Shown here: positions 1 to 64,000 of the stretch, in pieces | How the letters are laid out: every line of letters begins with the position of its first letter | Position numbering within the stretch: the stretch's first letter is position 1 | Assembly: GCA_021731815.1 (NCBI GenBank) | Contig: JAKFWO010000028.1 | Location: 1-64,000, forward strand | Source of the DNA: Hyphomonadaceae bacterium | GTDB taxonomy: Bacteria > Pseudomonadota > Alphaproteobacteria > Caulobacterales > Aquidulcibacteraceae | Reading direction: 5' to 3' | DNA: 64,000 nt | The notes under the pieces: model-generated | Database searches by the model: none | What the model was told of the DNA's origin: nothing | What the model saw: only the letters and a program-made list of their open reading frames with translations | Made by a program: the position numbers and the translations under genes

Positions 1-25
1 GAAGAGAGACGGGGGGATTTGAACC
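1..25 (-). other. possible 3' end of a tRNA/tmRNA-like gene or att-site remnant
   Basis: Read on the minus strand, the first bases give a T-loop-like TTCAAAT followed by a run of C and a pyrimidine-rich acceptor-like end, as in the last 25 bases of many tRNA-Ser or tmRNA genes. The 5' half of the T stem does not pair well and no D arm or anticodon arm can be folded from the bases beyond it. It is therefore either a remnant, such as the attachment site left by an integrase that uses tRNA 3' ends, or a chance match. The window edge prevents a decision. Confidence 0.25.
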
Positions 26-362
26 AGTGTAATCGCGGCGTACAATGACCAGGCGAGCGGGCAAAGCGGTCAATCCGGATGAAATTCGAAGATACCCGGC
101 TTTGGGGATATTCGACCAGATTTTGGTGACGGCTCTTCGTCGCGCCCGACTTATGCGCAGCAATGAGCAGTCGTCCACCGTCTCGGCCCTCCCCGCCAAA
201 AGCATGGTTAATGGGGCTCTTGGGGAAAGTCGATGGCGACACCGACAAAGAAGATCGAAATTGCGCCGCTTTATAACACACCCGTTCGCCGGCGATGGCT
301 TGCAAAGCCGGTGCCGCTGCTCAAGAAAGAGCGGGGAATTTGTGAGGCTTCGGGAAAGCGCC
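26..362. other. gene-free stretch upstream of the acyl-CoA dehydrogenase
   Basis: An open frame runs through this stretch into the acyl-CoA dehydrogenase, but its translation is Arg-rich and low in conserved character. It does not resemble the family's N-terminus, so I treat it as non-coding. No convincing promoter, terminator or RNA was recognised. Confidence 0.5.
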
Positions 363-1532
363 ATGCGGATCGAACCATTCAACGAGATCGTCACTGCCTT
401 TCGCGAACAAATCGGGCGAATCTGTGCCCAATATGATGATTCTTTTTGGCTTGAAACCGATGAAAGCGGTGTTTTTCCCGAGCGCTTCGTCGCCGATATC
501 GCCAAAGCCGGCGTGCTTGGCGTCGCCATGCCCGAAATCTATGGGGGGCTGGGGCTTGGCCTCGTCGAGGCCGCGGCCATCATGCAGACCATATCGGGAT
601 CGGGTGCCGGGTTTTCGGGCGCGTCGGCGGTTCACCTCAACATTTTCGGCCCCAAGCCCATTGAAAAATTCGGCACCGAAGCCCAGCGCCAGGCATTTCT
701 GCCACCGCTGATCGCCGGGACCGACAAGATGTGTTTTGCCGTGACCGAGCCCAATTCCGGGCTCGACACGGCCAGTATCGAAACCAGGGCCGAACGCGAC
801 GGAGCCGGCTGGGTCATTTCGGGGCGCAAGATCTGGACAACCGGGGCCCAGCGCGCCAACCGCATCCTGCTCATCGCGCGCACCACCCCGCGCGACCAAT
901 GCCGCAAGCCGACCCAGGGGCTGACCCTGTTTTATGCGGACATGAATCGCGCGGCGATCGACGCGAAGCCAATTCCCAAAATGGGCCGCAAGGCGGTCGA
1001 GTGCAACACGCTGTTCATTGACGGGCTGCGGGTATCCGACGAGTCCCGCATCGGGGCCGAGGGCGAAGGATTCCGGATCCTGTTGTCAGGGCTCAACCCC
1101 GAGCGCGTCTTGTTCGCCGCCGAAGCCGTGGGGCTGGGTCAGGTGGCGCTGGCGCGGGCCGCCCGCTACGCCGGAGAGCGCGTGGTGTTTGGCCGGCCGA
1201 TCGGGATGAATCAGGGCGTGGCCCATCCTTTGGCCAGGGCCTGGGCGGAGCTGAGCGCCGCGGAGCTTCTCGTCTATAAGGCGGCGTCGCTGTTTGATGC
1301 GAATGCGGAATGTGGGGCCGAAGCCAATGCGGCGAAATATTTCGGTGCCGAGGCGGGGTTTCGTGCGTGCGAGGCCGCAGTGCTTGCCCATGGCGGCATG
1401 GGCTATGCGAAGGAATATCAGGTCGAGCGCTATATGCGCGAGGCCATGATCGCACGCATCGCGCCTGTTTCGCGGGAGATGATCCTGAACTATATTGCCG
1501 AGCGGGTGCTGGGACTGCCCAAATCCTATTGA
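363..1532 (+). CDS. acyl-CoA dehydrogenase family flavoprotein
   Basis: A 389-residue protein of normal length for the acyl-CoA dehydrogenase family, which uses FAD to oxidise acyl-CoA to enoyl-CoA and passes electrons to ETF. The N-terminal helical domain carries PEIYGGLGLG. The middle beta domain has the flavin-binding FAVTEPNSGLD and IWTTGA motifs. The C-terminal helical domain has the ALAHGGMGY-type segment and ends RVLGLPKSY. I start at the ATG at 363 because the family alignment begins there and the upstream in-frame codons look non-coding. The place where short- and medium-chain enzymes have the catalytic Glu of the EGT motif reads RIAPVS here, so the base may lie elsewhere or the substrate class may differ. 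The gene is monocistronic and converges on tolB, so its metabolic role cannot be inferred from neighbours. Confidence 0.88.
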   Translation: MRIEPFNEIVTAFREQIGRICAQYDDSFWLETDESGVFPERFVADIAKAGVLGVAMPEIYGGLGLGLVEAAAIMQTISGSGAGFSGASAVHLNIFGPKPIEKFGTEAQRQAFLPPLIAGTDKMCFAVTEPNSGLDTASIETRAERDGAGWVISGRKIWTTGAQRANRILLIARTTPRDQCRKPTQGLTLFYADMNRAAIDAKPIPKMGRKAVECNTLFIDGLRVSDESRIGAEGEGFRILLSGLNPERVLFAAEAVGLGQVALARAARYAGERVVFGRPIGMNQGVAHPLARAWAELSAAELLVYKAASLFDANAECGAEANAAKYFGAEAGFRACEAAVLAHGGMGYAKEYQVERYMREAMIARIAPVSREMILNYIAERVLGLPKSY

Positions 1533-1539
1533 AGTTTTG

Positions 1540-1557
1540 CCCCGCGACATCCCGGGG
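1540..1557. terminator. weak hairpin between the convergent acyl-CoA dehydrogenase and tolB
   Basis: A CCCCG/CGGGG stem of five pairs with an 8-base loop lies in the 33-base gap between the two convergent stop codons. There is no T-run, so it is at best a weak bidirectional terminator. Confidence 0.25.
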
Positions 1558-1565
1558 TCAGGACC

Positions 1566-2969
1566 TCACGGGAGCGGCGACCAATTGGGGTCGGAGGAAT
1601 TGCCGCCCGTGGGGACGATTTGCAGATTTCGACCGCGCAAATCGATGGACCACAATTTCGGGCCGGCCCCCGGCCCGTCCTCACGGAAAAAGATGATGAC
1701 GCGGCCATTGGGGGCCCAGTCCGGACCCTCCACCAGATAGCCTTCGGTCAAAAGGCGCTCGTCCTTGCCATCCGGACTCATGACGCCGATGTAAAACCGG
1801 CCATTGAGCTGCTTGGTGAAGGCCACGAGGTCGCCGCGCGGCGACCAGACCGGTGTTGAATATCGCCCGTCGCCCGAGCTGATCCGCTCTATCGCGCTGC
1901 CATCGGCTTCCATCACGAATAATTGGCTCGATCCCGAGCGGTCGGAATTGAACACGATCCGTTTGCCGTCCGGAGAAAAGGAGGGCGAAGTGTCAATGCC
2001 CGGATCGTTCGTGATCCGCGTATTTTCCCGCGTTTGCAGATTGAACAGGTGAATTTCGGAATTGCCGTCGTGATCGACGCTCATGACCAGCAGGCGGCCG
2101 TCTGGCGAAAACCGCGGCGCGTAACTCATCTTGAAATTCCCGAGGATTTCCTGACGCCCGGTCTCGATATTGAGCAAATAGACCCGCGGCTTGCCGCCCG
2201 ACAGGGACAGATAGGTGATCTGCTGGCCAGAGGGGCTGAAGCGCGGCGTGAGCACGAGATCGCCCGGCACAGGCAACGGGCTGGGATTGGCACCGTCCTG
2301 ATCCATGATGGTCAGGCGCTTGCGGATCTGCGTGCGCGGTCCGCTCTCGGAGACCAAAACGATCCGGGTATCGAAATAGCCCTTGTCGCCCGTAATGCGC
2401 GCATAGACCGTATCGGCAATATTATGGGCGATCTTGCGCCAGTTCTCCGACGATGGCGTTCCGATCGACAGCCCCTCCTGGGCGGAGCTTTCGACCAGAT
2501 TCACGAGCTTGCCGGCCACGATGTCCCACAGATAAAACTCGGCCGTCAGCCGGTTATTGGCAGCGACTTCGACCTTGCCAAGCACGAGGGCCTGGGCGGA
2601 AATCGCCCGCCAATCGGCAAAGACCGGCTCGGAATCCACGCCGGCGCGGACATCGAGAAAGGCTTTCGGGTCGATGGCCTTGAAAAGCCCCGAGCGTGCC
2701 AGATCCGCGCGCACCACCCTGGCGATATCCGCACCGATCTTGCTGACCGCGCCATCCGGGCCCTTGAAATCGGGGATGGCGATCGGCATCGGATCGACAT
2801 TGCCCTCGGTGACATCGATCCTCAATTGCGCGAAAGCCTGTGGGGCGAGCGCCAGTCCCCATGCGGCGGACAAAATGGCCAGGACGGCGAAGAGCCGGGT
2901 CCAAATCCGTGTCGGGACTTCGCTTTTATTCGAACGCAGCGCCCGAACGCGAGGTAAATTGTTCATCAT
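1566..2969 (-). CDS. tolB: Tol-Pal system beta-propeller protein TolB
   Basis: A periplasmic protein of about 467 residues that joins the TolQRA motor to the outer-membrane lipoprotein Pal and supports outer-membrane constriction at division. A signal peptide covers residues 1-47 and ends APQAFA before QLRIDV. The N-terminal TolB domain follows, with IPDF and the D-x-ARSGLF-type segment. Then come WD40-like beta-propeller blades with the repeated [17 protein letters not shown] and WSPRG motifs. Three ATG codons lie in a row at 2972, 2969 and 2966; the SD sequence GGAG sits 7 bases before the second, which I chose. It is the last gene of a tolQRAB operon. The pal gene that normally follows is missing, and the next gene is convergent. 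Confidence 0.95.
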
Positions 2970-3033
2970 CATCCTTCTCCGACAAACCCAGTCCGGTCGA
3001 TGCGTCGTTCTGGCCCCGGCCTGATCATCTGCT

Positions 3034-3897
3034 TCAGGGAACAAAACGCATGTCAAGAATCTTCCATTCATTGTAGCGATCCTGCGCCTCGGGGGGCAGG
3101 CGGTAGGGCGCGCAGACGCGGGCTGCACGCAACGCATTTTCAATCGCGACCAGCATAGGCCGGTCCCCATAAGGCGGAGTGGCGGGTGAAACGAGGCGTG
3201 GATCCCCGTCAAGGGCACCGGAGGGTGTCAGCCGCACCCTTATGGTCACGATCAGCCGCTGATATTGCGGCTGCTCGTCCGGCTTGCGCCAGCAGCGCAC
3301 CATTTGGGCGAGGATATAGTCCTGGATCGTTGCCGTCAGGCCGGTCGCCTGGCCAATCGCCGGCCGCGGGCGTTCGGGCGAGGTCGCGGCACGGCGCGTC
3401 GGCGGTTTTTCCGGCACCTGCGTGCTTCCACTGCCCTTTTTGTCCTTGATGATTTTTGAAATGGCATCGAGATCAAAATCGTCCGAATCCGCCGGGCGTT
3501 CGGCGGTGGGTTCCTTGACGTCAAAGCGGGGATCGGTCACCGCCGGATCGTCCTGCGGGACGGGTTCGGGCTCGGCAATGGCACCCAATGGGGCTTCTGC
3601 GGCTCCGGCCTCGGGTTCATTGCCCTCGCCTTCGACCGGCACGGGATCGCCCACCAGGATTTCGGGCGCGGGTGTGGCCGGATCAACCTTGACGATATTG
3701 GTGTATTCGTCGAGCGTTACCAGTGCCACCGGAACGCTTGGAATGGTCCCGACCGGAACCAGCGCCTCCTGCAGGCGCCAGGCGAAAAACACGAAGACCG
3801 CCGCATGAAGCACGAAGGACGCTGCCCAGCCCGGATTGACCGGCCGGCGGGCGGCGTTTTTGGTCGGGCGTTCGGCGGTTAAAGGGGGCCTGGCCAT
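3034..3897 (-). CDS. tolA: TolA-like energy transducer of the Tol system
   Basis: A 287-residue inner-membrane-anchored protein of the TolA/TonB class, which spans the periplasm and couples the TolQR proton motor to TolB/Pal. A single membrane segment lies at about residues 23-41 and contains the S-x3-H motif (S27, H31) typical of TolA and TonB. A Pro/Glu/Asp-rich linker follows at about 60-185. A C-terminal domain from about residue 190 has [13 protein letters not shown] and a final [12 protein letters not shown]. The position between tolR (9-base gap) and tolB is the main support for TolA rather than TonB. The linker lacks the long Ala/Lys coiled helix of E. coli TolA, as is usual in alphaproteobacteria. 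Confidence 0.9.
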
Positions 3898-3906
3898 GGG
3901 TATGAT

Positions 3907-4359
3907 TTATCGTGTGGCCGCAGATTGTGCGTCAAGCGGGTCCGTTACCAGCGCCAGATTACGAAATCCGGCACCATTGGCGGCGGCCATCACCTCAGCC
4001 ACCTGGGAATAAGCGGCGCGGCCATCGGCGCGGACAAAGATCTTTTGGCTCTCGCCGGCCTCGGCCACGGCTTTGAGCTTTTCGGCAAATTCGGCACCGG
4101 CGACTTCCAGCGACTGGATGAACACCCGCCCGTCGGCGCGCACCGTGATCGTCACCGGCTGGGTGTTGGATTCGAGCGAGGCGGAATCGGTTTTGGGCAA
4201 TTCCACCTCGACGCCGGTCGTCAGCAAGGGTGCGGTCACCATGAAAATGACCAGCAGCACCAGAACGACATCGACAAAGGGCGTGACATTGATGTTGGAA
4301 TTGAGCGCGCGGCGGGCACGACCCCGTGCGCGGGGAGATCGATCTGGCGACATGCCCAT
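3907..4359 (-). CDS. tolR: TolR, ExbD-family motor protein
   Basis: A 150-residue ExbD/TolR family protein and part of the proton-driven TolQR motor. It has a basic cytoplasmic N-terminus, the NINVTPFVDVVLVLLVIFMV transmembrane helix with the proton-carrying Asp at residue 30, and a periplasmic domain ending with the VTDP motif. The start ATG overlaps the tolQ stop by one base (shared position 4359), which implies translational coupling and fixes the start. TolA follows after 9 bases. Confidence 0.95.
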   Translation of the reverse strand: MGMSPDRSPRARGRARRALNSNINVTPFVDVVLVLLVIFMVTAPLLTTGVEVELPKTDSASLESNTQPVTITVRADGRVFIQSLEVAGAEFAEKLKAVAEAGESQKIFVRADGRAAYSQVAEVMAAANGAGFRNLALVTDPLDAQSAATR

Positions 4360-5168
4360 CAGCGTGGACCCTCACCGCTCAGCCTGCGGCCCATGCGCAG
4401 CACCAGCTCCTGGGAGAAATGGTCGAGTCCCGTGGCAAAGCGGCCGATATCGGTGGAAAATTTATTATAGAATATCCCCGCCGGGATGGCCGCGAACAGG
4501 CCGATCGCGGTGGCGGCGAGCGCTTCTGCGATGCCGGGCGCGACCACGGCGAGGCTGGTGTCCTGGGCGGCCGCGATCGACTGGAACGAATTCATGATCC
4601 CCCAGACGGTGCCGAACAGGCCGACAAAGGGTGCGGAGGATCCAATCGTCGCCAGCACGCCAAGGCCGTTTTCCAACCGCAGGGCCTCCCGGTCAACTGC
4701 CCCGGTCGCAGCCTTTTCGGCGCGCTCAATGGCGTGACGCATGGCGGTTTCGCTGCCACCGGCCCGCTGGGACTCCCGCCACTCGCGCGAGGCGGCCATG
4801 AAGATGCGCGCAACACTGTCATTGGTGGCCGGCTTGCGCGCGGGGTCGGACAATTCGTCTGTGAGGCGGCCCGACCAGATACCCTCTTCGGTCAAACGTG
4901 CCCGGCGTCGCGCGCCGCCAAGCTCCAGTTCCTTGTTGAAGATGATGGCCCATGTCCACAGGCTGGCAAATAACAGCCCGACCATGATGACCTGAACGAC
5001 CAGATCGGCCCCCAGGAACATTCCGACCAGTGAGAAATCCACCGGCGTGCTTTCGCGACTGACCACGGGCGCGCCGGAAGTTTGCACTGAATTGACGCGA
5101 AGCAGGGAGGGCAAAAACTGATCGATGGGGGAGAACAGATTGCCCGGAAATATAAGATTGAATGTCAT
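4359..5168 (-). CDS. tolQ: TolQ, ExbB/MotA-family motor protein
   Basis: A 269-residue ExbB/TolQ family inner-membrane proton-channel protein. The first membrane segment is MFLGADLVVQVIMVGLLFASLWTWAIIF, and a cytoplasmic helical region follows. Two closely spaced C-terminal membrane segments carry the conserved SSAPFVGLFGTVWGIM and AEALAATAIGLFAAIPA motifs. The first 45 residues extend beyond the usual TolQ start and contain a short hydrophobic stretch, so the true start may be further in. It is first in the tolQRAB operon; the ybgC thioesterase gene that commonly precedes it is not present. Confidence 0.93.
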   Translation of the reverse strand: MTFNLIFPGNLFSPIDQFLPSLLRVNSVQTSGAPVVSRESTPVDFSLVGMFLGADLVVQVIMVGLLFASLWTWAIIFNKELELGGARRRARLTEEGIWSGRLTDELSDPARKPATNDSVARIFMAASREWRESQRAGGSETAMRHAIERAEKAATGAVDREALRLENGLGVLATIGSSAPFVGLFGTVWGIMNSFQSIAAAQDTSLAVVAPGIAEALAATAIGLFAAIPAGIFYNKFSTDIGRFATGLDHFSQELVLRMGRRLSGEGPR

Positions 5169-5547
5169 GGCCTTGCCTTCGGCTCCCCCGGTGATGGTCC
5201 AATTGCTGTTTATATCGTCCGTTTCCGTCGATCAGACAGAGCCGGCTGAATTCGGGCACGCCACTCACAGCCGAAAAGCGAAGCCCAAGGGTGTTTCACC
5301 GCTCGCAGCGCTTGCAACAGGAAAGCGCTTATTCGAAATTGTGGAAAAAGGGAACTCAAGCGGTTGTTTTGCGGAGCAGCTCATTCCGTAGAACCTCTCC
5401 TTCGCCCCCGAAATGGCGAAATCATGGCGAAAATGCGCGACGACTTTGCGACGGTGTTGATTTATAACGCACAATCACGATGAGATTGCTGAAAATTCAC
5501 ATGCGCGGCGCGATCATTTCGTATGCCGCCTGCGCCGGAGGTACACC
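5169..5547. other. divergent intergenic region between tolQ and the GNAT gene
   Basis: Some 380 bases lie between two divergent starts and must hold the promoters for the tol operon (minus) and the acetyltransferase (plus). Several short frames exist but none has a ribosome site plus a recognisable product. I could not place a confident -35/-10 pair. Confidence 0.5.
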
Positions 5548-6126
5548 TTGTTTCTGCGACGCGAAGCAGCGGGATCTGTCTGGCCCCTGATCGCCGGCGA
5601 TGGTGTGCGTCTCCGCTGCCCAAAGGCCGGGGATTATGCACAATGGGCGGAATTGCGCGGGCGTTCACGCGCCTTTCTTGAGCCATGGGAACCGGCATGG
5701 GCCGCGGATGAATTGTCGCGCGCCGCCTTTCAGCGCCGGCTCAAGCGCTATGACGAGGAATTCCGGGCCGGCCGGGTGCAGCCTTTCTTTATCTTCAGCG
5801 CCGATGGCGGCCAATTGATGGGCGGGCTTACCTTGTCGCAAATCCATCGGGGCGTCGTGCAAAGTGCGGGCCTCGGTTATTGGATGGGCGAAGACTTTGC
5901 CGGCCGTGGCCACATGAAAGCCGCTGTCATGGCGGTCATCCGCCATGCCTTTGATACCCTGGCGCTCCACCGCCTGAATGCCGCGTGTCAGCCGCATAAT
6001 ATGCGGTCGCGCGGACTTCTGGCCCGGGCGGGTTTTGTCGAGGAGGGCTTTGCGCGGGCCTATCTGCGCATCGACGGCCAATGGCGCGATCATGTGCTTT
6101 ACGGGCTCGTCAATCCTCACAATTAA
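5548..6126 (+). CDS. GNAT N-acetyltransferase, RimJ/RimL-like
   Basis: A 192-residue acetyltransferase of the GNAT superfamily, closest in plan to RimJ/RimL, which acetylate N-termini of ribosomal proteins or other amines from acetyl-CoA. The GLGYWMGEDFAGRGHMKAAV stretch contains the acetyl-CoA pyrophosphate-binding loop, and NAACQPHNMRSRGLLARAGF is the C-terminal family motif. The start is a TTG preceded by GGAGGT with a 5-base spacer, and no better in-frame start exists. The gene is divergent from tolQ, and the next gene begins nearly 190 bases downstream, so it is probably monocistronic. The substrate cannot be told from sequence. Confidence 0.85.
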   Translation: MFLRREAAGSVWPLIAGDGVRLRCPKAGDYAQWAELRGRSRAFLEPWEPAWAADELSRAAFQRRLKRYDEEFRAGRVQPFFIFSADGGQLMGGLTLSQIHRGVVQSAGLGYWMGEDFAGRGHMKAAVMAVIRHAFDTLALHRLNAACQPHNMRSRGLLARAGFVEEGFARAYLRIDGQWRDHVLYGLVNPHN

Positions 6127-6130
6127 CCTC

Positions 6131-6163
6131 CAAATCCGGCCCCAAATCTGGCCCCAAATCCGG
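6131..6163 (+). repeat. 12-bp tandem repeat, 2.75 copies
   Basis: The unit CAAATCYGGCCC is repeated head to tail directly after the acetyltransferase stop (copies at 6131, 6143 and a partial copy at 6155). It is too short to assign a role and looks like simple slippage. Confidence 0.75.
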
Positions 6164-6313
6164 AATAACGATAAATCTTTCTGATTTGCCATGAAGTCAT
6201 CGGCGCTCCGGACTGGACTGGGGTCCGGTTCCGTGCTTTTCCGGAGGGCCTGCCGACAGGCGGCGTGAATCCTTTCGGTGCCGGAACCCGGCCAAACATA
6301 TGACGGATAGAGT

Positions 6314-7084
6314 GTGAGCGATTCATCGTTTGAAAAGGAAGTCGACGAAAGCCTTCGCGAGGATCGCGCGTCATCCCTGTGGAAGAAATGGGGCGGAACC
6401 GTGATCGCCGCTTTGGCGGGCATCGTTCTTGTCGTGGCTGGCTTTGAAGTCAATCGCGCCTTGACCACGCGCGCCGCAGATCTGGCTGCTGACCAATATG
6501 CCGAGGCGAGCAAGGCCGCCGCCGAGGGCAAATGGAAAGAGGCCGGTGACAAATTCGCACGCCTTACGAAATCGGCTCCGCAAGGATATCGCATCCTTGC
6601 CGCCCATCAATATGCGGCTGCCCTGCTCGAACAGGGCAAGAAGGACGAAGCGATCAAGGTGTTTGAGGATGCGGCCGGCAAATCAAAAGGTCTGTGGAGC
6701 GATCTCGCGCGCCTGAAGCTGGCTTATCTGCAAGCCGATGAGAAAAATATCGCCGGGCTCGAGGAAATTCTCCGCCCGCTGCTGGCGGGCAAAGACAGCG
6801 CCCTGAAAATGAATGCGCGCGATCTGATCGCCGCCAAGGCGCTGGCTTCGGGCGATCTCAAACGGGCCGAAAGTGAATATCGCCTGCTGAAGCTTGCGCC
6901 GGACGCGCCATCCGGCGTGCGCCAATCGGCCGAAATCGGGCTGGCGGTGATTGCGCGGGACCGCCCTGCAAATGCTGCGACCGGGACCGGGGCCGGGACT
7001 GCTTCTGGCCCCACATTTCCCGCAGCCGGATCAACACCCGCACCCGGGGCGAAAACAGAAGCGCCGAAAGCAGCAAAGCCATGA
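6314..7084 (+). CDS. YfgM-like tetratricopeptide membrane protein
   Basis: A 256-residue membrane-anchored protein of the YfgM family (SecYEG-ancillary, periplasmic chaperone network). Residues 1-23 are cytoplasmic and start MSDSSFEKEVDESLREDR, the family hallmark. A membrane helix lies at about 28-45 (TVIAALAGIVLVVAGF). A periplasmic TPR-like helical array fills about 55-210, and a Pro/Ala/Gly-rich tail ends the protein. GTG at 6314 is used as start. The stop overlaps the bamB start as ATGA, so the two are co-translated; yfgM-bamB adjacency is widely conserved and supports a role in outer-membrane protein traffic. Confidence 0.88.
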   Translation: MSDSSFEKEVDESLREDRASSLWKKWGGTVIAALAGIVLVVAGFEVNRALTTRAADLAADQYAEASKAAAEGKWKEAGDKFARLTKSAPQGYRILAAHQYAAALLEQGKKDEAIKVFEDAAGKSKGLWSDLARLKLAYLQADEKNIAGLEEILRPLLAGKDSALKMNARDLIAAKALASGDLKRAESEYRLLKLAPDAPSGVRQSAEIGLAVIARDRPANAATGTGAGTASGPTFPAAGSTPAPGAKTEAPKAAKP

Positions 7085-8463
7085 CGGATTATCCCCCGAA
7101 TTTCGCTCCGGCGCGATCAAAGCGTCAGACGCGCGGTATCATGGCCGCCAGTGCGCTGGTGGCGTTTGCATTTCTGCCGGCATGTTCGCTGTTTTCGGGA
7201 ATTGGCAGAAAGCCGAATCCCGAGCTCGCCAAAGCCGGCCGGCTCAGCCTTGCCAGCGCCGAGGAAATCATCGCGCCGTCTGACGAGCTGGCGCAAAAGC
7301 CGATCCTCTTGCCCAATCCGGTCACCAATCCCGATTGGGCGCAACCTGGCGGACGGGCCGACGGCCTCAACGGCAATCTCGCGGGGCCCGGCAGTTTCAG
7401 GACACAATGGCGGATTGATGCAGGGGCCGGCACCGAAACGACGCGTGGCCTGGTCGCACCGCCGATCATCGCCGATGGCCGGATCTTTGTGCTCGATTCC
7501 GAGCATGTCCTGCGCAGCTTCGACGCCCAAACCGGTGCCGAGGGACTGAGGGTCAAGTTTCGTGCCTCGCTCAAGCGTGATAAATTCGCTTTTGGCGGCG
7601 GGCTGGCTTCTGGCGACGGAAAGATCTTCGTGGTCACCGGCTATGGCGGCGTTATCGCCATCGACGCCAAAACCGGCACGGAAATCTGGAAACGCGAATT
7701 CCCCGCCCCTTTCCAGACCGCTCCGTTGTTTCTGACCGACCGGCTCTATGTCATCGCCAATGACAGCGAGCTTCTGGCCCTGAATGCCCGCACCGGGACC
7801 AATATCTGGGGCAGCCGCGCCATTGCCGAACCCGCGCGGGTGCTGGGTGCCAGCAGCCCGGCCGGGACAGCTGACATCATCCTTGCGCCGTTCCCCTCGG
7901 GCGAGCTGGTGGCCTATTTGCCGGCCAATGGGCGGCGCCTGTGGTCGGACGCCCTGACCCGCTCGGGCAAATTCACGCCCCTGTCGGAAATCAATGACAT
8001 TGCGGGTCGGCCGGTGATCGATCGCGGCCTTGTCTTTGCGGCCTCGCAATCGGGCGTCATCGTGGCGATCGATCTGCGCACCGGCGACCGTAAATGGGAA
8101 AAATCCACGGGTTCGATCCAGACCCCGGCGGTGGTGGGCGAATATGTGTTCGCGCTCACCATTGACAGCCAGGTCCTCGCAATGGACCGTGAAAGCGGCA
8201 AAATCTACTGGACCACCCAATTGCGTCGCTTCGACAAGGAGAAGAAGCGCAAGGGCCGCATCACCTGGACCGGGCCGCTGGTGGCCGGAGGACGGTTGAT
8301 CGTGATCTCGTCCGAGGGCGAAATGGCCGCCTTGTCGCCGAAAGACGGCGCGGTGCTTGAAACGAAGGAACTTGACAGCCCGGCCTTCATTCCGCCCTTT
8401 GCGGCCCAGGGCCGGCTGTTTGTGCTGACCGACAGTGCCCGGCTCTACGCTTTCGGGCCCTGA
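7081..8463 (+). CDS. bamB: BamB outer-membrane assembly lipoprotein
   Basis: A 460-residue PQQ-like beta-propeller lipoprotein, a component of the BAM complex that inserts beta-barrels into the outer membrane. The lipobox LPAC places the lipidated Cys at residue 35 after a hydrophobic signal. Propeller blades follow with the repeated pattern of D-x-x-T-G-x-x-x-W (for example DAKTGTEIWKREF, DLRTGDRKWEKS and DRESGKIYWTTQL). The 4-base overlap with yfgM fixes the ATG. In most relatives the next gene is der (engA); here a nitrilase follows after 29 bases instead. Confidence 0.92.
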   Translation: MTDYPPNFAPARSKRQTRGIMAASALVAFAFLPACSLFSGIGRKPNPELAKAGRLSLASAEEIIAPSDELAQKPILLPNPVTNPDWAQPGGRADGLNGNLAGPGSFRTQWRIDAGAGTETTRGLVAPPIIADGRIFVLDSEHVLRSFDAQTGAEGLRVKFRASLKRDKFAFGGGLASGDGKIFVVTGYGGVIAIDAKTGTEIWKREFPAPFQTAPLFLTDRLYVIANDSELLALNARTGTNIWGSRAIAEPARVLGASSPAGTADIILAPFPSGELVAYLPANGRRLWSDALTRSGKFTPLSEINDIAGRPVIDRGLVFAASQSGVIVAIDLRTGDRKWEKSTGSIQTPAVVGEYVFALTIDSQVLAMDRESGKIYWTTQLRRFDKEKKRKGRITWTGPLVAGGRLIVISSEGEMAALSPKDGAVLETKELDSPAFIPPFAAQGRLFVLTDSARLYAFGP

Positions 8464-8492
8464 AGAGATCGCCCCTGGCGGATGTCCTGACC

Positions 8493-9437
8493 ATGAACGC
8501 GACCGCCGCTCCCTTCATCGCTGCCGTCATTCAGGCCGGCGGGGTTTTGTTCGACACACCGCGCACGCTGGCGCAATTGGGCGACCGCGCGGCCGATGCC
8601 GCAGCTTCCGGGGCGAGGCTCGCTGTGTTTCCGGAGGCCTATCTCGGCGGCTATCCCAAGGGCGTGGATTTCGGGGCGCGGATCGGTTCCCGCACGCCGG
8701 AAGGCCGGGAATGGTTCCGTCGTTATTTCGAATGCGCCGTGGACAAAAACGGTCCCGAATTGGCGCAGGTCGCCGAGATTGCCCGGAAAACCGGGATGTT
8801 CATCGTGTTGGGCGCGATCGAACGGGCCGGTCATACCCTGTTTTGCGCCGTATTCACCTTTGGCCCGGACGGCATATTGCGCGGCCATCGCCGGAAGCTC
8901 ATGCCCACGGCCATGGAGCGCCTGATCTGGGGCTTTGGCGATGGCGCGCATCTTTCTGCTGTCGAAACTCCCTGGGGCGCGCTCAATGCGGCGATCTGCT
9001 GGGAAAATTACATGCCGGCCTTGCGCGGCCATTTTTATGCCCAGGGGGTGAGCCTTTATTGCGCGCCGACCGTGGATGATCGCGAAATCTGGGGCCCGTC
9101 CATGCGCATGATCGCGGTGGAGGGGCGCTGTTTTGTGCTCTCGGCCTGCCAATATTTGCGCCGGGGCGATGCACCGGCGGATTATCACCCGGTTCAGGGC
9201 GAGGCCCCGGAAACCCCGCTGATCCGCGGTGGCAGCGTCATCGTCAATCCCATGGGCGAGATCCTTGCCGGGCCGGTCTTCGACAAGGAAGCGGTGCTGA
9301 GTGCAGAGATTGATCCCGCTGCCATTATCCGGGGTAAATTCGACCTCGATGCCGCGGGCCATTATGCGCGGCCCGATATTTTCGCGTTGCGGGTCAATAC
9401 GCGTCCGCAAATTCCGGTCATGGTAGATCCGGAATGA
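8493..9437 (+). CDS. nitrilase-family carbon-nitrogen hydrolase
   Basis: A 314-residue member of the nitrilase branch of the CN-hydrolase superfamily, which hydrolyses nitriles to carboxylic acid and ammonia. The catalytic triad is visible: Glu48 in FPEAYLGGYP, Lys135 in RKLMPT, and Cys169 in AICWENYMP. The CWENYMP signature and the overall length fit true nitrilases rather than amidases or N-carbamoylases. It lies 29 bases after bamB and 13 bases before hisI, so co-transcription with either is possible, but neither suggests a substrate. Confidence 0.88.
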   Translation: MNATAAPFIAAVIQAGGVLFDTPRTLAQLGDRAADAAASGARLAVFPEAYLGGYPKGVDFGARIGSRTPEGREWFRRYFECAVDKNGPELAQVAEIARKTGMFIVLGAIERAGHTLFCAVFTFGPDGILRGHRRKLMPTAMERLIWGFGDGAHLSAVETPWGALNAAICWENYMPALRGHFYAQGVSLYCAPTVDDREIWGPSMRMIAVEGRCFVLSACQYLRRGDAPADYHPVQGEAPETPLIRGGSVIVNPMGEILAGPVFDKEAVLSAEIDPAAIIRGKFDLDAAGHYARPDIFALRVNTRPQIPVMVDPE

Positions 9438-9450
9438 AAGTGAGACTGGA

Positions 9451-9852
9451 ATGATGACGCCCCCCATCGATGCAGCATGTCTGTCGCCGCGCTTTGACCG
9501 CGACGGGCTGATCACCGCCATCGCCCAGCATGCCGATAATGGCGAAATCCTGATGGTGGCCCATATGAATGCCGAGGCGCTCGCCGCGACCCTGCGCACC
9601 CGCGAGGCCCATTATTGGAGCCGCTCGCGCAAGGCTTTGTGGCACAAGGGCGAAAGCTCCGGCCAGATCCAGGTCGTTGTGGAAATCCTCGTCGATTGCG
9701 ATCAGGATTCCATCCTGCTCAAGGTCCGGCCCCAGGGCGATGGCGGGGCCTGCCATGAGGGCTATCGCGCCTGCTTCTTTCGCAAGGTGGAGATTCTTCC
9801 GGACGGCGAAGCGCGGCTCCTCATTGTCGGCGAGAAACCGGCACAAGAATGA
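9451..9852 (+). CDS. hisI: phosphoribosyl-AMP cyclohydrolase HisI
   Basis: A 133-residue enzyme of histidine biosynthesis that opens the ring of phosphoribosyl-AMP. The family motifs are all present: AHMNAEAL, YWSRSRKALWHKGESSG, the metal-binding DCDQDSIL, and GGACHEGYRACFFR with its zinc-binding Cys. Two ATG codons begin the frame, and GGA lies just ahead. It is a stand-alone HisI, not fused to HisE, and it stands away from other his genes, as often in alphaproteobacteria. Confidence 0.95.
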   Translation: MMTPPIDAACLSPRFDRDGLITAIAQHADNGEILMVAHMNAEALAATLRTREAHYWSRSRKALWHKGESSGQIQVVVEILVDCDQDSILLKVRPQGDGGACHEGYRACFFRKVEILPDGEARLLIVGEKPAQE

Positions 9853-9897
9853 TCTTCGGACAGCATTATCGGGTACCACAGCCAGCCCGCCGCCCGA

Positions 9898-11211
9898 TCA
9901 CGCGAAACGCAAGGGCTCACCCTTTCCGGGATCGAGGATTTCGCCCTCGCGCATGACGATCTGCCCGCGCAGAATCGTTCCGACCGGCAAACCGGTCGCC
10001 TCGAAACCGTCAAAGGGCGTCCAGCCGCATTTGGTCGCCATATCGGCATCGCGCAGAGTTTTCTTCGCCAAGAGATCGATCAGCGTGAAATCGGCGTCCT
10101 GGCCGAGCGCAATCCGCCCCTTGCCGGTGATCCCGAACAGTCGGGCAGGCCCGGCGCTCGTGAGGTCGACCATGCGGGCCAGTGACAGCCGCCCGGAAGC
10201 GACAAAGCTCAGCATCATCGGGACCAAAGTCTGCACGCCCGGCATTCCGGAGGGTGAATTCGGATAAGCCTGTGCCTTTTCGCTCAGCAGATGCGGCGCG
10301 TGGTCGGTGGCGATGACATCGACCACGCCTTGATTGATCCCCAGATCCCACAAGGCTGCGCGGTCCGATTCATAACGGATGGGCGGATTCATTTGTGCAC
10401 GCCCCTTCAGGCGCTCATAGACCTCCGGCGCGGCGAAATGGAGGAATTGCGGCGTGGTCTCGACACTCGCCACGTCTTTCGCGTCTGCCAGCAGCCTCAT
10501 CTCGACAGCCGAGGAGACATGAAGCACATGCACGCGCTTGCCATGCCGGCGCGCCAGACGGATCAGCCGCGCGACCGCCAGACGCGCGGCTTCGTCATCC
10601 CGGACTTCGGGATGGCTCGTCCAGTCTCCCTCCCGCGCGAGGGATTTGCGGGCCTGAAGGCGGGCTTCATCCTCGGCATGGAAACTGGCGCGGCGGGTAA
10701 TCACCCGGAGGATGGCGTCGAGCCCGGATTCGTCCTCCACCAGCAAGGAGCCGGTCGACGAACCCATAAAGGTTTTGACCCCCGCGCAGCCGGGCAGACG
10801 CTCCAGCGCAGGCAATTCGGCGATATTTTCCTGCGTCGCCCCGACATAAAAGGCGTGGTCGCAATGCATGCGGCCTTGGGCGCGCGTGAGCTTGTCGGCC
10901 AGCGCGGCGGCATTAATGGTCGGGGGCCTTGTATTGGGCATTTCGAAGATTGCGGTCACGCCGCCAAGTACGGCCGCGCGGGAACCCGATTCGAGGTCTT
11001 CTTTCGCTTCCAGTCCCGGCTCGCGGAAATGGACCTGGGTGTCGATCACCCCGGGCAGCACAGTCAGGCCCCGGATGTCCCAGAGATTTTCCGCGACAGC
11101 GCCGCCCAGCGCGCCAATCGCGGCGATCCGCCCGGCTTTGACGCCGATATCGGCGCGCACGAGGCCCCAGGGGAGGAAAACCTCGCCCCCGCGCAGCAGC
11201 AGGTCAAACAT
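9898..11211 (-). CDS. pyrC: dihydroorotase-family cyclic amidohydrolase
   Basis: A 437-residue class I dihydroorotase/AllB-type amidohydrolase; dihydroorotase closes carbamoyl-aspartate to dihydroorotate in pyrimidine synthesis. Visible motifs are VIDTQVHFREPG (metal loop), the GVTAIFEMPNT segment, KTFMGSSTG with the carboxylated-Lys candidate, SFHAEDE, VHVLHVSS, and DVIATDHAPH. The first metal His of the usual D-x-H-x-H motif is Gln here. The start is the ATG at 11211, which overlaps the MAPEG stop by 8 bases; the longer frame upstream lies inside MAPEG. Dihydropyrimidinase or allantoinase activity cannot be excluded. Confidence 0.85.
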   Translation of the reverse strand: MFDLLLRGGEVFLPWGLVRADIGVKAGRIAAIGALGGAVAENLWDIRGLTVLPGVIDTQVHFREPGLEAKEDLESGSRAAVLGGVTAIFEMPNTRPPTINAAALADKLTRAQGRMHCDHAFYVGATQENIAELPALERLPGCAGVKTFMGSSTGSLLVEDESGLDAILRVITRRASFHAEDEARLQARKSLAREGDWTSHPEVRDDEAARLAVARLIRLARRHGKRVHVLHVSSAVEMRLLADAKDVASVETTPQFLHFAAPEVYERLKGRAQMNPPIRYESDRAALWDLGINQGVVDVIATDHAPHLLSEKAQAYPNSPSGMPGVQTLVPMMLSFVASGRLSLARMVDLTSAGPARLFGITGKGRIALGQDADFTLIDLLAKKTLRDADMATKCGWTPFDGFEATGLPVGTILRGQIVMREGEILDPGKGEPLRFA

Positions 11212-11644
11212 CGAGCGGGATGGCGGCCGTGATGATCGCGTGAACCAGCATTGCCACCAGCACCAGCGACCCGGCGACAAAAGCGGCAAAGCGGGCGGGA
11301 ATGTAATTGGCCAGGGCCTGAATCAGGGAATGCACGATGCGGATCACGACATAGGCCCAGGCGAGGCCGATATTGAGCGGGTGATGCGCGCCCATCAATT
11401 CCATGGCAAAGGCGAGCGCATAAAAAATGGTCGGCTGTTCGTGGAGATGGTTGTAATTGTCGGCCACACGTCGGACTTCATGGGGCAGATCGACCTTGCC
11501 GGTGCGCGCCGCCTCGTTGAGATCGACTTTCGCCTTCTGCATGGCCGGCAGACGCGTGACATACATCCAGCCCCACATGACGAAGGTCCAGGCGATCAGC
11601 GTCAGGATCGGCTCGATAAAGGTCGCCTGGGTGAAGAAAGCCAT
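11204..11644 (-). CDS. MAPEG-family membrane protein
   Basis: A 146-residue protein with four hydrophobic helices in the MAPEG pattern (membrane-associated proteins in eicosanoid and glutathione metabolism). Family-like features are EVRRVADNYNHLHEQPTIFYALAFAMEL in the middle and RIVHSLIQALANYI before the last helix. Bacterial members may have glutathione transferase or peroxidase activity, but none is proven for this type. Its stop overlaps the start of the amidohydrolase by 8 bases, so the two are translationally coupled. Confidence 0.85.
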   Translation of the reverse strand: MAFFTQATFIEPILTLIAWTFVMWGWMYVTRLPAMQKAKVDLNEAARTGKVDLPHEVRRVADNYNHLHEQPTIFYALAFAMELMGAHHPLNIGLAWAYVVIRIVHSLIQALANYIPARFAAFVAGSLVLVAMLVHAIITAAIPLDV

Positions 11645-11664
11645 GCCTGCCCCCGATTCATGTG

Positions 11665-11782
11665 CCAGAGCTTTTTCCGGTCGAATGGAATCATTCAGCC
11701 GGAATAAAAAGCTCTTGTTTTAAATATTCAGAGCATCGAACCCCGATCAAACTGAACCTGTTTGATCGGACGATGCTCTGGA
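11665..11782. repeat. RIME-like palindromic intergenic repeat, copy 1
   Basis: A 118-bp element nearly identical to 24137-24251. It holds two nested palindromes. The first is AGAGCTTTTT at the left, closed by AAAAAGCTCT. The second is CAGAGCATCG closed by CGATGCTCTG, with GATCAAAC/GTTTGATC inside. It lies upstream of the MAPEG gene and downstream of hflX. Such twin-hairpin intergenic elements resemble the RIME repeats of rhizobia; the family name is an inference. Confidence 0.85.
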
Positions 11783-11934
11783 CGCCGTTCGCAGATGCGC
11801 GGCTGCGGAGAGCGGGATCCTATATATCATCGGCTCTGGTTCAAGGCAAAAAGGCCATTCGGGACGCAAATCCGTTGGAGGCCGTTTGATCCGGGCCCGC
11901 AGGGGGGGGGCCGAATTCTTCCACAAGCCAGGGC
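11783..11934. other. gene-free stretch with a nine-G tract
   Basis: Between the repeat and the hflX stop there is no gene. A run of nine G lies at 11902-11910. It is outside any coding frame, so phase variation of a protein is unlikely. Confidence 0.5.
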
Positions 11935-13260
11935 CTAAGGCGCGCCATCGCCCTGATAGAGTTTTTCGAAGCGGCCAGCGGTTTCCACATTCATGCGCGC
12001 CAGCATTTCAAACCCGCCTTCGGACAGCTCCTTTTCTTCCAGCACTACGGAATAGGCATAGAGAAAGGCGCGTGCCGCACCGTTGCCGGGATCGAAGCGA
12101 TAGCGGCGCTCGACAAAATCCTCATTGATGGTCAGCGTGATCGCCGCGAGCAATCCTTCGAGCCCTGTGCCTTCCGTCGCCGAGACCGCAACACCGATCG
12201 GCGCGCGCGCCATGTGTGCGATCGGGGGTGCGGCCGGGGGATCTCCATCGACATTTTTCACGAATTCGCCCTTGGCCAGCCAGGCGTTCTGATCCTCGGG
12301 CGGCAGAAGATCGATCTTGTTCCAGACTTCGATGATCGGCGGCAGGGTGGCTTCGGCTCCGGTCGCGAGCCGCGCGAGCACTTCGAGCACGTCTTCGCGC
12401 TGGCGGCCCGAATCGGGATGCGCCACATCCCGGACATGCAGCAGGATATCGGCTTCGAGCACTTCCTCGAGCGTCGCGCGGAACGCAGCCACCAATTCGG
12501 TCGGCAGATGGGCGATGAAGCCCACTGTGTCGATGAGGATCGCCTTGCCGGTGTCGGGCAGTTCTACCCCACGGGTCGTGGGATCGAGCGTTGCAAAGGG
12601 CATGTTCTTCGCAAACACTGCCGATTGGGTCAGCGCGTTGAATAATGTTGATTTTCCGGCATTGGTATAGCCGACACAGGCGATGACCGGCCAGGACCGC
12701 CGCTTGCGGCTGGCGCGGTGCAGCGCGCGCGTGCGGCGAACCTCGTCCAGATCCTTTTTCAGGCGCGTGATATGGGCCGCGATCTGGCGCCGGTCGAGCT
12801 CGAGCTGGGATTCGCCGGGCCCCCCGGTCTTGCCGAGCCCGCCCCTTTGCCGCTCGAGATGGGTCCAGGTGCGCACCAGACGCGAGCGTTCGTAATCGAG
12901 CCGCGCCAGCTCGACCTGCAAGCGGCCTTCACGCGTTCGCGCGCGGCGGCCGAAGATTTCCAGGATGAGCCCGGTGCGGTCCACCACCTTGCACAGGAGC
13001 TGGCGTTCGAGATTGCGCTGCTGGACCGGGCTCAGGGTCGCATCGACCACCAGCACCTCGATCCCTTCATCGGCGATTTCGGCCTTGAGCGCTTCGGATT
13101 TTCCTTCGCCGAAATAATGGCTGGCATTGATGGTGCGCAAAGGCTCCACCCGCGAGCCATGGATCTCGAGATCGAGCGCTTCCGCCAGACCCTCGGCCTC
13201 GATCAATTGCTGTTCGGGGTCCCGCCAATGGTCCTCGGCACGCGCATTTCCCCGCGGCAC
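11935..13260 (-). CDS. hflX: HflX ribosome-associated GTPase
   Basis: A GTPase that binds the 50S subunit and rescues or splits stalled ribosomes. The N-terminal HflX domain has GEGKSEAL and VVDATLSPVQQRNLE. The linker signature GGLGKTGGPGESQLELDRR follows. The G domain has G1 GYTNAGKST, G3 DTVGF and G4 NKID, and a C-terminal domain ends the protein. The first standard start in frame is this GTG at 13260 (441 residues), but it cuts into the first strand of the fold. The frame stays open upstream, and a CTG at 13323 overlaps the hfq stop (CTGA) with GAGG 7 bases ahead, so the real protein is probably 21 residues longer. It is the last gene of the ntr-hfq operon. Confidence 0.93.
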   Translation of the reverse strand: MPRGNARAEDHWRDPEQQLIEAEGLAEALDLEIHGSRVEPLRTINASHYFGEGKSEALKAEIADEGIEVLVVDATLSPVQQRNLERQLLCKVVDRTGLILEIFGRRARTREGRLQVELARLDYERSRLVRTWTHLERQRGGLGKTGGPGESQLELDRRQIAAHITRLKKDLDEVRRTRALHRASRKRRSWPVIACVGYTNAGKSTLFNALTQSAVFAKNMPFATLDPTTRGVELPDTGKAILIDTVGFIAHLPTELVAAFRATLEEVLEADILLHVRDVAHPDSGRQREDVLEVLARLATGAEATLPPIIEVWNKIDLLPPEDQNAWLAKGEFVKNVDGDPPAAPPIAHMARAPIGVAVSATEGTGLEGLLAAITLTINEDFVERRYRFDPGNGAARAFLYAYSVVLEEKELSEGGFEMLARMNVETAGRFEKLYQGDGAP

Positions 13261-13319
13261 AAGAACGAGCGCCCTGACGGGAGCGATGCCCGCCGGGTTT
13301 TGCGCTCCGCCGGGGCCGG

Positions 13320-13568
13320 TCAGTGGCCCGCCTCGCTTTCACCATCGAATAATTGCACGGGCTGATTGGGCATCACGGTCGAAATCGCGTGTTTGTACAC
13401 CAATTGTGCCTGGCCATCGCGCCGCAGCAATACGCAGAAATTATCGAACCACGTTACCACACCTTGCAATTTTACCCCGCTGACGAGGTAAATGGTCAGT
13501 GGGGTCTTGGAGCGACGAACGGCGTTGAGGAATGTGTCCTGCAGATTCAGTTTTCGATCGGTGGACAT
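13320..13568 (-). CDS. hfq: RNA chaperone Hfq
   Basis: An 82-residue Sm-like protein that forms hexamers and pairs small RNAs with mRNAs. The Sm1 motif lies in [39 protein letters not shown], with the conserved Gln of the proximal site. The Sm2 motif is [10 protein letters not shown]. The C-terminal tail is short, as in alphaproteobacteria. It stands between dat and hflX in the conserved ntr-hfq-hflX order; the 149-base gap upstream may hold its own promoter. Confidence 0.97.
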
Positions 13569-13717
13569 GGCTTTTCTTGTTTTTGGCGGCCTTTGTACTA
13601 TCCGCGACGGGAAGGAAACCGCGCGCGTCTTCGCAATTGCGAAAGATCACCCGCTTCGGTCACAAAAGCGTGTGTGAGGGCAAAGGTCAATGCAGAACCT
13701 GTGTCATTGCCGCCTGT

Positions 13718-14602
13718 TCAGACTTTGACCGGGTCTTGCCCTTCCGCGGCCTGACCGAGCGTTCCGAGATAGAGTTCGCGCAATCGCCGGGTCAGCGGTC
13801 CGGGCCTTGCGTCGCTGATCACATGCCCGTCGATCCGGATCACCGGCTGAATCAAGGCACCCGCGCCGGAAATGAAGGCCTCGCGCGCGGATTTGACGTC
13901 TTCGGGCGTGAAGGGGTCTTCGGAAATGCGGATCTGGTATTGCTCGCATATCCCCAAAAGTGAAGCGCGGGTTACGCCGGGCAGAATATTTGCCGCAAGG
14001 CTGCGTGTGCGCAAGCGCCCCTGCGCATCGACGATCCAGGCGGTGGAAGCCGCGCCTTCGGTGACAAAGCCCTCGCGGTCGATGAACCAGGCCTCGATGG
14101 CCCCGGCCTCGCGCGCGGCCTGTTTGGCCAATACATTGGGCAGCAGCGAAACGGATTTGATGTCGCAGCGCGCCCAGCGGCTCTCGGGCACAGTGATCAC
14201 CGCGCCACCCTTTTCGGCCTGCGCGGCATTGATGCGCGGGTCGAGGCGTTTGGCGGTGACGACGAGGCTCGGGGCGGTATCGGCGGGGGGAAAGGCATGG
14301 TCGCGCGGGGCCTGACCCCGGGTGATCTGCAAATAAAGCAGGCCATTGCGCAGATGATTGCGGCGGCGCACTTCGCCGAGCACGACATCGAGTGCAGCAT
14401 CGCTCATCGGCGCACGAATACGCAATTCCCGCAACGATCGCGCGAGCCGCGCCATATGGCCGGCATGGTCGCACAAGAGCCCATCGCGCACCGCCCACAC
14501 CTCGTAAACGCCATCGGCGAACTGAAAGCCGCGATCCTCGATATGGACACTCGCATCCTTATGGTGCCGATAGATTCCGTTGACATAGGCAATTCGCCCC
14601 AT
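13718..14602 (-). CDS. dat: D-amino-acid transaminase (class IV PLP enzyme)
   Basis: A 294-residue fold-type IV PLP aminotransferase, probably a D-amino-acid transaminase that makes D-Ala or D-Glu for peptidoglycan. YVNGIYRHHKDASVHIEDRGFQFADGVYE is the family N-terminus. The Schiff-base Lys is at 149 in RCDIKSVSLLPNVLAK, and the TEG cofactor-binding motif is at 181-183. The ATG at 14602 was chosen because the protein family starts MGRIAYVNG and GGA lies 9 bases ahead. It sits between ntrX and hfq, an insertion I recall from several Hyphomicrobiales. A branched-chain or aminodeoxychorismate activity is less likely given the N-terminal motif. Confidence 0.88.
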   Translation of the reverse strand: MGRIAYVNGIYRHHKDASVHIEDRGFQFADGVYEVWAVRDGLLCDHAGHMARLARSLRELRIRAPMSDAALDVVLGEVRRRNHLRNGLLYLQITRGQAPRDHAFPPADTAPSLVVTAKRLDPRINAAQAEKGGAVITVPESRWARCDIKSVSLLPNVLAKQAAREAGAIEAWFIDREGFVTEGAASTAWIVDAQGRLRTRSLAANILPGVTRASLLGICEQYQIRISEDPFTPEDVKSAREAFISGAGALIQPVIRIDGHVISDARPGPLTRRLRELYLGTLGQAAEGQDPVKV

Positions 14603-14618
14603 TCGTCGTTTCCTTTGG

Positions 14619-16004
14619 TTATTCGCCTTCGGCACCTGCTGGCTCAACCCCCAGCGATTTCAGCTTGCGGTGCAGTGCCGAGCGCTCCATGCCGATAAAT
14701 TGCGCGGTACGCGAGATATTTCCGCCGAATCGGGTGATCTGGACGGCGAGATAATGCCGCTCGAAGCGTTCGCGCGCATCGCGCAGCGGCATTGCCACCA
14801 CTTCATGGGCCGCGCCAAATCCCGGCGCGACGAGATTTGATCCCACATCCTGGGGCAGTTCCTCCGGGCGAATTTCCTGGCCCGGATCGCCGCCGCACAG
14901 AATGAGGATCCGCTCCACCAGATTGCGCAATTGCCGCACATTGCCGGGCCATTCCGCCGCCTGCAACACGGCCATCGCCTCCGCAGACAATTTCCGCGGC
15001 GCGAGGCCCGTGGCTTCGGCAAGGCGCCGGACGAAATATTCCACGAGGGGAGGCACATCCTCGCGCCGCTCGGCGAGTGAGGGAATCCGCAGGGGCACGA
15101 CATTGAGCCGGTGGTAGAGATCCTCGCGGAAGCGTTCGACCGCAATGTCCTGGGTGAGGTCGCGGCTCGAGGAAGACAGCACCCGGACGCTGACCTGCAC
15201 ATCGGTCTCGCCGCCGAGTCGCCGGAAGCGCTGTTCGAGTAGCACGCGCAGGATCTTTGATTGGCTGGCCTTCGGCATTTCGCCGATCTCGTCAAAAAAC
15301 AGCGTGCCGCCATGGGCTTGCTCGAGCAGGCCGACCTTTTTCACGCGTCCGTCCGGGCTTTCTTCGCCGAATAATTCGCTTTCGAGCCGATCGGCCTCGA
15401 TCGCGGCGGCATTGACGGCGACGAAGGGGCCATCGCGGCGGGGCGAGCGTTCATGGATGAGGCGTGCCGCCAATTCCTTGCCCGAACCCGAAGGTCCGTG
15501 GATCATGATCCGGCTATTGGCGGCGGCCACGCGATCGATGGTCGCGCGCAATTGCGCCACTGCCGCCGAGCTGCCGATCAGTTCGGTGGTCAGGATCGAA
15601 TGGGCGCGCAGGGAATCATTGTCGCGTTTTAACCGGGCCTGTTCCAGCGCACGGGCCACAACCAGCAGCAGCCGGTCGGCCGTGAAGGGCTTTTCGATGA
15701 AATCATAGGCACCCTTGCGGATGGCCGCGACAGCAGTTTCGATCGAGGCGTGGCCGCTGATCACGACGACCGGCAGATCGCAATCCATTCCCTTGACCAC
15801 GGCAAGCAATTCGAGCCCGTCCATGCGGCTGTCCTGCAGCCAGATATCAAGGACCACCAGATTGGGCTTGCGCATCCTGAGCGCGGCCAGCGCCGAATCG
15901 GCATTGGCGGCGCTGCGTACCGAATAGCCTTCATCGGCCAATAATCCGCCAGCCAGTTCGCAGATATCGGCTTCGTCATCGACGATCAGAATGTCTGCGG
16001 TCAT
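14619..16004 (-). CDS. ntrX: nitrogen-assimilation response regulator NtrX
   Basis: A 461-residue response regulator paired with the membrane kinase NtrY. The receiver domain (1-120) has DDE at 10-11 and the phospho-acceptor Asp53. The AAA+ domain has Walker A GPSGSGKE (170-177) and an intact Walker B FFDE (236-239). A Fis-type helix-turn-helix lies at the end (NISRTAQFIGMERSALHRKLKSLG). The loop that carries GAFTGA in sigma-54 activators reads EESPDGRVKKVG, so NtrX probably does not act through sigma-54, as is usual for this family. The ATG at 16004 has GGAG 8 bases ahead. It is 40 bases downstream of ntrY. Confidence 0.95.
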   Translation of the reverse strand: MTADILIVDDEADICELAGGLLADEGYSVRSAANADSALAALRMRKPNLVVLDIWLQDSRMDGLELLAVVKGMDCDLPVVVISGHASIETAVAAIRKGAYDFIEKPFTADRLLLVVARALEQARLKRDNDSLRAHSILTTELIGSSAAVAQLRATIDRVAAANSRIMIHGPSGSGKELAARLIHERSPRRDGPFVAVNAAAIEADRLESELFGEESPDGRVKKVGLLEQAHGGTLFFDEIGEMPKASQSKILRVLLEQRFRRLGGETDVQVSVRVLSSSSRDLTQDIAVERFREDLYHRLNVVPLRIPSLAERREDVPPLVEYFVRRLAEATGLAPRKLSAEAMAVLQAAEWPGNVRQLRNLVERILILCGGDPGQEIRPEELPQDVGSNLVAPGFGAAHEVVAMPLRDARERFERHYLAVQITRFGGNISRTAQFIGMERSALHRKLKSLGVEPAGAEGE

Positions 16005-16044
16005 CAGAGGGACTCCTTGAAGGGTGAATTCCCGGCAGCCTGAA

Positions 16045-18393
16045 TCATTGGGCGGCAATATCCATTGGTACGGATTCGGGCAGGTTCCGGGATTGGCGCA
16101 GTGGTAGTGTCACGCGGACCCTCGCCCCTGCGGGGCCGTTTCGGGTTTCGGTCGCCGGGGGCGAAAGGGCGGTCGCCTCGATATGTGATTCCGGGGGCGC
16201 GTCCTCGAGCTGGATCCGCCCTCCATGGTCCTCGATCGCCCTTTTGACGATGGCGAGGCCGAGCCCGGAGCCGCGCGCGCGCGTGCTGACATAGGGCTCG
16301 AACAGCCGGCGCCGGTCCTGGACCGGAAAGCCCGGGCCGTTGTCGGTAATGATGACGCAGACTTCGCCGCGCGCGATCATTTCCTCGGCAACCACGTCGA
16401 CCCGCCCCTGGCGCGGCGCGGCAGAATTATTCATTTGTTCAATGGCCTCCGCCGAGTTCTTGATCAGGTTCGCAAATGCCTGACCGAGGATACGCGCATC
16501 GCATTCGGCGCGAATGGGAGTTTCGGGAAAATGAAGCCCGATCGTGATATCCGGAAATGCCAGCCTTTGGGCAAAGACGGCTTCTCGCAGGATCTCGTGG
16601 ATGCTGGCGGCAGCGAAATCGGGAGCCGGCATACGGGCAAAGGCCGAGAACTCATCCACCATGCGGCGAATATCGCCCACCTGACGCAGTATGGTCTGGG
16701 TGCAGCGGTCAAAGGTGTCGCGGTCGCTCTCGATGGACGGCCCATAGCGCCGGCTGAGCCGTTCGGCCGCCAGCTGAATGGGGGTGAGCGGATTCTTGAT
16801 TTCGTGGGCGATCCGGCGGGCGACATCCTTCCACGCTGCATGGCGCTGGGCGGAGACCAGCCGTGTCATGTCGTCGATGGTCACAATGAATCCGGCACCG
16901 CTTTGTCCGGCGGTGATTCGGACATTCAGATAGAGAACATCGTTGGCCTTTTCGATCTCGATCTGCTCGCCCATGGGGTGTTGGGGATTGCGCGGGACCC
17001 GATCGATCAGTTCGCCGAGAGCCGGGAGAAGGGCCACAAGGGGAATTCCCGTCAATTCTTCGGCATTGCGCTCCAGAAGATCACAGGCCGCGCGATTGGC
17101 GAGTGTAATCCGGCCGTCATTGTCCAGCCCAAGCACTCCTGACGAGACCCCCGACAACACCGTTTCAATGAAATGCGAGCGGTCTTCGGCTTCCGATCGG
17201 GCGCGGATGAGGTCCCCGTGCTGGGTCTCGAGCCGGGATGTCATCCCGTTAAAGGCCCGCGACAGGGCTTCAACTTCATCCCCGCCCGGCCGGGCTGGCA
17301 CCCTCGCCGAAAGATCGCCCGTGCGCACGCGCCGCGCCGCCACCACCAGCCGGCTGATCGGGCCAACGATCGAATTGGCGGCGGAAAGCCCGATCCAGGT
17401 TGCCGCGAAGAAGATCAGCAGCGCCGTCTGCAAATAAGCGAGCGAGAGTATGAGTTGCAGCCGGCCCTGACGGGCCTCGGCGGCGCGATATTCCCGCACC
17501 CGGTCCTGCGCCACGCGCAATTGTCGCCAGATCGATCCATCCACATAACGAATGGCGTAGAGATAGATCTCAGGCTCGCCCTGCAAGCGGTACAGAGCAC
17601 GGATCACATTGGTGTCTTCTTCCGGCCGTGCTGCCACGCCGCCGCTGCGGGCATTGGCGAAGGTCTGGGCATTCGGGGCCGCAAATTGCGGCGCGCCATC
17701 CGATTCGGCGCGCACCAATGGCCTGCCCCCGGCATCCACCAAATAGGCCGCCGAAAAGCTGCGATAAATGGCCTGCGTGCGCAGATAGGTGGCGAGTTCA
17801 GTGGCGCTGGCCGCATTGGCACGCGCATTATCGACATCTTCGGCCATCGCGAGCACTTCGCCGCGCAAATTCTCGACCGTCTCGCGCACATAGGCCTGGG
17901 CGGCCTCGACCGATTTGTCAACGATGGTGGAAATGCGGGTGTCGAACCAGGCTTCCACGGAACGAAACAGGGTAAGGCTGAGAAACGCCGCGACGATCGC
18001 CGCCGGTGCAACGGCTGCAAAGCCGAACAAAGCCGCGAAACGCAATTTGAGCCGCGCCCCGGATTCAGGCCGATTCAGCCCGCGTCCGATCCGCCACAAT
18101 TGCCGGATGAGTACGGCAGCAATCGCCAGGATCAGCGCGAAATTCAGCGCCAGCAGCCAGATCATCCAGGGGCTGGCAGGCGGGATGGGCCCGGCCCCTG
18201 AAATCGAGAGAAATGTGATTGCTGCCGCGATCAGCCCCGCTACAGCAAAGACATAGGGCATTGCGGAAATGCCGAGGCGCTGTGCATCCAGCGTGCCCCG
18301 CCCGATGCGCGCCCCTTCGGCCTCTATCTGTGCGGGATCGGATTCAGCTGGCACGCGGGTTCCTGATGATAATTCGTTGGCCCGGGGACCCAT
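16045..18393 (-). CDS. ntrY: nitrogen/redox sensor histidine kinase NtrY
   Basis: A membrane histidine kinase of about 782 residues. The order is N-terminal membrane helices, a large periplasmic sensor region, a further helix (LAYLQTALLIFFAATWIGL), HAMP (SIVGPISRLVVAARRVRTGDLSARV), a PAS domain, the H-box RRIAHEIKNPLTP with phospho-His, and the ATPase boxes NLIKNSAEA, DNGPGFP and GSGLGLAIVKR. The start at 18393 has GGAG close by; a GTG at 18447 in the same frame is the alternative. It lies downstream of ntrC and pairs with ntrX. An NtrZ-like candidate regulator is encoded at 50442. Confidence 0.95.
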   Translation of the reverse strand: MGPRANELSSGTRVPAESDPAQIEAEGARIGRGTLDAQRLGISAMPYVFAVAGLIAAAITFLSISGAGPIPPASPWMIWLLALNFALILAIAAVLIRQLWRIGRGLNRPESGARLKLRFAALFGFAAVAPAAIVAAFLSLTLFRSVEAWFDTRISTIVDKSVEAAQAYVRETVENLRGEVLAMAEDVDNARANAASATELATYLRTQAIYRSFSAAYLVDAGGRPLVRAESDGAPQFAAPNAQTFANARSGGVAARPEEDTNVIRALYRLQGEPEIYLYAIRYVDGSIWRQLRVAQDRVREYRAAEARQGRLQLILSLAYLQTALLIFFAATWIGLSAANSIVGPISRLVVAARRVRTGDLSARVPARPGGDEVEALSRAFNGMTSRLETQHGDLIRARSEAEDRSHFIETVLSGVSSGVLGLDNDGRITLANRAACDLLERNAEELTGIPLVALLPALGELIDRVPRNPQHPMGEQIEIEKANDVLYLNVRITAGQSGAGFIVTIDDMTRLVSAQRHAAWKDVARRIAHEIKNPLTPIQLAAERLSRRYGPSIESDRDTFDRCTQTILRQVGDIRRMVDEFSAFARMPAPDFAAASIHEILREAVFAQRLAFPDITIGLHFPETPIRAECDARILGQAFANLIKNSAEAIEQMNNSAAPRQGRVDVVAEEMIARGEVCVIITDNGPGFPVQDRRRLFEPYVSTRARGSGLGLAIVKRAIEDHGGRIQLEDAPPESHIEATALSPPATETRNGPAGARVRVTLPLRQSRNLPESVPMDIAAQ

Positions 18394-18471
18394 GCTCTCC
18401 GGATGTCGAATGGCGATCGGCTCCCAGCCCCATGACCAAATTGCCACGACCTGTGTGGCAATTGCAACACG

Positions 18472-19971
18472 CTAATCATTATCCGGGGAACCCTCAAGCC
18501 CCAGTGCCACAATGCGCGCCCGCAGCGTATTGCGGTTGAGCCCGAGAATTTCGGCGGCGCGCAATTTGTTTCCGCGCGTTCGCCCAAGCACCAGCCGTAA
18601 CAAAGGCCGCTCGAGCGCTGCGAAAACCGCGTCATGCAGCCCAGTCTTATGACCGGACCCGCGGGTACCGGCCTGCTGAACAGCCAGAAGGCCGGGCAAT
18701 ATATCGGCGACAATCGCCGCGAAACGGGTTTCGAGGTCCTCTTCATTTTCCGCAGCAGCTTGACGGAGATGGAGCGATTCGGCCGTATTCAGGGCTGAAA
18801 TCCGTTGGCCGGGATTGAGCGCGGCCAGCCGGCGCACCAGATTTTCCAGTTCGCGCACATTGCCGGGCCAGGAATGGCGCTTGAGAAGTTCGAGCGCTTC
18901 CGGCTCGAAGCTTTTTTTGACGAGAACGCTGCCAGCCGGCTCGTGACGGGCGAGAAACGCACGCGCAAGGTCGGAGGCATCATTGTCCCGTTCCCGCAAG
19001 GGGGGAAGCCTGAGCGACACGACATTCAGTCGCCAATAGAGTTCACTGCGAAACCGGCCATCGGCAACGGCTTCCGCCAGATCCTGGTCCGCGTCAACGA
19101 TCAGGCGCGGCGCGCAAAAGGTTCCCGGATGGCTGGCAAGCATTCTTTCTCGTTCAGCGAGCCAGGCCGACAACCGGGTCTGGACGCCCGGACCGAGTGC
19201 GTCCACCGATTGCAGGTACAGGGTGCCCGAATGGGTCTCGGCAAGCTGGCCATGCTTTGGGTCGCCGTCGACGCCAAACAGGGTGCGTTCCACGGCATTG
19301 CCCGATATGGCGGCGAGGTTGATGGTTGAAAAAGGCAGGCCCCGACGGCGTGAGAGATCGTGGATGAGCCGCGCGGTCAACGCCTTTCCGGTTCCCGGCT
19401 CCCCGGTCAGCAAGACGGTGAGGTCGGTGTTCATCACCCGGGCGATGATGCGATAGACCTCCTGCATGGCCGGTGAGCGCCCGATCATCGGCAAGGGGTC
19501 CGTGACCGGTTCATCCTGCCCCCCGCCATCGCGTCCGCCCGCCCGCGAATTGGCCTTCGCGGTGGATTTGGTTGCCGCCCGGTTGGCAGTCAGCAATAAT
19601 TGGTCAAGATCAAAGGGCTTCGGCAGATAATCAAAGGCACCATGTTCGATTGCGGCAGCGGCGGTCAGGACATTGTTCTGCGCCGACACCACGATCACCG
19701 GCAGATCGGGCCGCGCGGCGCGGATGCGGGGCAGCAGGTCGAAGATGCTTTCGTCTTCCATATAGACATCGGTGATGACGAGATCGCCTTCCCCCTCCGA
19801 CACCCAGCGCCACAGGGCCCCGGGCGCGGACGTTGCGCGAACGCGAAACCCTTCCCGCGTCAGTGCCTGGCTCAGGACTGTGCGGATCGAACTGTCATCA
19901 TCGGCCAGCAGGACGGTCCGGCCGGTCGAAGGGGTGGCAGATCGTTCCGTTAATTCGCGGGGGAGGGTCAT
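18472..19971 (-). CDS. ntrC: NtrC response regulator with a degenerate AAA+ core
   Basis: A 499-residue NtrC, the output regulator of nitrogen limitation paired with NtrB. The receiver (1-120) keeps the acidic pocket and Asp68. Walker A is GEPGTGKA (190-197). The Walker B segment GTLYLQSVD (249-257) has Gln254 and Ser255 where active AAA+ activators have Asp-Glu. The loop after LFG (VDGDPKHGQLAE) lacks GAFTGA. The Fis-type helix-turn-helix at the C-terminus is normal (KLRAAEILGLNRNTLRARI). ATP hydrolysis and sigma-54 contact are therefore probably lost while phosphorylation and DNA binding stay. The start overlaps the ntrB stop (ATGA). It could act at sigma-70 promoters, as reported for Rhodobacter capsulatus NtrC. 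Confidence 0.93.
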   Translation of the reverse strand: MTLPRELTERSATPSTGRTVLLADDDSSIRTVLSQALTREGFRVRATSAPGALWRWVSEGEGDLVITDVYMEDESIFDLLPRIRAARPDLPVIVVSAQNNVLTAAAAIEHGAFDYLPKPFDLDQLLLTANRAATKSTAKANSRAGGRDGGGQDEPVTDPLPMIGRSPAMQEVYRIIARVMNTDLTVLLTGEPGTGKALTARLIHDLSRRRGLPFSTINLAAISGNAVERTLFGVDGDPKHGQLAETHSGTLYLQSVDALGPGVQTRLSAWLAERERMLASHPGTFCAPRLIVDADQDLAEAVADGRFRSELYWRLNVVSLRLPPLRERDNDASDLARAFLARHEPAGSVLVKKSFEPEALELLKRHSWPGNVRELENLVRRLAALNPGQRISALNTAESLHLRQAAAENEEDLETRFAAIVADILPGLLAVQQAGTRGSGHKTGLHDAVFAALERPLLRLVLGRTRGNKLRAAEILGLNRNTLRARIVALGLEGSPDND

Positions 19972-21152
19972 GACGGGATAATCTCCGTTCCCGCCGACAA
20001 TTCCGGCGCATTGAAGGGCAGAACGAGGCGGAATTTGGTGAGGCCTGGCCGGCTCTCACATTCGACAAGGCCGCCATGGGCGGCGGCGGCTTCGGCGACC
20101 ACCGATAATCCGAGCCCCGTTCCGCGCGGCTTGGTCGTGACAAAGGGCAGAAACAGGGATGGTCGAATGTCGTCCGGGATTCCGGTCCCGCGATCGGTGA
20201 TGCAGATTTCCACCCCGCCCCGTCCGGCCCTGGCGGCCCCGGTGAATGTGACACCGGATCGGGCTTTGGTCTGGATGGATAATGCCGGAGGCCCCGCGCC
20301 ATCCCCCGCAGATGACAGCGGCGGAACAGCCGGCGCGTTCGCCATCGCCTCGGCCCCGTTGCGCAACAGATTGAGCACGGCCTGCACCAGCAAATCCTCA
20401 TGGCCGGGTATGTCCGGCAAAGACGGGTCATAATCCTCCGCAATCCCGAGACCCGAAGCGAAACCTGCCAGCGCCATTTCACGGGCCCGTCGCAACACGG
20501 CATGGATATTCAGCAATTTCTTCGCGCCGGAATCCATGGGGCTGACATTGTCCAGCCGGTCGATCAGGCGGGCGATCCGGTCGCTTTCAGCGACGATGAT
20601 TTCCAGCAGATCACGATGGTCACCAGATGCTTCACGCAGCAGGAATTGCGCGGCCCCCTTGAGGCCTGCCAGCGGGTTGCGCACTTCATGGGCGATGAGT
20701 GCCGCGAGTCCCGATGGGCGCTGCGCCCCGGTTCCCGGCCGGTAGAGCTTGCGTGTGGGATCGGTTCGGATGAGCAGCACGAGATTATCGCAATCCGGGG
20801 CAGGCATGCCGGCCCTGGTGGAATTCGGAACCAGACGCGCCGCCGAGATGGTGGCGACGAGCGACGATCCGATTCCGCGTCCCGGCTTCAGGCTCATTTC
20901 GCCGATCGCAGCACCGGTGGCGCGCGCGCTGGCGAGCAAAGCCGCAAGATCCGGGCTAAGGCTCAATGCTTCAGACAAAGGCGCGCCCGCCAGAATGGTG
21001 CGGCTGCGGCCGAGCAACGTTTCGGCCGCGGCGTTCATTGCGCTGATCCGGTCGCCTGCATCAATCGCTACGACAGCAGCGGGCAAGGCATCGAGCAGGG
21101 CTTCGGCCCCCGGTGGATGAATATCGGAGCGTGGCGAACCGGCCGGACTCAC
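19968..21152 (-). CDS. ntrB: nitrogen regulation histidine kinase NtrB
   Basis: A 394-residue soluble kinase/phosphatase that phosphorylates NtrC under PII control. An N-terminal PAS domain begins LLDALPAAVVAIDAGDRI. The H-box is LIAHEVRNPLAGLKGAAQFL. The ATPase boxes are LLRNGAEAM, DRGTGIP and GTGLGLSVVAEAAAAHGG. The long frame extends into dusB, but the GTG at 21152 overlaps the dusB stop as GTGA, and the family alignment starts soon after, so I use it. It is coupled to dusB upstream and ntrC downstream by 4-base overlaps. Confidence 0.95.
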   Translation of the reverse strand: MSPAGSPRSDIHPPGAEALLDALPAAVVAIDAGDRISAMNAAAETLLGRSRTILAGAPLSEALSLSPDLAALLASARATGAAIGEMSLKPGRGIGSSLVATISAARLVPNSTRAGMPAPDCDNLVLLIRTDPTRKLYRPGTGAQRPSGLAALIAHEVRNPLAGLKGAAQFLLREASGDHRDLLEIIVAESDRIARLIDRLDNVSPMDSGAKKLLNIHAVLRRAREMALAGFASGLGIAEDYDPSLPDIPGHEDLLVQAVLNLLRNGAEAMANAPAVPPLSSAGDGAGPPALSIQTKARSGVTFTGAARAGRGGVEICITDRGTGIPDDIRPSLFLPFVTTKPRGTGLGLSVVAEAAAAHGGLVECESRPGLTKFRLVLPFNAPELSAGTEIIPS

Positions 21153-22297
21153 GCCGGGTCCTCTTCGAAGTGGAGCGCGGGTGCTGGCTCGTCCCCGGGG
21201 GACGCACCGAGCAAAGCCTGCGCGCGCGCGCAATCGCCCTCGATAAACCACGCCTCGACCCCCCGGGCGACGCGCGCGGGGTCGGTTTCAGTGCACAGGG
21301 CCCGGCGAAATTCCAGGGTGCCGGGCAGGGAATGCGGATCGGGATTGGCGTCGACCCACGCCGCCAGATGTTTGCGGGCCACCTTGGTGCCGAGTGCGGT
21401 GCCATAAAGCCGCAGGCTTTCCTCATGGAGTCGCAGCAAGGACAGGCCAAGCGCCGGGCGGTCGGGTCGCTGATAGTCCCGGCCCGCCAGTCCGGCGGCG
21501 ATTTCCCCGATGAGCCAGGGCCGCCCCATCGCCGCGCGCCCCACCATCACCCCATCCGCCCCCGAAGCGCACAAGGCGGCGCGGGCCGAAGCCAGATCTT
21601 CGATATCTCCATTGACGATCAGCGGAATGGCGATCGCGCGGCGAACCGCCGCCACCGCCGTCCAATCGGCACGACCCTTGTAGAACTGACAGCGCGTGCG
21701 ACCATGGACGATGATCGCCGCCACGCCAAGCCGATCGGCGAGTGCCGCAAGCGCGGGTGCCTGATGCGTCATGGCATCCCAGCCAAGCCGCATCTTGACC
21801 GTCACGGGCAGCCCGGCCGCGCCTTCGAGCACGGCTTCGATCAATCGCGCACACAGATCCGGGTCGCGCATGAGTGCTGCACCGGCCGCAGCGCCGGTCA
21901 CCTGTTTGGCCGGGCAGCCCATATTGATGTCGATGATGTCGACCCCGTCCTCCCTGGCGCGGGCGGCACCGAGCTTCATCCATTTCGGCTCGCGGCCGGC
22001 CAATTGGCGAATGTCGGGGCTGCGCATTACATCGGGGGACCGGCTTTCTCCGTGCCGGGTCAGCGGTGCGGCACGGCGGGTCATGTCCGCGCGGTTGGCG
22101 AGCAATGCTTCGCAGGCGACCATTTCCGAGACCGCAGCCGGCGCGCCCATGGCCAGCGCCTCGGCGCGGAAGGGTGCGTCGGTTACACCCGCCATCGGCG
22201 CAAGCAGTGCCCTGCCCGACAGCGTGAAGCCGCCGAATTTCAGTTCGGCGAATTCCGGCAGGTCGATTTCGGATGCAAATGAAATGGTTTCGCTCAT
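21149..22297 (-). CDS. dusB: tRNA-dihydrouridine synthase DusB (NifR3)
   Basis: A 382-residue FMN enzyme that reduces uridines in the tRNA D-loop. The fold shows APMAGVTDAPFR (FMN site), INMGCPAKQV with catalytic Cys128, VKMRLGWD, IVHGRTRCQFYKGRADW, and the VNGDIED and GVMVGRAAMGRPW phosphate-binding motifs. It heads the nifR3-ntrBC operon, an arrangement known in Rhodobacter, Azospirillum and rhizobia. The ntrB start overlaps its stop. Confidence 0.95.
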   Translation of the reverse strand: MSETISFASEIDLPEFAELKFGGFTLSGRALLAPMAGVTDAPFRAEALAMGAPAAVSEMVACEALLANRADMTRRAAPLTRHGESRSPDVMRSPDIRQLAGREPKWMKLGAARAREDGVDIIDINMGCPAKQVTGAAAGAALMRDPDLCARLIEAVLEGAAGLPVTVKMRLGWDAMTHQAPALAALADRLGVAAIIVHGRTRCQFYKGRADWTAVAAVRRAIAIPLIVNGDIEDLASARAALCASGADGVMVGRAAMGRPWLIGEIAAGLAGRDYQRPDRPALGLSLLRLHEESLRLYGTALGTKVARKHLAAWVDANPDPHSLPGTLEFRRALCTETDPARVARGVEAWFIEGDCARAQALLGASPGDEPAPALHFEEDPA

Positions 22298-22469
22298 CTG
22301 ATCAAAATATAGGCGCCTGAGATTTGTGCAACAATTTTCGCCCGCCGACCCAAGCTCGGGACATCAGGGCTCCGGACTTTGGTGCCCCCGACACAGGGCG
22401 GCCGTTTTCTTTTTTGGTCCGGGCCGCTATCTGGTCCGGAATTCCGTCGTGCCTGCCTGAAAGTTTTCC

Positions 22470-23633
22470 ATGTCCGCCGTAAAAGCTGCTGCTATCATCG
22501 TCGCTGCCGGGAGAGGCGAGCGCGCTGGCGGGGGCGATTTTCCCAAGCAATTCAAGCCCTTGCTTGGTCGCCCCATCCTCGCCTGGTCGATCCGGGCATT
22601 TGCCGCCGATCCCCGGTTCGGGAAAATCATCGTCGTGACGAAACGGGAATGGTTCGACCAGGTTTCTGCCTTGGCCGAAGGGATCGACGTCACATTGGTC
22701 GAAGGCGGACCGACCCGCACCGACAGTGTGCGCAATGGTCTCGAATCATCGGCCAATGGAAGCGAAGTGGAGTTCGTCTTCATCCATGATGCCGCCCGGC
22801 CGGGGCTCGACCGTGAGGTGCTGGATGGCCTGTTCGCCGCGCTGGAGGTTTTCCCCGCAGCGATTCCGGTTTTGCGTGTGGCGGATGCGCTGTTGCGGGA
22901 TCATTCCTCCGGTTCCCAGAGCGAGATCGACCGCGAGGGACTCTGCCGGGTGCAGACACCGCAGGCCTTTCACCTTACTCCGATCATCGCGGCGTTCAAA
23001 TCCCTGCCCGCAGGCGCGAGCCATGTCGACGACGCGGCCATCGCGCGCGCCGCCGGCCTTGCCGTCGGCCTGGCACCGGGCCATGAAAGGCTGATGAAGG
23101 TCACCCATCCGGGGGATTTCGCGGAAATGGAGGCGCGCATGGGTCTGAGGCCCGCCATTGGCAATGGCTTTGACGTCCATGAATTCGAGCCGGGCGACCA
23201 TGTCATCCTGTGCGGCGTCAAAATCCCTTATGCGGCGAAACTCAAAGGCCATTCCGACGCCGATGCGGGCTTCCATGCGCTCACCGATGCATTGCTCGGG
23301 GCCATCTCGGCCGGCGATATCGGCGATCATTTCCCACCGACCGAGGAGAAATGGCGGGGCGCGCCTTCCGACCTGTTTCTGGCGCATGCCCGCCAGCTCG
23401 TGGAAGCGCGCGGCGGGCGCATTTCCAATGTCGATCTGACCATCATTTGCGAAGCCCCGAAGGTGAAGCCGTTCCGTGAACAGATGCGGGCGGAAACCGC
23501 GCGGGTGCTCGGGCTGAAATCCGACCAGGTAGGAATCAAGGCGACGACCACGGAGGGTCTCGGTTTTACCGGCCGGCGCGAGGGGCTGGCGGCGCTGGCC
23601 AGCGCCTGTGTCCTGTTGCCCGGAGGGGATTGA
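22470..23633 (+). CDS. ispDF: bifunctional IspD/IspF isoprenoid enzyme
   Basis: A 387-residue fusion of two MEP-pathway enzymes. Residues 1-225 are the cytidylyltransferase IspD, with AAAIIVAAGRGERAGG, PKQF, VEGGPTRTDSV, HDAARP and TPQAF. Residues 228-387 are the cyclodiphosphate synthase IspF, with the metal motif GNGFDVHEF, GHSDADAGFHALTDALLGA and ATTTEGLGFTGRREG. Fusion is common in alphaproteobacteria. The stop overlaps the cinA-like start by one base. It is divergent from dusB, again a conserved alphaproteobacterial arrangement. Confidence 0.97.
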   Translation: MSAVKAAAIIVAAGRGERAGGGDFPKQFKPLLGRPILAWSIRAFAADPRFGKIIVVTKREWFDQVSALAEGIDVTLVEGGPTRTDSVRNGLESSANGSEVEFVFIHDAARPGLDREVLDGLFAALEVFPAAIPVLRVADALLRDHSSGSQSEIDREGLCRVQTPQAFHLTPIIAAFKSLPAGASHVDDAAIARAAGLAVGLAPGHERLMKVTHPGDFAEMEARMGLRPAIGNGFDVHEFEPGDHVILCGVKIPYAAKLKGHSDADAGFHALTDALLGAISAGDIGDHFPPTEEKWRGAPSDLFLAHARQLVEARGGRISNVDLTIICEAPKVKPFREQMRAETARVLGLKSDQVGIKATTTEGLGFTGRREGLAALASACVLLPGGD

Positions 23634-24130
23634 TGGGTGAGGATGCGCTCGACCGGGAAATCGCAGCGCTCGCGGCCGGGATCATTGCCCGGGCAACCCG
23701 TTCAGGACAATATTTGGGAAGCGTCGAGAGCTGCACCGGCGGGCTGGTCGCGGCTGCCCTGACCGACATACCGGGTTCGTCTGCGGCTTTTGACCGCGGG
23801 ATTGTCACCTATTCCAATATCGCCAAGCAGGAAATGGCAGGCGTATCGGCCGAAATCATCGCGGCCCATGGTGCGGTGTCGGAGGCCTGTGCCCGCGCCA
23901 TGGCCGCAGGCTTTCGGGGGCGCGCCGGGCTCGATCTGGTGGTCTCGGTCACCGGAATCGCCGGGCCGGGCGGCGGAAGTCCGGACAAGCCGGTCGGGCT
24001 GGTCTGGTTCGCCTGCGCCAGTCGCGATGGGGTGTCGGCACTGGCGGAGCATTTTGGCGATCAGGGCCGGGCGCTGATCCGCCGCCTCGCCGTTCGCCGC
24101 GCCCTGTCATTGTTCGAGGCGCGCCTGTAA
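23633..24130 (+). CDS. CinA C-terminal-domain protein, NMN amidohydrolase-like
   Basis: A 165-residue stand-alone CinA C-terminal domain (PncC family), which deamidates nicotinamide mononucleotide. Motifs are SVESCTGGLVAAALTDIPGSS, FDRGIVTYSN, HGAVSE, and VTGIAGPGGGSPDKPVGLVW. The start is the ATG of TGATG shared with the ispDF stop; GGAGGGG is 5 bases ahead, and a TTG three bases earlier is less likely. It is co-transcribed with ispDF. The RIME-like repeat follows within 7 bases and its first hairpin may terminate the operon. Confidence 0.93.
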   Translation: MGEDALDREIAALAAGIIARATRSGQYLGSVESCTGGLVAAALTDIPGSSAAFDRGIVTYSNIAKQEMAGVSAEIIAAHGAVSEACARAMAAGFRGRAGLDLVVSVTGIAGPGGGSPDKPVGLVWFACASRDGVSALAEHFGDQGRALIRRLAVRRALSLFEARL

Positions 24131-24136
24131 TCCTGT

Positions 24137-24332
24137 CCAGAGCTTTTTCCGGTCGAATGGAATCATTCAACCGGAATAAAAAGCTCTTGTTTCAGATATT
24201 CAGAGCATCGGTCGATCAAACCGAACCTGTTTGATCGGACGATGCTCTGGAGCGCGTTCAGAAAAAGTGGAATCCGGTTTTTCGCCTGAACGCGCTCCAA
24301 ATCACTGAATCCGAGCATTTTCAATTCAGACA
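24137..24332. repeat. RIME-like palindromic intergenic repeat, copy 2 (composite)
   Basis: The left part, 24137-24251, matches copy 1 at 11665-11782. The right part, 24244-24332, matches copy 3 at 30574-30660 in inverse orientation, so the two sub-elements join here. The right part holds GGAGCGCGTTCAG closed by CTGAACGCGCTCC around a core containing GGAATCCGGTTTTT. The element follows cinA at once and fills most of the 307-base gap before the AMP-ligase gene. Nothing else is seen in 24333-24437. Confidence 0.88.
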
Positions 24333-24437
24333 TTCGACTCGGATTTCCGTGAAGACGCTCCAGGTAATGGAAGGTATGGCCGCGCTTGCCCCTCTTCCGG
24401 TTTCGGGCGAAAAGAGATCCGATTCCGAGGATGGCCA

Positions 24438-26348
24438 ATGCCCACTTTCCTGCGCCCCGATCTTTCTTCCACTGTTCCGCCCGAATATCGTGACCCGCTT
24501 TATGCGCCGCGCGCGCTCGCCATCGAGCACCGGGACAATGGCGAATGGCTGATCGTCAATGAGGCTCCGGTGCGACCCGCCTACGCCGATGCGCTGGCAC
24601 CCCTCCGGCACTGGGCGGCGGTGCGTCCGGATGGGATGTGGCTTGCCGAGCGTGTCTCATTATCGCCGGAACATGGATGGCGTCGGCTGGGCTTTGCCGA
24701 AGGTCTTGGCCGGGTTGAAGCCATGGCGCGCGCGCTTGCCGGGCAAGGTCTGGGCGTGGGCGACCGGCTGCTGATTCTGGCGCGCAACGGGCTCGACCAC
24801 GCCATTTTCACCTATGCTGCCATGGGGATCGGCGCGATCGCCGCGCCGGTCTCGCCCCAATATGGGGCCTCGGGGGCCGATCCCGCCCGTCTTGCCGGCG
24901 CATTGGCCCTGTTGCGTCCGAAATTTGCCCTGGTCGAGGATGGTGATTCCCAGGCCGGGGCCTGTGCTGCTCTTCGTGACGCCGGCATCCGGGTCATTGC
25001 CTTGCGCAACGCCCGGGACGGCGCGCTGGATGCCGCCCTTGTCGCGGCTCCGCCTTTTTCAGGCGGGTCCGGTATCATTCAACAGCCAGGCGACAGACTG
25101 GCCAAGATCCTTCTGACCTCGGGATCCACCGGGACCCCGAAAGGTGTGGCGATCAGCCATCGCGGCCTCGCGGTCAATTCCGCGCAGATCGAATCCTGCT
25201 TTGTCGATCCCGACCCGCCCGTCCTCGTAAATTCGGCCCCCTGGAGCCATTCACTCGGGGCCAATGCGGTTTTGCACAGTGTTCTGCATCGCGGCGGGGC
25301 GCTCTATATCGATCAGGGGCAGCCGGTGCCAGGCCGGTTTGAGGAGACCCTCGCCAATCTGCGTGAAATCGCGCCCTCGACGCATATCATGGTCCCGGCG
25401 GGATGGGCGATGCTGGCCGATGCGCTGGAAGCCGACGCGGCGCTGGCGAGGAATTTCTTTTCCCGCCTGAAGCTTATGCAATATGGCGGGGCCGCACTCG
25501 GCCAGGCGGTGGCCGATCGAATCGCAGCGGTGGCAGTGCGGGTCACGGGCCGGAAAATCAGCTTCGCCGCCGGCTATGGGGCGACCGAAACCGGGCCTAC
25601 CGCATGCAATGTCCATTGGATCAATGAGCGTATGGGCCAGATCGGCCTGCCGGTTCCGGGCACCAGCATCAAACTTGTTCCTTCCGGCGACAAATATGAG
25701 GCACGGATCAAGGGACCGCAATTGTTTGCCGGTTATTTCGAGCGCCCGGATCTGACCGAGGCTGCGTATGACGAGGAGGGTTTTTACCGGCTGGGCGATT
25801 CGGTGAGACTGGGCGAAGCCGACAAGCCGCAGGCAGGCCTTGTCTTTGCCGGGCGCATTGCCGAGGATTTCAAGCTCGCCAATGGCAGTTTTGTCTCGGC
25901 GGGTGCATTGCGGGTCGCCCTGGTTTCCGCGATCGGCGGCGCTGTCGCCGACGCGGTGATTTGTGGGGAAGGGGAGGCATTCCCCGCCGCCTTGCTGTTT
26001 CTCAGTCCCGGATTTTGTCGCACGCTTGCACCGGGGCCCGAGGATCTGGCGGGTTTTGCCGGGGACCCGGCGGTGATCGCCGCGATCAGGACCGGGATTG
26101 AGATCCATAATCAGGGTCGTGGTGCGGCGACGGGGCGAATCGGCCGTGTGGCTATTCTTCTGGACGCTCCTGATTTTGCCAGCGGTGAGATCACGGACAA
26201 GGGATACCTCAACCAACGCTTGTGTCGTGAGCGGCGGGAGCACATTATCAGCGCCGTTTTTCGTGCACCAGAAAATACTGTCTTTATTGAAAATACGCCC
26301 GCGGAGGCGTTTTCGGGAGTTCCGGTTTTGCTGATGGATATGGGTTAA
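24438..26348 (+). CDS. AMP-forming acyl/aryl-CoA ligase, feruloyl-CoA synthase-like
   Basis: A 636-residue ANL-superfamily ligase that activates a carboxylic acid with ATP and CoA. Motifs are the P-loop LLTSGSTGTPKGVAISH, GYGATETGP (A5), and the hinge region GRIAEDFKLANGSFVSAGALR. The last two and the C-terminal ITDKGYLNQR, which holds the catalytic Lys candidate, are the pattern of feruloyl-CoA synthases rather than fatty-acyl or acetyl ligases. GAGG lies 7 bases before the ATG. No hydroxycinnamate hydratase or vanillin dehydrogenase gene is nearby, so the substrate is an inference from family only. Confidence 0.82.
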   Translation: MPTFLRPDLSSTVPPEYRDPLYAPRALAIEHRDNGEWLIVNEAPVRPAYADALAPLRHWAAVRPDGMWLAERVSLSPEHGWRRLGFAEGLGRVEAMARALAGQGLGVGDRLLILARNGLDHAIFTYAAMGIGAIAAPVSPQYGASGADPARLAGALALLRPKFALVEDGDSQAGACAALRDAGIRVIALRNARDGALDAALVAAPPFSGGSGIIQQPGDRLAKILLTSGSTGTPKGVAISHRGLAVNSAQIESCFVDPDPPVLVNSAPWSHSLGANAVLHSVLHRGGALYIDQGQPVPGRFEETLANLREIAPSTHIMVPAGWAMLADALEADAALARNFFSRLKLMQYGGAALGQAVADRIAAVAVRVTGRKISFAAGYGATETGPTACNVHWINERMGQIGLPVPGTSIKLVPSGDKYEARIKGPQLFAGYFERPDLTEAAYDEEGFYRLGDSVRLGEADKPQAGLVFAGRIAEDFKLANGSFVSAGALRVALVSAIGGAVADAVICGEGEAFPAALLFLSPGFCRTLAPGPEDLAGFAGDPAVIAAIRTGIEIHNQGRGAATGRIGRVAILLDAPDFASGEITDKGYLNQRLCRERREHIISAVFRAPENTVFIENTPAEAFSGVPVLLMDMG

Positions 26349-26396
26349 CTTTACGGACCGTTAGGACCGCTTGATTATTCAGGGTTGCATTCCGGG

Positions 26397-27500
26397 ATGG
26401 CAACGATTCAGCGCACCCGAGGAAACACTGGCGGAAACCGTATGGACGACCCGTCTTCCCTGCAATTATTCCCGGCGGCCTATGACAGGGCCGTCGAACC
26501 ATCTGTTGCCTTTGGGGGATATGGCGGTGCAGAACCACCCGAAAGTCTGTCCCAAATCATTGTACGTCTCGGCACCGAGGCGTGGCGGATCCGCCCGCAA
26601 ATCGCGCGGCGCAGCCTGATGGCGCGGGGCTGGCAGGACTGGGGTTACCATTTTTTGTCCCCTCCGCCAGCGGTGACGGCGATGGCGATGGCTTCGTCCG
26701 ACCGGCGGCTCGCAGCCGACCCGCATGCCGCGGGTATACTGGGTGCGACGGAGTGTTTTCGTGCTCTTGTCGCCGCAGGGGCTGGCCGGGATCTGATGAT
26801 CGGGTCCTTTGATCCCGGCCCGCCCGAGTCACCCGCCCACACCCATGAGCGTGGCATGGCCTTTCAGCAGGGCCTGCGCGATGCAGGCGCGCGGCTGGGC
26901 GTCACGATCGGCGATGTCTACGGCCCTCAGCCCACGCTGGCCCCCGCCAGTGCCGGGCGTAATGTGTCGGCAATCGGGGCGGCGCGACTGGCCATTCTTG
27001 CCCGCCCACCCGCCGACGGCGATGTCCTGGTCACCCTGGGATCGACGCATCTGGACCTCGAATCGAGTCTTTATCTGTCGCTTTTAAATGGGGGTGGCGG
27101 TCGGCGTCCCCAGGTGGATCTCGCGGCCGAAAAGATTTCGGCGGAGCTGGTCCGCGACATCCATGCCGAAATCGGAGGAAGCGTTGCTCTGTTCCCGATC
27201 GGGATTGGGGGGCTCGCGCTGGCAGCCGCTGACATGGCCGGATTGTTTTCCTGTGGAATACGCCTGCGTCTCGATCGGGTGGCCACGGCGATCCCTTCCC
27301 TGTTTTCCGAAGGCAGCGGCCGCTATCTGTTGGCGATACCCGAATCTCACCACGAGATCGTCGACCACCTTTCGCTGGCTTTCGGGGTGGATTACAGCCC
27401 TTGCGGGAGCGTCGGGGGCGAAGGTCTGTGCATCCGCGCCCATGAACAGCAGCTTGCCCATGTCCCGGCACCGGCTTTGCTGCGCTTTCCGCGGCTTTAG
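26397..27500 (+). CDS. orphan half-length PurL/AIR-synthase-like protein
   Basis: A protein of about 367 residues that follows the plan of only the second half of PurL (phosphoribosylformylglycinamidine synthase, about 740 residues). Matching segments in order are ADPHAAGILGATECFRALVAAGA, the GMAFQQGLRDAGARLGVTIGDV region, GDVLVTLGSTHLDLESSLYL, PQVDLAAEK, IGGLALAAADMAG, LFSEGSGRYLLAIPE, and GSVGGEGLCI. The N-terminal ATP-binding half is absent. The catalytic signature HDLSDGGLA reads FPIGIGGLA, and the GNVSLYNE segment is GDVYGPQPT. It is therefore probably not an active PurL. Starts at 26385 (TTG), 26397 and 26442 are all possible. It begins 48 bases after the AMP ligase on the same strand. 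Confidence 0.7.
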   Translation: MATIQRTRGNTGGNRMDDPSSLQLFPAAYDRAVEPSVAFGGYGGAEPPESLSQIIVRLGTEAWRIRPQIARRSLMARGWQDWGYHFLSPPPAVTAMAMASSDRRLAADPHAAGILGATECFRALVAAGAGRDLMIGSFDPGPPESPAHTHERGMAFQQGLRDAGARLGVTIGDVYGPQPTLAPASAGRNVSAIGAARLAILARPPADGDVLVTLGSTHLDLESSLYLSLLNGGGGRRPQVDLAAEKISAELVRDIHAEIGGSVALFPIGIGGLALAAADMAGLFSCGIRLRLDRVATAIPSLFSEGSGRYLLAIPESHHEIVDHLSLAFGVDYSPCGSVGGEGLCIRAHEQQLAHVPAPALLRFPRL

Positions 27501-27518
27501 ACGCGTCGGCGACTTTAA

Positions 27519-27566
27519 TTTGCCGTGTTTGTCGGTAAGAGGAGTCTCCTCTCAGGCTTCGGCAAA
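27519..27566 (+). promoter_or_regulatory. nested RNA hairpin before the small membrane protein gene
   Basis: An outer stem TTTGCCG (27519-27525) pairs with CGGCAAA (27560-27566). An inner perfect stem AGAGGAG (27538-27544) pairs with CTCCTCT (27546-27552) around one T. The inner stem contains the only GGAG before the ATG at 27572. It may be a terminator for the upstream gene without a T-run, or a leader structure that hides a ribosome site. The structure is seen; the role is a guess. Confidence 0.4.
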
Positions 27567-27571
27567 CGACA

Positions 27572-27757
27572 ATGCGTTTTCCACGTTCCTCCTTTCGGCG
27601 TTCGGGCCGGGCGCCGCGTCTGCCGCTCGTCCCCACAATGCTGGTGATCGCGCTGGTATTGGCCGGCGGATTCTTCTTTCTGCTGGGAAAGGCGGATCGG
27701 CAAAAGCCGGTTCCCAAGGAGAAAGTCATTGAGCTTACGGATGAGTTTCCGCGCTAG
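27572..27757 (+). CDS. small single-pass membrane protein
   Basis: A 61-residue protein with a basic N-terminus rich in Arg, a single hydrophobic helix at about residues 19-39 (LVPTMLVIALVLAGGFFFLLG), and a charged C-terminal tail of 20 residues. The Arg-rich start predicts an N-in, C-out topology. It overlaps the start region of the next gene by 29 bases and so is likely part of one transcript with it. No ribosome site lies at normal distance from the ATG. I do not recognise a family, but the composition and overlap argue that it is real. Confidence 0.6.
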   Translation: MRFPRSSFRRSGRAPRLPLVPTMLVIALVLAGGFFFLLGKADRQKPVPKEKVIELTDEFPR

Positions 27758-29420
27758 CCTGCTGGCTGCAGGTGCGTGCAGTCTGGTCATTCTGACAGCC
27801 ACCGGAGCTTTCGCACAATCACTCGATGTGCGGCCCGTCAGTGGAGCGAGCTCCTTTGGCTTTGCGGTGGAAGAAATGCTGGCGCGACCTTTTCCCGCCG
27901 ATTCCTGGCGCGGCTCGGCGTTTCGCGATGCCGAGAATATTCTGGCGGATTTCGGAATCCCCGGAAGCAGCCGGGTCGGGTTCGACCTGCTGGCGCGCGC
28001 GATTGCAAGTCCGGGTGCAGAACCCGACAATGCGGGCCCGGCGACGGGCGCGGCGCGCCTGGCGGCGATCTATGCGCTTGGCCGGACCGGTGATGTCGCC
28101 AGGGGTCTCGGCCGCATCCGTTCAGTCGCGGAAACGCCGCTGGGGCGACGGCTGGGAGCCGAACTGAAATTGCTGGCCGGCAATGATGCGGGGGCCTGTG
28201 GCGCTCCGGGATTCGATCCCGGCACCGCAGAGCCTGCCACCTTGTCCCCGGAGGAAATGCGCGAGGCCCGCTTTGCTGCCCGGCTTCGGCTGTTTTGCGC
28301 GGCCGTCTCCGGAGACGGAGCAAATGCCAACGCAGCGATCGCACGGCTGAAAGTGCTCGGTGCCGCCGGTGACTGGGCCGAAGCCGCCGCCAATCGTCTG
28401 CTCAAGCGCGCACCGGCCAGGGCCAGCCTGACCCCGCGCTTTGAAGATGCGATCGATTATCGGTTGGTTGAAGCGCTGGGTCTGGCCCGGACGGTCACGA
28501 TGATCAATCGCGCACCTCTGCCTCTGCTGCGCGCCATGCTTGACGATCCGCAAACGCCGGATGTCGTGCGCGCCGCCGCGATCGAACGCGCGTTGCGCCA
28601 GGGCTTTCTTTCGGGCGAAAATGCCCGCAAGCAGGCGTTGGCCATGGCGGGCTTTGCCCCCAATGCCGGGTTTCTGCGCAACCGGACATTGTTGCTCGAT
28701 CTCGCCGCCATCACCAGTCTTGCCCCCGCCGCGCGGGGCGAAGCTCTGGCCGCTGCCTTGATCAAGCCGCGACCCTTTGCGGAATTCGCCGCACTGAGCG
28801 CCTTATTGGCACCCGAGATTGCCGCAATGCGGATCGATACCGGCAATGCTGCGCTGGGCGCGCCGCTGGCCCGGGCGGCGTTGTCGGTCGGGGATCTTTC
28901 TGCTGCGCAAGGCTTTTTTCGGTTGGCCACCGGTGCGGGCGGTGTGGCAAAGGATGATCCCAATATCCAGCGTCTGTCGCTCGCCTTGGCGCTTGCGGCC
29001 ACCGAATCAGCAGACAGTCCGGCGCAGGCGCGCCAGAAGCTGATTTCCGCCGCGCAGGCACGCTTTGACAGCGCGGCCGCAATCGGACCGGCGCAAATGG
29101 CCGAGGCCGTGCGCGATTGCCTGATCGCGGCGGGTGCGGGCAATCTTGGCCTCGCCGAGCTTGACCTGCCGGCCGAGGCCATCAATGCGTCATCCGGCAC
29201 CGGGGGGCTCGGCGTGTTCCAGCGCATCCGGTTCAGTGATTCCCTGCGGCGCGGGGCGCGGGCCGAGGCCGCGATCCTCGCCGCCGGGTTTTCCGACGGG
29301 GGCGCTGAACTCGCATCGGCGGATGCATGGCTGGCGCTGAGCGGGCTCAACCAGGTCGGGCTTGCCGGAGATGCGCGGGCACTGGGTGTGGAATGGCTGT
29401 TGTCCGGTGTGAAGCTGTAA
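27729..29420 (+). CDS. secreted helical protein of unknown function
   Basis: A 563-residue protein with a signal peptide (hydrophobic about 11-24, cleavage after GAFA near 29). An Ala/Leu-rich helical body follows with alternating short helices like a TPR- or HEAT-type solenoid. No catalytic motif is visible. The TTG at 27729 has AAGGAG 6 bases ahead and is my chosen start; the ATG at 27741 is the alternative. It overlaps the small membrane protein gene upstream and lies 124 bases ahead of xerD. I do not know its function. Confidence 0.75.
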   Translation: MSLRMSFRASLLAAGACSLVILTATGAFAQSLDVRPVSGASSFGFAVEEMLARPFPADSWRGSAFRDAENILADFGIPGSSRVGFDLLARAIASPGAEPDNAGPATGAARLAAIYALGRTGDVARGLGRIRSVAETPLGRRLGAELKLLAGNDAGACGAPGFDPGTAEPATLSPEEMREARFAARLRLFCAAVSGDGANANAAIARLKVLGAAGDWAEAAANRLLKRAPARASLTPRFEDAIDYRLVEALGLARTVTMINRAPLPLLRAMLDDPQTPDVVRAAAIERALRQGFLSGENARKQALAMAGFAPNAGFLRNRTLLLDLAAITSLAPAARGEALAAALIKPRPFAEFAALSALLAPEIAAMRIDTGNAALGAPLARAALSVGDLSAAQGFFRLATGAGGVAKDDPNIQRLSLALALAATESADSPAQARQKLISAAQARFDSAAAIGPAQMAEAVRDCLIAAGAGNLGLAELDLPAEAINASSGTGGLGVFQRIRFSDSLRRGARAEAAILAAGFSDGGAELASADAWLALSGLNQVGLAGDARALGVEWLLSGVKL

Positions 29421-29544
29421 TCCTCCCGACGGGGAATTTTTCTGCGGCGACCGCTAAAACCGGATCTTAACCGGGGTTCCCTATTTTCGGCCTGAAGAAC
29501 TTCGGAAAAGCCGGCCGGCCTGACCGCCGGCATACAGGTTTCGC

Positions 29545-30585
29545 ATGGCCATTTCTCCCCGGATCGAAGCCTTTCTGGAAGGATTGTCGGCCGAACGCCT
29601 GGCGGCGGCGAGTACCCTTGCGGCCTATCGGTGTGACCTCGAGGATTTCTCGCGGTTCTGTCGCGCGCGCGCGCTGGATCCGGTCGCAGCCAAGGCCGAC
29701 GAAATTCGCGATTATCTCGCCGAAGCGCAGCGGCATGGCCTCAGCGCCGCCACCATGGCGCGCCGGCTTTCGGCGCTGCGCCAGTTTTTCGCCTTCGCCC
29801 TTGCCGAGCAATGGCGGGCCGACCTTCCCACCCTGCTGACCGAGAGCCCGCGAAAACCGCAATCCCTTCCCAAAACCATGAGTGCTTCCGAGACCATGCG
29901 CCTGATGGACGCAATTTCCGGGGCCGAAGGTGCAGAAGGCCTGCGTATGCGCGCGCTTCTCGAATTGCTCTATGGCGCGGGATTGCGTGCAAGCGAGTGC
30001 TGCGCCTTACCGCTAAATGCGCTGCCGCCATTCTTGCTGCGGCCAGATGGCGCGGGCCTGGACTCGCCGGGGGCGCGGATATTGCGGATCAAGGGCAAGG
30101 GCGGGAAGGAGCGTCTGGCCCTGTTCGGCGCGCCGGCCGAGGACGCCTTGCGTGCCTATCTCACGGTCCGGACGGAATTCCTGCCGCGATCCACGCCCGA
30201 GGCAATGTCGCGCGCGGCCTTTTTCCTGTTCCCCTCTCGCGGGGTATCAGGCCATATCACCCGCCGCCGTCTTGCGCATTATGTCGCCAAGGCCGCCAGC
30301 GATGCGGGGCTCGATGCGCAGCGTGTGACCCCCCATGTGCTACGACATGCATTTGCGACGCATTTGCTCGACGGCGGGGTTGATTTGGTCAGCCTCCAGC
30401 GGCTGCTCGGTCATGCCGATATCGCTACGACGCAAATCTATACCCATGTCAGCGATGCCCGTTTGCGCGCCGCGCTGAAGCACCACCCTCTGTCGAGCCA
30501 GGGCAAGGAGACCTTGCCGGGGGATATGCCGGTCGGATCGGACCAGAGCAATCTAAAGGAAATCGGAGCCAATTGTCTGAATTGA
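29545..30585 (+). CDS. xerD: site-specific tyrosine recombinase XerD
   Basis: A 346-residue tyrosine recombinase that with XerC resolves chromosome dimers at dif. The N-terminal SAM-like core-binding domain is at 1-95. The catalytic residues are Arg148 (GAGLRASE), Lys in KGKGGKER near 185, His264 and Arg267 (HVLRHAFATH), His290 (LLGHADI) and nucleophile Tyr299 (TTQIYTH). The C-terminus runs about 35 residues past the usual XerD end, and its last four codons fall within the edge of the RIME-like repeat copy 3. It faces parB. Confidence 0.93.
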   Translation: MAISPRIEAFLEGLSAERLAAASTLAAYRCDLEDFSRFCRARALDPVAAKADEIRDYLAEAQRHGLSAATMARRLSALRQFFAFALAEQWRADLPTLLTESPRKPQSLPKTMSASETMRLMDAISGAEGAEGLRMRALLELLYGAGLRASECCALPLNALPPFLLRPDGAGLDSPGARILRIKGKGGKERLALFGAPAEDALRAYLTVRTEFLPRSTPEAMSRAAFFLFPSRGVSGHITRRRLAHYVAKAASDAGLDAQRVTPHVLRHAFATHLLDGGVDLVSLQRLLGHADIATTQIYTHVSDARLRAALKHHPLSSQGKETLPGDMPVGSDQSNLKEIGANCLN

Positions 30586-30660
30586 AAATGCTCAGATTCA
30601 ATGATCCAGAGCGTGTTCAGGCAAAAAACCGGACTGTACATTTTCTGAACGCGCTCTGGA
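30574..30660. repeat. RIME-like palindromic intergenic repeat, copy 3
   Basis: An 87-bp element that matches the right part of copy 2 (24244-24332) in reverse orientation, including CTGAATTGAAAATGCTC and the GAGCGTGTTCAG/CTGAACGCGCTC stem. It overlaps the last 12 bases of xerD and fills the gap between the convergent xerD and parB genes, where it may act as a terminator. Confidence 0.85.
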
Positions 30661-30694
30661 TGCGCAGCGTCATGCTGGTCGGGTGCCAGCCAGC

Positions 30695-31606
30695 TCAGAG
30701 CCGGGAGGACAAGCGTCGGCAGACCTCGTCTAATTGCTCGAGCTTTTTGTACTGGATCCGGATTTCCCCGGCGCCCGGCCCGCGCTCGCGGATTTCAAGC
30801 CTGAGGCCGAGCGCGTTCATGAGGTCAGCCTCCAGCGCCCGTGTATCGGCCGCCCGGTCAGCGCCACCAAGGGCGGCGACCGCCCGGACGATTTCGCCGG
30901 CCTTCGTGCCCTGCGCCAGTTTTTCGACATCGCGCACGCTCAGGCCCTTGGCGATGATTTCTCCCGCCAGGGTCGACGGATCGGAAGTACCGAGAAGCGC
31001 GCGCGCATGGCCGGCAGAAAGCAACCCGTCGCGCACATGGTCGAGCACATCTTCGGGCAAGGTCAGCAAGCGCAGCAGATTGGACACATGTTCGCGGCTT
31101 TTGCCCACAGCTTCGGCGATTGCGGCATGGGTATGGTTGAAGCGCTGGGCAAGCTGACGATAGGCCAGGGCTTCTTCGATCGGGTTGAGGTCCTTGCGCT
31201 GGACATTTTCGATGATGGCGATTTCGAGCACGTCGAGATCGCTGAGATCTTCGCGGATGACCGCCGGTACCGCATCGAGCCCGGCACCCTGCGCTGCGCG
31301 CCAGCGGCGCTCGCCGGCCACGATCTCATATCGGCCAGGCTGATCGGGATCCGGCCGCAGCAGGATCGGCTGCAACACGCCGCGCGTGCGCACCGATTCG
31401 ACCAGCTCCGCCATGCCTGCGGGGTCAAAGCTGCGCCGGGGCTGGCCGGGATTTGCACGGATCAGATCGACGGGGATATTCTGACGGGGCCCGGGAGCCT
31501 CGGCTTCCGCAGGCTCTGCGCCCGGACTGCCTTCGATCTGGTATTCCCCGAACAAAGCCGACAGGCCGCGACCGAGCCGCGGGGATTTCACAGATTCGGC
31601 GCTCAT
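30695..31606 (-). CDS. parB: chromosome-partitioning protein ParB
   Basis: A 303-residue CTP-dependent DNA clamp that loads at parS and spreads. It has a short N-terminal ParA-interacting tail (PRLGRGLSALFGE), the CTP-binding domain with PGQPRRSFD, GERRWRAAQ and ENVQRKDLNPIEEA, a helix-turn-helix (THAAIAEAVGKSREHVSNLLRLL) and a C-terminal dimerisation domain. The start overlaps the parA stop by 4 bases. Four perfect parS sites lie 1.5-3.7 kb upstream. Confidence 0.97.
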   Translation of the reverse strand: MSAESVKSPRLGRGLSALFGEYQIEGSPGAEPAEAEAPGPRQNIPVDLIRANPGQPRRSFDPAGMAELVESVRTRGVLQPILLRPDPDQPGRYEIVAGERRWRAAQGAGLDAVPAVIREDLSDLDVLEIAIIENVQRKDLNPIEEALAYRQLAQRFNHTHAAIAEAVGKSREHVSNLLRLLTLPEDVLDHVRDGLLSAGHARALLGTSDPSTLAGEIIAKGLSVRDVEKLAQGTKAGEIVRAVAALGGADRAADTRALEADLMNALGLRLEIRERGPGAGEIRIQYKKLEQLDEVCRRLSSRL

Positions 31607-32520
31607 GCGGCCAGCCTCGCGCGTTCGCGTTGCAGGAGTTCGGAAGCAAGCTGAATATAGGCCTGACTGCCGATGCAGCGGTGGTCATATAAAAGTGCCG
31701 GCTTGCCATAAGACGGCGCTTCCGACACGCGCACATTGCGCGGGATCATGGTGGCATAGACCTTGTCGCCGAAATGCGCCCTGACATCGGCGGCGACGAG
31801 ATCGGACAGGGAAGTGCGTTTGTCATACATGGTCAATACGACCCCCTGGATATCGAGGCCGGGATTAAGATTGGCCCGGACGATTTCCACGGTCTTCATC
31901 AATTGGGTGAGGCCTTCGAGCGCAAAAAACTCGCATTGCAGCGGAACCAGAACCGAATCGGCGGCGGTCATCGCATTGACGGTCAGAATGTTGAGCGATG
32001 GCGGGCAATCGATCAGGACATAATCGAAGGGCTCGTGCCCGCTTTGGGCCCCAGATTCGGGTTTCAACCGGGCCAGCGCATCGCGCAAGCGGAAGGCGCG
32101 GCGGGGATGATCGGCCAGCTCAATCTCGGCCCCCGACAGATTGACATCGGCCGGGGTGACGAACAGTCCGGGGATCTGGGTTTCCAGCACCGTGGCCAGA
32201 ATATCGGCATCGCCCATCAACACGTCATAGCTGGTGCCGTGGCGGGCCGCCCGGCCGAGCCCCAGACCCGTGGACGCATTCCCCTGGGGGTCAATGTCGA
32301 GAATGAGTACGCGCCGACCGACAGCGGCGAGCGCCGTACCCAGATTGATCGCAGTCGTGGTTTTCCCGACGCCCCCTTTTTGATTCGCAACGGCGAAAAT
32401 TCGGGGACGTTTGGCAGTCACACCGGGGATGACGCCGGCGGCCATGCCGGCCACGCCAAAAATTTCGTCTGCATTCAAAGGGTTGGAAACAGGCCGAGTA
32501 TGGCTATTTGCATTGGACAC
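31603..32520 (-). CDS. parA: chromosome-partitioning ATPase ParA
   Basis: A 305-residue deviant-Walker ATPase that moves ParB-parS complexes along the nucleoid. It has NQKGGVGKTTTAINLG (deviant Walker A), LILDIDPQGNASTGLG, VLIDCPPSL (Walker B) and MIPRNVRVSEAPSYGKP. A 40-residue N-terminal extension precedes the Walker motif. The start is a GTG at 32520 that overlaps the rsmG stop by 17 bases. It is co-directional with parB downstream. Confidence 0.97.
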   Translation of the reverse strand: MSNANSHTRPVSNPLNADEIFGVAGMAAGVIPGVTAKRPRIFAVANQKGGVGKTTTAINLGTALAAVGRRVLILDIDPQGNASTGLGLGRAARHGTSYDVLMGDADILATVLETQIPGLFVTPADVNLSGAEIELADHPRRAFRLRDALARLKPESGAQSGHEPFDYVLIDCPPSLNILTVNAMTAADSVLVPLQCEFFALEGLTQLMKTVEIVRANLNPGLDIQGVVLTMYDKRTSLSDLVAADVRAHFGDKVYATMIPRNVRVSEAPSYGKPALLYDHRCIGSQAYIQLASELLQRERARLAA

Positions 32521-33190
32521 GGGACAGGGCCTCCACCCTCAAGACGACGCCTTCCTGATCCGCCAGGCTGGGGATCTGTTGCGCCGTGAAGTTCCAGGAG
32601 TTCGCGGCTGACGTCAATTCAGCCACAACATCTCGTCCCTTGAGAAATAGCCCACATCCGCTTTTTTTATGCATAACCATCATCGCATATTCGAACAACA
32701 GCGGCAAGGGCGCGAGCGCGCGGGCGGTTACGACTTCTGCACCCGTCGCAATGGCGGCCTCTATCCGACCTTGCTCGACCCGCGCCGGTAGTGCCAGGGA
32801 CGCAATGGCCTGGCGAAGAAAGGAAGCCTTCCGCCCGTCGGCCTCGTGGAGCACGATGCTTGCCCCGATGCGTTCCCGCAATTGTATGGCAATCACGAGG
32901 CCAGGAAAGCCGCCCCCCGACCCCAGATCGGCAAAGCTGAGAGCCGAGACCGGGGCGTGGTGCAGCAATTGCAGGCTGTCGAGTGCATGCCTGCGCCAGA
33001 AGCGTGACAATTCGCGCGGGCCGACCAGATCGATCCGCCGGTTCCATTTGGCCAACAGGTCTCGAAACCGGACGAGGACAGTCAATGTTTCACGTGAAAC
33101 ATCGAGCAGCTTTGCAATATCTTTCGGCCCGAATCCGTCGTGATCGGGAACAGGTGCGGGATCGGGCGTCACAGAGATATCGTCACTCAT
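32504..33190 (-). CDS. rsmG: 16S rRNA m7G527 methyltransferase RsmG
   Basis: A 228-residue methyltransferase that modifies G527 of 16S rRNA. Motifs are RRIDLVGP, RRHALDSLQLL, the SAM-binding loop ADLGSGGGFPGLVIA, and VTARALAPL. A perfect parS site lies inside the gene at codons for DVSRET. It begins the rsmG-parA-parB operon on the minus strand; mnmG, normally its co-directional upstream partner, points away from it. Confidence 0.95.
   Translation of the reverse strand: MSDDISVTPDPAPVPDHDGFGPKDIAKLLDVSRETLTVLVRFRDLLAKWNRRIDLVGPRELSRFWRRHALDSLQLLHHAPVSALSFADLGSGGGFPGLVIAIQLRERIGASIVLHEADGRKASFLRQAIASLALPARVEQGRIEAAIATGAEVVTARALAPLPLLFEYAMMVMHKKSGCGLFLKGRDVVAELTSAANSWNFTAQQIPSLADQEGVVLRVEALSRVQCK
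33087..33102. promoter_or_regulatory. parS centromere site 1
   Basis: A perfect 16-bp parS palindrome TGTTTCACGTGAAACA, the ParB nucleation site, inside the rsmG coding sequence. Confidence 0.95.
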
Positions 33191-33261
33191 TCGCCTTTCA
33201 TGGCCGGCGCGCGGGCGGGCGGCAAGCCCCTTATGATTTTTCCGCCACCCTGGGGCCGGGA

Positions 33262-33277
33262 TGTTTCACGTGAAACA
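33262..33277. promoter_or_regulatory. parS centromere site 2
   Basis: A perfect TGTTTCACGTGAAACA palindrome in the divergent region between rsmG and mnmG. With site 4 it brackets mnmG. Confidence 0.95.
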
Positions 33278-33350
33278 TTCCGGTTCAGGCCGGGCGATTG
33301 CGCGCGCGCAGCGGGGGTCGTAAAGGCATTGTCCGGGAGCGAGGGAGTAG

Positions 33351-35213
33351 ATGGAACATCGATATGACGTAATTGTGGTCGGCGGCGGCCATGCCGGATG
33401 CGAGGCCGCATCCGCAGCGGCGCGAATGGGCGCAGGCACGCTGCTGGTCACGCACCGGCGTGACACGATCGGGGAAATGTCCTGCAACCCTGCGATCGGT
33501 GGACTTGGCAAGGGGCATCTGGTGCGCGAAATCGACGCATTGGACGGGCTGATGGGCCGGGCCGCAGACTTGGCCGGTATCCAGTTCCGCATGCTCAATC
33601 GTTCCAGGGGTCCCGCCGTTCGTGGCCCCCGGACCCAGGCCGACCGCAAGCTCTACCGTCTGGCGATCCAGGAGTTTCTCGCCGTGCAGCGGGATCTGGA
33701 GATCGTCGAAGATGCTGTCGAGGACCTTCTCTTCCAGGAAGGGAATTTGTGCGGCGTTCTGGGTGGATCAGGATTTCAATATCGGGCTCCCCGGGTAGTG
33801 ATCACCACCGGTACTTTTCTGCGCGGCGTAATTCATACGGGCGACCAGACAATCGAGGCCGGGCGCTTTGGCGAAAAGCCGGCCATTGGCCTCGCCACGC
33901 GGCTTTATGGCCTTGGGCTCGCCATGGGGCGGCTGAAAACCGGCACGCCAGCGCGGCTTGACGGGCGGACGATCCGCTGGGCGGCGCTGGAAATGCAAAA
34001 GGCAGATGAGGAACCCGTTCCGTTTTCCTTTGTCACCGACAAAGTTATGACGCCGCAGATCGAATGCGGCATTACATCCACCAATGCCACGACGCATCGG
34101 ATCATTGCCGACCATATCGGGGAATCGGCAGTCTATGGCGGAAAAGTCACGGGACGCGGACCGCGTTACTGCCCCTCGATCGAGGACAAGATTATCCGCT
34201 TCCCCGACAAGGAAAGCCATCAGATCTTCCTTGAGCCCGAAGGGCTCGACGATGACACGGTCTATCCGAACGGGATCTCGACCTCGCTGGGCAAGGCCGC
34301 GCAGCAGGCGTTTCTGCACTCCATCGTTGGACTCGAACAGGTTGCGATCCGGCGCTACGCCTATGCGATAGAGTATGACTATGTCGACCCGCGGGAATTA
34401 TGGCCGACGCTGGAGTGCCGGCGCCTGCCCGGCCTGTACCTGGCCGGACAGATCAATGGCACAACCGGATATGAGGAAGCGGGGGGGCAGGGCCTGATCG
34501 CCGGACTCAATGCGGCTCTCGCGGCATCAGGCGGGGAGCAAACAAGCTTTGACCGGTCCGAATCCTATCTGGGCGTCATGGTCGACGACCTGACACGGAA
34601 TGGCGTGACCGAGCCCTATCGCATGTTCACGTCACGGGCTGAATATCGGCTGCGTTTGCGCGCGGACAATGCGGATCAGCGCCTGACGCCCCTCGGGATC
34701 CGCCTTGGCTGTGTGGATTCGCCCCGGGCGGCGATGTTTCACGTGAAACATTCGTTGCTCGCGGCGGCCCGCGGTTTTGCCCGTGACCATGGAATTTCGC
34801 CGAGCGAGGCGCGGGCGCGATCCTTGCCGATCAATCTTGATGGAAGACGGCGCAACATCTTCGATCTTCTGGCCCATCCGGAAATCAACTTTGCCCGGGT
34901 CGCAGCGATCTTTCCGCAGATCGGCGAATGGCGAGCGGAAATTCGTGAGCAGATTGAAATCGACGCACTCTATCAAGGATATGTCGAGCGCCAGGATTCC
35001 GAAATCGCTGCTTTGCGCCGGGACCAGGGCATCCGACTTCCCGCGGATCTCGATTTTGCTGCGATTGGTGGATTATCGGCTGAAGTTCAGGAAAAGCTGG
35101 CGCTCCGCCGTCCCTCAAATCTGGCCGAGGCAAGTCAGATCGAGGGGGTTACGCCGGGAGCGCTGGCCGCTTTGCTGGCTGCGGTGAAGCGGCGAAAGAT
35201 CAGCGTCGGATAA
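33351..35213 (+). CDS. mnmG: tRNA uridine-5-carboxymethylaminomethyl enzyme MnmG (GidA)
   Basis: A 620-residue FAD protein that with MnmE modifies the wobble uridine of tRNAs. Motifs are [14 protein letters not shown] (FAD), [65 protein letters not shown], and the helical C-terminal domain. Codons for MFHVKH in the C-terminal third are a perfect parS site. It is on the plus strand while mnmE and rsmG-parA-parB on both sides are on the minus strand; normally all are co-directional. Confidence 0.97.
34735..34750. promoter_or_regulatory. parS centromere site 3
   Basis: A perfect TGTTTCACGTGAAACA palindrome embedded in the mnmG reading frame, where it encodes MFHVKH. Confidence 0.95.
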
Positions 35214-35238
35214 TTTGGCCACAGGCCGGGAAAGCCGA

Positions 35239-35254
35239 TGTTTCACGTGAAACA
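35239..35254. promoter_or_regulatory. parS centromere site 4
   Basis: A perfect TGTTTCACGTGAAACA palindrome in the 79-base gap between the convergent mnmG and mnmE; the core extends to CCGATG/CATCGG on both sides, giving 22 symmetric bases. As a hairpin it could also end transcription. Confidence 0.95.
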
Positions 35255-35292
35255 TCGGCAGCCGCGAAATTGAACCGTAACGGCCACGCCGA

Positions 35293-36627
35293 TCATTTCC
35301 CGATACAAAAGCGGGAGAAAACCGCACCCAATATCTCTTCCACATCCATACGGCCGGCGATTCGGCCCAGCGCATTCGCGGCCCCTCGCAAATCCTCGGC
35401 CGCCAGTTCGACATGCTCAGGCAATTGATCAGCAGCGCGCGAGAGAGCGGCAGAGGCTTCGCGAACTGCCGTGACCTGCCTGGCATTGGTGAGCGCCGGA
35501 TGCGTGCGGTTCCCGAGGGCTGCGTCGACGCGCGCGATGAGCGCCATTCGAAATTCGGCCATACCGGCCCCGGTTTTGGCAGAAACCCGGAATTCGTCGG
35601 AAATCGCGTGTCTCTCCGTAATCGCCGGAATGGCAACCAAATCCGACTTGGTGCGCAAGCAAATGTCGCCGGTTCTGAAGCCTTCGGGCAACGAATCAAT
35701 GGGCTCCGTCGCGGGCACCGCCCAGAGACGCAAATCAGCCTCGCATGCCAATTGCCGGGCGCGTCTTACGCCCTCTGCCTCGATCTCGTCTTCGGTCTCG
35801 CGCAATCCGGCACTGTCAGCGAATATTACTTCATGTCGTCCCAGACGCATACGAATTTCAATGACATCCCGGGTGGTGCCCGGTATTTCTGATACGATTA
35901 CCGCAGGTCTTTTAGCTAGCGTGTTGATAAAACTGGATTTTCCAGTGTTTGGGGGACCCAGGACCGCGATGCGGTATCCCTCCTTCACCCGCAGGGCGAC
36001 CCCCGCATCCAGCAATTCCTCGCCAAGCCGCGCCGCAAGTATCAGGCACTGGTCCCGCGCATGTAGCGCGAGCCCCGGGTCAATCGCCTCGTCCGCAAAA
36101 TCAATATCGGCTGTGAGCCCCGCCAGCAGATCCAGACATTCGGCACGCCACGCCTCATGGATCCGGCCGAGTTCACCGTCTGCCTGGCGCCGTGCCTGTG
36201 CGAGCTGCGCCGGGCTCTCGGCCTCGATGAGATCGGCGATGCCCTCGGCCTGCGAGAGATCGATCTTGCCGGCGAGAAAAGCACGCCGCGTGAATTCGCC
36301 GGGCTCAGCGGGGCGCAGGCCGGGCCGCGTGGCAAGGGCGGCGAGCAGCGCTTCGAGGATCGCCGGTCCCCCATGGCAGTGCAATTCCACGACATCCTCG
36401 CCGGTAAAGCTGGCCGGACCCGGGAAACCGAGCACCAGCCCGTCATCGATCACGCTCCCCGATTCGGGGTCGAGGAAGCGCACCCGATGGGCCTGGCGCG
36501 GCACAGGTCGCGTGAGGGTGCTCATTGCGCTGGCCGCCGGAAACGCTTCAGGCCCTGAAATCCGGATGATCGCGACCCCCGATTTACCTGGGGCCGTGGC
36601 GGGTGCGAATATGGTGTCGGAAAGCAT
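35293..36627 (-). CDS. mnmE: tRNA modification GTPase MnmE (TrmE)
   Basis: A 444-residue GTPase partner of MnmG. The N-terminal folate-binding domain starts DTIFAPATAPGKSGVAIIRISG and has HCHGGPAILEALL. The G domain has G1 GPPNTGKSS, G2 GTTRD, G3 DSAG and G4 TKSD (usually NKxD). The C-terminus is the invariant FCIGK. It converges on mnmG and is divergent from the dienelactone hydrolase gene. Confidence 0.97.
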   Translation of the reverse strand: MLSDTIFAPATAPGKSGVAIIRISGPEAFPAASAMSTLTRPVPRQAHRVRFLDPESGSVIDDGLVLGFPGPASFTGEDVVELHCHGGPAILEALLAALATRPGLRPAEPGEFTRRAFLAGKIDLSQAEGIADLIEAESPAQLAQARRQADGELGRIHEAWRAECLDLLAGLTADIDFADEAIDPGLALHARDQCLILAARLGEELLDAGVALRVKEGYRIAVLGPPNTGKSSFINTLAKRPAVIVSEIPGTTRDVIEIRMRLGRHEVIFADSAGLRETEDEIEAEGVRRARQLACEADLRLWAVPATEPIDSLPEGFRTGDICLRTKSDLVAIPAITERHAISDEFRVSAKTGAGMAEFRMALIARVDAALGNRTHPALTNARQVTAVREASAALSRAADQLPEHVELAAEDLRGAANALGRIAGRMDVEEILGAVFSRFCIGK

Positions 36628-36694
36628 GGATTACTGAGCTGCCGGTGCTGGCTATGGGCCAGCTTTATGCGCAGTCCAAAGATGAATTGCAATT

Positions 36695-36710
36695 TGGCGC
36701 TGAAGCGCCA
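36695..36710. promoter_or_regulatory. perfect inverted repeat in a divergent intergenic region
   Basis: TGGCGCT and AGCGCCA are separated by GA, between the divergent mnmE and dienelactone hydrolase starts. It could be an operator or chance; there is no T-run. Confidence 0.3.
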
Positions 36711-36828
36711 TAGGTTCGTTGAACAGGGTCCCGCCCGGTAGCCGGGTATTATGCCGCTCTCTGTTGGCGCGTCTTCACCGTCGCAAGCCGCGATCGGGGA
36801 CCTGGCACCGCATTATCACGAGGATTTC

Positions 36829-37536
36829 ATGCGCAAATCGACCGTTTCTATCGCAGGACCCGATGGCGAATTCGCTGCCTGTCTTGTCGAGCCCGAGGGT
36901 CCGCCCCGAGGCGCGATCGTCGTTATCCAGGAGATCTTCGGCGTCAATGCGGTGATGCGCGCAATCGCGGAAGATTATGCCAGCCGGGGATATGTGGCAT
37001 GCGCTCCGGATTTGTTCTGGCGGATCGAACCTGATGTCAGCCTCACCGATCAGAGCCAGGCGGAGTGGGACAAGGCGTTTTCGCTCTATTCCCGCTTTGA
37101 TGTGGCAAATGGGATCATTGATATCGGCGCGGTCATTGCATTTCTGCGCGCGCGCCACGGGCTGAAAACAGGGGCCGTCGGCTATTGTCTGGGTGGGCTT
37201 TTGGCATTTCTTACGGCGGCGCGCACGGACAGCGATGCCAGTGTCGCCTTTTATGCCGTGGGTGCCGAGGGATTTCTGGGTGAACTCGACGACATCCGTA
37301 AACCGCTGATCATGCATATCGCGGAGAAGGACAAATTCGTTCCGCCTGAGGCCCAGCAGAAGATTCGCGCCGCGATCGCCGATCGTCCAGCCGGATCCGG
37401 CCCGCAGGTCGAAGCCTTTGTCTACCCTGGCTGCGACCACGCTTTCGCCCGCATCGGGGGGGCGCATTTCGATCTTACGGAGGCAAATCTCGCCAATCAG
37501 AGAAGTGCGGATTTTTTTGCGAAATATCTCGGCTGA
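36829..37536 (+). CDS. dienelactone hydrolase-family protein
   Basis: A 235-residue alpha/beta hydrolase of the dienelactone hydrolase family (carboxymethylenebutenolidase type). The triad is Cys120 in GYCLGG, Asp168 in EKDKFV and His204 in GCDHAF; FQEIFG-type VIQEIFGVN and DLFWR are family hallmarks. The ATG at 36829 has GAGG 5 bases ahead; the longer frame from 36751 is less likely. No other aromatic-degradation gene is adjacent, and many family members act on other esters. Confidence 0.9.
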   Translation: MRKSTVSIAGPDGEFAACLVEPEGPPRGAIVVIQEIFGVNAVMRAIAEDYASRGYVACAPDLFWRIEPDVSLTDQSQAEWDKAFSLYSRFDVANGIIDIGAVIAFLRARHGLKTGAVGYCLGGLLAFLTAARTDSDASVAFYAVGAEGFLGELDDIRKPLIMHIAEKDKFVPPEAQQKIRAAIADRPAGSGPQVEAFVYPGCDHAFARIGGAHFDLTEANLANQRSADFFAKYLG

Positions 37537-37770
37537 TCAGGACAAGACCGGGCGAAGGCCACCGGCGTGAGATCGTGAATGCCTTCCCCGGCCGTGACGG
37601 TTGCCCGAACGCGTGACCCGGAACCCTGATCCGGAGGCCGGAGCGTCACCTGCTCTTCTTGTCGAATGGAAGTGTAACCGGCGTGGACGGGGCCAGGTCG
37701 CGCCAGCTCCCCGTCACACGCAATGATCAATCCCGGTGAATTTGGACTGTGTATCGATCTGGTCCGGGGA

Positions 37771-38106
37771 TCAGGCCGCGGCCTGCGAGATGATCTGGTC
37801 GATCCATTCCCGCATCCGGTTTTTGGAGATCGCTCCCACCTGCGTGGCGGCGACTTTACCCTCCTTGAAAATCATCAGTGTCGGAACCCCGCGAATGCCG
37901 AAACGGCCTGTCGTCATGGGATTGTCGTCAATATTCAGCTTTACTACCGAGACTGCACCCTGCAGTTCGGCTGCAAGTTCCTCGATCGCCGGACCGATGC
38001 TCTTGCACGGCCCACACCATTCGGCCCAGAAATCCACGAGGACCGGAGTGCCGGATTGCAGCACGTCGCGCTCAAACGTGTCGTCAGTAACCTTTGCGCT
38101 AGCCAT
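37771..38106 (-). CDS. trxA: thioredoxin TrxA
   Basis: A 111-residue thioredoxin that reduces disulfides in the cytoplasm. The active site is WAEWCGPCK with Cys31 and Cys34, and the cis-Pro lies in GVPTLMIF. The ATG at 38106 has GGAG 6 bases ahead; the longer frame upstream is not typical. It is downstream of addA, as in Caulobacter and many alphaproteobacteria. The 234-base gap after its stop, shared with the convergent hydrolase gene, holds nothing I recognise. Confidence 0.97.
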   Translation of the reverse strand: MASAKVTDDTFERDVLQSGTPVLVDFWAEWCGPCKSIGPAIEELAAELQGAVSVVKLNIDDNPMTTGRFGIRGVPTLMIFKEGKVAATQVGAISKNRMREWIDQIISQAAA

Positions 38107-38191
38107 TTCGTTCTCCTCGGATGCTTCCGGCCAGAGCGTTTTCCGTACCGAAGCAAAGCGTCTGTACACCTAGGCGCGGGGGCTTTGATGT

Positions 38192-41100
38192 TCAATGCTG
38201 AATGAGGCCCGAAAGGGCCGCTTCAAGCAAATGTGAGGGCAAACGTGTGAGATGTGGGCCGTCGGTCCAGATCAGCCACGCTTCCACCTCACGGTTGGGA
38301 AACTGAACGCGCAAAGTTTCGTGATAGGCGGCCATCTGGGCGATATAGGCGGAAGGTACGCGTTCGGCCACGAGCGGCGGTGGACGATTGGTCTTGTAAT
38401 CGGCGACGATGACCCGGTCGGCACCGATCGCCAGGCGATCGACCCGGCCATTGATAACGATCCCGGGCGCAAAGCGGGGCGAACGGCCGATGATTGCGGC
38501 CTCGGCGCGGGAGCCGGGGCCGAACAATAGCCCAAGGCGCGGGTCGTCGATCACGGCCAATGCCTCGGCAAGAATTTCTCCCGCGGGGCCTGGCTTGAGT
38601 TCGGGGTAGCGCGCGAGAATCCGCAAGCCGGCGGCCGCCCGATCCTGCGGAGGCAATTCCGGGAGGATCTGCAAGAGCAAATGGGTGAGCCGACCACGAT
38701 GAAAGGCGATGGCGTCAGTCGCGTGACGTGGGGAACGCGCGGGTGCCGGGATCGCGTCTCCGAGACGTGAAGGGGCTGTCAGACGCAATGCGCCTTCGAC
38801 CGGGGCGATTGGTTGAAGCAGCCATTCGGGTTCCGGAGGATCGGCTTCATCCCGGAATCCACCTGGTGCTTGTTCGGGGCGCGGGCCGAGCGCAAGGGTT
38901 CTCATCCCCGGTCGTCCGGCCGGGTCGTCGCAGAATTCGGCCTCTCCCCTGTCGCGCAATCGGGCAAAGGCCGTTTCCGCCAGCCGATACCAGGAGTGAT
39001 CATCCACCTTTCCAGGGGCCTTGCCTGCATTGGCGGCGCAGATGACCAACCGGTCGCGGGCACGGGTTGCGCCAACATAAAACAGCCGCTTGAACTCGGC
39101 CCATTCCCGGGCGCGGGCATTCTCGCGGGCCCGGTCAATCGCCGGCGGATCATGCTCGGTTGGTCCATCGGTCCAAAGGGCCTGGCCCTCCGTCACCAAC
39201 AGGCCCCCGTCACGATTGGCCCGATAAGGCCCCGCAGCACAATCGGGCAGAAACACGATCGGCGCCTCGAGCCCCTTGGCACCATGGACCGTCATGATCC
39301 GGGCCTCGCGACGTGGGGCGGACAATTCCCGTTTGACTTCGGCGTTCTGCTCCTCGAATCCGTTGACGAACAGAGCGAGCGAGGGGGGGCGATCCACCGA
39401 GAAACCGCGGGCACGCGCGAGGAAGGCGGCGAGATGTTCCCGGGCCTCAAGGCCGAGCCGCGCCTCGATCGCCTGATCGCCCCGCTCGCCGTTCCATGCC
39501 GGCGATTCCAGACAAAAACTGTAAAATTCATAAGGGGTTGAATTCGAAAGTTGAAGTATCGCCTCTAGTTTCTGCATCACCGATTGGTGGCGAGGCAGCG
39601 TGGATTCCCGAAGACGTTCCCACAGGGTCTCGCCCTCAGCCCGGCCATGGGCCAGCGCGAACAGGTCCTCGTCTTCATCGGTCAGGTTGAACAACGGACC
39701 CTTGAGTGTTTCCGCGAGCGCGAGGTCATCGGCCGGATCCATGGCAAAGCGCCCGAGCGCCAGCAGATCCTGAACGGCAAGGCTGTCGGCCAGAAATACC
39801 TTGTCCGCACCCGCGACCGGAACGTTGAAACGCTTGAGCGCCTTGAGCAGAAATTCGAACAGGGGCCCGCGCTCGCGGGTCAGGATGAGGATGTCCTGCG
39901 GTTCCGCGGCCCGCAAACGCCATTGGCTCCGCCCGTGTTCCTTCACTTCCGCCCATACCCCGTCGCCATCGGCAAGGATTCGCGCTGCCTCGCGCGCCAC
40001 CGAATCCGCCAATTGGGCGCGGGCGGAATCAGCACGGACATGATCCACGGGTGCAGTCCATGGGGTGAGATCAATGGCCGCAGGCTGCTCGAACGGGGCC
40101 CATAATTCGACCCGCCCGGCATGATGGGCCCGACGCGCTTCATGACATGCGATATCGGCAGCCGGCCCGATCCCGTCATTGGCCAGCAGGGGTGCTGCCA
40201 CTGCGAGCATTTCATCGACAAAAGCGAGAATTCCGTTTGCCGAGCGGAAGGACAATTGCAGCACCGGGGCAACGAAAACCTTCCCGAAAGTCGCGCATTC
40301 GGCGGATAATTTCTGCGCTTCGCGCCAGAATCGTTCGGGCTGGGCCCCCTGAAAGGAATAGATGGATTGCTTGTCGTCGCCCACTGCAAACACCGTGCGC
40401 GGACGTTGGGAATCAAAAAATGCCGCCCATACATGCGCCAGCAGATCCCATTGATCGGGTGAAATATCCTGGGCCTCGTCGACGAGAACGTGTGAAATGC
40501 CGCCATCCAGCTTGTAGGCGACCCAGGCACCGGCCGCGCGTTTGCGCAACAGGCCGAGCGTGACCGTGATCAGATCGTTGAAATCCAGCGCCGCCTTGCG
40601 CTTCTTCACTTCCTTGTAGCGCGCCGAGGCGAGGGCGGCGGCACCCGCCAGGACCGCGCTTTTCCGCGCGATTTGGGTGGCCCGTGCCATTCCAAGGATC
40701 GCGCCGATTCGTGCGGCCTCAGCCCCTTCGCCACCATTTTGCCCGAACAGGCGCGCGCATGCCGCGGATTGTTCACGGGCCTTTTTGTCCACGGCGGTAG
40801 ATTTAGGCTGTCGCTGGAAGATATTGGACTTCTTCGTGTGGAAGATCCCGAGATATGCATCGACAAGGCGGTCGAAATCCTCCGCGGCCTCCGCTGTCTC
40901 CTTGTGGGCAGGTCCGGCGGCCATTCGAAACGAACGAATCGCGGTGGCTGTCTTGAGATTATTGGTGCCCCCGATCGCCTCCAGATCCTGCTGGGCCTGA
41001 AGGAGATCGAGCAAGGGCGCATCATCAATAATCGCCCGGAGGATCCCGGATTCCGTGGCCACGGGGTCAGCCCCGGTGATCCGGAATGCTTCAAGGGGCG

Positions 41101-41827
41101 AGAAATTCAGTTCGCCCGAATGGGAAAGTAATTTGTGCAACAGCGCCTCGACCCGGCCGGCTTCGGTCCATTCCGCCAATTGCTCGAACAGAATTCCAAA
41201 ACTGGCCATGGACGAGGGTTCATCGCAGGCATTCAGCAGATCGGCAATGATCCCGGAAAACAGGGTGCGTTGGCCCGCTTCGTCCAGCACTTCAAAGCCC
41301 GGACTGAGCCCGGCCTCAAGCGGGAAACGGGCGAGGACCCGCTGGCAAAAGGCGTGGACCGTCTCAATCTTGAGCCCGCCCGGCGTTTCAAGCGCGCGGG
41401 CAAACAAACGACGCGCGCGCCGCAACCGTTCGCCTGAAGGCGGGGCCGTCGTGCCATCAAGCGCGCGCAGATTGTCGGACAGGGCATCATCGCCCGCGAC
41501 CGACCATTTCCCGAGCGTCGCGAACAGCCGTGACTGCATTTCTACCGCCGCCGCCCTGGTATAGGTCACGCACAAGATTGCGTCGGGCGCGACCCCTTCG
41601 AGCAGCAGCCGGGCAACCCGATCGACCAGCACTTTGGTCTTGCCGGAACCGGCATTGGCAGAGACAAAGGCAAAATGCCCGGGGGTCGAAGCGATGCGCT
41701 GGGCGTCGACCGCACGCGCAAAGGCGCTTTCGGGCACGGGATCAGGGCCGGAATCAGGGCCCGAATCAGGGCCAGAATCAGGGAAAGAATCAGGGACGGG
41801 ATCGGGGGCGGGATCGGGGACGGTCAC
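38192..41827 (-). CDS. addA: AddA helicase-nuclease subunit
   Basis: A 1211-residue UvrD/RecB-type helicase with a C-terminal nuclease domain. With AddB it processes double-strand breaks for RecA loading. Motif I is SANAGSGKTKVL, motif II VLVDEAQDISPDQW, motif III AVGDDKQSIYSFQGA, and motif V VHGAKGLEAPIVFLPD. The RecB-type nuclease core is GRVDRLAI...VADYKTNR near the end. The start is a GTG that overlaps the addB stop (GTGA). The first 35 residues are a Pro-Asp-Ser-Gly tract encoded by a 12-bp tandem repeat, unlike the conserved body. Confidence 0.96.
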   Translation of the reverse strand: MTVPDPAPDPVPDSFPDSGPDSGPDSGPDPVPESAFARAVDAQRIASTPGHFAFVSANAGSGKTKVLVDRVARLLLEGVAPDAILCVTYTRAAAVEMQSRLFATLGKWSVAGDDALSDNLRALDGTTAPPSGERLRRARRLFARALETPGGLKIETVHAFCQRVLARFPLEAGLSPGFEVLDEAGQRTLFSGIIADLLNACDEPSSMASFGILFEQLAEWTEAGRVEALLHKLLSHSGELNFSPLEAFRITGADPVATESGILRAIIDDAPLLDLLQAQQDLEAIGGTNNLKTATAIRSFRMAAGPAHKETAEAAEDFDRLVDAYLGIFHTKKSNIFQRQPKSTAVDKKAREQSAACARLFGQNGGEGAEAARIGAILGMARATQIARKSAVLAGAAALASARYKEVKKRKAALDFNDLITVTLGLLRKRAAGAWVAYKLDGGISHVLVDEAQDISPDQWDLLAHVWAAFFDSQRPRTVFAVGDDKQSIYSFQGAQPERFWREAQKLSAECATFGKVFVAPVLQLSFRSANGILAFVDEMLAVAAPLLANDGIGPAADIACHEARRAHHAGRVELWAPFEQPAAIDLTPWTAPVDHVRADSARAQLADSVAREAARILADGDGVWAEVKEHGRSQWRLRAAEPQDILILTRERGPLFEFLLKALKRFNVPVAGADKVFLADSLAVQDLLALGRFAMDPADDLALAETLKGPLFNLTDEDEDLFALAHGRAEGETLWERLRESTLPRHQSVMQKLEAILQLSNSTPYEFYSFCLESPAWNGERGDQAIEARLGLEAREHLAAFLARARGFSVDRPPSLALFVNGFEEQNAEVKRELSAPRREARIMTVHGAKGLEAPIVFLPDCAAGPYRANRDGGLLVTEGQALWTDGPTEHDPPAIDRARENARAREWAEFKRLFYVGATRARDRLVICAANAGKAPGKVDDHSWYRLAETAFARLRDRGEAEFCDDPAGRPGMRTLALGPRPEQAPGGFRDEADPPEPEWLLQPIAPVEGALRLTAPSRLGDAIPAPARSPRHATDAIAFHRGRLTHLLLQILPELPPQDRAAAGLRILARYPELKPGPAGEILAEALAVIDDPRLGLLFGPGSRAEAAIIGRSPRFAPGIVINGRVDRLAIGADRVIVADYKTNRPPPLVAERVPSAYIAQMAAYHETLRVQFPNREVEAWLIWTDGPHLTRLPSHLLEAALSGLIQH
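41741..41824. repeat. 12-bp tandem repeat in the 5' end of addA
   Basis: Seven head-to-tail copies of a 12-bp unit, consensus ATCAGGGMMRGA on the plus strand, encode the PDSGPDSG-like N-terminus of AddA. The outer copies diverge more than the central three. Confidence 0.9.
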
Positions 41828-44800
41828 TCTTCGTCCCCCCCTTCATGCGCCGCCCATTCGGCACGTCGTGCCAGCAGATCATAATCGCCGCGCCACGACC
41901 TGGTCTTTGGCAGAAGCGATGACCGGAATGGCATTTCGGGTGCGGCATAGAGGTGCAGAAGCCGGGTAAGGCCCGTACAGGCGGCGTCGGCCAGAGCCTC
42001 ATGCCCGTCTTCGGCACCCCGCAAGGCCTCGCCGAACTCGCTGCCGGCAAAGCGCCAGAATGAAAAGCCCGCAATCTGCCGGGTTCCGATATCGGGAAAG
42101 GCTCCGCGCATCAGCATGGCCGCCTCCAGCGGCAATTGGGGCGCGAGTCCCTGGCGAATTTCCCGGTCCCCGGGCGGCTGACCTGTTTTGATGTCGAGAA
42201 GCCAGACGCGTCCATCGTCGAGGATATCTACCCGGTCGGCGCGCGCCGAGAGGATGACGCGGTCCTCGCCAATGGCGAAAGGCAGCTCGCCCTTGCGTTC
42301 GATATGGGTCGCGGTGATGATGGGGATCCGCGCCGCGTCCCATCGTGCAAATTTGTTGACAGCTTTTTCGAGCCTTCGGGCGATCAATCCGGCGCGCACG
42401 ACGGAGAAACCGGCATCGTGCAAGGCGGAAATCAATGCGGCGAGGAGCCCCGTATCACCATCGGGCCGACCTTTTGCGACCCAATCTTCAATCGCGGCGT
42501 GAATTGCGGTGCCGCGCAAGGCTGCGTCCATGGGCGCGCCGAATGCCCGAAGGGGCCGGAGCCTGAGGATCCGTCTGGCATAGAGCGCATAGGGGTCGCG
42601 GATCAGCCATTCGGCCTCGGTAACCGAAAGCCGGGTCAGCCGCGCATTGGCTGGCGGCCGCGGAGCGGGGGGCTCGATGCGGATCGGGCCGGATGGGCTG
42701 GCCAGTCGCTCGGCCCAATGCGCGAGAAATGCGCCCTCGCCGCGATATCTCGCCTCGGCTTCTGTCGGATCTTCCCCCGCCCCGACCAGGATGTCGAGCC
42801 GCCACAGCCAACGCGAGGCCAGCGCCGGACGATCCTCGCGGCGTTCGTGTGACACCAGCAGAACCTGGGGCACGGACGCCATGTCCACGAAATCGCGCGC
42901 GGCGAGCCCGATCCGGGCCTCGGGCGAAGGCAGACCGAGATCCTTGCGCATGGCACGCGACAGAAAGGGATCGGGCGCCGGCAGACGTGGCCATGATCCC
43001 TCGTCGAGCCCCACCAGCGCGATGGCATCGGCCCGGGTAAAGCGCGCCTCGAGCGGACCGAGGATTTCAATGCGGCGATCGCCGGCCACAATCGGGGCGA
43101 CGGCCAGGCCCTGGGTCAGAAAATCCCACAATGGGGCCATGTCCACCCGTTCGACCTGATCATCGGGCGCGTCCACTTCTGCGGATTGCGCAATCATGGT
43201 AGCGAGCAGATCGGCTGCCAGCTCCCCATCGGCCTCGGTCCACAGGGGGCTTTCGCCCTCCGGACCGGTGGTCATGGCTTCTGCGCTGGCGGCCAGCGCC
43301 CCGGCAAACACGGGGAGGGGGGCCGGAAAATTCTCCGGATCCGTGAGCGGGGCCAGTGCCCGGGCGATTGCCCGGAACAATCGGGCGGCCAATGGGGCAT
43401 CGCGGGCTTCGGCGTTTTCCGCGAGCGCGGCCAGGGTCTCGGCCCGGCGGGGGCCGCGCAGGATTTCGCCCCGGAACGAATCGGCGCGGGCGAGCGCCAT
43501 TTCTGCGTCCGGGATTCCCGGTCGGCAGAGAGGATGGGTCAGCAGCGCAGCCAGCAGATCGGGTGCGGCAGGATCACCCGCCAGAGCGAGCAGCAGGCGC
43601 AAAAATCCCCCGACCCGGCTGTCGCCAAAGGGCGCGCCGGCGGAGATGTGGACATCGAGCCCCATGGATCGCAATCGCATGGCGACCATCTGTGCCCCCG
43701 CATATTCGGGCGTGACGATTGCGATACGGCGCGTGCCTTCGGCGAGCTTTTTGTGGACATAGAGCGCGGCGATAGCAGTGGCCTCGCTCTCATCGCGGGC
43801 CATGACGCGGGATAATCCCGCAAGACCGGCGAGACTGCGTGCCCGACCCTCGGCATTTCCCACGAGGTCGCGCCAGTCTGCGGCGGCCTCGGGCGGGCGA
43901 AGCGCCGTGTTCAACAGCCAGACGCGTTCGGCGGGAGCATTATGGTCCGGGCCGGCGCCTGGTTCCGCCGGTTCATGCGGCCACAGGGCGACATCTGTGC
44001 GCTCAAGCCCGAAGGCATCCAGCAATTCGCGAAATGCATATTGGGGATGTTGGGGATCGGTTTCGGTCCAGATCTCGCGCTCGATTTGCTGGTCGAGCCC
44101 CGGCAGAACGACGATTCCGCGTGGCAGGCCCAATATCGCTTGCATCAGCCGACGCGTCGCGGCCGCGGTACCGGTCGATCCCGCGAGGATGACCGGATGA
44201 TCGGGTCTGGTGCGGGTCAGCCCGTCAGCCCAGGCACTGACCAGCGCTGCCTGACGATTGGCTGGCTCCATCAGACCGAGCTTTGCGAGGCGCGCGGGCC
44301 ATGCTTCGGCGAGAATAGCGAGGAAGTCGGCCGATGCGGCCCAATGCTCAGCCAGATCCCGGTCCGCGACAAGGCCTGGCAGGCGGTGCCAATCGACTTT
44401 TTCCCCGATCGCGGCACTGTCCAGAAGGGTGATGAGCGCCTGCGCCGCGCGCAGCGAGCGCAGGAGGTCGAGTCGACCCACCTGCCTGGGCGCGCAATCG
44501 CGGCACAGTTTCGCCAGCTCCCATAGTCGTTGCAGGGGCGTGATGACGGGGGGAAGCGCAAGGGCGACTTCGGCGTCCGGCAGGGAAATCCCCGCTTCGT
44601 CGTCAAATTCGGCCAGCGATCTGAGGCGCGGCGCGATCAGACCGGCCTCGCCCGAGGCCTCATATAGCGCCAGCGCCATTTCCCGCCCGGCCCGACGGCT
44701 GGGCAGAATGATGGTAGCGTCCGCCGGGTGGAGGCCCTCTTGCGCACAACCGGCCAGAAAACCTCCGGCCAGCGCGTCGAGAAATCGCGCATGCGGTGGA

Positions 44801-44838
44801 ATCGTAAAGAGTTTTGGCGCGCCGGGGGCGAAGATCAT
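41824..44838 (-). CDS. addB: AddB nuclease/helicase-like subunit
   Basis: The second subunit of the AddAB double-strand-break repair complex, about 1004 residues. The N-terminus has IPPHARFLDALAGG and ATIILPSRRAGREMALAL of the alphaproteobacterial AddB type. The C-terminal nuclease domain has ARADRVDIL and WLLDIKTGQPPGD with the catalytic Asp and Lys. I start at 44838 (MIFAPGAPKLFTIPP), and the ATG at 44862 is an alternative; neither has a good ribosome site. It overlaps addA by 4 bases. Confidence 0.93.
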   Translation of the reverse strand: MIFAPGAPKLFTIPPHARFLDALAGGFLAGCAQEGLHPADATIILPSRRAGREMALALYEASGEAGLIAPRLRSLAEFDDEAGISLPDAEVALALPPVITPLQRLWELAKLCRDCAPRQVGRLDLLRSLRAAQALITLLDSAAIGEKVDWHRLPGLVADRDLAEHWAASADFLAILAEAWPARLAKLGLMEPANRQAALVSAWADGLTRTRPDHPVILAGSTGTAAATRRLMQAILGLPRGIVVLPGLDQQIEREIWTETDPQHPQYAFRELLDAFGLERTDVALWPHEPAEPGAGPDHNAPAERVWLLNTALRPPEAAADWRDLVGNAEGRARSLAGLAGLSRVMARDESEATAIAALYVHKKLAEGTRRIAIVTPEYAGAQMVAMRLRSMGLDVHISAGAPFGDSRVGGFLRLLLALAGDPAAPDLLAALLTHPLCRPGIPDAEMALARADSFRGEILRGPRRAETLAALAENAEARDAPLAARLFRAIARALAPLTDPENFPAPLPVFAGALAASAEAMTTGPEGESPLWTEADGELAADLLATMIAQSAEVDAPDDQVERVDMAPLWDFLTQGLAVAPIVAGDRRIEILGPLEARFTRADAIALVGLDEGSWPRLPAPDPFLSRAMRKDLGLPSPEARIGLAARDFVDMASVPQVLLVSHERREDRPALASRWLWRLDILVGAGEDPTEAEARYRGEGAFLAHWAERLASPSGPIRIEPPAPRPPANARLTRLSVTEAEWLIRDPYALYARRILRLRPLRAFGAPMDAALRGTAIHAAIEDWVAKGRPDGDTGLLAALISALHDAGFSVVRAGLIARRLEKAVNKFARWDAARIPIITATHIERKGELPFAIGEDRVILSARADRVDILDDGRVWLLDIKTGQPPGDREIRQGLAPQLPLEAAMLMRGAFPDIGTRQIAGFSFWRFAGSEFGEALRGAEDGHEALADAACTGLTRLLHLYAAPEMPFRSSLLPKTRSWRGDYDLLARRAEWAAHEGGDEE

Positions 44839-44975
44839 GGTGCCGTGATTGCGGGAGGGCATTCGCAGGGAGGGTCATCGCCGGTGGCCGTTTCCGGCTC
44901 CTCGATCACCCTCCCTACTATGCTTTGCCCCGCTTGCGTAGCGCGTCCTGCCGGGATGGTCACCCCGTTTCGGAT

Positions 44976-45881
44976 CTACCGCCCGGCACCTCGGTCATCG
45001 CCGAAATAGGCGAAGAAATCCCCGCGCGGCGTCAGAACGATGCGGGTATTCTCTGCCTTGAATGTCTTTTCATAGGCGATCATTGAGCGGTAAAAGGCAA
45101 AAAATTCAGGATCCTTGCCATAGGCATTGGCATAGATCTGGTTGCGCAGGCCGTCGCCTTCACCCTTCAGTGCTTCTGATTTCTGGCGGGCTTCGGCGCG
45201 GATGATGGTCGCTTCCTTTTCCGCCTCGGCCGTGATGCGGCTTGCCTGTTCGCGACCCCTTGCGCGGACGCCTTCGGCGACCAGTGCGCGCTCGCTGCTC
45301 ATGCGCTGGAACACTTTTTCGAGATTGGCTTCCGGAAGGTCGGCTTTCTTGATCCGCACATCGATGACCTCGACCCCAAAATCCTTGCGGGTCTTGGCAT
45401 TGAGATTGAGCGCAATCCGGCGCATGAGCTCCGCCCGGCGCCCTGAAATGATTTCGCTGGAATCGGATTTGCCGAGCACGTCGCGCAAGGCGGCGTCGAG
45501 CAAACTGTCCAGGCGGTTTTCTGCTTGCTCTGTCAAACGCAGGGACTGGTAGAATTTCAGCGGATTGGCGATGCGCCAGGTGGCGAAGGCATCGACCTCC
45601 AGGCGCTCCTGATTATTGGTGACGATCTCGTTTTTGGGGCTGTCAATCAGCAGATTGCGCTTTTCGTAATAGACCACATTTTCAAGGAAAGGAGCCTTGA
45701 GCGCCAACCCTGCCCCGCCCCGCGCGCCGGCAGGGTTATAGACCGCGGTCGGATTCCCGAATTGCAGGACGAGAGCCTGTTTCTGCTCAGGTACGATGAA
45801 CACTGTCTGGGCGAGCAGGAACAGGCCACCGAGAATGGTGCCGCCAAGAACCAGCAGATTTCGTGAGGAAGTCTCGCTCAT
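44976..45881 (-). CDS. hflC: HflC, FtsH-modulating membrane protein
   Basis: A 301-residue SPFH-domain protein that forms the HflKC cage around FtsH. It has an N-terminal membrane anchor (about 8-28), then VPEQKQALVLQFGNP. The SPFH domain has GLALKAPFLENVVYYEKRN and the DVRIKKADLPEANLEKVFQRMSSER motif. A helical region ends RGDFFAYF. The start overlaps the hflK stop as ATGA. Confidence 0.96.
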   Translation of the reverse strand: MSETSSRNLLVLGGTILGGLFLLAQTVFIVPEQKQALVLQFGNPTAVYNPAGARGGAGLALKAPFLENVVYYEKRNLLIDSPKNEIVTNNQERLEVDAFATWRIANPLKFYQSLRLTEQAENRLDSLLDAALRDVLGKSDSSEIISGRRAELMRRIALNLNAKTRKDFGVEVIDVRIKKADLPEANLEKVFQRMSSERALVAEGVRARGREQASRITAEAEKEATIIRAEARQKSEALKGEGDGLRNQIYANAYGKDPEFFAFYRSMIAYEKTFKAENTRIVLTPRGDFFAYFGDDRGAGR

Positions 45882-47098
45882 CGTCCGGCCCCCTGGGGTG
45901 TCTGGGTTTTCAGTTCGCCGAGGGGAAGATAGGGCACTGCGCCACCCGCCCGCTCGTCGAGAATGATCTTGTCGACATTGCCGTAGATCCGCTCCAGCGT
46001 CTCAAGATACATGCGGCGCCTGGTTACCTCGGGAGCGCGGCGATATTGTTCATAGATCGAATTGAAGCGTGCGGCTTCGCCTTCGGCGTCGCGCACCACA
46101 CGCTCGCGATAGGCCTCGGCTTCCTGAAGGATCTGGGAGGCCTCACCCCGCGCGGCCGGCACGATCTTGTTGCGGGTGGTTTCGGCCCCGTTAATGCTGG
46201 CCTCGGCTTCCTGGCCGGCATTGGCGACATCCCGGAATGACGTCACGACCTCGGATGGCGGCTCGGCGCTGGTCAAATTGATTTGCGTGACTTCCACCCC
46301 GGCCCCGTAGAAATCGAGGATCTTCTGGGTGAGCTCGCGCGCCGAATTGGCAACGAGATCGCGTTCGCCGGTGATGATCGGCTCGAGCTTGCGCTTGCCG
46401 ACCACTTCGCGCATTGCGCTCTCTGCGGCCGAGACCACGGCACCTTCCGGGTCTGCAATATTGAACAGGAATTTCTCGGGATCTGTCACGCGCCAGAACA
46501 CCGAAAATCCGATATTAACGATGGCCTCGTCGCCGGTCAGCATAAGGCCGGCATCGTCGGAGGTCTTGCGTGCCCCGACCTCCAGCCGTTCCGGGCGCTG
46601 GGTGTTGACCGAGCGATGGCTTTGCAGGGGATTGGGCAGACGCACATGCAAACCGGGCTGACGCAGGCCGTCATAGCGGCCGAGCGTCTGGATCACGGCC
46701 ACTTCGCCGGCATCCACCACGAACACGCCCGTCGACAGCCAGCCGAGCAATGCGAGCGCTCCAAAGGCCGGCAGGCCGAAGCCGCCGAGAAATTTGCCAC
46801 CATCCATGCGGGAGCCGCGACCGCGTCCTCCGCCAAAGCCGCCGCCTCCATTGCCGCCACCGCCGCCGCCGAAGCGTTCATTGGCGCGTTTGAGCAGATC
46901 ATCGAGCCGCGTTGCGCCGGGGCCCGCATCTCCGCCACGCGGGCGGGTGGATTCGGGGCGTTCGCCCCATGGATTTCCGGGCTTGTCGCCCCCGGTGGGT
47001 CGCGGTCTCGCGCCCCAGGGATTTGGCTTGTCCCCCGAACTGTGATTGTTGTCCGAAGCGCCGTTATTTGGCCCTTTGGGGCCGTCATTCCAAGGCAT
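45878..47098 (-). CDS. hflK: HflK, FtsH-modulating membrane protein
   Basis: A 406-residue SPFH protein and partner of HflC. The N-terminal 110 residues are a Pro/Gly/Asn-rich cytoplasmic tail with GGGGGGNGGGGFGGGRGRG. One membrane helix follows at about 118-138. The SPFH domain has the AVIQTLGRYDG and RLEVGARK region, and the helical domain has the QEAEASINGAETTRNKIVPAARGEA segment. The ATG at 47098 was chosen because the family starts MPWNDG. It is divergent from mrp. Confidence 0.96.
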   Translation of the reverse strand: MPWNDGPKGPNNGASDNNHSSGDKPNPWGARPRPTGGDKPGNPWGERPESTRPRGGDAGPGATRLDDLLKRANERFGGGGGGNGGGGFGGGRGRGSRMDGGKFLGGFGLPAFGALALLGWLSTGVFVVDAGEVAVIQTLGRYDGLRQPGLHVRLPNPLQSHRSVNTQRPERLEVGARKTSDDAGLMLTGDEAIVNIGFSVFWRVTDPEKFLFNIADPEGAVVSAAESAMREVVGKRKLEPIITGERDLVANSARELTQKILDFYGAGVEVTQINLTSAEPPSEVVTSFRDVANAGQEAEASINGAETTRNKIVPAARGEASQILQEAEAYRERVVRDAEGEAARFNSIYEQYRRAPEVTRRRMYLETLERIYGNVDKIILDERAGGAVPYLPLGELKTQTPQGAGR

Positions 47099-47249
47099 CG
47101 TCCCTCGCTCCGGGTCCAATGGTGCACACGCACCACATTCCGCCAATATTATCTGCCGCGCGTCCGGTCAGGTCATGTGGTTCCGATGGTCCGGGACCAG
47201 TCGCGTAAATCCATGACCTGATATGCCCGCTAATCGAAAAGGTTCAAGC

Positions 47250-48491
47250 ATGGAGGATCAGGAAAACACCGTGATTAACCACGATTTGGTCATTTCGGAG
47301 CAGGTGATCCGGGCCGCGCTCGATTATGTCCGCGATATCGTCGACGATCCGGATAAGGGAAAAGGGTTGTCAGAAAGTGGACGCGTGGAAAATGTGCTGC
47401 TGCGGCCCGGTGGGCGGGTGCTGGTGACATTGTGTGTGCGGGCGGGCGAGCAGGAGGCGATGCTTGCGCCTTTGGCTGAAGCCGCGCGTGCGGCATTGAT
47501 AGCGCTTCCGGGAATCAGCGAGGCGCAAATTCTGCTGACCGCGCACGATGCCGGCCCCGCCGGGGGCCGGCCTTCGCCTTCCGGAATGCGTTTGCGCAAG
47601 GACGCGCCGCCAGAAGCTCTGCCCGGCCCCGTGTCCCGGGCGCGGCCGGCGGGGCAGTCGCCCGCATCAGTGGTGGGGCCAGCCCATGTCCGGCGGATGA
47701 TCGCCGTTGCGTCCGGCAAGGGCGGGGTGGGAAAATCCACCCTCGCGGTCAATCTGGCACTCGCGCTTTCCCAATTGGGGCAACGTGTGGGAATTCTTGA
47801 TGCTGATATTTATGGCCCCTCGATCCCGCTGATGCTGGGGCTTGGCGGGGCCTCGCCCGAGATCGGCCCGGACCGCAAGCTGATCCCGCTGTCGGCCTTT
47901 GGCCTCAGGGCCATGTCGATCGGCTTTCTGGTCGACCCGGAATCGCCGATGATCTGGCGCGGGCCGATCGTCTCCAGCGCCATCGTGCAAATGCTCAATG
48001 ATGTGGCCTGGGCGAGCGCGGAGGCACCGCTCGACATCCTCGTGGTGGACATGCCCCCGGGCACCGGCGACGCGCAACTGACCTTTGCCCAGCGCACCGC
48101 GCTTTCGGGCGCGGTGATTGTCTCGACGCCCCAGGAGATGGCGCTGGCCGATGCCCGACGCGGGTTGAAAATGTTCCAGAAAACCCACGCCCCCGTGCTG
48201 GGCCTGGTCGAGAACATGGCCTTTTATGTGGAACAATCAGGCGCGCGCAGCTATATTTTCGGCCGGGATGGGGTCAAGCGCCTCGCCGAAGCCGAGAACG
48301 TGCCGTTTCTGGGGGAAATCCCCCTTGACCCCGCCTTGCGCGTGGGGGGTGATGAGGGCGCGCCGCTCATCATTACCGATCCGAATTCCGCCACCGCCGG
48401 CGCGATCATGGCCATTGCCAGACAGGTTGCAGATGCGCTCGAATCCGAAACCGGATTGAAACCACCACCGGAGATACGATTTGTCCCCTGA
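47250..48491 (+). CDS. mrp: Mrp/ApbC iron-sulfur cluster carrier ATPase
   Basis: A 413-residue P-loop protein that binds and transfers Fe-S clusters. Residues about 10-95 are a MIP18/DUF59-like domain (VENVLLRPGGRVLVTLCV). A linker rich in Pro/Arg follows, and then the Mrp domain with ASGKGGVGKSTLAVNLA (deviant Walker A), ILDADIYGPSIP, and LVVDMPPGTGDAQLT. The family's C-x-x-C near the C-terminus is not seen. It overlaps the rhodanese gene by 11 bases. Confidence 0.94.
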   Translation: MEDQENTVINHDLVISEQVIRAALDYVRDIVDDPDKGKGLSESGRVENVLLRPGGRVLVTLCVRAGEQEAMLAPLAEAARAALIALPGISEAQILLTAHDAGPAGGRPSPSGMRLRKDAPPEALPGPVSRARPAGQSPASVVGPAHVRRMIAVASGKGGVGKSTLAVNLALALSQLGQRVGILDADIYGPSIPLMLGLGGASPEIGPDRKLIPLSAFGLRAMSIGFLVDPESPMIWRGPIVSSAIVQMLNDVAWASAEAPLDILVVDMPPGTGDAQLTFAQRTALSGAVIVSTPQEMALADARRGLKMFQKTHAPVLGLVENMAFYVEQSGARSYIFGRDGVKRLAEAENVPFLGEIPLDPALRVGGDEGAPLIITDPNSATAGAIMAIARQVADALESETGLKPPPEIRFVP

Positions 48492-49038
48492 TCCTGCCGC
48501 ACCTCGTCGCCGCGAAATTCTGAGGAGCTCTGTCGTGCCACTTCTGTTCTTGCTGACGATTTTTCCGCTGGAACTCAATGCCGCGGCCAAAAACCGCGAT
48601 CTTCCGCGGGTCGAACGCGCGGTGCGCGCGGAATTCGACGATGTGACTCATATCAGGGCGGCGGAAGCGGCGCGTGACGCCAAAAAATATATCTGGGCGG
48701 ACACACGCGAGGCCGGGGAATTTGCGGTCTCCCATATTCCGGGGGCGGTGCGGCTCGATCCCGATCTCAAGGGCAAGGCGCTTGAAACCGCGCTGGCCGG
48801 CCTGCCCAGAGGCAAGCCGGTGATCGTCTATTGTTCAGTGGGGGTGCGTTCGTCCACAATTGCGCGCCGGATTCAGGCGATCAGCAAGACCGATGTGCGC
48901 AATCTGGAGGGCGGAATCTTCCAGTGGACGATCGATGGCCGCCCATTGGTGGATGTTAAAGGCGCGCCGGCCACGCGCACCCATGGCTATGACCGCAAAT
49001 GGGGCGGACTGCTGCCGGAGGGCAAGCGGCGGGAATAA
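48481..49038 (+). CDS. exported rhodanese-domain sulfurtransferase
   Basis: A 185-residue protein with an N-terminal hydrophobic segment (about 16-34, signal peptide or anchor) and one rhodanese domain. The active-site loop is VYCSVGVRSS with Cys118. FAVSHIPGAVRLDPD is the typical middle motif and NLEGGIFQWT the terminal one. The start is a TTG at 48481, inside the end of mrp, with GGAG 7 bases ahead. Coupling to the Fe-S carrier Mrp suggests a link with sulfur chemistry, but the predicted periplasmic location argues for another partner. Confidence 0.85.
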   Translation: MSPDPAAPRRREILRSSVVPLLFLLTIFPLELNAAAKNRDLPRVERAVRAEFDDVTHIRAAEAARDAKKYIWADTREAGEFAVSHIPGAVRLDPDLKGKALETALAGLPRGKPVIVYCSVGVRSSTIARRIQAISKTDVRNLEGGIFQWTIDGRPLVDVKGAPATRTHGYDRKWGGLLPEGKRRE

Positions 49039-49083
49039 AGCGACAATTTCGGGGGTCGACTTCAGGGGGATTATCAGGCGGCG

Positions 49084-50328
49084 ATGGCGATGATTCAATC
49101 AACCGGTGTAACCGGAGTCCTGCGCCATGCATTCGCTCTGTGTGCGGTGATGAATATCCCGGCGCTCGCTCATGCCGAGGGCGGCTGGACGTTGAATGGT
49201 GGTGCCGCGGCCCGCTACGGGGCCGGCATTGCTTCTACCGATGGCGCGCGTCAGGTTCAGGCAGCGGATCTTGATGCCTATGGCGATGCCACACGCACGC
49301 TGGCGGGCGGCTTCGAATTCGGATTTGCCGGCCGCGTTCGCTGGCAATTGGACAATCGCAATCGCGAGGCCAATGGCGGTCGCGCCGGCGATTGCCCGAC
49401 GATCCTCGCCGGTTGTCCGGGGATCGAGGATGGGGGCATCCGTCGGCCCTTGCGCAGTCCGGTCAGCGGGCTGGTAACGGGCGGCCCTGTCGAGGAACTG
49501 GATTCGCGGCTCGCCGTCGAGCAGGCCTATGGTTTTGTCAGCAATTCCTTCGGCGAGATCCGCTTTGGCCTGGTGGCCGGGGCGGCGGCGGGCGAAGTGG
49601 ATCCCCTGAAGCCGGCGCTGGATGCATTCGGGAGTGCGGATGCCGAACTCGACCTGGCCGGGCTCAATACCATTCGCACCCGCAACGACATCACCGGCTT
49701 TGCGCCCAAGATCGTCGTGAAGACGCAGCGTGTACTGGGTCTGGCGGCGGAATTGTCCTGGACTCCGCGTGTCTTTGGCTCTGGCACCGACTGGCAGGCA
49801 CCGCGCAACCGGGAGGGTGGGCCGGCAAGTCCGGAGCTCGAACACGCCATCGAGGCCCGGGCCAGTTTCGAACTCAACGCCTTTCTGGTGAAGCCCCGCG
49901 CCTTTGTCTCATGGGCGCGCGCGGCCGACCGTTCGGGGCTGGCAGCCTTTGGTGATTATTCGGCGGTGAGCGCGGGGGCGGCGCTTTCGGTGCCGGGCTG
50001 GGAGGCGGGTGCCCAGGGGCTCCTTTCCAACAATTCTGTCGCCGGGAGTTCTTTCACTGAGAGGGGAGCGGGCTATCGCTCCGCCCGGGTCTATTTGGGG
50101 TCAAATCTCGGGCCTTTCCGCTGGACGGCGGAAGCGGCAACCGCGCGTGACGAATTGGCCGATGCGACCGAAACCGGCGTGGGCTTGTCCGGTCGCTTTG
50201 GGTTTTTCGATCGCTTCTCCGCAGGAATTTTCGGATTGTTGCAGCAGCGCGACAGTCGAAATTCGCCCGAAACCTTTTCCCGGCAACGTGGTGCTACTTT
50301 GGGCTTCGAACTTCGTGCAGCTTTGTAA
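49084..50328 (+). CDS. porin-like outer-membrane beta-barrel protein
   Basis: A 414-residue protein with a signal peptide (cleavage near ALAHA at about 31) and a body of alternating amphipathic strands with many aromatic and Gly residues. It has segments such as RLAVEQAYGFVSNSFGEIRFGL that resemble general porins of alphaproteobacteria. Two Cys (DCPTILAGCPG) may form a loop disulfide. The last residue is Leu in GATLGFELRAAL rather than the common Phe. Size and layout fit a trimeric porin, but the substrate is unknown. Confidence 0.75.
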   Translation: MAMIQSTGVTGVLRHAFALCAVMNIPALAHAEGGWTLNGGAAARYGAGIASTDGARQVQAADLDAYGDATRTLAGGFEFGFAGRVRWQLDNRNREANGGRAGDCPTILAGCPGIEDGGIRRPLRSPVSGLVTGGPVEELDSRLAVEQAYGFVSNSFGEIRFGLVAGAAAGEVDPLKPALDAFGSADAELDLAGLNTIRTRNDITGFAPKIVVKTQRVLGLAAELSWTPRVFGSGTDWQAPRNREGGPASPELEHAIEARASFELNAFLVKPRAFVSWARAADRSGLAAFGDYSAVSAGAALSVPGWEAGAQGLLSNNSVAGSSFTERGAGYRSARVYLGSNLGPFRWTAEAATARDELADATETGVGLSGRFGFFDRFSAGIFGLLQQRDSRNSPETFSRQRGATLGFELRAAL

Positions 50329-50441
50329 CGCTTTTTTCATATGTCTGACCGGTAAATTGCGTTAAGGTCGCATTACTTGTGGCTTGCGGGACCGGTTCTG
50401 GCTCAGTGCCTTGGAGAACCGGCAAGTGGGAGGTTTTTCGG

Positions 50442-51002
50442 GTGCGGGTGATCGGGCTTGGTGTGTTGGCGCTTTTGGGCGTTTCGGCAATTGCCGAAGC
50501 GCAAGTGCCGGTTGCGCCCGAAAATCGGTCCCTTACCGTTGAGGGTGCAAAAGCATTGGCCTCGCGCGCTTCCGGTGTGGCCTTGCCGGCGCGGTCGAGC
50601 GCGATTCCGATAACGCGGTCGGCGGCGACCGCCTTTTCGCTGCGGGAGCAGGAACGCGCGCGGTCCTCACCAGCAGCCGCCCTGCCATGGAACCAGCGCT
50701 TCACCTTTGGATCGCAGTTTCACGATGTCGAGGATCGCTGGGCATTGTCGGCAGAAGTGGTCGGCGGGCGGACGGATCCCAATTCGCGCTTCGGCTTTTC
50801 GCTGATCCAGCGGAATCAGATAACCGCCACCCCTGCGCCCAAGGATTGGGTGGCGGCGGGCGCATTTTACAATCTTACGCCGCGCGTTCGTTTTGGTGGG
50901 GAAGTCAGCGTCAGTTCGAAGCCAGGCGGCGGCGACCTTAAACTGACCGCACCCGGCGCTGCTGACCGGGGCGTGAAGCTCGAAGGTGCCTTGCGCTTCT
51001 GA
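50442..51002 (+). CDS. NtrZ-like periplasmic protein
   Basis: A 186-residue protein with a signal peptide (VRVIGLGVLALLGVSAIAEAQ). The C-terminal half is beta-rich: RFTFGSQFHDVEDRWALSAEVV, WVAAGAFYNLTPRVRFGGEVSV, VKLEGALRF. This layout is what I recall of the NtrZ family, the periplasmic regulator of NtrY in Caulobacter. The GTG at 50442 has GGAGG 8 bases ahead. It is on the same strand as the porin-like gene 113 bases upstream and far from ntrYX. The family call is from memory of the pattern and only moderate. Confidence 0.55.
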   Translation: MRVIGLGVLALLGVSAIAEAQVPVAPENRSLTVEGAKALASRASGVALPARSSAIPITRSAATAFSLREQERARSSPAAALPWNQRFTFGSQFHDVEDRWALSAEVVGGRTDPNSRFGFSLIQRNQITATPAPKDWVAAGAFYNLTPRVRFGGEVSVSSKPGGGDLKLTAPGAADRGVKLEGALRF

Positions 51003-51177
51003 GTAATTTTCCGGTCGCGGTCTGCACCGCTGCTTTCAGGGGGGCCTTGACGCGTTCCCGCCCTGAGCAAGAATGTTTCATTGAGAACAATGAATTGCTC
51101 TCTCCGCCGGGGGAAAATCCATTGCGCGTGGATGCGCTGTCTGTCGCAAATATCATCCGTCGGAAAGGTCTGGCCGG

Positions 51178-51981
51178 TCAGGCGGCCTTCGCTCTGGCGG
51201 CGGCAGCCGGTCGCGGGCGGGTGAAGACCCAATGGTCGCTGCGACTCCGCGTTGGGTCGAAGCGATAGCCCGTCAGGGAAAAATCTTTCAGATCATCGGG
51301 CCGCGTGACGCGGTGTTCGATGATGAAGCGGGCCATCAGTCCGCGCGCCTTTTTGGCAAAGAAGCTGATGATTTTTGCCTGATCGCCTTCGGTTTCCTGA
51401 AAAACGGGATGGATAATCCGCACGCCCTTCAGCGCGGCCACGTTTACGGCACCAAAATATTCCTGGCTCGCCAGATTGACGATGGTGGGGTGTTCGCGGT
51501 CGCGCAACAATTCCGAAAGATGCCCGGCGATGGGTCGCCGCCAGAACCCGTAGAGCGTGTCGCTTGTTTTGATCCGGAGCGGCACCCCCATTTCCAGGCG
51601 ATAAGGTTGGATCGCATCCATCGGACGCAGCAGGCCATAGAATCCGGACAGGATCCACAGGTGATTCTGTGCCGCCTCGAGGTCAGTCGGAGTAAGGCTT
51701 CCGGCGTCGAGACCCTTATAGACATCGCCATCAAAGGTCAGCACTGCCTGTTTGCCGAGCCGCAGATCACCGCCAGGTTCAAACGATCTGAAGCGCGCGA
51801 CATTGAGTTCGGCCAGTGAATCGGAGATTCCCATCAGGCGCTTGAGGTCGTGTGGCTTCAACCGCGCCGTAACCTTGGCGATCGTGGCTGTTTCTTTCTG
51901 AAATACCGGCTCGCTGCGGGTCAATCCTTCCGGCGCGGAAGACAGATTCAGGGATTTTGAGGGCGAGAGAAGCGTTAGCAT
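51178..51981 (-). CDS. yaaA: YaaA-family peroxide-stress protein
   Basis: A 267-residue YaaA (UPF0246/DUF328) protein; the E. coli member limits intracellular iron during peroxide stress. Motifs are LLSPSKSLN at the start, FDGDVYKGLDA, LWILSGFYGLLRPMD, YRLEMG, VNLASQEYF, and ISFFAKKARGLMARFI. I use the ATG at 51981 because family members start there; 51999 and 52017 are also in frame. Confidence 0.92.
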   Translation of the reverse strand: MLTLLSPSKSLNLSSAPEGLTRSEPVFQKETATIAKVTARLKPHDLKRLMGISDSLAELNVARFRSFEPGGDLRLGKQAVLTFDGDVYKGLDAGSLTPTDLEAAQNHLWILSGFYGLLRPMDAIQPYRLEMGVPLRIKTSDTLYGFWRRPIAGHLSELLRDREHPTIVNLASQEYFGAVNVAALKGVRIIHPVFQETEGDQAKIISFFAKKARGLMARFIIEHRVTRPDDLKDFSLTGYRFDPTRSRSDHWVFTRPRPAAAARAKAA

Positions 51982-52017
51982 GACATCGATCCGTACCATT
52001 TCGGCAGATGAAAGCAC

Positions 52018-52887
52018 TCATTTGCCAAAGAACAAGGCCTTGAGCGCAGTCAGAAAATTATCCCTTGCCGGCGGCGGCCGCTCCTCGGCGCGTTGCGTGA
52101 GCCGTTGAGCCGGCAATATATCGGAAGGCAGGGAATCATTTGACGTCGATTCCGGTCGAAACGCAATTGGTGGCGCCTTTTCCGCGATGGCTTCAAGGCG
52201 CTGGTCACGGAAATCGATCTCGAGGGCTGCCCAGGCATGTTCGCCAAAATCGGGCAGATCCGGCAGAAATCGCCCCGCCGCGAGGATCTGCAATTCCCGG
52301 CGCATCGGGCGGAACGCGATGGTGTTGTTTGCCGGGAGATCCGTCAATTCTTCGGGCACGACAAAGCCCGAAGTTCCGGCCGGTCCGAGCAGAATGGGGT
52401 GCGCTCCGCCCGCTTTGGCCGCAATCATTCCTTCGGTGACCAGGCAAAATGGCACGCCGCTGACTGAAAACCCCAGGAAGTTTCCGCCGAGAGGGCCCGT
52501 CATCGCGATGCGTCGCGCGTCAAACCAGAGTGAGAGCGTGTTGTCCGAAAGCGCGATGCCCATGTCGGTCATCGGATGCGGCGCGACGGGCGTCCAGTCG
52601 AACCGGTGGAGCCAGTCGGGTTTCTCAGCCAATCTCACCCCGCCACCCGCGACAATGGTCAAATCCGCCGCTGCGAGGATCTCTGCGGCCAAAGGGGCCA
52701 TCAGGGGCAGCATTTCCGGGGTCCCGGAAAAGCCATTGCCGGGCGCCCAGCGGGCGATGATCAGGGTCTTGTCGAGTGTCCGCCCTGGCAGGCCATGCGG
52801 CAAAGGGCTGCGCAAGGCGCGCCGCAAGCCGACCAGCCTGCGGGCAAGCCCGGATTCCACAGACAGCGGATCGGGTCCTGCTATCAC
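52018..52887 (-). CDS. protein of unknown function next to gamma-glutamyltransferase
   Basis: A 289-residue protein with no signal peptide and no motif I know. It has a mixed alpha/beta pattern with GG-rich turns (AGGGVRLA, TGPLGGNFLG, LLGPAGTSG) in the first 200 residues and a disordered Pro/Arg-rich tail before a final helix (FLTALKALFFGK). Its start overlaps the gamma-glutamyltransferase stop by 4 bases and yaaA follows after 36 bases, so it is part of the same transcript. Codon use and coupling support it as real. Confidence 0.7.
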   Translation of the reverse strand: MIAGPDPLSVESGLARRLVGLRRALRSPLPHGLPGRTLDKTLIIARWAPGNGFSGTPEMLPLMAPLAAEILAAADLTIVAGGGVRLAEKPDWLHRFDWTPVAPHPMTDMGIALSDNTLSLWFDARRIAMTGPLGGNFLGFSVSGVPFCLVTEGMIAAKAGGAHPILLGPAGTSGFVVPEELTDLPANNTIAFRPMRRELQILAAGRFLPDLPDFGEHAWAALEIDFRDQRLEAIAEKAPPIAFRPESTSNDSLPSDILPAQRLTQRAEERPPPARDNFLTALKALFFGK

Positions 52888-54674
52888 TTTGGAGCGACCG
52901 TGATTTCCCGTGCGGTTCCCAGACGGCGGGGATCGGCCGCTCCCTCATAATGGTCGCCGCGCGCGACGATGACATGCAGGCCCGATTCCTCGCCCTGGAC
53001 TTCCCGCAAATCGCGGCCGGGGACCTTCAGCGCGTCGATCAGGCTGCGTTCCGCGCGGCTGGCTTCGATCCGCGGCTGGTCGCCACGCGCCACAATATTG
53101 GGCAGGGCGACAGCGGCTTGGGCGGACAATTCCATGTCGAGCACGCCGATCAGGGTCTTGGCGACATAAGCGACAATCGAATTGCCGCCTGGCGAGCCGG
53201 CGCTCATCACCAGTTCCGTGCGCGCCGGGCTGGTAAATACCATGCTCGGTGACATGGAAGAACGCGGGGTCTTGAGCGCTTCCGCCGCATTGGCTACCGG
53301 TTTGCCGTTTTTGGTGGGAATGCGGGCGAAATCCGTCATCTCATTATTGAGGAAAAAACCGCCCGCCCAGCGATAGGAGCCGAAGGGTGCCTCGATTGTG
53401 GCAGTCAGCGCGACCGAATCGCCATTGGCATCGATCACGGTGAGATGGGTCGTCCCGCTTGACTGGTCCGGGCTGTCGGCCCCCCATTGGTCGAGCTTCA
53501 CCCCATGCCCCAGTACTGCATGATGGTCCCCGGCCTGAATCCTTGCCGGCGGGGCGGCCGGGGCGACGATTTTGGCGCGCGCATCGAGATAATCTGCGTC
53601 GATGAGTTCAACCTCCGGGACCGGGACAAAGGAAGGATCGGCCACGAAATGGTCGCGATCGGCATAGCCGGCGCGCGAGGCCTCGATGAAGGCGCTCCAC
53701 GCCTTCGCCGAAGCAGCAGGTTCCGGCACCGGGACTGCGCGCTCATAAAGTCCGAGGATTTGCACCACTGTCTGGCCGGAACCCGGGGCGGGGGACGAGC
53801 ACACCCAATATTTCCGGAACGGGCCGCAGGCGGGCGCGCGCTCGGTCACCTTATAGGCAGCGAGATCCCCGATGGCGAGCGATCCACCGCGCGGACCGGC
53901 CTGGGCAGCGGCAGCGATTTCGCGCGCCAGCGCGCCTTCGTAAAAGGCCTTTGGCCCGTCCCTGGCGATGGCGCGCAGAGTGGCGGCATAATCGGGGTTG
54001 CGGACCATGGTTCCGGCCGGTTTGACCTTGCCGGTCTCGTCGAAGAGATAAGCGCGGGTCGGCGGGTTTTCGTCGAGCATGGTGCGCGGCGCAAGCCGCC
54101 CGGCCAGATCGCTGGTCCGCGAGGTGAGGGCAAAGCCCTCCTCCGCCAGACGGATGGCGGGCGCAAATAACTCGGCCCAGGGCAATTTCCCCGAGCGCCG
54201 ATGGGCTTCGGCAAACAATGCGACAAGGCCCGGCGTGCCAACCACATGGCCCGAGGAAATGGTCTCGAAAAAGTCCAGCTCCTTGCCGTTTTCCAGTAGC
54301 ATATCGGGCCGGGCCCCGCGCGGTGCGGTTTCGCGGCCATCGAGAAAGGTCACTTTCGCCGTCTTGCGGTCATAGGCCAGCCAGAAGCCGCCGCCGCCGA
54401 GCCCCGCGCTTTGCGGCTCGACCAGACCCAGCACCGCCATGGCTGCGATGGTGGCATCGGTGGCCGAGCCCCCTTTGGCGAGCATGGCGAGGGCGGCATC
54501 GGTCGCGCGGGGGTCGGCACTGGCTGCCATGGCCTTGCCCTGAAGGGCGAAACTCTCCGGTGCGCGTGTGACGTGGTCTGTGCCCCTGGGCCAATGGCCC
54601 TCGCAGCCGGCGAGAAGGAGCGCTGAAGCCGCAAGGCTTGCCCAGCGAAACAATGGGAAAATGCGCAGGACCAT
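52884..54674 (-). CDS. ggt: gamma-glutamyltransferase lipoprotein
   Basis: A 596-residue Ntn-hydrolase that cleaves gamma-glutamyl bonds, for example of glutathione, in the periplasm. The lipobox LLLAGC predicts lipidation. The large-subunit region has SAGLGGGGFWLAYD and LDGRETAPRGA. The self-cleavage and nucleophile site is SSGTTHLTVID, and SAGSPGGNSIVAYVAKTL lies near the end. The ATG at 54674 has GGAG 6 bases ahead and removes four residues of the longest frame. Lipid anchoring is less usual for this normally soluble enzyme. Confidence 0.93.
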   Translation of the reverse strand: MVLRIFPLFRWASLAASALLLAGCEGHWPRGTDHVTRAPESFALQGKAMAASADPRATDAALAMLAKGGSATDATIAAMAVLGLVEPQSAGLGGGGFWLAYDRKTAKVTFLDGRETAPRGARPDMLLENGKELDFFETISSGHVVGTPGLVALFAEAHRRSGKLPWAELFAPAIRLAEEGFALTSRTSDLAGRLAPRTMLDENPPTRAYLFDETGKVKPAGTMVRNPDYAATLRAIARDGPKAFYEGALAREIAAAAQAGPRGGSLAIGDLAAYKVTERAPACGPFRKYWVCSSPAPGSGQTVVQILGLYERAVPVPEPAASAKAWSAFIEASRAGYADRDHFVADPSFVPVPEVELIDADYLDARAKIVAPAAPPARIQAGDHHAVLGHGVKLDQWGADSPDQSSGTTHLTVIDANGDSVALTATIEAPFGSYRWAGGFFLNNEMTDFARIPTKNGKPVANAAEALKTPRSSMSPSMVFTSPARTELVMSAGSPGGNSIVAYVAKTLIGVLDMELSAQAAVALPNIVARGDQPRIEASRAERSLIDALKVPGRDLREVQGEESGLHVIVARGDHYEGAADPRRLGTAREITVAPK

Positions 54675-54737
54675 CGGGGGCTCCATGAAAGATCGGCGCA
54701 GTGCCCGAACGCGCCATGGAGATCTGATCCGGGGCCC

Positions 54738-54785
54738 GATGCACTGAATGATGCACTGATAGAAGCACTGAAAGAAGCAGCGATC
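54738..54785. repeat. 12-bp tandem repeat, four copies
   Basis: Units GATGCACTGAAT, GATGCACTGATA, GAAGCACTGAAA and GAAGCAGCGATC lie head to tail in the divergent region between ggt and the coiled-coil membrane protein gene. The rest of the 291-base gap shows nothing I recognise. Confidence 0.85.
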
Positions 54786-54965
54786 CCGATCGCCGGGACA
54801 CGCTTTCCATGTCTATCCCCAATTCCGGTGACGTGTCGATCCTTTGGCCCATTGCCGGGGGTAGCCGTGCCATTGCCCAAATGCCTTCGGTTGCAAACCG
54901 TGCGGGGCGCGCATAGGTTTTCCGCAGGCCGGTCGCGGGGATCGGCATGGCGAGGGGGCGGCACC

Positions 54966-56303
54966 TTGGCAGATTCTGACGCTCCCCGGGCCAATCCTTC
55001 AGGGGCCAATCCTGACGGGGCGGATTCCCCAAGGGCGATCGCGCGGCTGGCGGGCGAGGCGCGCCTTGCCGTCGAGCGGGCAGCGGGCGAAATCCGCCAG
55101 GCGACGCCGCAGTCCCTGTCCAGTGCCCAGATGGCCGCCGAAGCCCAGGGCGAATTGTTCCGCCTTGCCCAGCGTTTTCGCGACCAGATCGTGGTCACAG
55201 CGCTCGCCGAACAGCGTGCCGAGCATGAATTGCGTCGCTTTCGGGCCGATAATGGCCTGACGCGCGAAGCCCGCTACCGCGAATCGGGCCTGCTGCAAAT
55301 GGGGCTCATTGCGATGGCTGTGTTGTTCGAGGCCGGCCTCAACGGCGTTCTGTTCCAGAAGGCCAATGACCTTGGTCTGGCGGGCGGCGCCGCCCAGGCG
55401 CTGATCCTTGCTTTGGTCAATGTCTCGGCCGGGCTGATGCTCGGCGCGATCGGCTGGCGGCTGGCCGGTCACCGGCGCATCGGCCCGCGTCTGCTGGGCT
55501 GGGTGGTGACGCTGGCGCTGTCGGCTTTCGGTCTGTTCTGGAATCTCTATGTCGCGCATTTTCGGACCGCACTCGAAGCGCGGCTCGCCGTGCCGAAGAA
55601 AGCATCGGCCCTGCAGGCCGCACCGCTCGATGCGCTCGACCGCATGGGGGCGGGGCTGTTCAATCTCGGCGGGGATGATTCGCTGGCCTTGCTGGCGATT
55701 GGCGGGCTGATTTTCATTTTCGCCACGCTTGAGGGGCGATCAGGCCTCGCCGATCCCTATTGGGGCTATAAGGCGCGCGACCAGGCACTGGCCGACGGAC
55801 GCGCCGCCCATGCCGCGATGAAAGACCGCTATCGCCGGGCGCTGGGGCGGGCCATCGCGGCGCGCGAGGCCCGGATCGATACGGCCCTGCGAGCAGATCT
55901 CAGGCGCCTTGCCGAAATGAAATCCACCGAACATGCGGCGAGCCTTACCCTCCACCGTTTGAGCGAAAAGGCGCGCGCAGTGTCTCGGGAAAGCCGGGAT
56001 CCGGGGATTGTCGGCTTCCCGACCCTCGACGCTGCAATTGCAGCCCTTGCTGCGGCGGAAAATGTCATGCTCGCCAATCGCGCAGCCGCGACCGAGGCCA
56101 AGGCCGCGGGCGCGGAATTGCTGCGCGCCGCCGAAAACGGGCTCGAACCCCTGATCGCTGCGGCGGAAGCCGAAGCCCGGCGCAAATTGCGCGCCGAATG
56201 GCAGGGCACCGCGGCGCCGAAAAATGATTCCCCCGATGCCGCGGACATGACCGAATCCCGGCTCTCATCCACCAATCCGGACAAGGAATGGGGCGATGCG
56301 TAA
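54966..56303 (+). CDS. coiled-coil multi-pass membrane protein of unknown function
   Basis: A 445-residue protein. Residues about 15-105 are charged and helical (Ala/Arg/Glu), a likely coiled coil. Three membrane helices lie at about 120-140, 150-175 and 180-205, then one at about 245-262. A second long Ala/Arg/Glu coiled coil follows at about 280-420. The TTG at 54966 has GAGGGGG 7 bases ahead; the earlier ATG frame runs through unlike sequence. Its last 8 bases overlap the start of the VWA-like gene, so the two products are made together. I do not recognise a named family; the helical-arm plus membrane-core plan suggests a scaffold or sensor. Confidence 0.75.
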   Translation: MADSDAPRANPSGANPDGADSPRAIARLAGEARLAVERAAGEIRQATPQSLSSAQMAAEAQGELFRLAQRFRDQIVVTALAEQRAEHELRRFRADNGLTREARYRESGLLQMGLIAMAVLFEAGLNGVLFQKANDLGLAGGAAQALILALVNVSAGLMLGAIGWRLAGHRRIGPRLLGWVVTLALSAFGLFWNLYVAHFRTALEARLAVPKKASALQAAPLDALDRMGAGLFNLGGDDSLALLAIGGLIFIFATLEGRSGLADPYWGYKARDQALADGRAAHAAMKDRYRRALGRAIAAREARIDTALRADLRRLAEMKSTEHAASLTLHRLSEKARAVSRESRDPGIVGFPTLDAAIAALAAAENVMLANRAAATEAKAAGAELLRAAENGLEPLIAAAEAEARRKLRAEWQGTAAPKNDSPDAADMTESRLSSTNPDKEWGDA

Positions 56304-57129
56304 GGGAACCCTGACCGGGATTGCGCTTCTGGTGTTGGCCGTATGTATGGCGGGCGGCTTTCTCTACGCGCTGAATGCCAGCCGGCCGCCGGTTGTGGAC
56401 GCGGAGACCCGGTGCCCCGCTCTCCCTTTGCGGGGCGGGCTGACGCTGATCCTTGTCGATTCGACCAGCGCGCTCAGCCCTGAATCTGCGCGCGCTTTGC
56501 GGGCCCATGTCAAAATGGCGCTGGCTGACATTCCGGGCTTTGGGGAAGTCCGGGTCGGTGCCCTGTCCGGCGGGGCAGGATCACGGGGAAAGGCGGTGGC
56601 CGCACGCCCCGGTGAGTCCCGGCTGTTGTGGCTCCTGACCCGCTGCGCGCCGGAGCGGGTGGACGAAGCCAATCCATTGATCCGCAATCGGGACAAGCTC
56701 GCCGCCGCCTGGATTTCCGACTTCGAATCTCCGGTTCTGCGGGCCGTGGGCCGTGCGAGATCCCGGGCCGAAAGTGCGGATTCACGGATCGTGGCGGCCT
56801 TGCGCATGGCGGCGGCCCAGAGCGAATTCGGGGAAAGATCAGGCAAGCGACGGGTAATCCTGGCGAGCGACCTCATCGAGCGCAACGGGGAATGGGGCCT
56901 CGACCAGCCGGAAGCCTCCTGGCCGGAACCCGCTGACATCGCCGCCCGGTTTTTCGCGGAATCGCAGGCGGGTGATCGGGGGAATAATGATTGGTCGGAG
57001 GTGGAGATCACGGCCTTTGTTCTGCCGAGGCCGGCAGCGGCTCTGCCAGGCCGGGCGGAGCGGCGGGAGGAATGGTGGCGCGCCTTTTTCAGCGCTCTCG
57101 GGGCGGAGGGGAGAATCGTTCCACTGTAA
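56296..57129 (+). CDS. membrane-anchored VWA-like protein
   Basis: A 277-residue protein with an N-terminal membrane anchor (about 8-27) and one VWA-like alpha/beta domain. The first strand and loop read LILVDSTSALS with Asp55, and a later strand reads RRVILASDLIE with Asp192, in the places of the metal-site (MIDAS) residues. The third Ser of the D-x-S-x-S motif is Ala, so metal binding is uncertain. The segment from CAPERVDEANPLIRNRDKL to SRIVAALRM is typical of a VWA subgroup found in uncharacterised operons. It overlaps the coiled-coil membrane gene by 8 bases. Confidence 0.75.
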   Translation: MRKGTLTGIALLVLAVCMAGGFLYALNASRPPVVDAETRCPALPLRGGLTLILVDSTSALSPESARALRAHVKMALADIPGFGEVRVGALSGGAGSRGKAVAARPGESRLLWLLTRCAPERVDEANPLIRNRDKLAAAWISDFESPVLRAVGRARSRAESADSRIVAALRMAAAQSEFGERSGKRRVILASDLIERNGEWGLDQPEASWPEPADIAARFFAESQAGDRGNNDWSEVEITAFVLPRPAAALPGRAERREEWWRAFFSALGAEGRIVPL

Positions 57130-57147
57130 CGCATTGGGTAACGCATC

Positions 57148-57176
57148 GGGGAACGCATCTGGCCGATGCGTTCCCC
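57148..57176. terminator. strong bidirectional hairpin between convergent genes
   Basis: GGGGAACGCATC pairs perfectly with GATGCGTTCCCC around a 5-base loop in the 50-base gap between the VWA-like gene and the flagellar TPR gene. There is no T-run, but a 12-pair stem between two stops is a good terminator candidate for both strands. The bases just before it repeat the GTAACGCATYGG unit. Confidence 0.7.
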
Positions 57177-57179
57177 CCG

Positions 57180-60100
57180 TCAGGCCTGGGGCGGCACGAA
57201 TTTCCGGCGCAAGGCGGCAAGGAAGCCGTCAAAGGCGGCGGTATCGGCGATGCGGCGCGCGGCCTCGCGCAGGGATTCCCCGCTGCGTTCGGGCTCGCGG
57301 GTCAATACGGCGAAGGCTTCGGCATAGGGCCCGGTACCGAGCGCAAGGCCATGGTCGCGCGCGAGTTTGGCAATGGCGGCCTTGTCTTCGGCGAGGCTCG
57401 CGGCAACTGTGGCCCGCAAGGCCAGCGCCTGCCCCTCGCGATCCAGCGGGGAATTGGCGGCAGGCAGCAATTTCTGGAGTGCGGTGCTGGCCACGCCCCA
57501 TTCCTGTTGCCGCCAGGCGACATCGGCGCGTAACCGCGCGGCTTCGTCCCCTTCCACACCCTCCAGCAATTCCATGGCGTGGTCATAGCGCTTGAGCCCG
57601 GCCAAAGCGGCTGATTCCAGCACCCGACGCTCGCGGCGCAAAGGCTCGGGCAGCCGCGGCTGGCGGGTTTCGCGCAAGGCCCGCAGTGCCTTTTCCGGCT
57701 CGCGCGCGATGAGATAAATCCCCGCGAGATCGGCAGCGACCCGGGCTTCGTCTTCGCCGCGCAGACGGCGATCGACCTGGTGCTGGAGCAATTCCGCCGC
57801 CTGGGGCAGGAGATCGAAACTGACGAGACGCCTCGCCAGTTTGCGCACGCCCTCGTCCCCTTCCGGGCCCTGGGGGGCGAGTTCCCGGAACTGGTAGAAC
57901 AGCCCAAGCGCCTCGATCGGTTCGAGCTGATCGGCCGCACCCTCGATGAACAAAGCCCGGAAGCCGTCGGCGAGCGCCGCGCGCAGGCGCCGCGCACCGG
58001 GCAGATCGCCGCCACGCGCGGCAGCGCCCTGCATGACGTTGAATGCCTCGCGCCAGCGATTGTCCTGAATATAGGATGTGCCGAGATATTCGATCGCCGC
58101 GAGCTCAATGGCATCGCCACGCCAGCGATAACGCAGGGCCTCCATCCGGTCCACGGCTTCTTCGGGCTTGATCCGGCCGGCCTTCAGCCCCAGATCGACC
58201 CGTGACAATTCGGCAAGAACCGCGATGCGCTCGTCCGGATCGCCTGCCAGTGCATCGAGTGCCTTGAGGCCCGCATCGAGCGCGCCGGTCTCGGCATCGG
58301 CCCGCGCCTTGACAATCAAAGCGGGCCGAATGCGCGGATCCTTTTGCCCGATGGTTCCGGCGTCCTGCAGGGCCGCGAGCGCCAATGTGCGGGCATTTTG
58401 CGGATCCCCGGCCTCAATCGCCGCCTGCGCAGCAACCGTGCGGAAAATCGCCCGCCACAAGGGCCCATAGGATTCGAATGCATCGCCCGCGATCTGGAGC
58501 TGGCGGCGGGCCTGGGGCCAGTCACCCTCGTCGGCCGAAGCGAGCGCCCGCCACAAAGCGGCATTCGGGTCATCGGCCAGCGGACCCGCCCCCAGATCGC
58601 GGCGCGCCGGCTTAAGGCGCCCGGTCATGTAATTGGCGACCCCGCGCAGACCCAGAAAATGGCGGTCGCCAGCCAGATTGGGATCGGAGCTGCCCGCGAC
58701 ATTGAGGGCACCCAGCGCTTCCGGGCCCATCTCATGGGCGAGGTAAAAGCGGGCCATTGCCAGATGGGCATCGCGCGCCTGGGGTGTTCCCGGATCGGCG
58801 CGCGCCGCATCACGCCCCAGCCGGCGCAAGGTGTCAGTGAAATCCTTGCCGCCCTTCCAATTGTCGAAGTCGATAAAGGCGGGTGTGGCGGACTGGCCCG
58901 AAAATCCTGAGCCGCCGACAAAGGCCAGATCGCCCAAAGTGGTCGAGTCACCCGATGCGAGGACGAAGCCCGAGGGAGCCGCCTCGGCGATTACCCCCTG
59001 ACCCAGCACCTCGGCGGCGGCACCCTGGGCGGTCGGCAGGAGCCGGGCTTCGAGGATCGACCGCTGGGCCAGCACGCCACGCTCGGGCCCATGGGCCATG
59101 GCAACTGCAAGGCGATCGCCCACAAAGGGATCATTGATCCAGCCAACCCGCTCGATTCCGGGCAACAGGACCCGCAGCCTCGCGCGACCGTCAGGACCCG
59201 GTTCGCGCCGGGCAAGTGCGGGCTGGGGCGGCGCAATATTCCGGTCGGACAGCGAAAAGCGCCATTTTGCCCCTTCCGCTTTTGCCGAGAGATATTGGTC
59301 GGGCCGCGCCTTGAGCGCAAAGCCGACAAGCCCCGCGCCCCTGATTTCGGTGAAGCCTGAATCCGGGCGCCGCAAAAGGGATGCTGCGGAAAAATCGAGC
59401 CTGGCCTCCGCCCCGAACAGGATGAACACCGAATCACCCCGCCGGAAGGCAGCGGCCGGGGCAGGCGCTGCCCATTCGGTGTCGATCGTGATTCCGCCGG
59501 GTGCGGGACTCGCGCGCACACGCACGACGCCGCTTTTGGGCACCGGATCGGGACGGGGTGGAGCAGCCACCCCGGGATCGTCTCCATTATCCGTGGCGAA
59601 GGGGTCTGCCGCCGGTTTGACGGGGGCATCTGCCGCCGGCACGGCCAGTGCCACCGGCCCCGGCGGCAGGATGCCCTTTGGCGGTCCGGCTTTGGCTTCA
59701 GCGGGTGTGACCGTCGGCGGCGGCGCGTCGCGCAGATCGATCACCACCTGTTTGGCGTCCCGAAACACCTTGATGGTGACATCCGGGGCGGTCTCGACCA
59801 CCAGAGTGAAGCGGTCATCGTCATTGGCACCCGAGATGCGGGCCAGGCGCTTCGGAGGATCGATGCGGATCGGCGCGAGATCGGCGAGTGCGGGGCGCGC
59901 AAAGCGCAGGGTCAGGCGTGCCCCGTCGCGGCTTTCGGTGAAATTCACCACCGAAGGCCAGTCCAGCGTGATGCGGGTCAGGCCCTCGATTTCCCCGGCT
60001 GTGACCTCGATCCCCACCGGCTTCGGCCGCGCGGCTTCCCGCTGGGCGGCTTTGGCACCCGCGGCTTCCGCGGCCTTTTTGTCCTCGATATCCGCCTGGG

Positions 60101-60506
60101 TCGAGCGAATGGGATCGGGGGGCGGCGCACCATCGGCGACCAGATCGAGGGCCGATAATTCATAGGACCGCGAGCTTTTGATCGTCACCGGCCGGGTCAA
60201 TGCGAGGGTCAGCGAGCGCCCGTCACTGCCCAGCCTTGCGCTGGACACGAAGGCCGGCAACCCCTGGACAATGGCCTCGACATTAATTTCCACCTGGTCG
60301 GCAAAACGGATGGTCAGGACACCATCCGCCAATACCGGCGCGATTTCGGGGGCCGCCGTGCGGGCTTGTTCCCATTGGAACACGATGCGGGCGCGGTCCG
60401 TGCCCTCGGCTGCCTGAATGCGCACCGGCGCAGCCTCTGCCGCGCTCGCCAGCAGAAGCGCCGCGAGGACAATGGCAGAAGCGTGGTGGGTCAGGCGGCG
60501 GCGCAT
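57180..60506 (-). CDS. large exported TPR protein of the flagellar locus
   Basis: A 1108-residue protein with a signal peptide (cleavage after AAEA near 25). The N-terminal 250 residues are beta-rich repeats of an AMIN-like plan (RIVFQWEQ, RITLDWPSVVNF, VIDLRDAP). A Pro-rich linker lies at about 265-330. From about 560 a long TPR-type helical solenoid follows. It is the last gene of the fliL-fliM run, 17 bases from the motE-like gene, so it probably serves the flagellum or motor in the periplasm. A similar large TPR gene is common at this place in alphaproteobacteria; its precise job is unknown to me. Confidence 0.8.
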   Translation of the reverse strand: MRRRLTHHASAIVLAALLLASAAEAAPVRIQAAEGTDRARIVFQWEQARTAAPEIAPVLADGVLTIRFADQVEINVEAIVQGLPAFVSSARLGSDGRSLTLALTRPVTIKSSRSYELSALDLVADGAPPPDPIRSTQADIEDKKAAEAAGAKAAQREAARPKPVGIEVTAGEIEGLTRITLDWPSVVNFTESRDGARLTLRFARPALADLAPIRIDPPKRLARISGANDDDRFTLVVETAPDVTIKVFRDAKQVVIDLRDAPPPTVTPAEAKAGPPKGILPPGPVALAVPAADAPVKPAADPFATDNGDDPGVAAPPRPDPVPKSGVVRVRASPAPGGITIDTEWAAPAPAAAFRRGDSVFILFGAEARLDFSAASLLRRPDSGFTEIRGAGLVGFALKARPDQYLSAKAEGAKWRFSLSDRNIAPPQPALARREPGPDGRARLRVLLPGIERVGWINDPFVGDRLAVAMAHGPERGVLAQRSILEARLLPTAQGAAAEVLGQGVIAEAAPSGFVLASGDSTTLGDLAFVGGSGFSGQSATPAFIDFDNWKGGKDFTDTLRRLGRDAARADPGTPQARDAHLAMARFYLAHEMGPEALGALNVAGSSDPNLAGDRHFLGLRGVANYMTGRLKPARRDLGAGPLADDPNAALWRALASADEGDWPQARRQLQIAGDAFESYGPLWRAIFRTVAAQAAIEAGDPQNARTLALAALQDAGTIGQKDPRIRPALIVKARADAETGALDAGLKALDALAGDPDERIAVLAELSRVDLGLKAGRIKPEEAVDRMEALRYRWRGDAIELAAIEYLGTSYIQDNRWREAFNVMQGAAARGGDLPGARRLRAALADGFRALFIEGAADQLEPIEALGLFYQFRELAPQGPEGDEGVRKLARRLVSFDLLPQAAELLQHQVDRRLRGEDEARVAADLAGIYLIAREPEKALRALRETRQPRLPEPLRRERRVLESAALAGLKRYDHAMELLEGVEGDEAARLRADVAWRQQEWGVASTALQKLLPAANSPLDREGQALALRATVAASLAEDKAAIAKLARDHGLALGTGPYAEAFAVLTREPERSGESLREAARRIADTAAFDGFLAALRRKFVPPQA

Positions 60507-60523
60507 GGATTGGTGGTTTTCCC

Positions 60524-61267
60524 CTATCCCTGCTTCGCCGATGGGGCCGGCTTTGCGGTCTCGGGGGGCTTCGCGGTTTGGGTCGCGGTCTCGGCGGCCC
60601 TTGCTGCGGCAGCGGCGCGGTCGCCGGTGCGCCGCGACAATGCAACCGTCAGCGCGCGTGCCTTGTCGGGCCGCATCTCGGAAAGAATGAGCGAGAGCGT
60701 GGTGTCCTTGACCCTGGCGGCGACATCCAGCACCACCGGATCGTCGAGATCATTGAAAATGATCGCGGCATCCTTGGGTTTCATCTTTTCATAGACCTTG
60801 ACCAGCCGGTCAAGCTCGACATTTTGTTTGGCATCGAGTTGATCGACCAGGGTCTGGATCTGCGCCTCGATCTTTTTAAGCTCAGCCACGCGGGTTTCGA
60901 CCTTCTTGCCGGCAGCGTCGACCAGCTTTTCGCGCGTATCGATTTCAGTCTCGCGGGCCTCGAGCTGTTCGCGACGCGCGCCCAGTGCTTGCAGGATCCG
61001 GAACTCGTCCTGGGTCAGTCCCGCTTCGCCGGCGATGCGCGCATCGGTCGTGCATTGGGCGGCGGGTTCGGCGGCCGCCGGCTGGGCGGCTTCCTGTGCG
61101 TGCGCCCCCGGTGTCGGTGACGGCTTTGCGGCGGGGGCAGCGGTTTCGGCTTCGGCTTGCGCGGGCTTTTTGGCCCCGGCGGCCTCGGCAAGGCCTGCGG
61201 CCTTGAGGCCGATCGCCCCGAGCGCCACAATGATGAGCGCCGGAAGCAGGCGGATGGATTGACCCAT
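60524..61267 (-). CDS. MotE-like flagellar motor chaperone
   Basis: A 247-residue protein with an N-terminal hydrophobic segment (about 7-25), a Pro/Ala-rich linker, a coiled coil at about 88-150 (REQLEARETEIDTREKLVDAAGKKVETRV), and an MgtE-N-like helical domain (VKVYEKMKPKDAAIIFNDLDDPVVLDVAARV). This is the layout of MotE, the periplasmic chaperone of the stator protein MotC in rhizobia. A C-terminal Ala/Pro tail ends the protein. It is encoded between the DUF6468-like and TPR genes. Confidence 0.8.
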   Translation of the reverse strand: MGQSIRLLPALIIVALGAIGLKAAGLAEAAGAKKPAQAEAETAAPAAKPSPTPGAHAQEAAQPAAAEPAAQCTTDARIAGEAGLTQDEFRILQALGARREQLEARETEIDTREKLVDAAGKKVETRVAELKKIEAQIQTLVDQLDAKQNVELDRLVKVYEKMKPKDAAIIFNDLDDPVVLDVAARVKDTTLSLILSEMRPDKARALTVALSRRTGDRAAAAARAAETATQTAKPPETAKPAPSAKQG

Positions 61268-61281
61268 GACAGAGGCTCCGG

Positions 61282-61569
61282 TCAGTATTGGCGCGCGCGC
61301 GGCGGCGCGGGTGATTCATAGGTGCGGGCGAAAGCGCGGGTCTCGTTGATTTTGTTTTGTAATTCGCGACCGGCCTCCTGAGAGGCCGCGCGCAAATTGC
61401 GAATGGCTGCTTCGGCCTTGCTGGTGGCCTCGATCAGTTCGCGCGCGGCTTCACGCATGCCATCCTGGCCATTACGCAAGGCGTTGAGCCGCTGTTCGAG
61501 CCGCCAGAACAACATCAGCGCCACCAGAAGCAGCGCAATCAGAAACGCGTCGAGACCGAGCGCCAGCAT
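61282..61569 (-). CDS. small DUF6468-like membrane protein of the flagellar locus
   Basis: A 95-residue protein with one N-terminal membrane helix (about 3-22, LGLDAFLIALLLVALMLFW) and a helical cytoplasmic or periplasmic segment (LEQRLNALRNGQDGMREAARELIEATSKAEAAI). It stands between fliM and the motE-like gene, 3 bases after fliM. I recall this domain at the same place in other alphaproteobacteria; the family number is from memory and no function is proven. Confidence 0.72.
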   Translation of the reverse strand: MLALGLDAFLIALLLVALMLFWRLEQRLNALRNGQDGMREAARELIEATSKAEAAIRNLRAASQEAGRELQNKINETRAFARTYESPAPPRARQY

Positions 61570-61572
61570 GGT

Positions 61573-62754
61573 TCAATTCCTCATCAGACTGCGCCGCGCG
61601 GTCGGCGTGATCGGGGCTTCGACCTGGAGCGCCACTTTGTGCCCGATCCGCCCGACCCGGCCGCGGGTCAGGGGCACTTCCTTGCATTTGAGCTGGACCG
61701 TCGCGTCCGGCGCGACATTGAGCATCAATGTGTCGCCGACTTTCAGCGACAGCATTTGTGACAAGGGCATCTGCATTTCATCGAGCACCGCCTGAACCGT
61801 CATATGAGTCGACCATAATTCGGTGGCGAGGTGGCCTTCCCAGATCTGGTCGCGGCCGAATTTCTCGCCCATGAATTGTTGCAGAAGCATTTTGCGAATG
61901 GGCTCGAGCGTCGCATAAGGCAGCAGCAATTCAGCGCGCCCGCCGCGATCTTCCATATCAACGCGCAATTTGACCAGGATGGCCGCGTTGGCGGTGCGGG
62001 CGATGGCCGCAAAACGGGGATTGACCTCGATCCGTTCGAGTTTGAAATCGACTTCGGTCAACGGCGCGAAAGCGTGTTTGGCGTCGCTCAGAATCACCTC
62101 GACAAGGCGGGTGACCAGCATGCGCTCGATCGTGGTATAGGGTCGTCCCTCGATCCGCATGGCGACCGTGCCGCGACGCCCGCCCAGCAGCACATCGACG
62201 ATGGAATAAATCAGGTTGGAATCGACGGTCACGAGGCCGTAATTGTCCAATTGCTCGGCCCGGAAGACGGCGAGAATGGCCGGCAGCGGGATCGAATGCA
62301 GATAATCGCCGAAGCGGATGGAGGAGATGGAATCGAGGCTGACCTCGACATTGTCCGATGTGAAATTGCGCAGCGAAGTGGTCATCAGCCGCACGAGGCG
62401 GTCGAATACCACTTCGAGCATCGGCAGACGCTCATAGGAAACGAGCGCCGAATTGATGATGGCGCGAACGCCGGAGCCATCGGCCTCTTCTTCCGAACCG
62501 AGGCTGAAGCCCAGCAGGCTGTCGATCTCGTCCTGGTTGAGGATGCGCTCGGCACCCACCGAATGCCCGGCGATTGACAGGCTGGGACCGCCGCCGGATG
62601 GCTGGTCGACCATGGCCGCCCATTCGGCCGCGAGGTCGTCGCCCGAATCTCCGCTCGAGGCCATGTCGAAGGGATCCGGCGCGGGATCACCCGAGCCCAG
62701 CAATTCCGCTTCCCAGGCGGCCGCCATATCGTCCTGATTGTCCGGCGCAGCCAT
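61573..62754 (-). CDS. fliM: flagellar motor switch protein FliM
   Basis: A 393-residue C-ring protein that binds CheY-P and sets rotation direction. The CheY-binding motif LNQDEIDSLLGF lies at 72-83, far from the start, because a 70-residue extension precedes it. In that extension DDMAAAWEAEL and DDLAAEWAAMV form a duplicated segment. The middle domain has LNQDEIDSLL-following SYERLPMLEVVFDRLVRLM and RNFTSDNVEV. The C-terminal SpoA domain has LKVGDTLMLNVAPDATVQLKC. FliL is 7 bases upstream. Confidence 0.96.
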   Translation of the reverse strand: MAAPDNQDDMAAAWEAELLGSGDPAPDPFDMASSGDSGDDLAAEWAAMVDQPSGGGPSLSIAGHSVGAERILNQDEIDSLLGFSLGSEEEADGSGVRAIINSALVSYERLPMLEVVFDRLVRLMTTSLRNFTSDNVEVSLDSISSIRFGDYLHSIPLPAILAVFRAEQLDNYGLVTVDSNLIYSIVDVLLGGRRGTVAMRIEGRPYTTIERMLVTRLVEVILSDAKHAFAPLTEVDFKLERIEVNPRFAAIARTANAAILVKLRVDMEDRGGRAELLLPYATLEPIRKMLLQQFMGEKFGRDQIWEGHLATELWSTHMTVQAVLDEMQMPLSQMLSLKVGDTLMLNVAPDATVQLKCKEVPLTRGRVGRIGHKVALQVEAPITPTARRSLMRN

Positions 62755-62761
62755 AATCGAC

Positions 62762-63490
62762 CTATTGAATGAGCATTTCTTCGATCAACACCGCTTCGGC
62801 TTCGGCCGGCGCGATGGCCAGATTGAGCCGGCGCAGCAATTCCACCCGCAAACGGTAGGATCCGGTGGAGCCATTGAGATCATCGATCCGCAATTCGCGG
62901 AGAAAGGCCTGGAACAGGTCCAGCACGCGCGGCAATTCGGGTTCGATGCCCAGCAGGGGTTCTTCTGTCTTGGCTTCGATGGTCAGCTTGAGTTTGAGAT
63001 AGGCGCTCTTGCCCTCGCTCCCGCCAATATTCACGAGAATGTCGGGCAGGGTGTAGTAAAACACGCCGTCGCCCTCGCGGATGGAGGCTGTGGTCGCGCC
63101 TTCGGCACCGCCATGGCCGCCCTTGTCGCTCTTGGCTTCCTTGCCGTGGGAGTCTTTTTTCTTCTTGTCTGCCTTTTTGTCTTTCTTGCCATGCGAATCC
63201 TTCTTCTCGCCATGGCTGTCGTCGCCCGCGGGTTCTTCTGCGCCATGGCTTTCGGCCTCTTCATGCGCCGGCTTGTCCTTGGGGGCCAATAACAGAAAGG
63301 CTGCGGCCCCACCGCCGCCAAGCAGAACGAGTGGCGCAACGATGAAGAGAATCAGCGTCTTGCCCGCCATCTTCTTCTTTTTGGGCGCGCCCTCTTCGCC
63401 TTCCTCACCGGCCTCGCCTTTCATGGCTTCGCCCTTGGGCGGTTTCTTCGCCTTTTTCTCCTTGACCGGTTTCGGTTTCTTCTCGGACAT
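62762..63490 (-). CDS. fliL: flagellar basal-body protein FliL
   Basis: A 242-residue protein that surrounds the stator. A basic cytoplasmic N-terminus (Lys-rich, 1-42) is followed by a membrane helix (LILFIVAPLVLLGGGGAAAFLLL). Then comes a Lys/His/Asp-rich linker with repeats of KKDSHGK, and the periplasmic FliL domain (FYYTLPDILVNIGGSEGKSAYLKLKLTIEA). The ATG at 63490 matches the family start MSEKK. It heads the minus-strand flagellar run and is divergent from flgF. Confidence 0.93.
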   Translation of the reverse strand: MSEKKPKPVKEKKAKKPPKGEAMKGEAGEEGEEGAPKKKKMAGKTLILFIVAPLVLLGGGGAAAFLLLAPKDKPAHEEAESHGAEEPAGDDSHGEKKDSHGKKDKKADKKKKDSHGKEAKSDKGGHGGAEGATTASIREGDGVFYYTLPDILVNIGGSEGKSAYLKLKLTIEAKTEEPLLGIEPELPRVLDLFQAFLRELRIDDLNGSTGSYRLRVELLRRLNLAIAPAEAEAVLIEEMLIQ

Positions 63491-63679
63491 CGATCCAACC
63501 CGCTGAATTTCTGCCTGTGCAGAAGGAATTCCCGTCAAATTGCGCGCGGCTGGTTAAGGAAGCGTGCAACGCGGCAGATTCTGCCGGGCGGGACGGAGCC
63601 GCGGGGTGCTTTCTACCGCTTTACAGAAGATGAAGTTCTATAGATTATTGACTTATAATGATATTTTCGCGATCCCGGC

Positions 63680-63694
63680 TGGCCCCTCGCTTGC
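63680..63694 (+). promoter_or_regulatory. sigma-54 promoter for flgF
   Basis: TGGCCCCTCGCTTGC has the invariant GG at 63681-63682 and GC at 63693-63694 separated by exactly 10 bases, and matches the -24/-12 consensus TGGCAC-N5-TTGC well. The flgF ATG is 62 bases downstream. Flagellar rod genes are sigma-54-driven in Caulobacter, which supports the call. Confidence 0.8.
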
Positions 63695-63755
63695 AGGAGG
63701 GGAGCGTCCTTCAACAGCAGGAGGACGCGTGATCGTGTGAACGGGCGGATCGGCC

Positions 63756-64000
63756 ATGGACAATGCACTTTATGTCGGCTTGCAGCACCAAAGGGTGCTC
63801 GCGACACAATTGGACATTGTGGCCAATAATCTCGCCAATGCCTCGACTTCCGGCTTCAAGGCCGAAATCTCGCGTTTTGCCGAAGCTGAAGTGGATCCGG
63901 CCGGCGACAATAATCGTCCGCGCAATGTTTTGTTCGTGCGGGATGTGGGTCTGGTGCGTAATCTCGATCAGGGTGCGGTGTTGCGCACGGAAAACCCGCT
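63756..64000 (+). CDS. flgF: flagellar basal-body rod protein FlgF (partial)
   Basis: The first 81 codons of a flagellar rod protein cut by the window edge. The start MDNALYVGLQHQRVLATQLDIVANNLANASTSGFK carries the rod-protein signature ANNLANxxTxGFK. The MDNALYVGL beginning and the following FLFVRDVG-like region point to FlgF rather than FlgG. It is divergent from fliL and preceded by the sigma-54 promoter. Confidence 0.92.
   Translation, partial: MDNALYVGLQHQRVLATQLDIVANNLANASTSGFKAEISRFAEAEVDPAGDNNRPRNVLFVRDVGLVRNLDQGAVLRTENP

Follow-up and report, generated by a model that had tools for sequence, protein, structure and literature searches.

A family-wide loss of the Walker B glutamate in NtrC points to a nitrogen regulator that binds ATP with little or no hydrolysis

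bEBPs are the textbook ATP-driven activators. The ntrC gene at positions 18472–19971 of the window (the whole stretch of 64,000 nucleotides analysed here) raises the question of what such a protein does once its motor is gone: of the motifs of a sigma-54 enhancer-binding activator, its product has Walker A and is missing both the GAFTGA loop and the Asp-Glu pair of Walker B, and yet its residues for ATP binding, the oligomer interface and phosphorylation are still under constraint. Here we show that a missing Walker B Glu sets apart the whole family to which the window belongs (f1). Judged from its sequence, the ORF likely encodes a functional, orthologous NtrC in which the ATP-hydrolysis half of the AAA+ engine has been lost.

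The ntrC locus and sigma-54 in the genome

The gene lies on the minus strand, as do its neighbours and every residue placed below. It starts with ATG and encodes a 499-residue response regulator of the REC–degenerate AAA+–Fis HTH type, in which Pfam finds receiver, AAA+, lid and Fis HTH domains. Its place and strand agree with the first-pass annotation, and so do the alignment of Asp68 (19768..19770) with the receiver phospho-Asp, the Walker A motif GEPGTGK (residues 190–196, 19384..19404) and the Fis-type HTH (PF02954, residues 452–487, 18511..18618), whose recognition helix NRNTLR is intact. The best NCBIfam model is that for ntrC (TIGR01818), at 409 bits and under the curated cut-off of 558.6; the AAA+ model PF00158 scores 109.8 bits, versus 176 for the NtrX of the same window.

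ntrB, the gene for the cognate sensor kinase (PAS-HisKA-HATPase, 19968..21251), overlaps ntrC by 4 bases, and 5' of it lies dus (21149..22297), a nifR3-type tRNA-dihydrouridine synthase gene assigned by sequence and position alone. On the other side are the sensor kinase gene ntrY (16045..18447) and ntrX (14619..16058), giving the order dus-ntrB-ntrC-ntrY-ntrX. Architecture, best family model and position beside ntrB and upstream of ntrYX are all those of an NtrC orthologue, and in many relatives an NtrX-level match likewise lies about 3.4–3.7 kb from ntrC on the same contig. NtrX serves as an internal control: it is without GAFTGA and yet has an intact Walker B (LFFDEIG), and the Walker B loss is therefore specific to NtrC. 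Elsewhere in the window, three large ORFs have no Pfam match at an E-value of 1e-5 (27729–29420, 563 aa; 54828–56303, 491 aa; 57180–60506, 1108 aa).

The genome assembly (2.53 Mb, 48 contigs, 99.8% complete) holds one intact copy of rpoN, which rules out loss of sigma-54 from the organism. It encodes five bEBP-type proteins, namely a FlbD type, a TacA type, a PspF next to pspA, NtrX and NtrC, of which the first three all carry GAFTGA and Asp-Glu. The first-pass annotation had proposed looking for rpoN and for a second intact NtrC; a search of the genome found the former and no second NtrC, the remaining activators being the FlbD-, TacA- and PspF-type proteins and NtrX. Its view of sigma-54 as probably still in use finds good support in the intact rpoN and the three GAFTGA-bearing activators. 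The sigma-54 flagellar promoter that it saw in the window did not hold up: with the consensus TGGCACG-N4-TTGCW and up to 2 mismatches, the window has 16 such sites versus 11.7 expected, which is indistinguishable from chance. A flagellar region at the window's end is supported by the switch gene fliM at 61573–62754.

What the AAA+ domain has lost and kept

In the NtrC of the window, the L1 region (residues 230–248, 19228..19284) is shortened, and the stretch from LFG to Walker B reads VDGDPKHGQLAETHS, without GAFTGA. Walker B itself is degenerate (GTLYLQSVDA, residues 249–258, 19198..19227), with Gln254 (19210–19212) and Ser255 (19207–19209) in place of Asp-Glu; both readings bear out the earlier description of an LYLQS sequence and of an LFG that no GAFTGA follows. 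Sensor I is likewise altered, reading PRLIVDADQDL (residues 288–298, 19078..19110), with VDADQDL where relatives have AATN or ASTR. Measured against the GAFTGA-less, sigma-70 type of NtrC, the protein shares the missing GAFTGA and the intact receiver and HTH, but not the Walker B retained in the Caulobacter type. In a 48-contig draft the Walker B codons could conceivably have been misread or misassembled, and a base-level error at about 19205–19225 had been named as a possible way out; we rule it out as extremely improbable, since the codons CAA TCG (19207–19212) stand at least four in-frame base changes away from any Asp-Glu pair and the Glu is also missing from all 55 family orthologues.

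Those orthologues come from a set of NtrC sequences extracted and aligned from 249 genomes of the order and 60 of family f1, in which they represent 11 genera other than the window's own (12 with it). GAFTGA is missing from every NtrC extracted from the order. The Walker B Glu is present in 0/55 f1 orthologues versus 56/56 sequences from the sister families f2 and f3 and named relatives, so that the alignment to alphaproteobacterial orthologues called for in the first-pass annotation shows a family character. The double loss which that annotation reported is real, but neither half is a one-off: the GAFTGA loss is order-wide and already published for Caulobacter, and the Walker B loss is family-wide. 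NtrC in f2 and f3 is without GAFTGA and has Asp-Glu; f2 is probably Hyphomonadaceae, as named Hyphomonas and Henriciella sequences group there in the tree, and f3 probably Caulobacteraceae, most of its sequences having the published D56-K178-D235 spacing.

The replacements in f1 are diverse. The Walker B pair is Glu-Asp in 28/55 and the Asp is kept in 19/55; other pairs include Asp-Gly, Asp-Asp, Asp-Cys, Glu-Ser, Ser-Gly, Lys-Gly, Lys-Asp, Arg-His, Gln-His and Arg-Gly. At sensor I, 54 of the 55 have another residue in place of the Thr (27 Ser, 26 Ala, 1 Phe). We compared f1 with 58 reference sequences (f2, f3 and named relatives). Of the AAA+ positions with at least 97% invariance there, Glu255 and Gly257, both in Walker B, are the only ones at 0% in f1; at position 257, where the sister families have Gly, an Asp is new in f1 and found in 39/55. 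By the same comparison the Walker A Lys (Lys196), Arg308, Arg326, Arg328 and Arg373 are still at 100%, and the Walker A Gly, Asp68 and NRNTLR are also kept in 55/55. Arg308 (19048..19050) belongs to the arginine-finger region GRFRSELYWRLN, and Arg373 (18853..18855) to sensor II (GNVRELEN). In the window's protein the receiver residues for phosphorylation are all there (D25, D26, D68, S96, K118), and an AlphaFold2 model (mean pLDDT 81.6) predicts an intact AAA+ fold with residues 250–254 as the Walker B strand; its top structural matches are Brucella NtrX and NtrC1.

Elsewhere in the class, Walker B Asp-Glu is kept in 127 of 129 sampled NtrC sequences. The two exceptions, L320 (G327) and L341 (G349), both from outside the order, read LPDV and INYI and are apparently independent losses within the Alphaproteobacteria; both are also without GAFTGA, and Walker B loss is thus seen only where GAFTGA is absent too. 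A different NtrC type in family f4 (L182–L192) has a still larger L1 deletion, with no LFG, keeps Asp-Glu, and has a recognition helix that starts with His instead of the Asn of NRNTLR.

Constraint, history and competing explanations

In close f1 pairs, all from genera other than the window's (whose protein is without a relative in its own genus), dN/dS over the AAA+ domain is 0.01–0.09, and the domain is therefore maintained rather than drifting freely. The ratio of AAA+ to receiver divergence is 0.64 where NtrC bears GAFTGA, 0.99–1.24 where GAFTGA is absent and Asp-Glu kept, and 1.71 in f1, a rise that fits a loss of motor function. In a tree built with the motif columns removed, the window's NtrC sits on a long branch (1.2 changes per site), and a single f1 clade is not rejected (p-AU 0.094, or 0.425 without that branch). 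A single ancestral loss of the Walker B Glu is therefore possible, as are several separate losses within f1. Probably GAFTGA went first, in the order's ancestor, and with it the need for a motor; the Walker B Glu would have followed at the root of f1 or close to it, and the pair would later have decayed further to Gln-Ser in the window's lineage.

Could the protein still hydrolyse ATP, by a displaced acid (Asp257, or the Glu-Asp swap of other genera) or at mixed-ring sites shared with NtrX? The new and common Asp at 257, the retention of both acids in swapped order in 28/55, an arginine finger that is invariant as expected of a partner acting in trans, and an NtrX with intact LFFDEIG in the same gene cluster all speak for this. 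We nevertheless consider it unlikely: a single change at either Walker B acid of PspF costs more than 99% of activity (D107A, E108A and E108Q retain about 0.6%, 0.4% and 0.2% of wild-type Vmax; PMC3419264), sensor I is altered as well, Asp257 is predicted beyond the end of the Walker B strand in the AlphaFold2 model, and no evidence was found for mixed NtrC–NtrX rings. Weak hydrolysis in other f1 members is possible, given the 28 with swapped Glu-Asp and the 19 with Asp.

That ntrC is simply undergoing decay, in an organism to which NtrC has ceased to matter, would agree with the long branch and with the lack of the gene in three f1 genomes and in many from the order's other families. It is an improbable account all the same, because the ORF is full-length with receiver, Walker A and HTH intact, ntrB is intact, the gene order is conserved, and relatives with the same loss have the low dN/dS given above. 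More improbable by far is that NtrC remains a sigma-54 activator that dispenses with GAFTGA or hydrolysis. Sigma-54 flagellar genes do go up in Caulobacter NtrC mutants that lack DNA binding, although this NtrC has no GAFTGA (PMC12421884), and PspF E108Q is active on pre-opened DNA (PMC4132715); but the Caulobacter effect is one of HTH mutants, E108Q activity still requires GAFTGA (PMC4132715), and glnB has no nearby sigma-54-like site.

As for the distribution of the gene, no ntrC-level match, only paralogue-level ones, was present in G028, G152 and G167 of f1 (each at least 92% complete), from which it follows that ntrC can be dispensable. Matches at that level are absent too from many near-complete genomes of f3/g15, f4 and f5, and ntrC appears to have been lost repeatedly within the order.

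A probable ATP-binding NtrC and its counterparts

The explanation that we prefer, and think likely, is that this NtrC would hold ATP, hydrolyse it barely if at all, and act at sigma-70-type promoters. Its ATP binding, oligomerisation and promoter class are what we infer from the sequence state, its conservation, the selection on it and the genome context. NtrB would phosphorylate Asp68 under nitrogen limitation; phosphorylated NtrC would bind ATP and oligomerise stably through the Walker A/arginine-finger interface, with no hydrolysis cycle, and would then bind near promoters such as that of glnBA, recruiting or blocking RNA polymerase of the sigma-70 type, as classical response regulators do. 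The first-pass annotation had proposed an ATPase-dead, classical phospho-dependent regulator. The GAFTGA loop and the hydrolysis residues are indeed gone, and sigma-54 is still in the genome, but the protein is better described as hydrolysis-dead and probably ATP-binding, because none of the 55 relatives has lost Walker A, the arginine finger or sensor II. In PspF, the E108Q change tightens ATP binding 30-fold and makes the protein hexameric without nucleotide (PMC4132715), and R. capsulatus NtrC reportedly needs ATP binding and not hydrolysis, by the account given in PMC10274813.

Upstream of glnB in the window genome, no sigma-54-like site occurs within 800 bases, a weak sign of sigma-70-type regulation. 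In genus g4 of the family (L213–L217, L220–L224), a conserved inverted repeat, TTGGGCGCCGGCGCC...GGGCGCC, about 100–130 bases upstream of glnBA is a candidate NtrC site by its sequence; genus g2 has TGCCTAGAGTCTAGGCA upstream of glnB in its place. Upstream regions of glnBA hold a conserved GGCGCC inverted repeat in one genus and a TGCCTAGA-type palindrome in another, and no NtrC motif common to the family was established from them, nor one common to the promoters of glnB, glnK and dus in the genome of the window.

More tentatively, the NtrC of the whole family may have ceased to be an ATP-driven motor and become a pseudo-ATPase. Bound ATP would then be a ligand with a structural or energy-sensing role, whereby nitrogen control would read cellular ATP by occupancy and without consumption, possibly in assemblies mixed with NtrX. 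A literature search, with subscription papers mostly outside its coverage, found no degenerate or pseudo-ATPase NtrC-family proteins. The family makes it testable what the AAA+ domain does in sigma-70-type NtrC, and whether ATP must be hydrolysed there or need only be bound.

Among known proteins, NtrX (Brucella 5m7n, and that of the window) has the same architecture, no GAFTGA and the best structural match, but keeps its Walker B acids (LYLDEV in the Brucella chain) and has a different partner kinase. VpsR of Vibrio cholerae, structurally similar in the structure search, is a sigma-70 bEBP without GAFTGA and is reportedly ATP-independent, as related in PMC10274813 and PMC3162934; unlike the window's protein it binds c-di-GMP and is not an NtrC orthologue. 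HupR, TyrR and DhaR are bEBP paralogues that have lost GAFTGA and work with sigma-70 (PMC3162934), yet they are other regulators, not NtrC orthologues. The NtrC of Rhodobacter capsulatus is GAFTGA-less and works with sigma-70 (Bowman and Kranz 1998, as reported in PMC10274813), but has a different, larger L1 deletion; two NtrC records labelled Rhodobacteraceae (L067, L078), neither of them R. capsulatus NtrC itself, keep Asp-Glu.

Closest is the sister-family orthologue of Caulobacter crescentus: it too is without GAFTGA, its phospho-Asp, Walker A and HTH are in place (PMC10274813, PMC12421884), and it is reported active at sigma-70 promoters (PMC10274813). Unlike the window's NtrC, it still has Asp-Glu in Walker B and its sensor I is intact, and its D235A allele supports no growth on ammonium (PMC10274813). 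Walker B loss is thus not neutral there, and f1 has escaped a constraint to which its sister family is still subject; either f1 has acquired compensating changes, or the D235A effect is one on ATP/Mg binding. NtrC in f1 goes one step beyond that of Caulobacter, where Walker B is still required, and the proteins form a stepwise series, largely in one order, from a full motor outside the order, through the GAFTGA-less Caulobacter protein that needs its Walker B, to forms without the catalytic Glu and, finally, to one with both acids gone.
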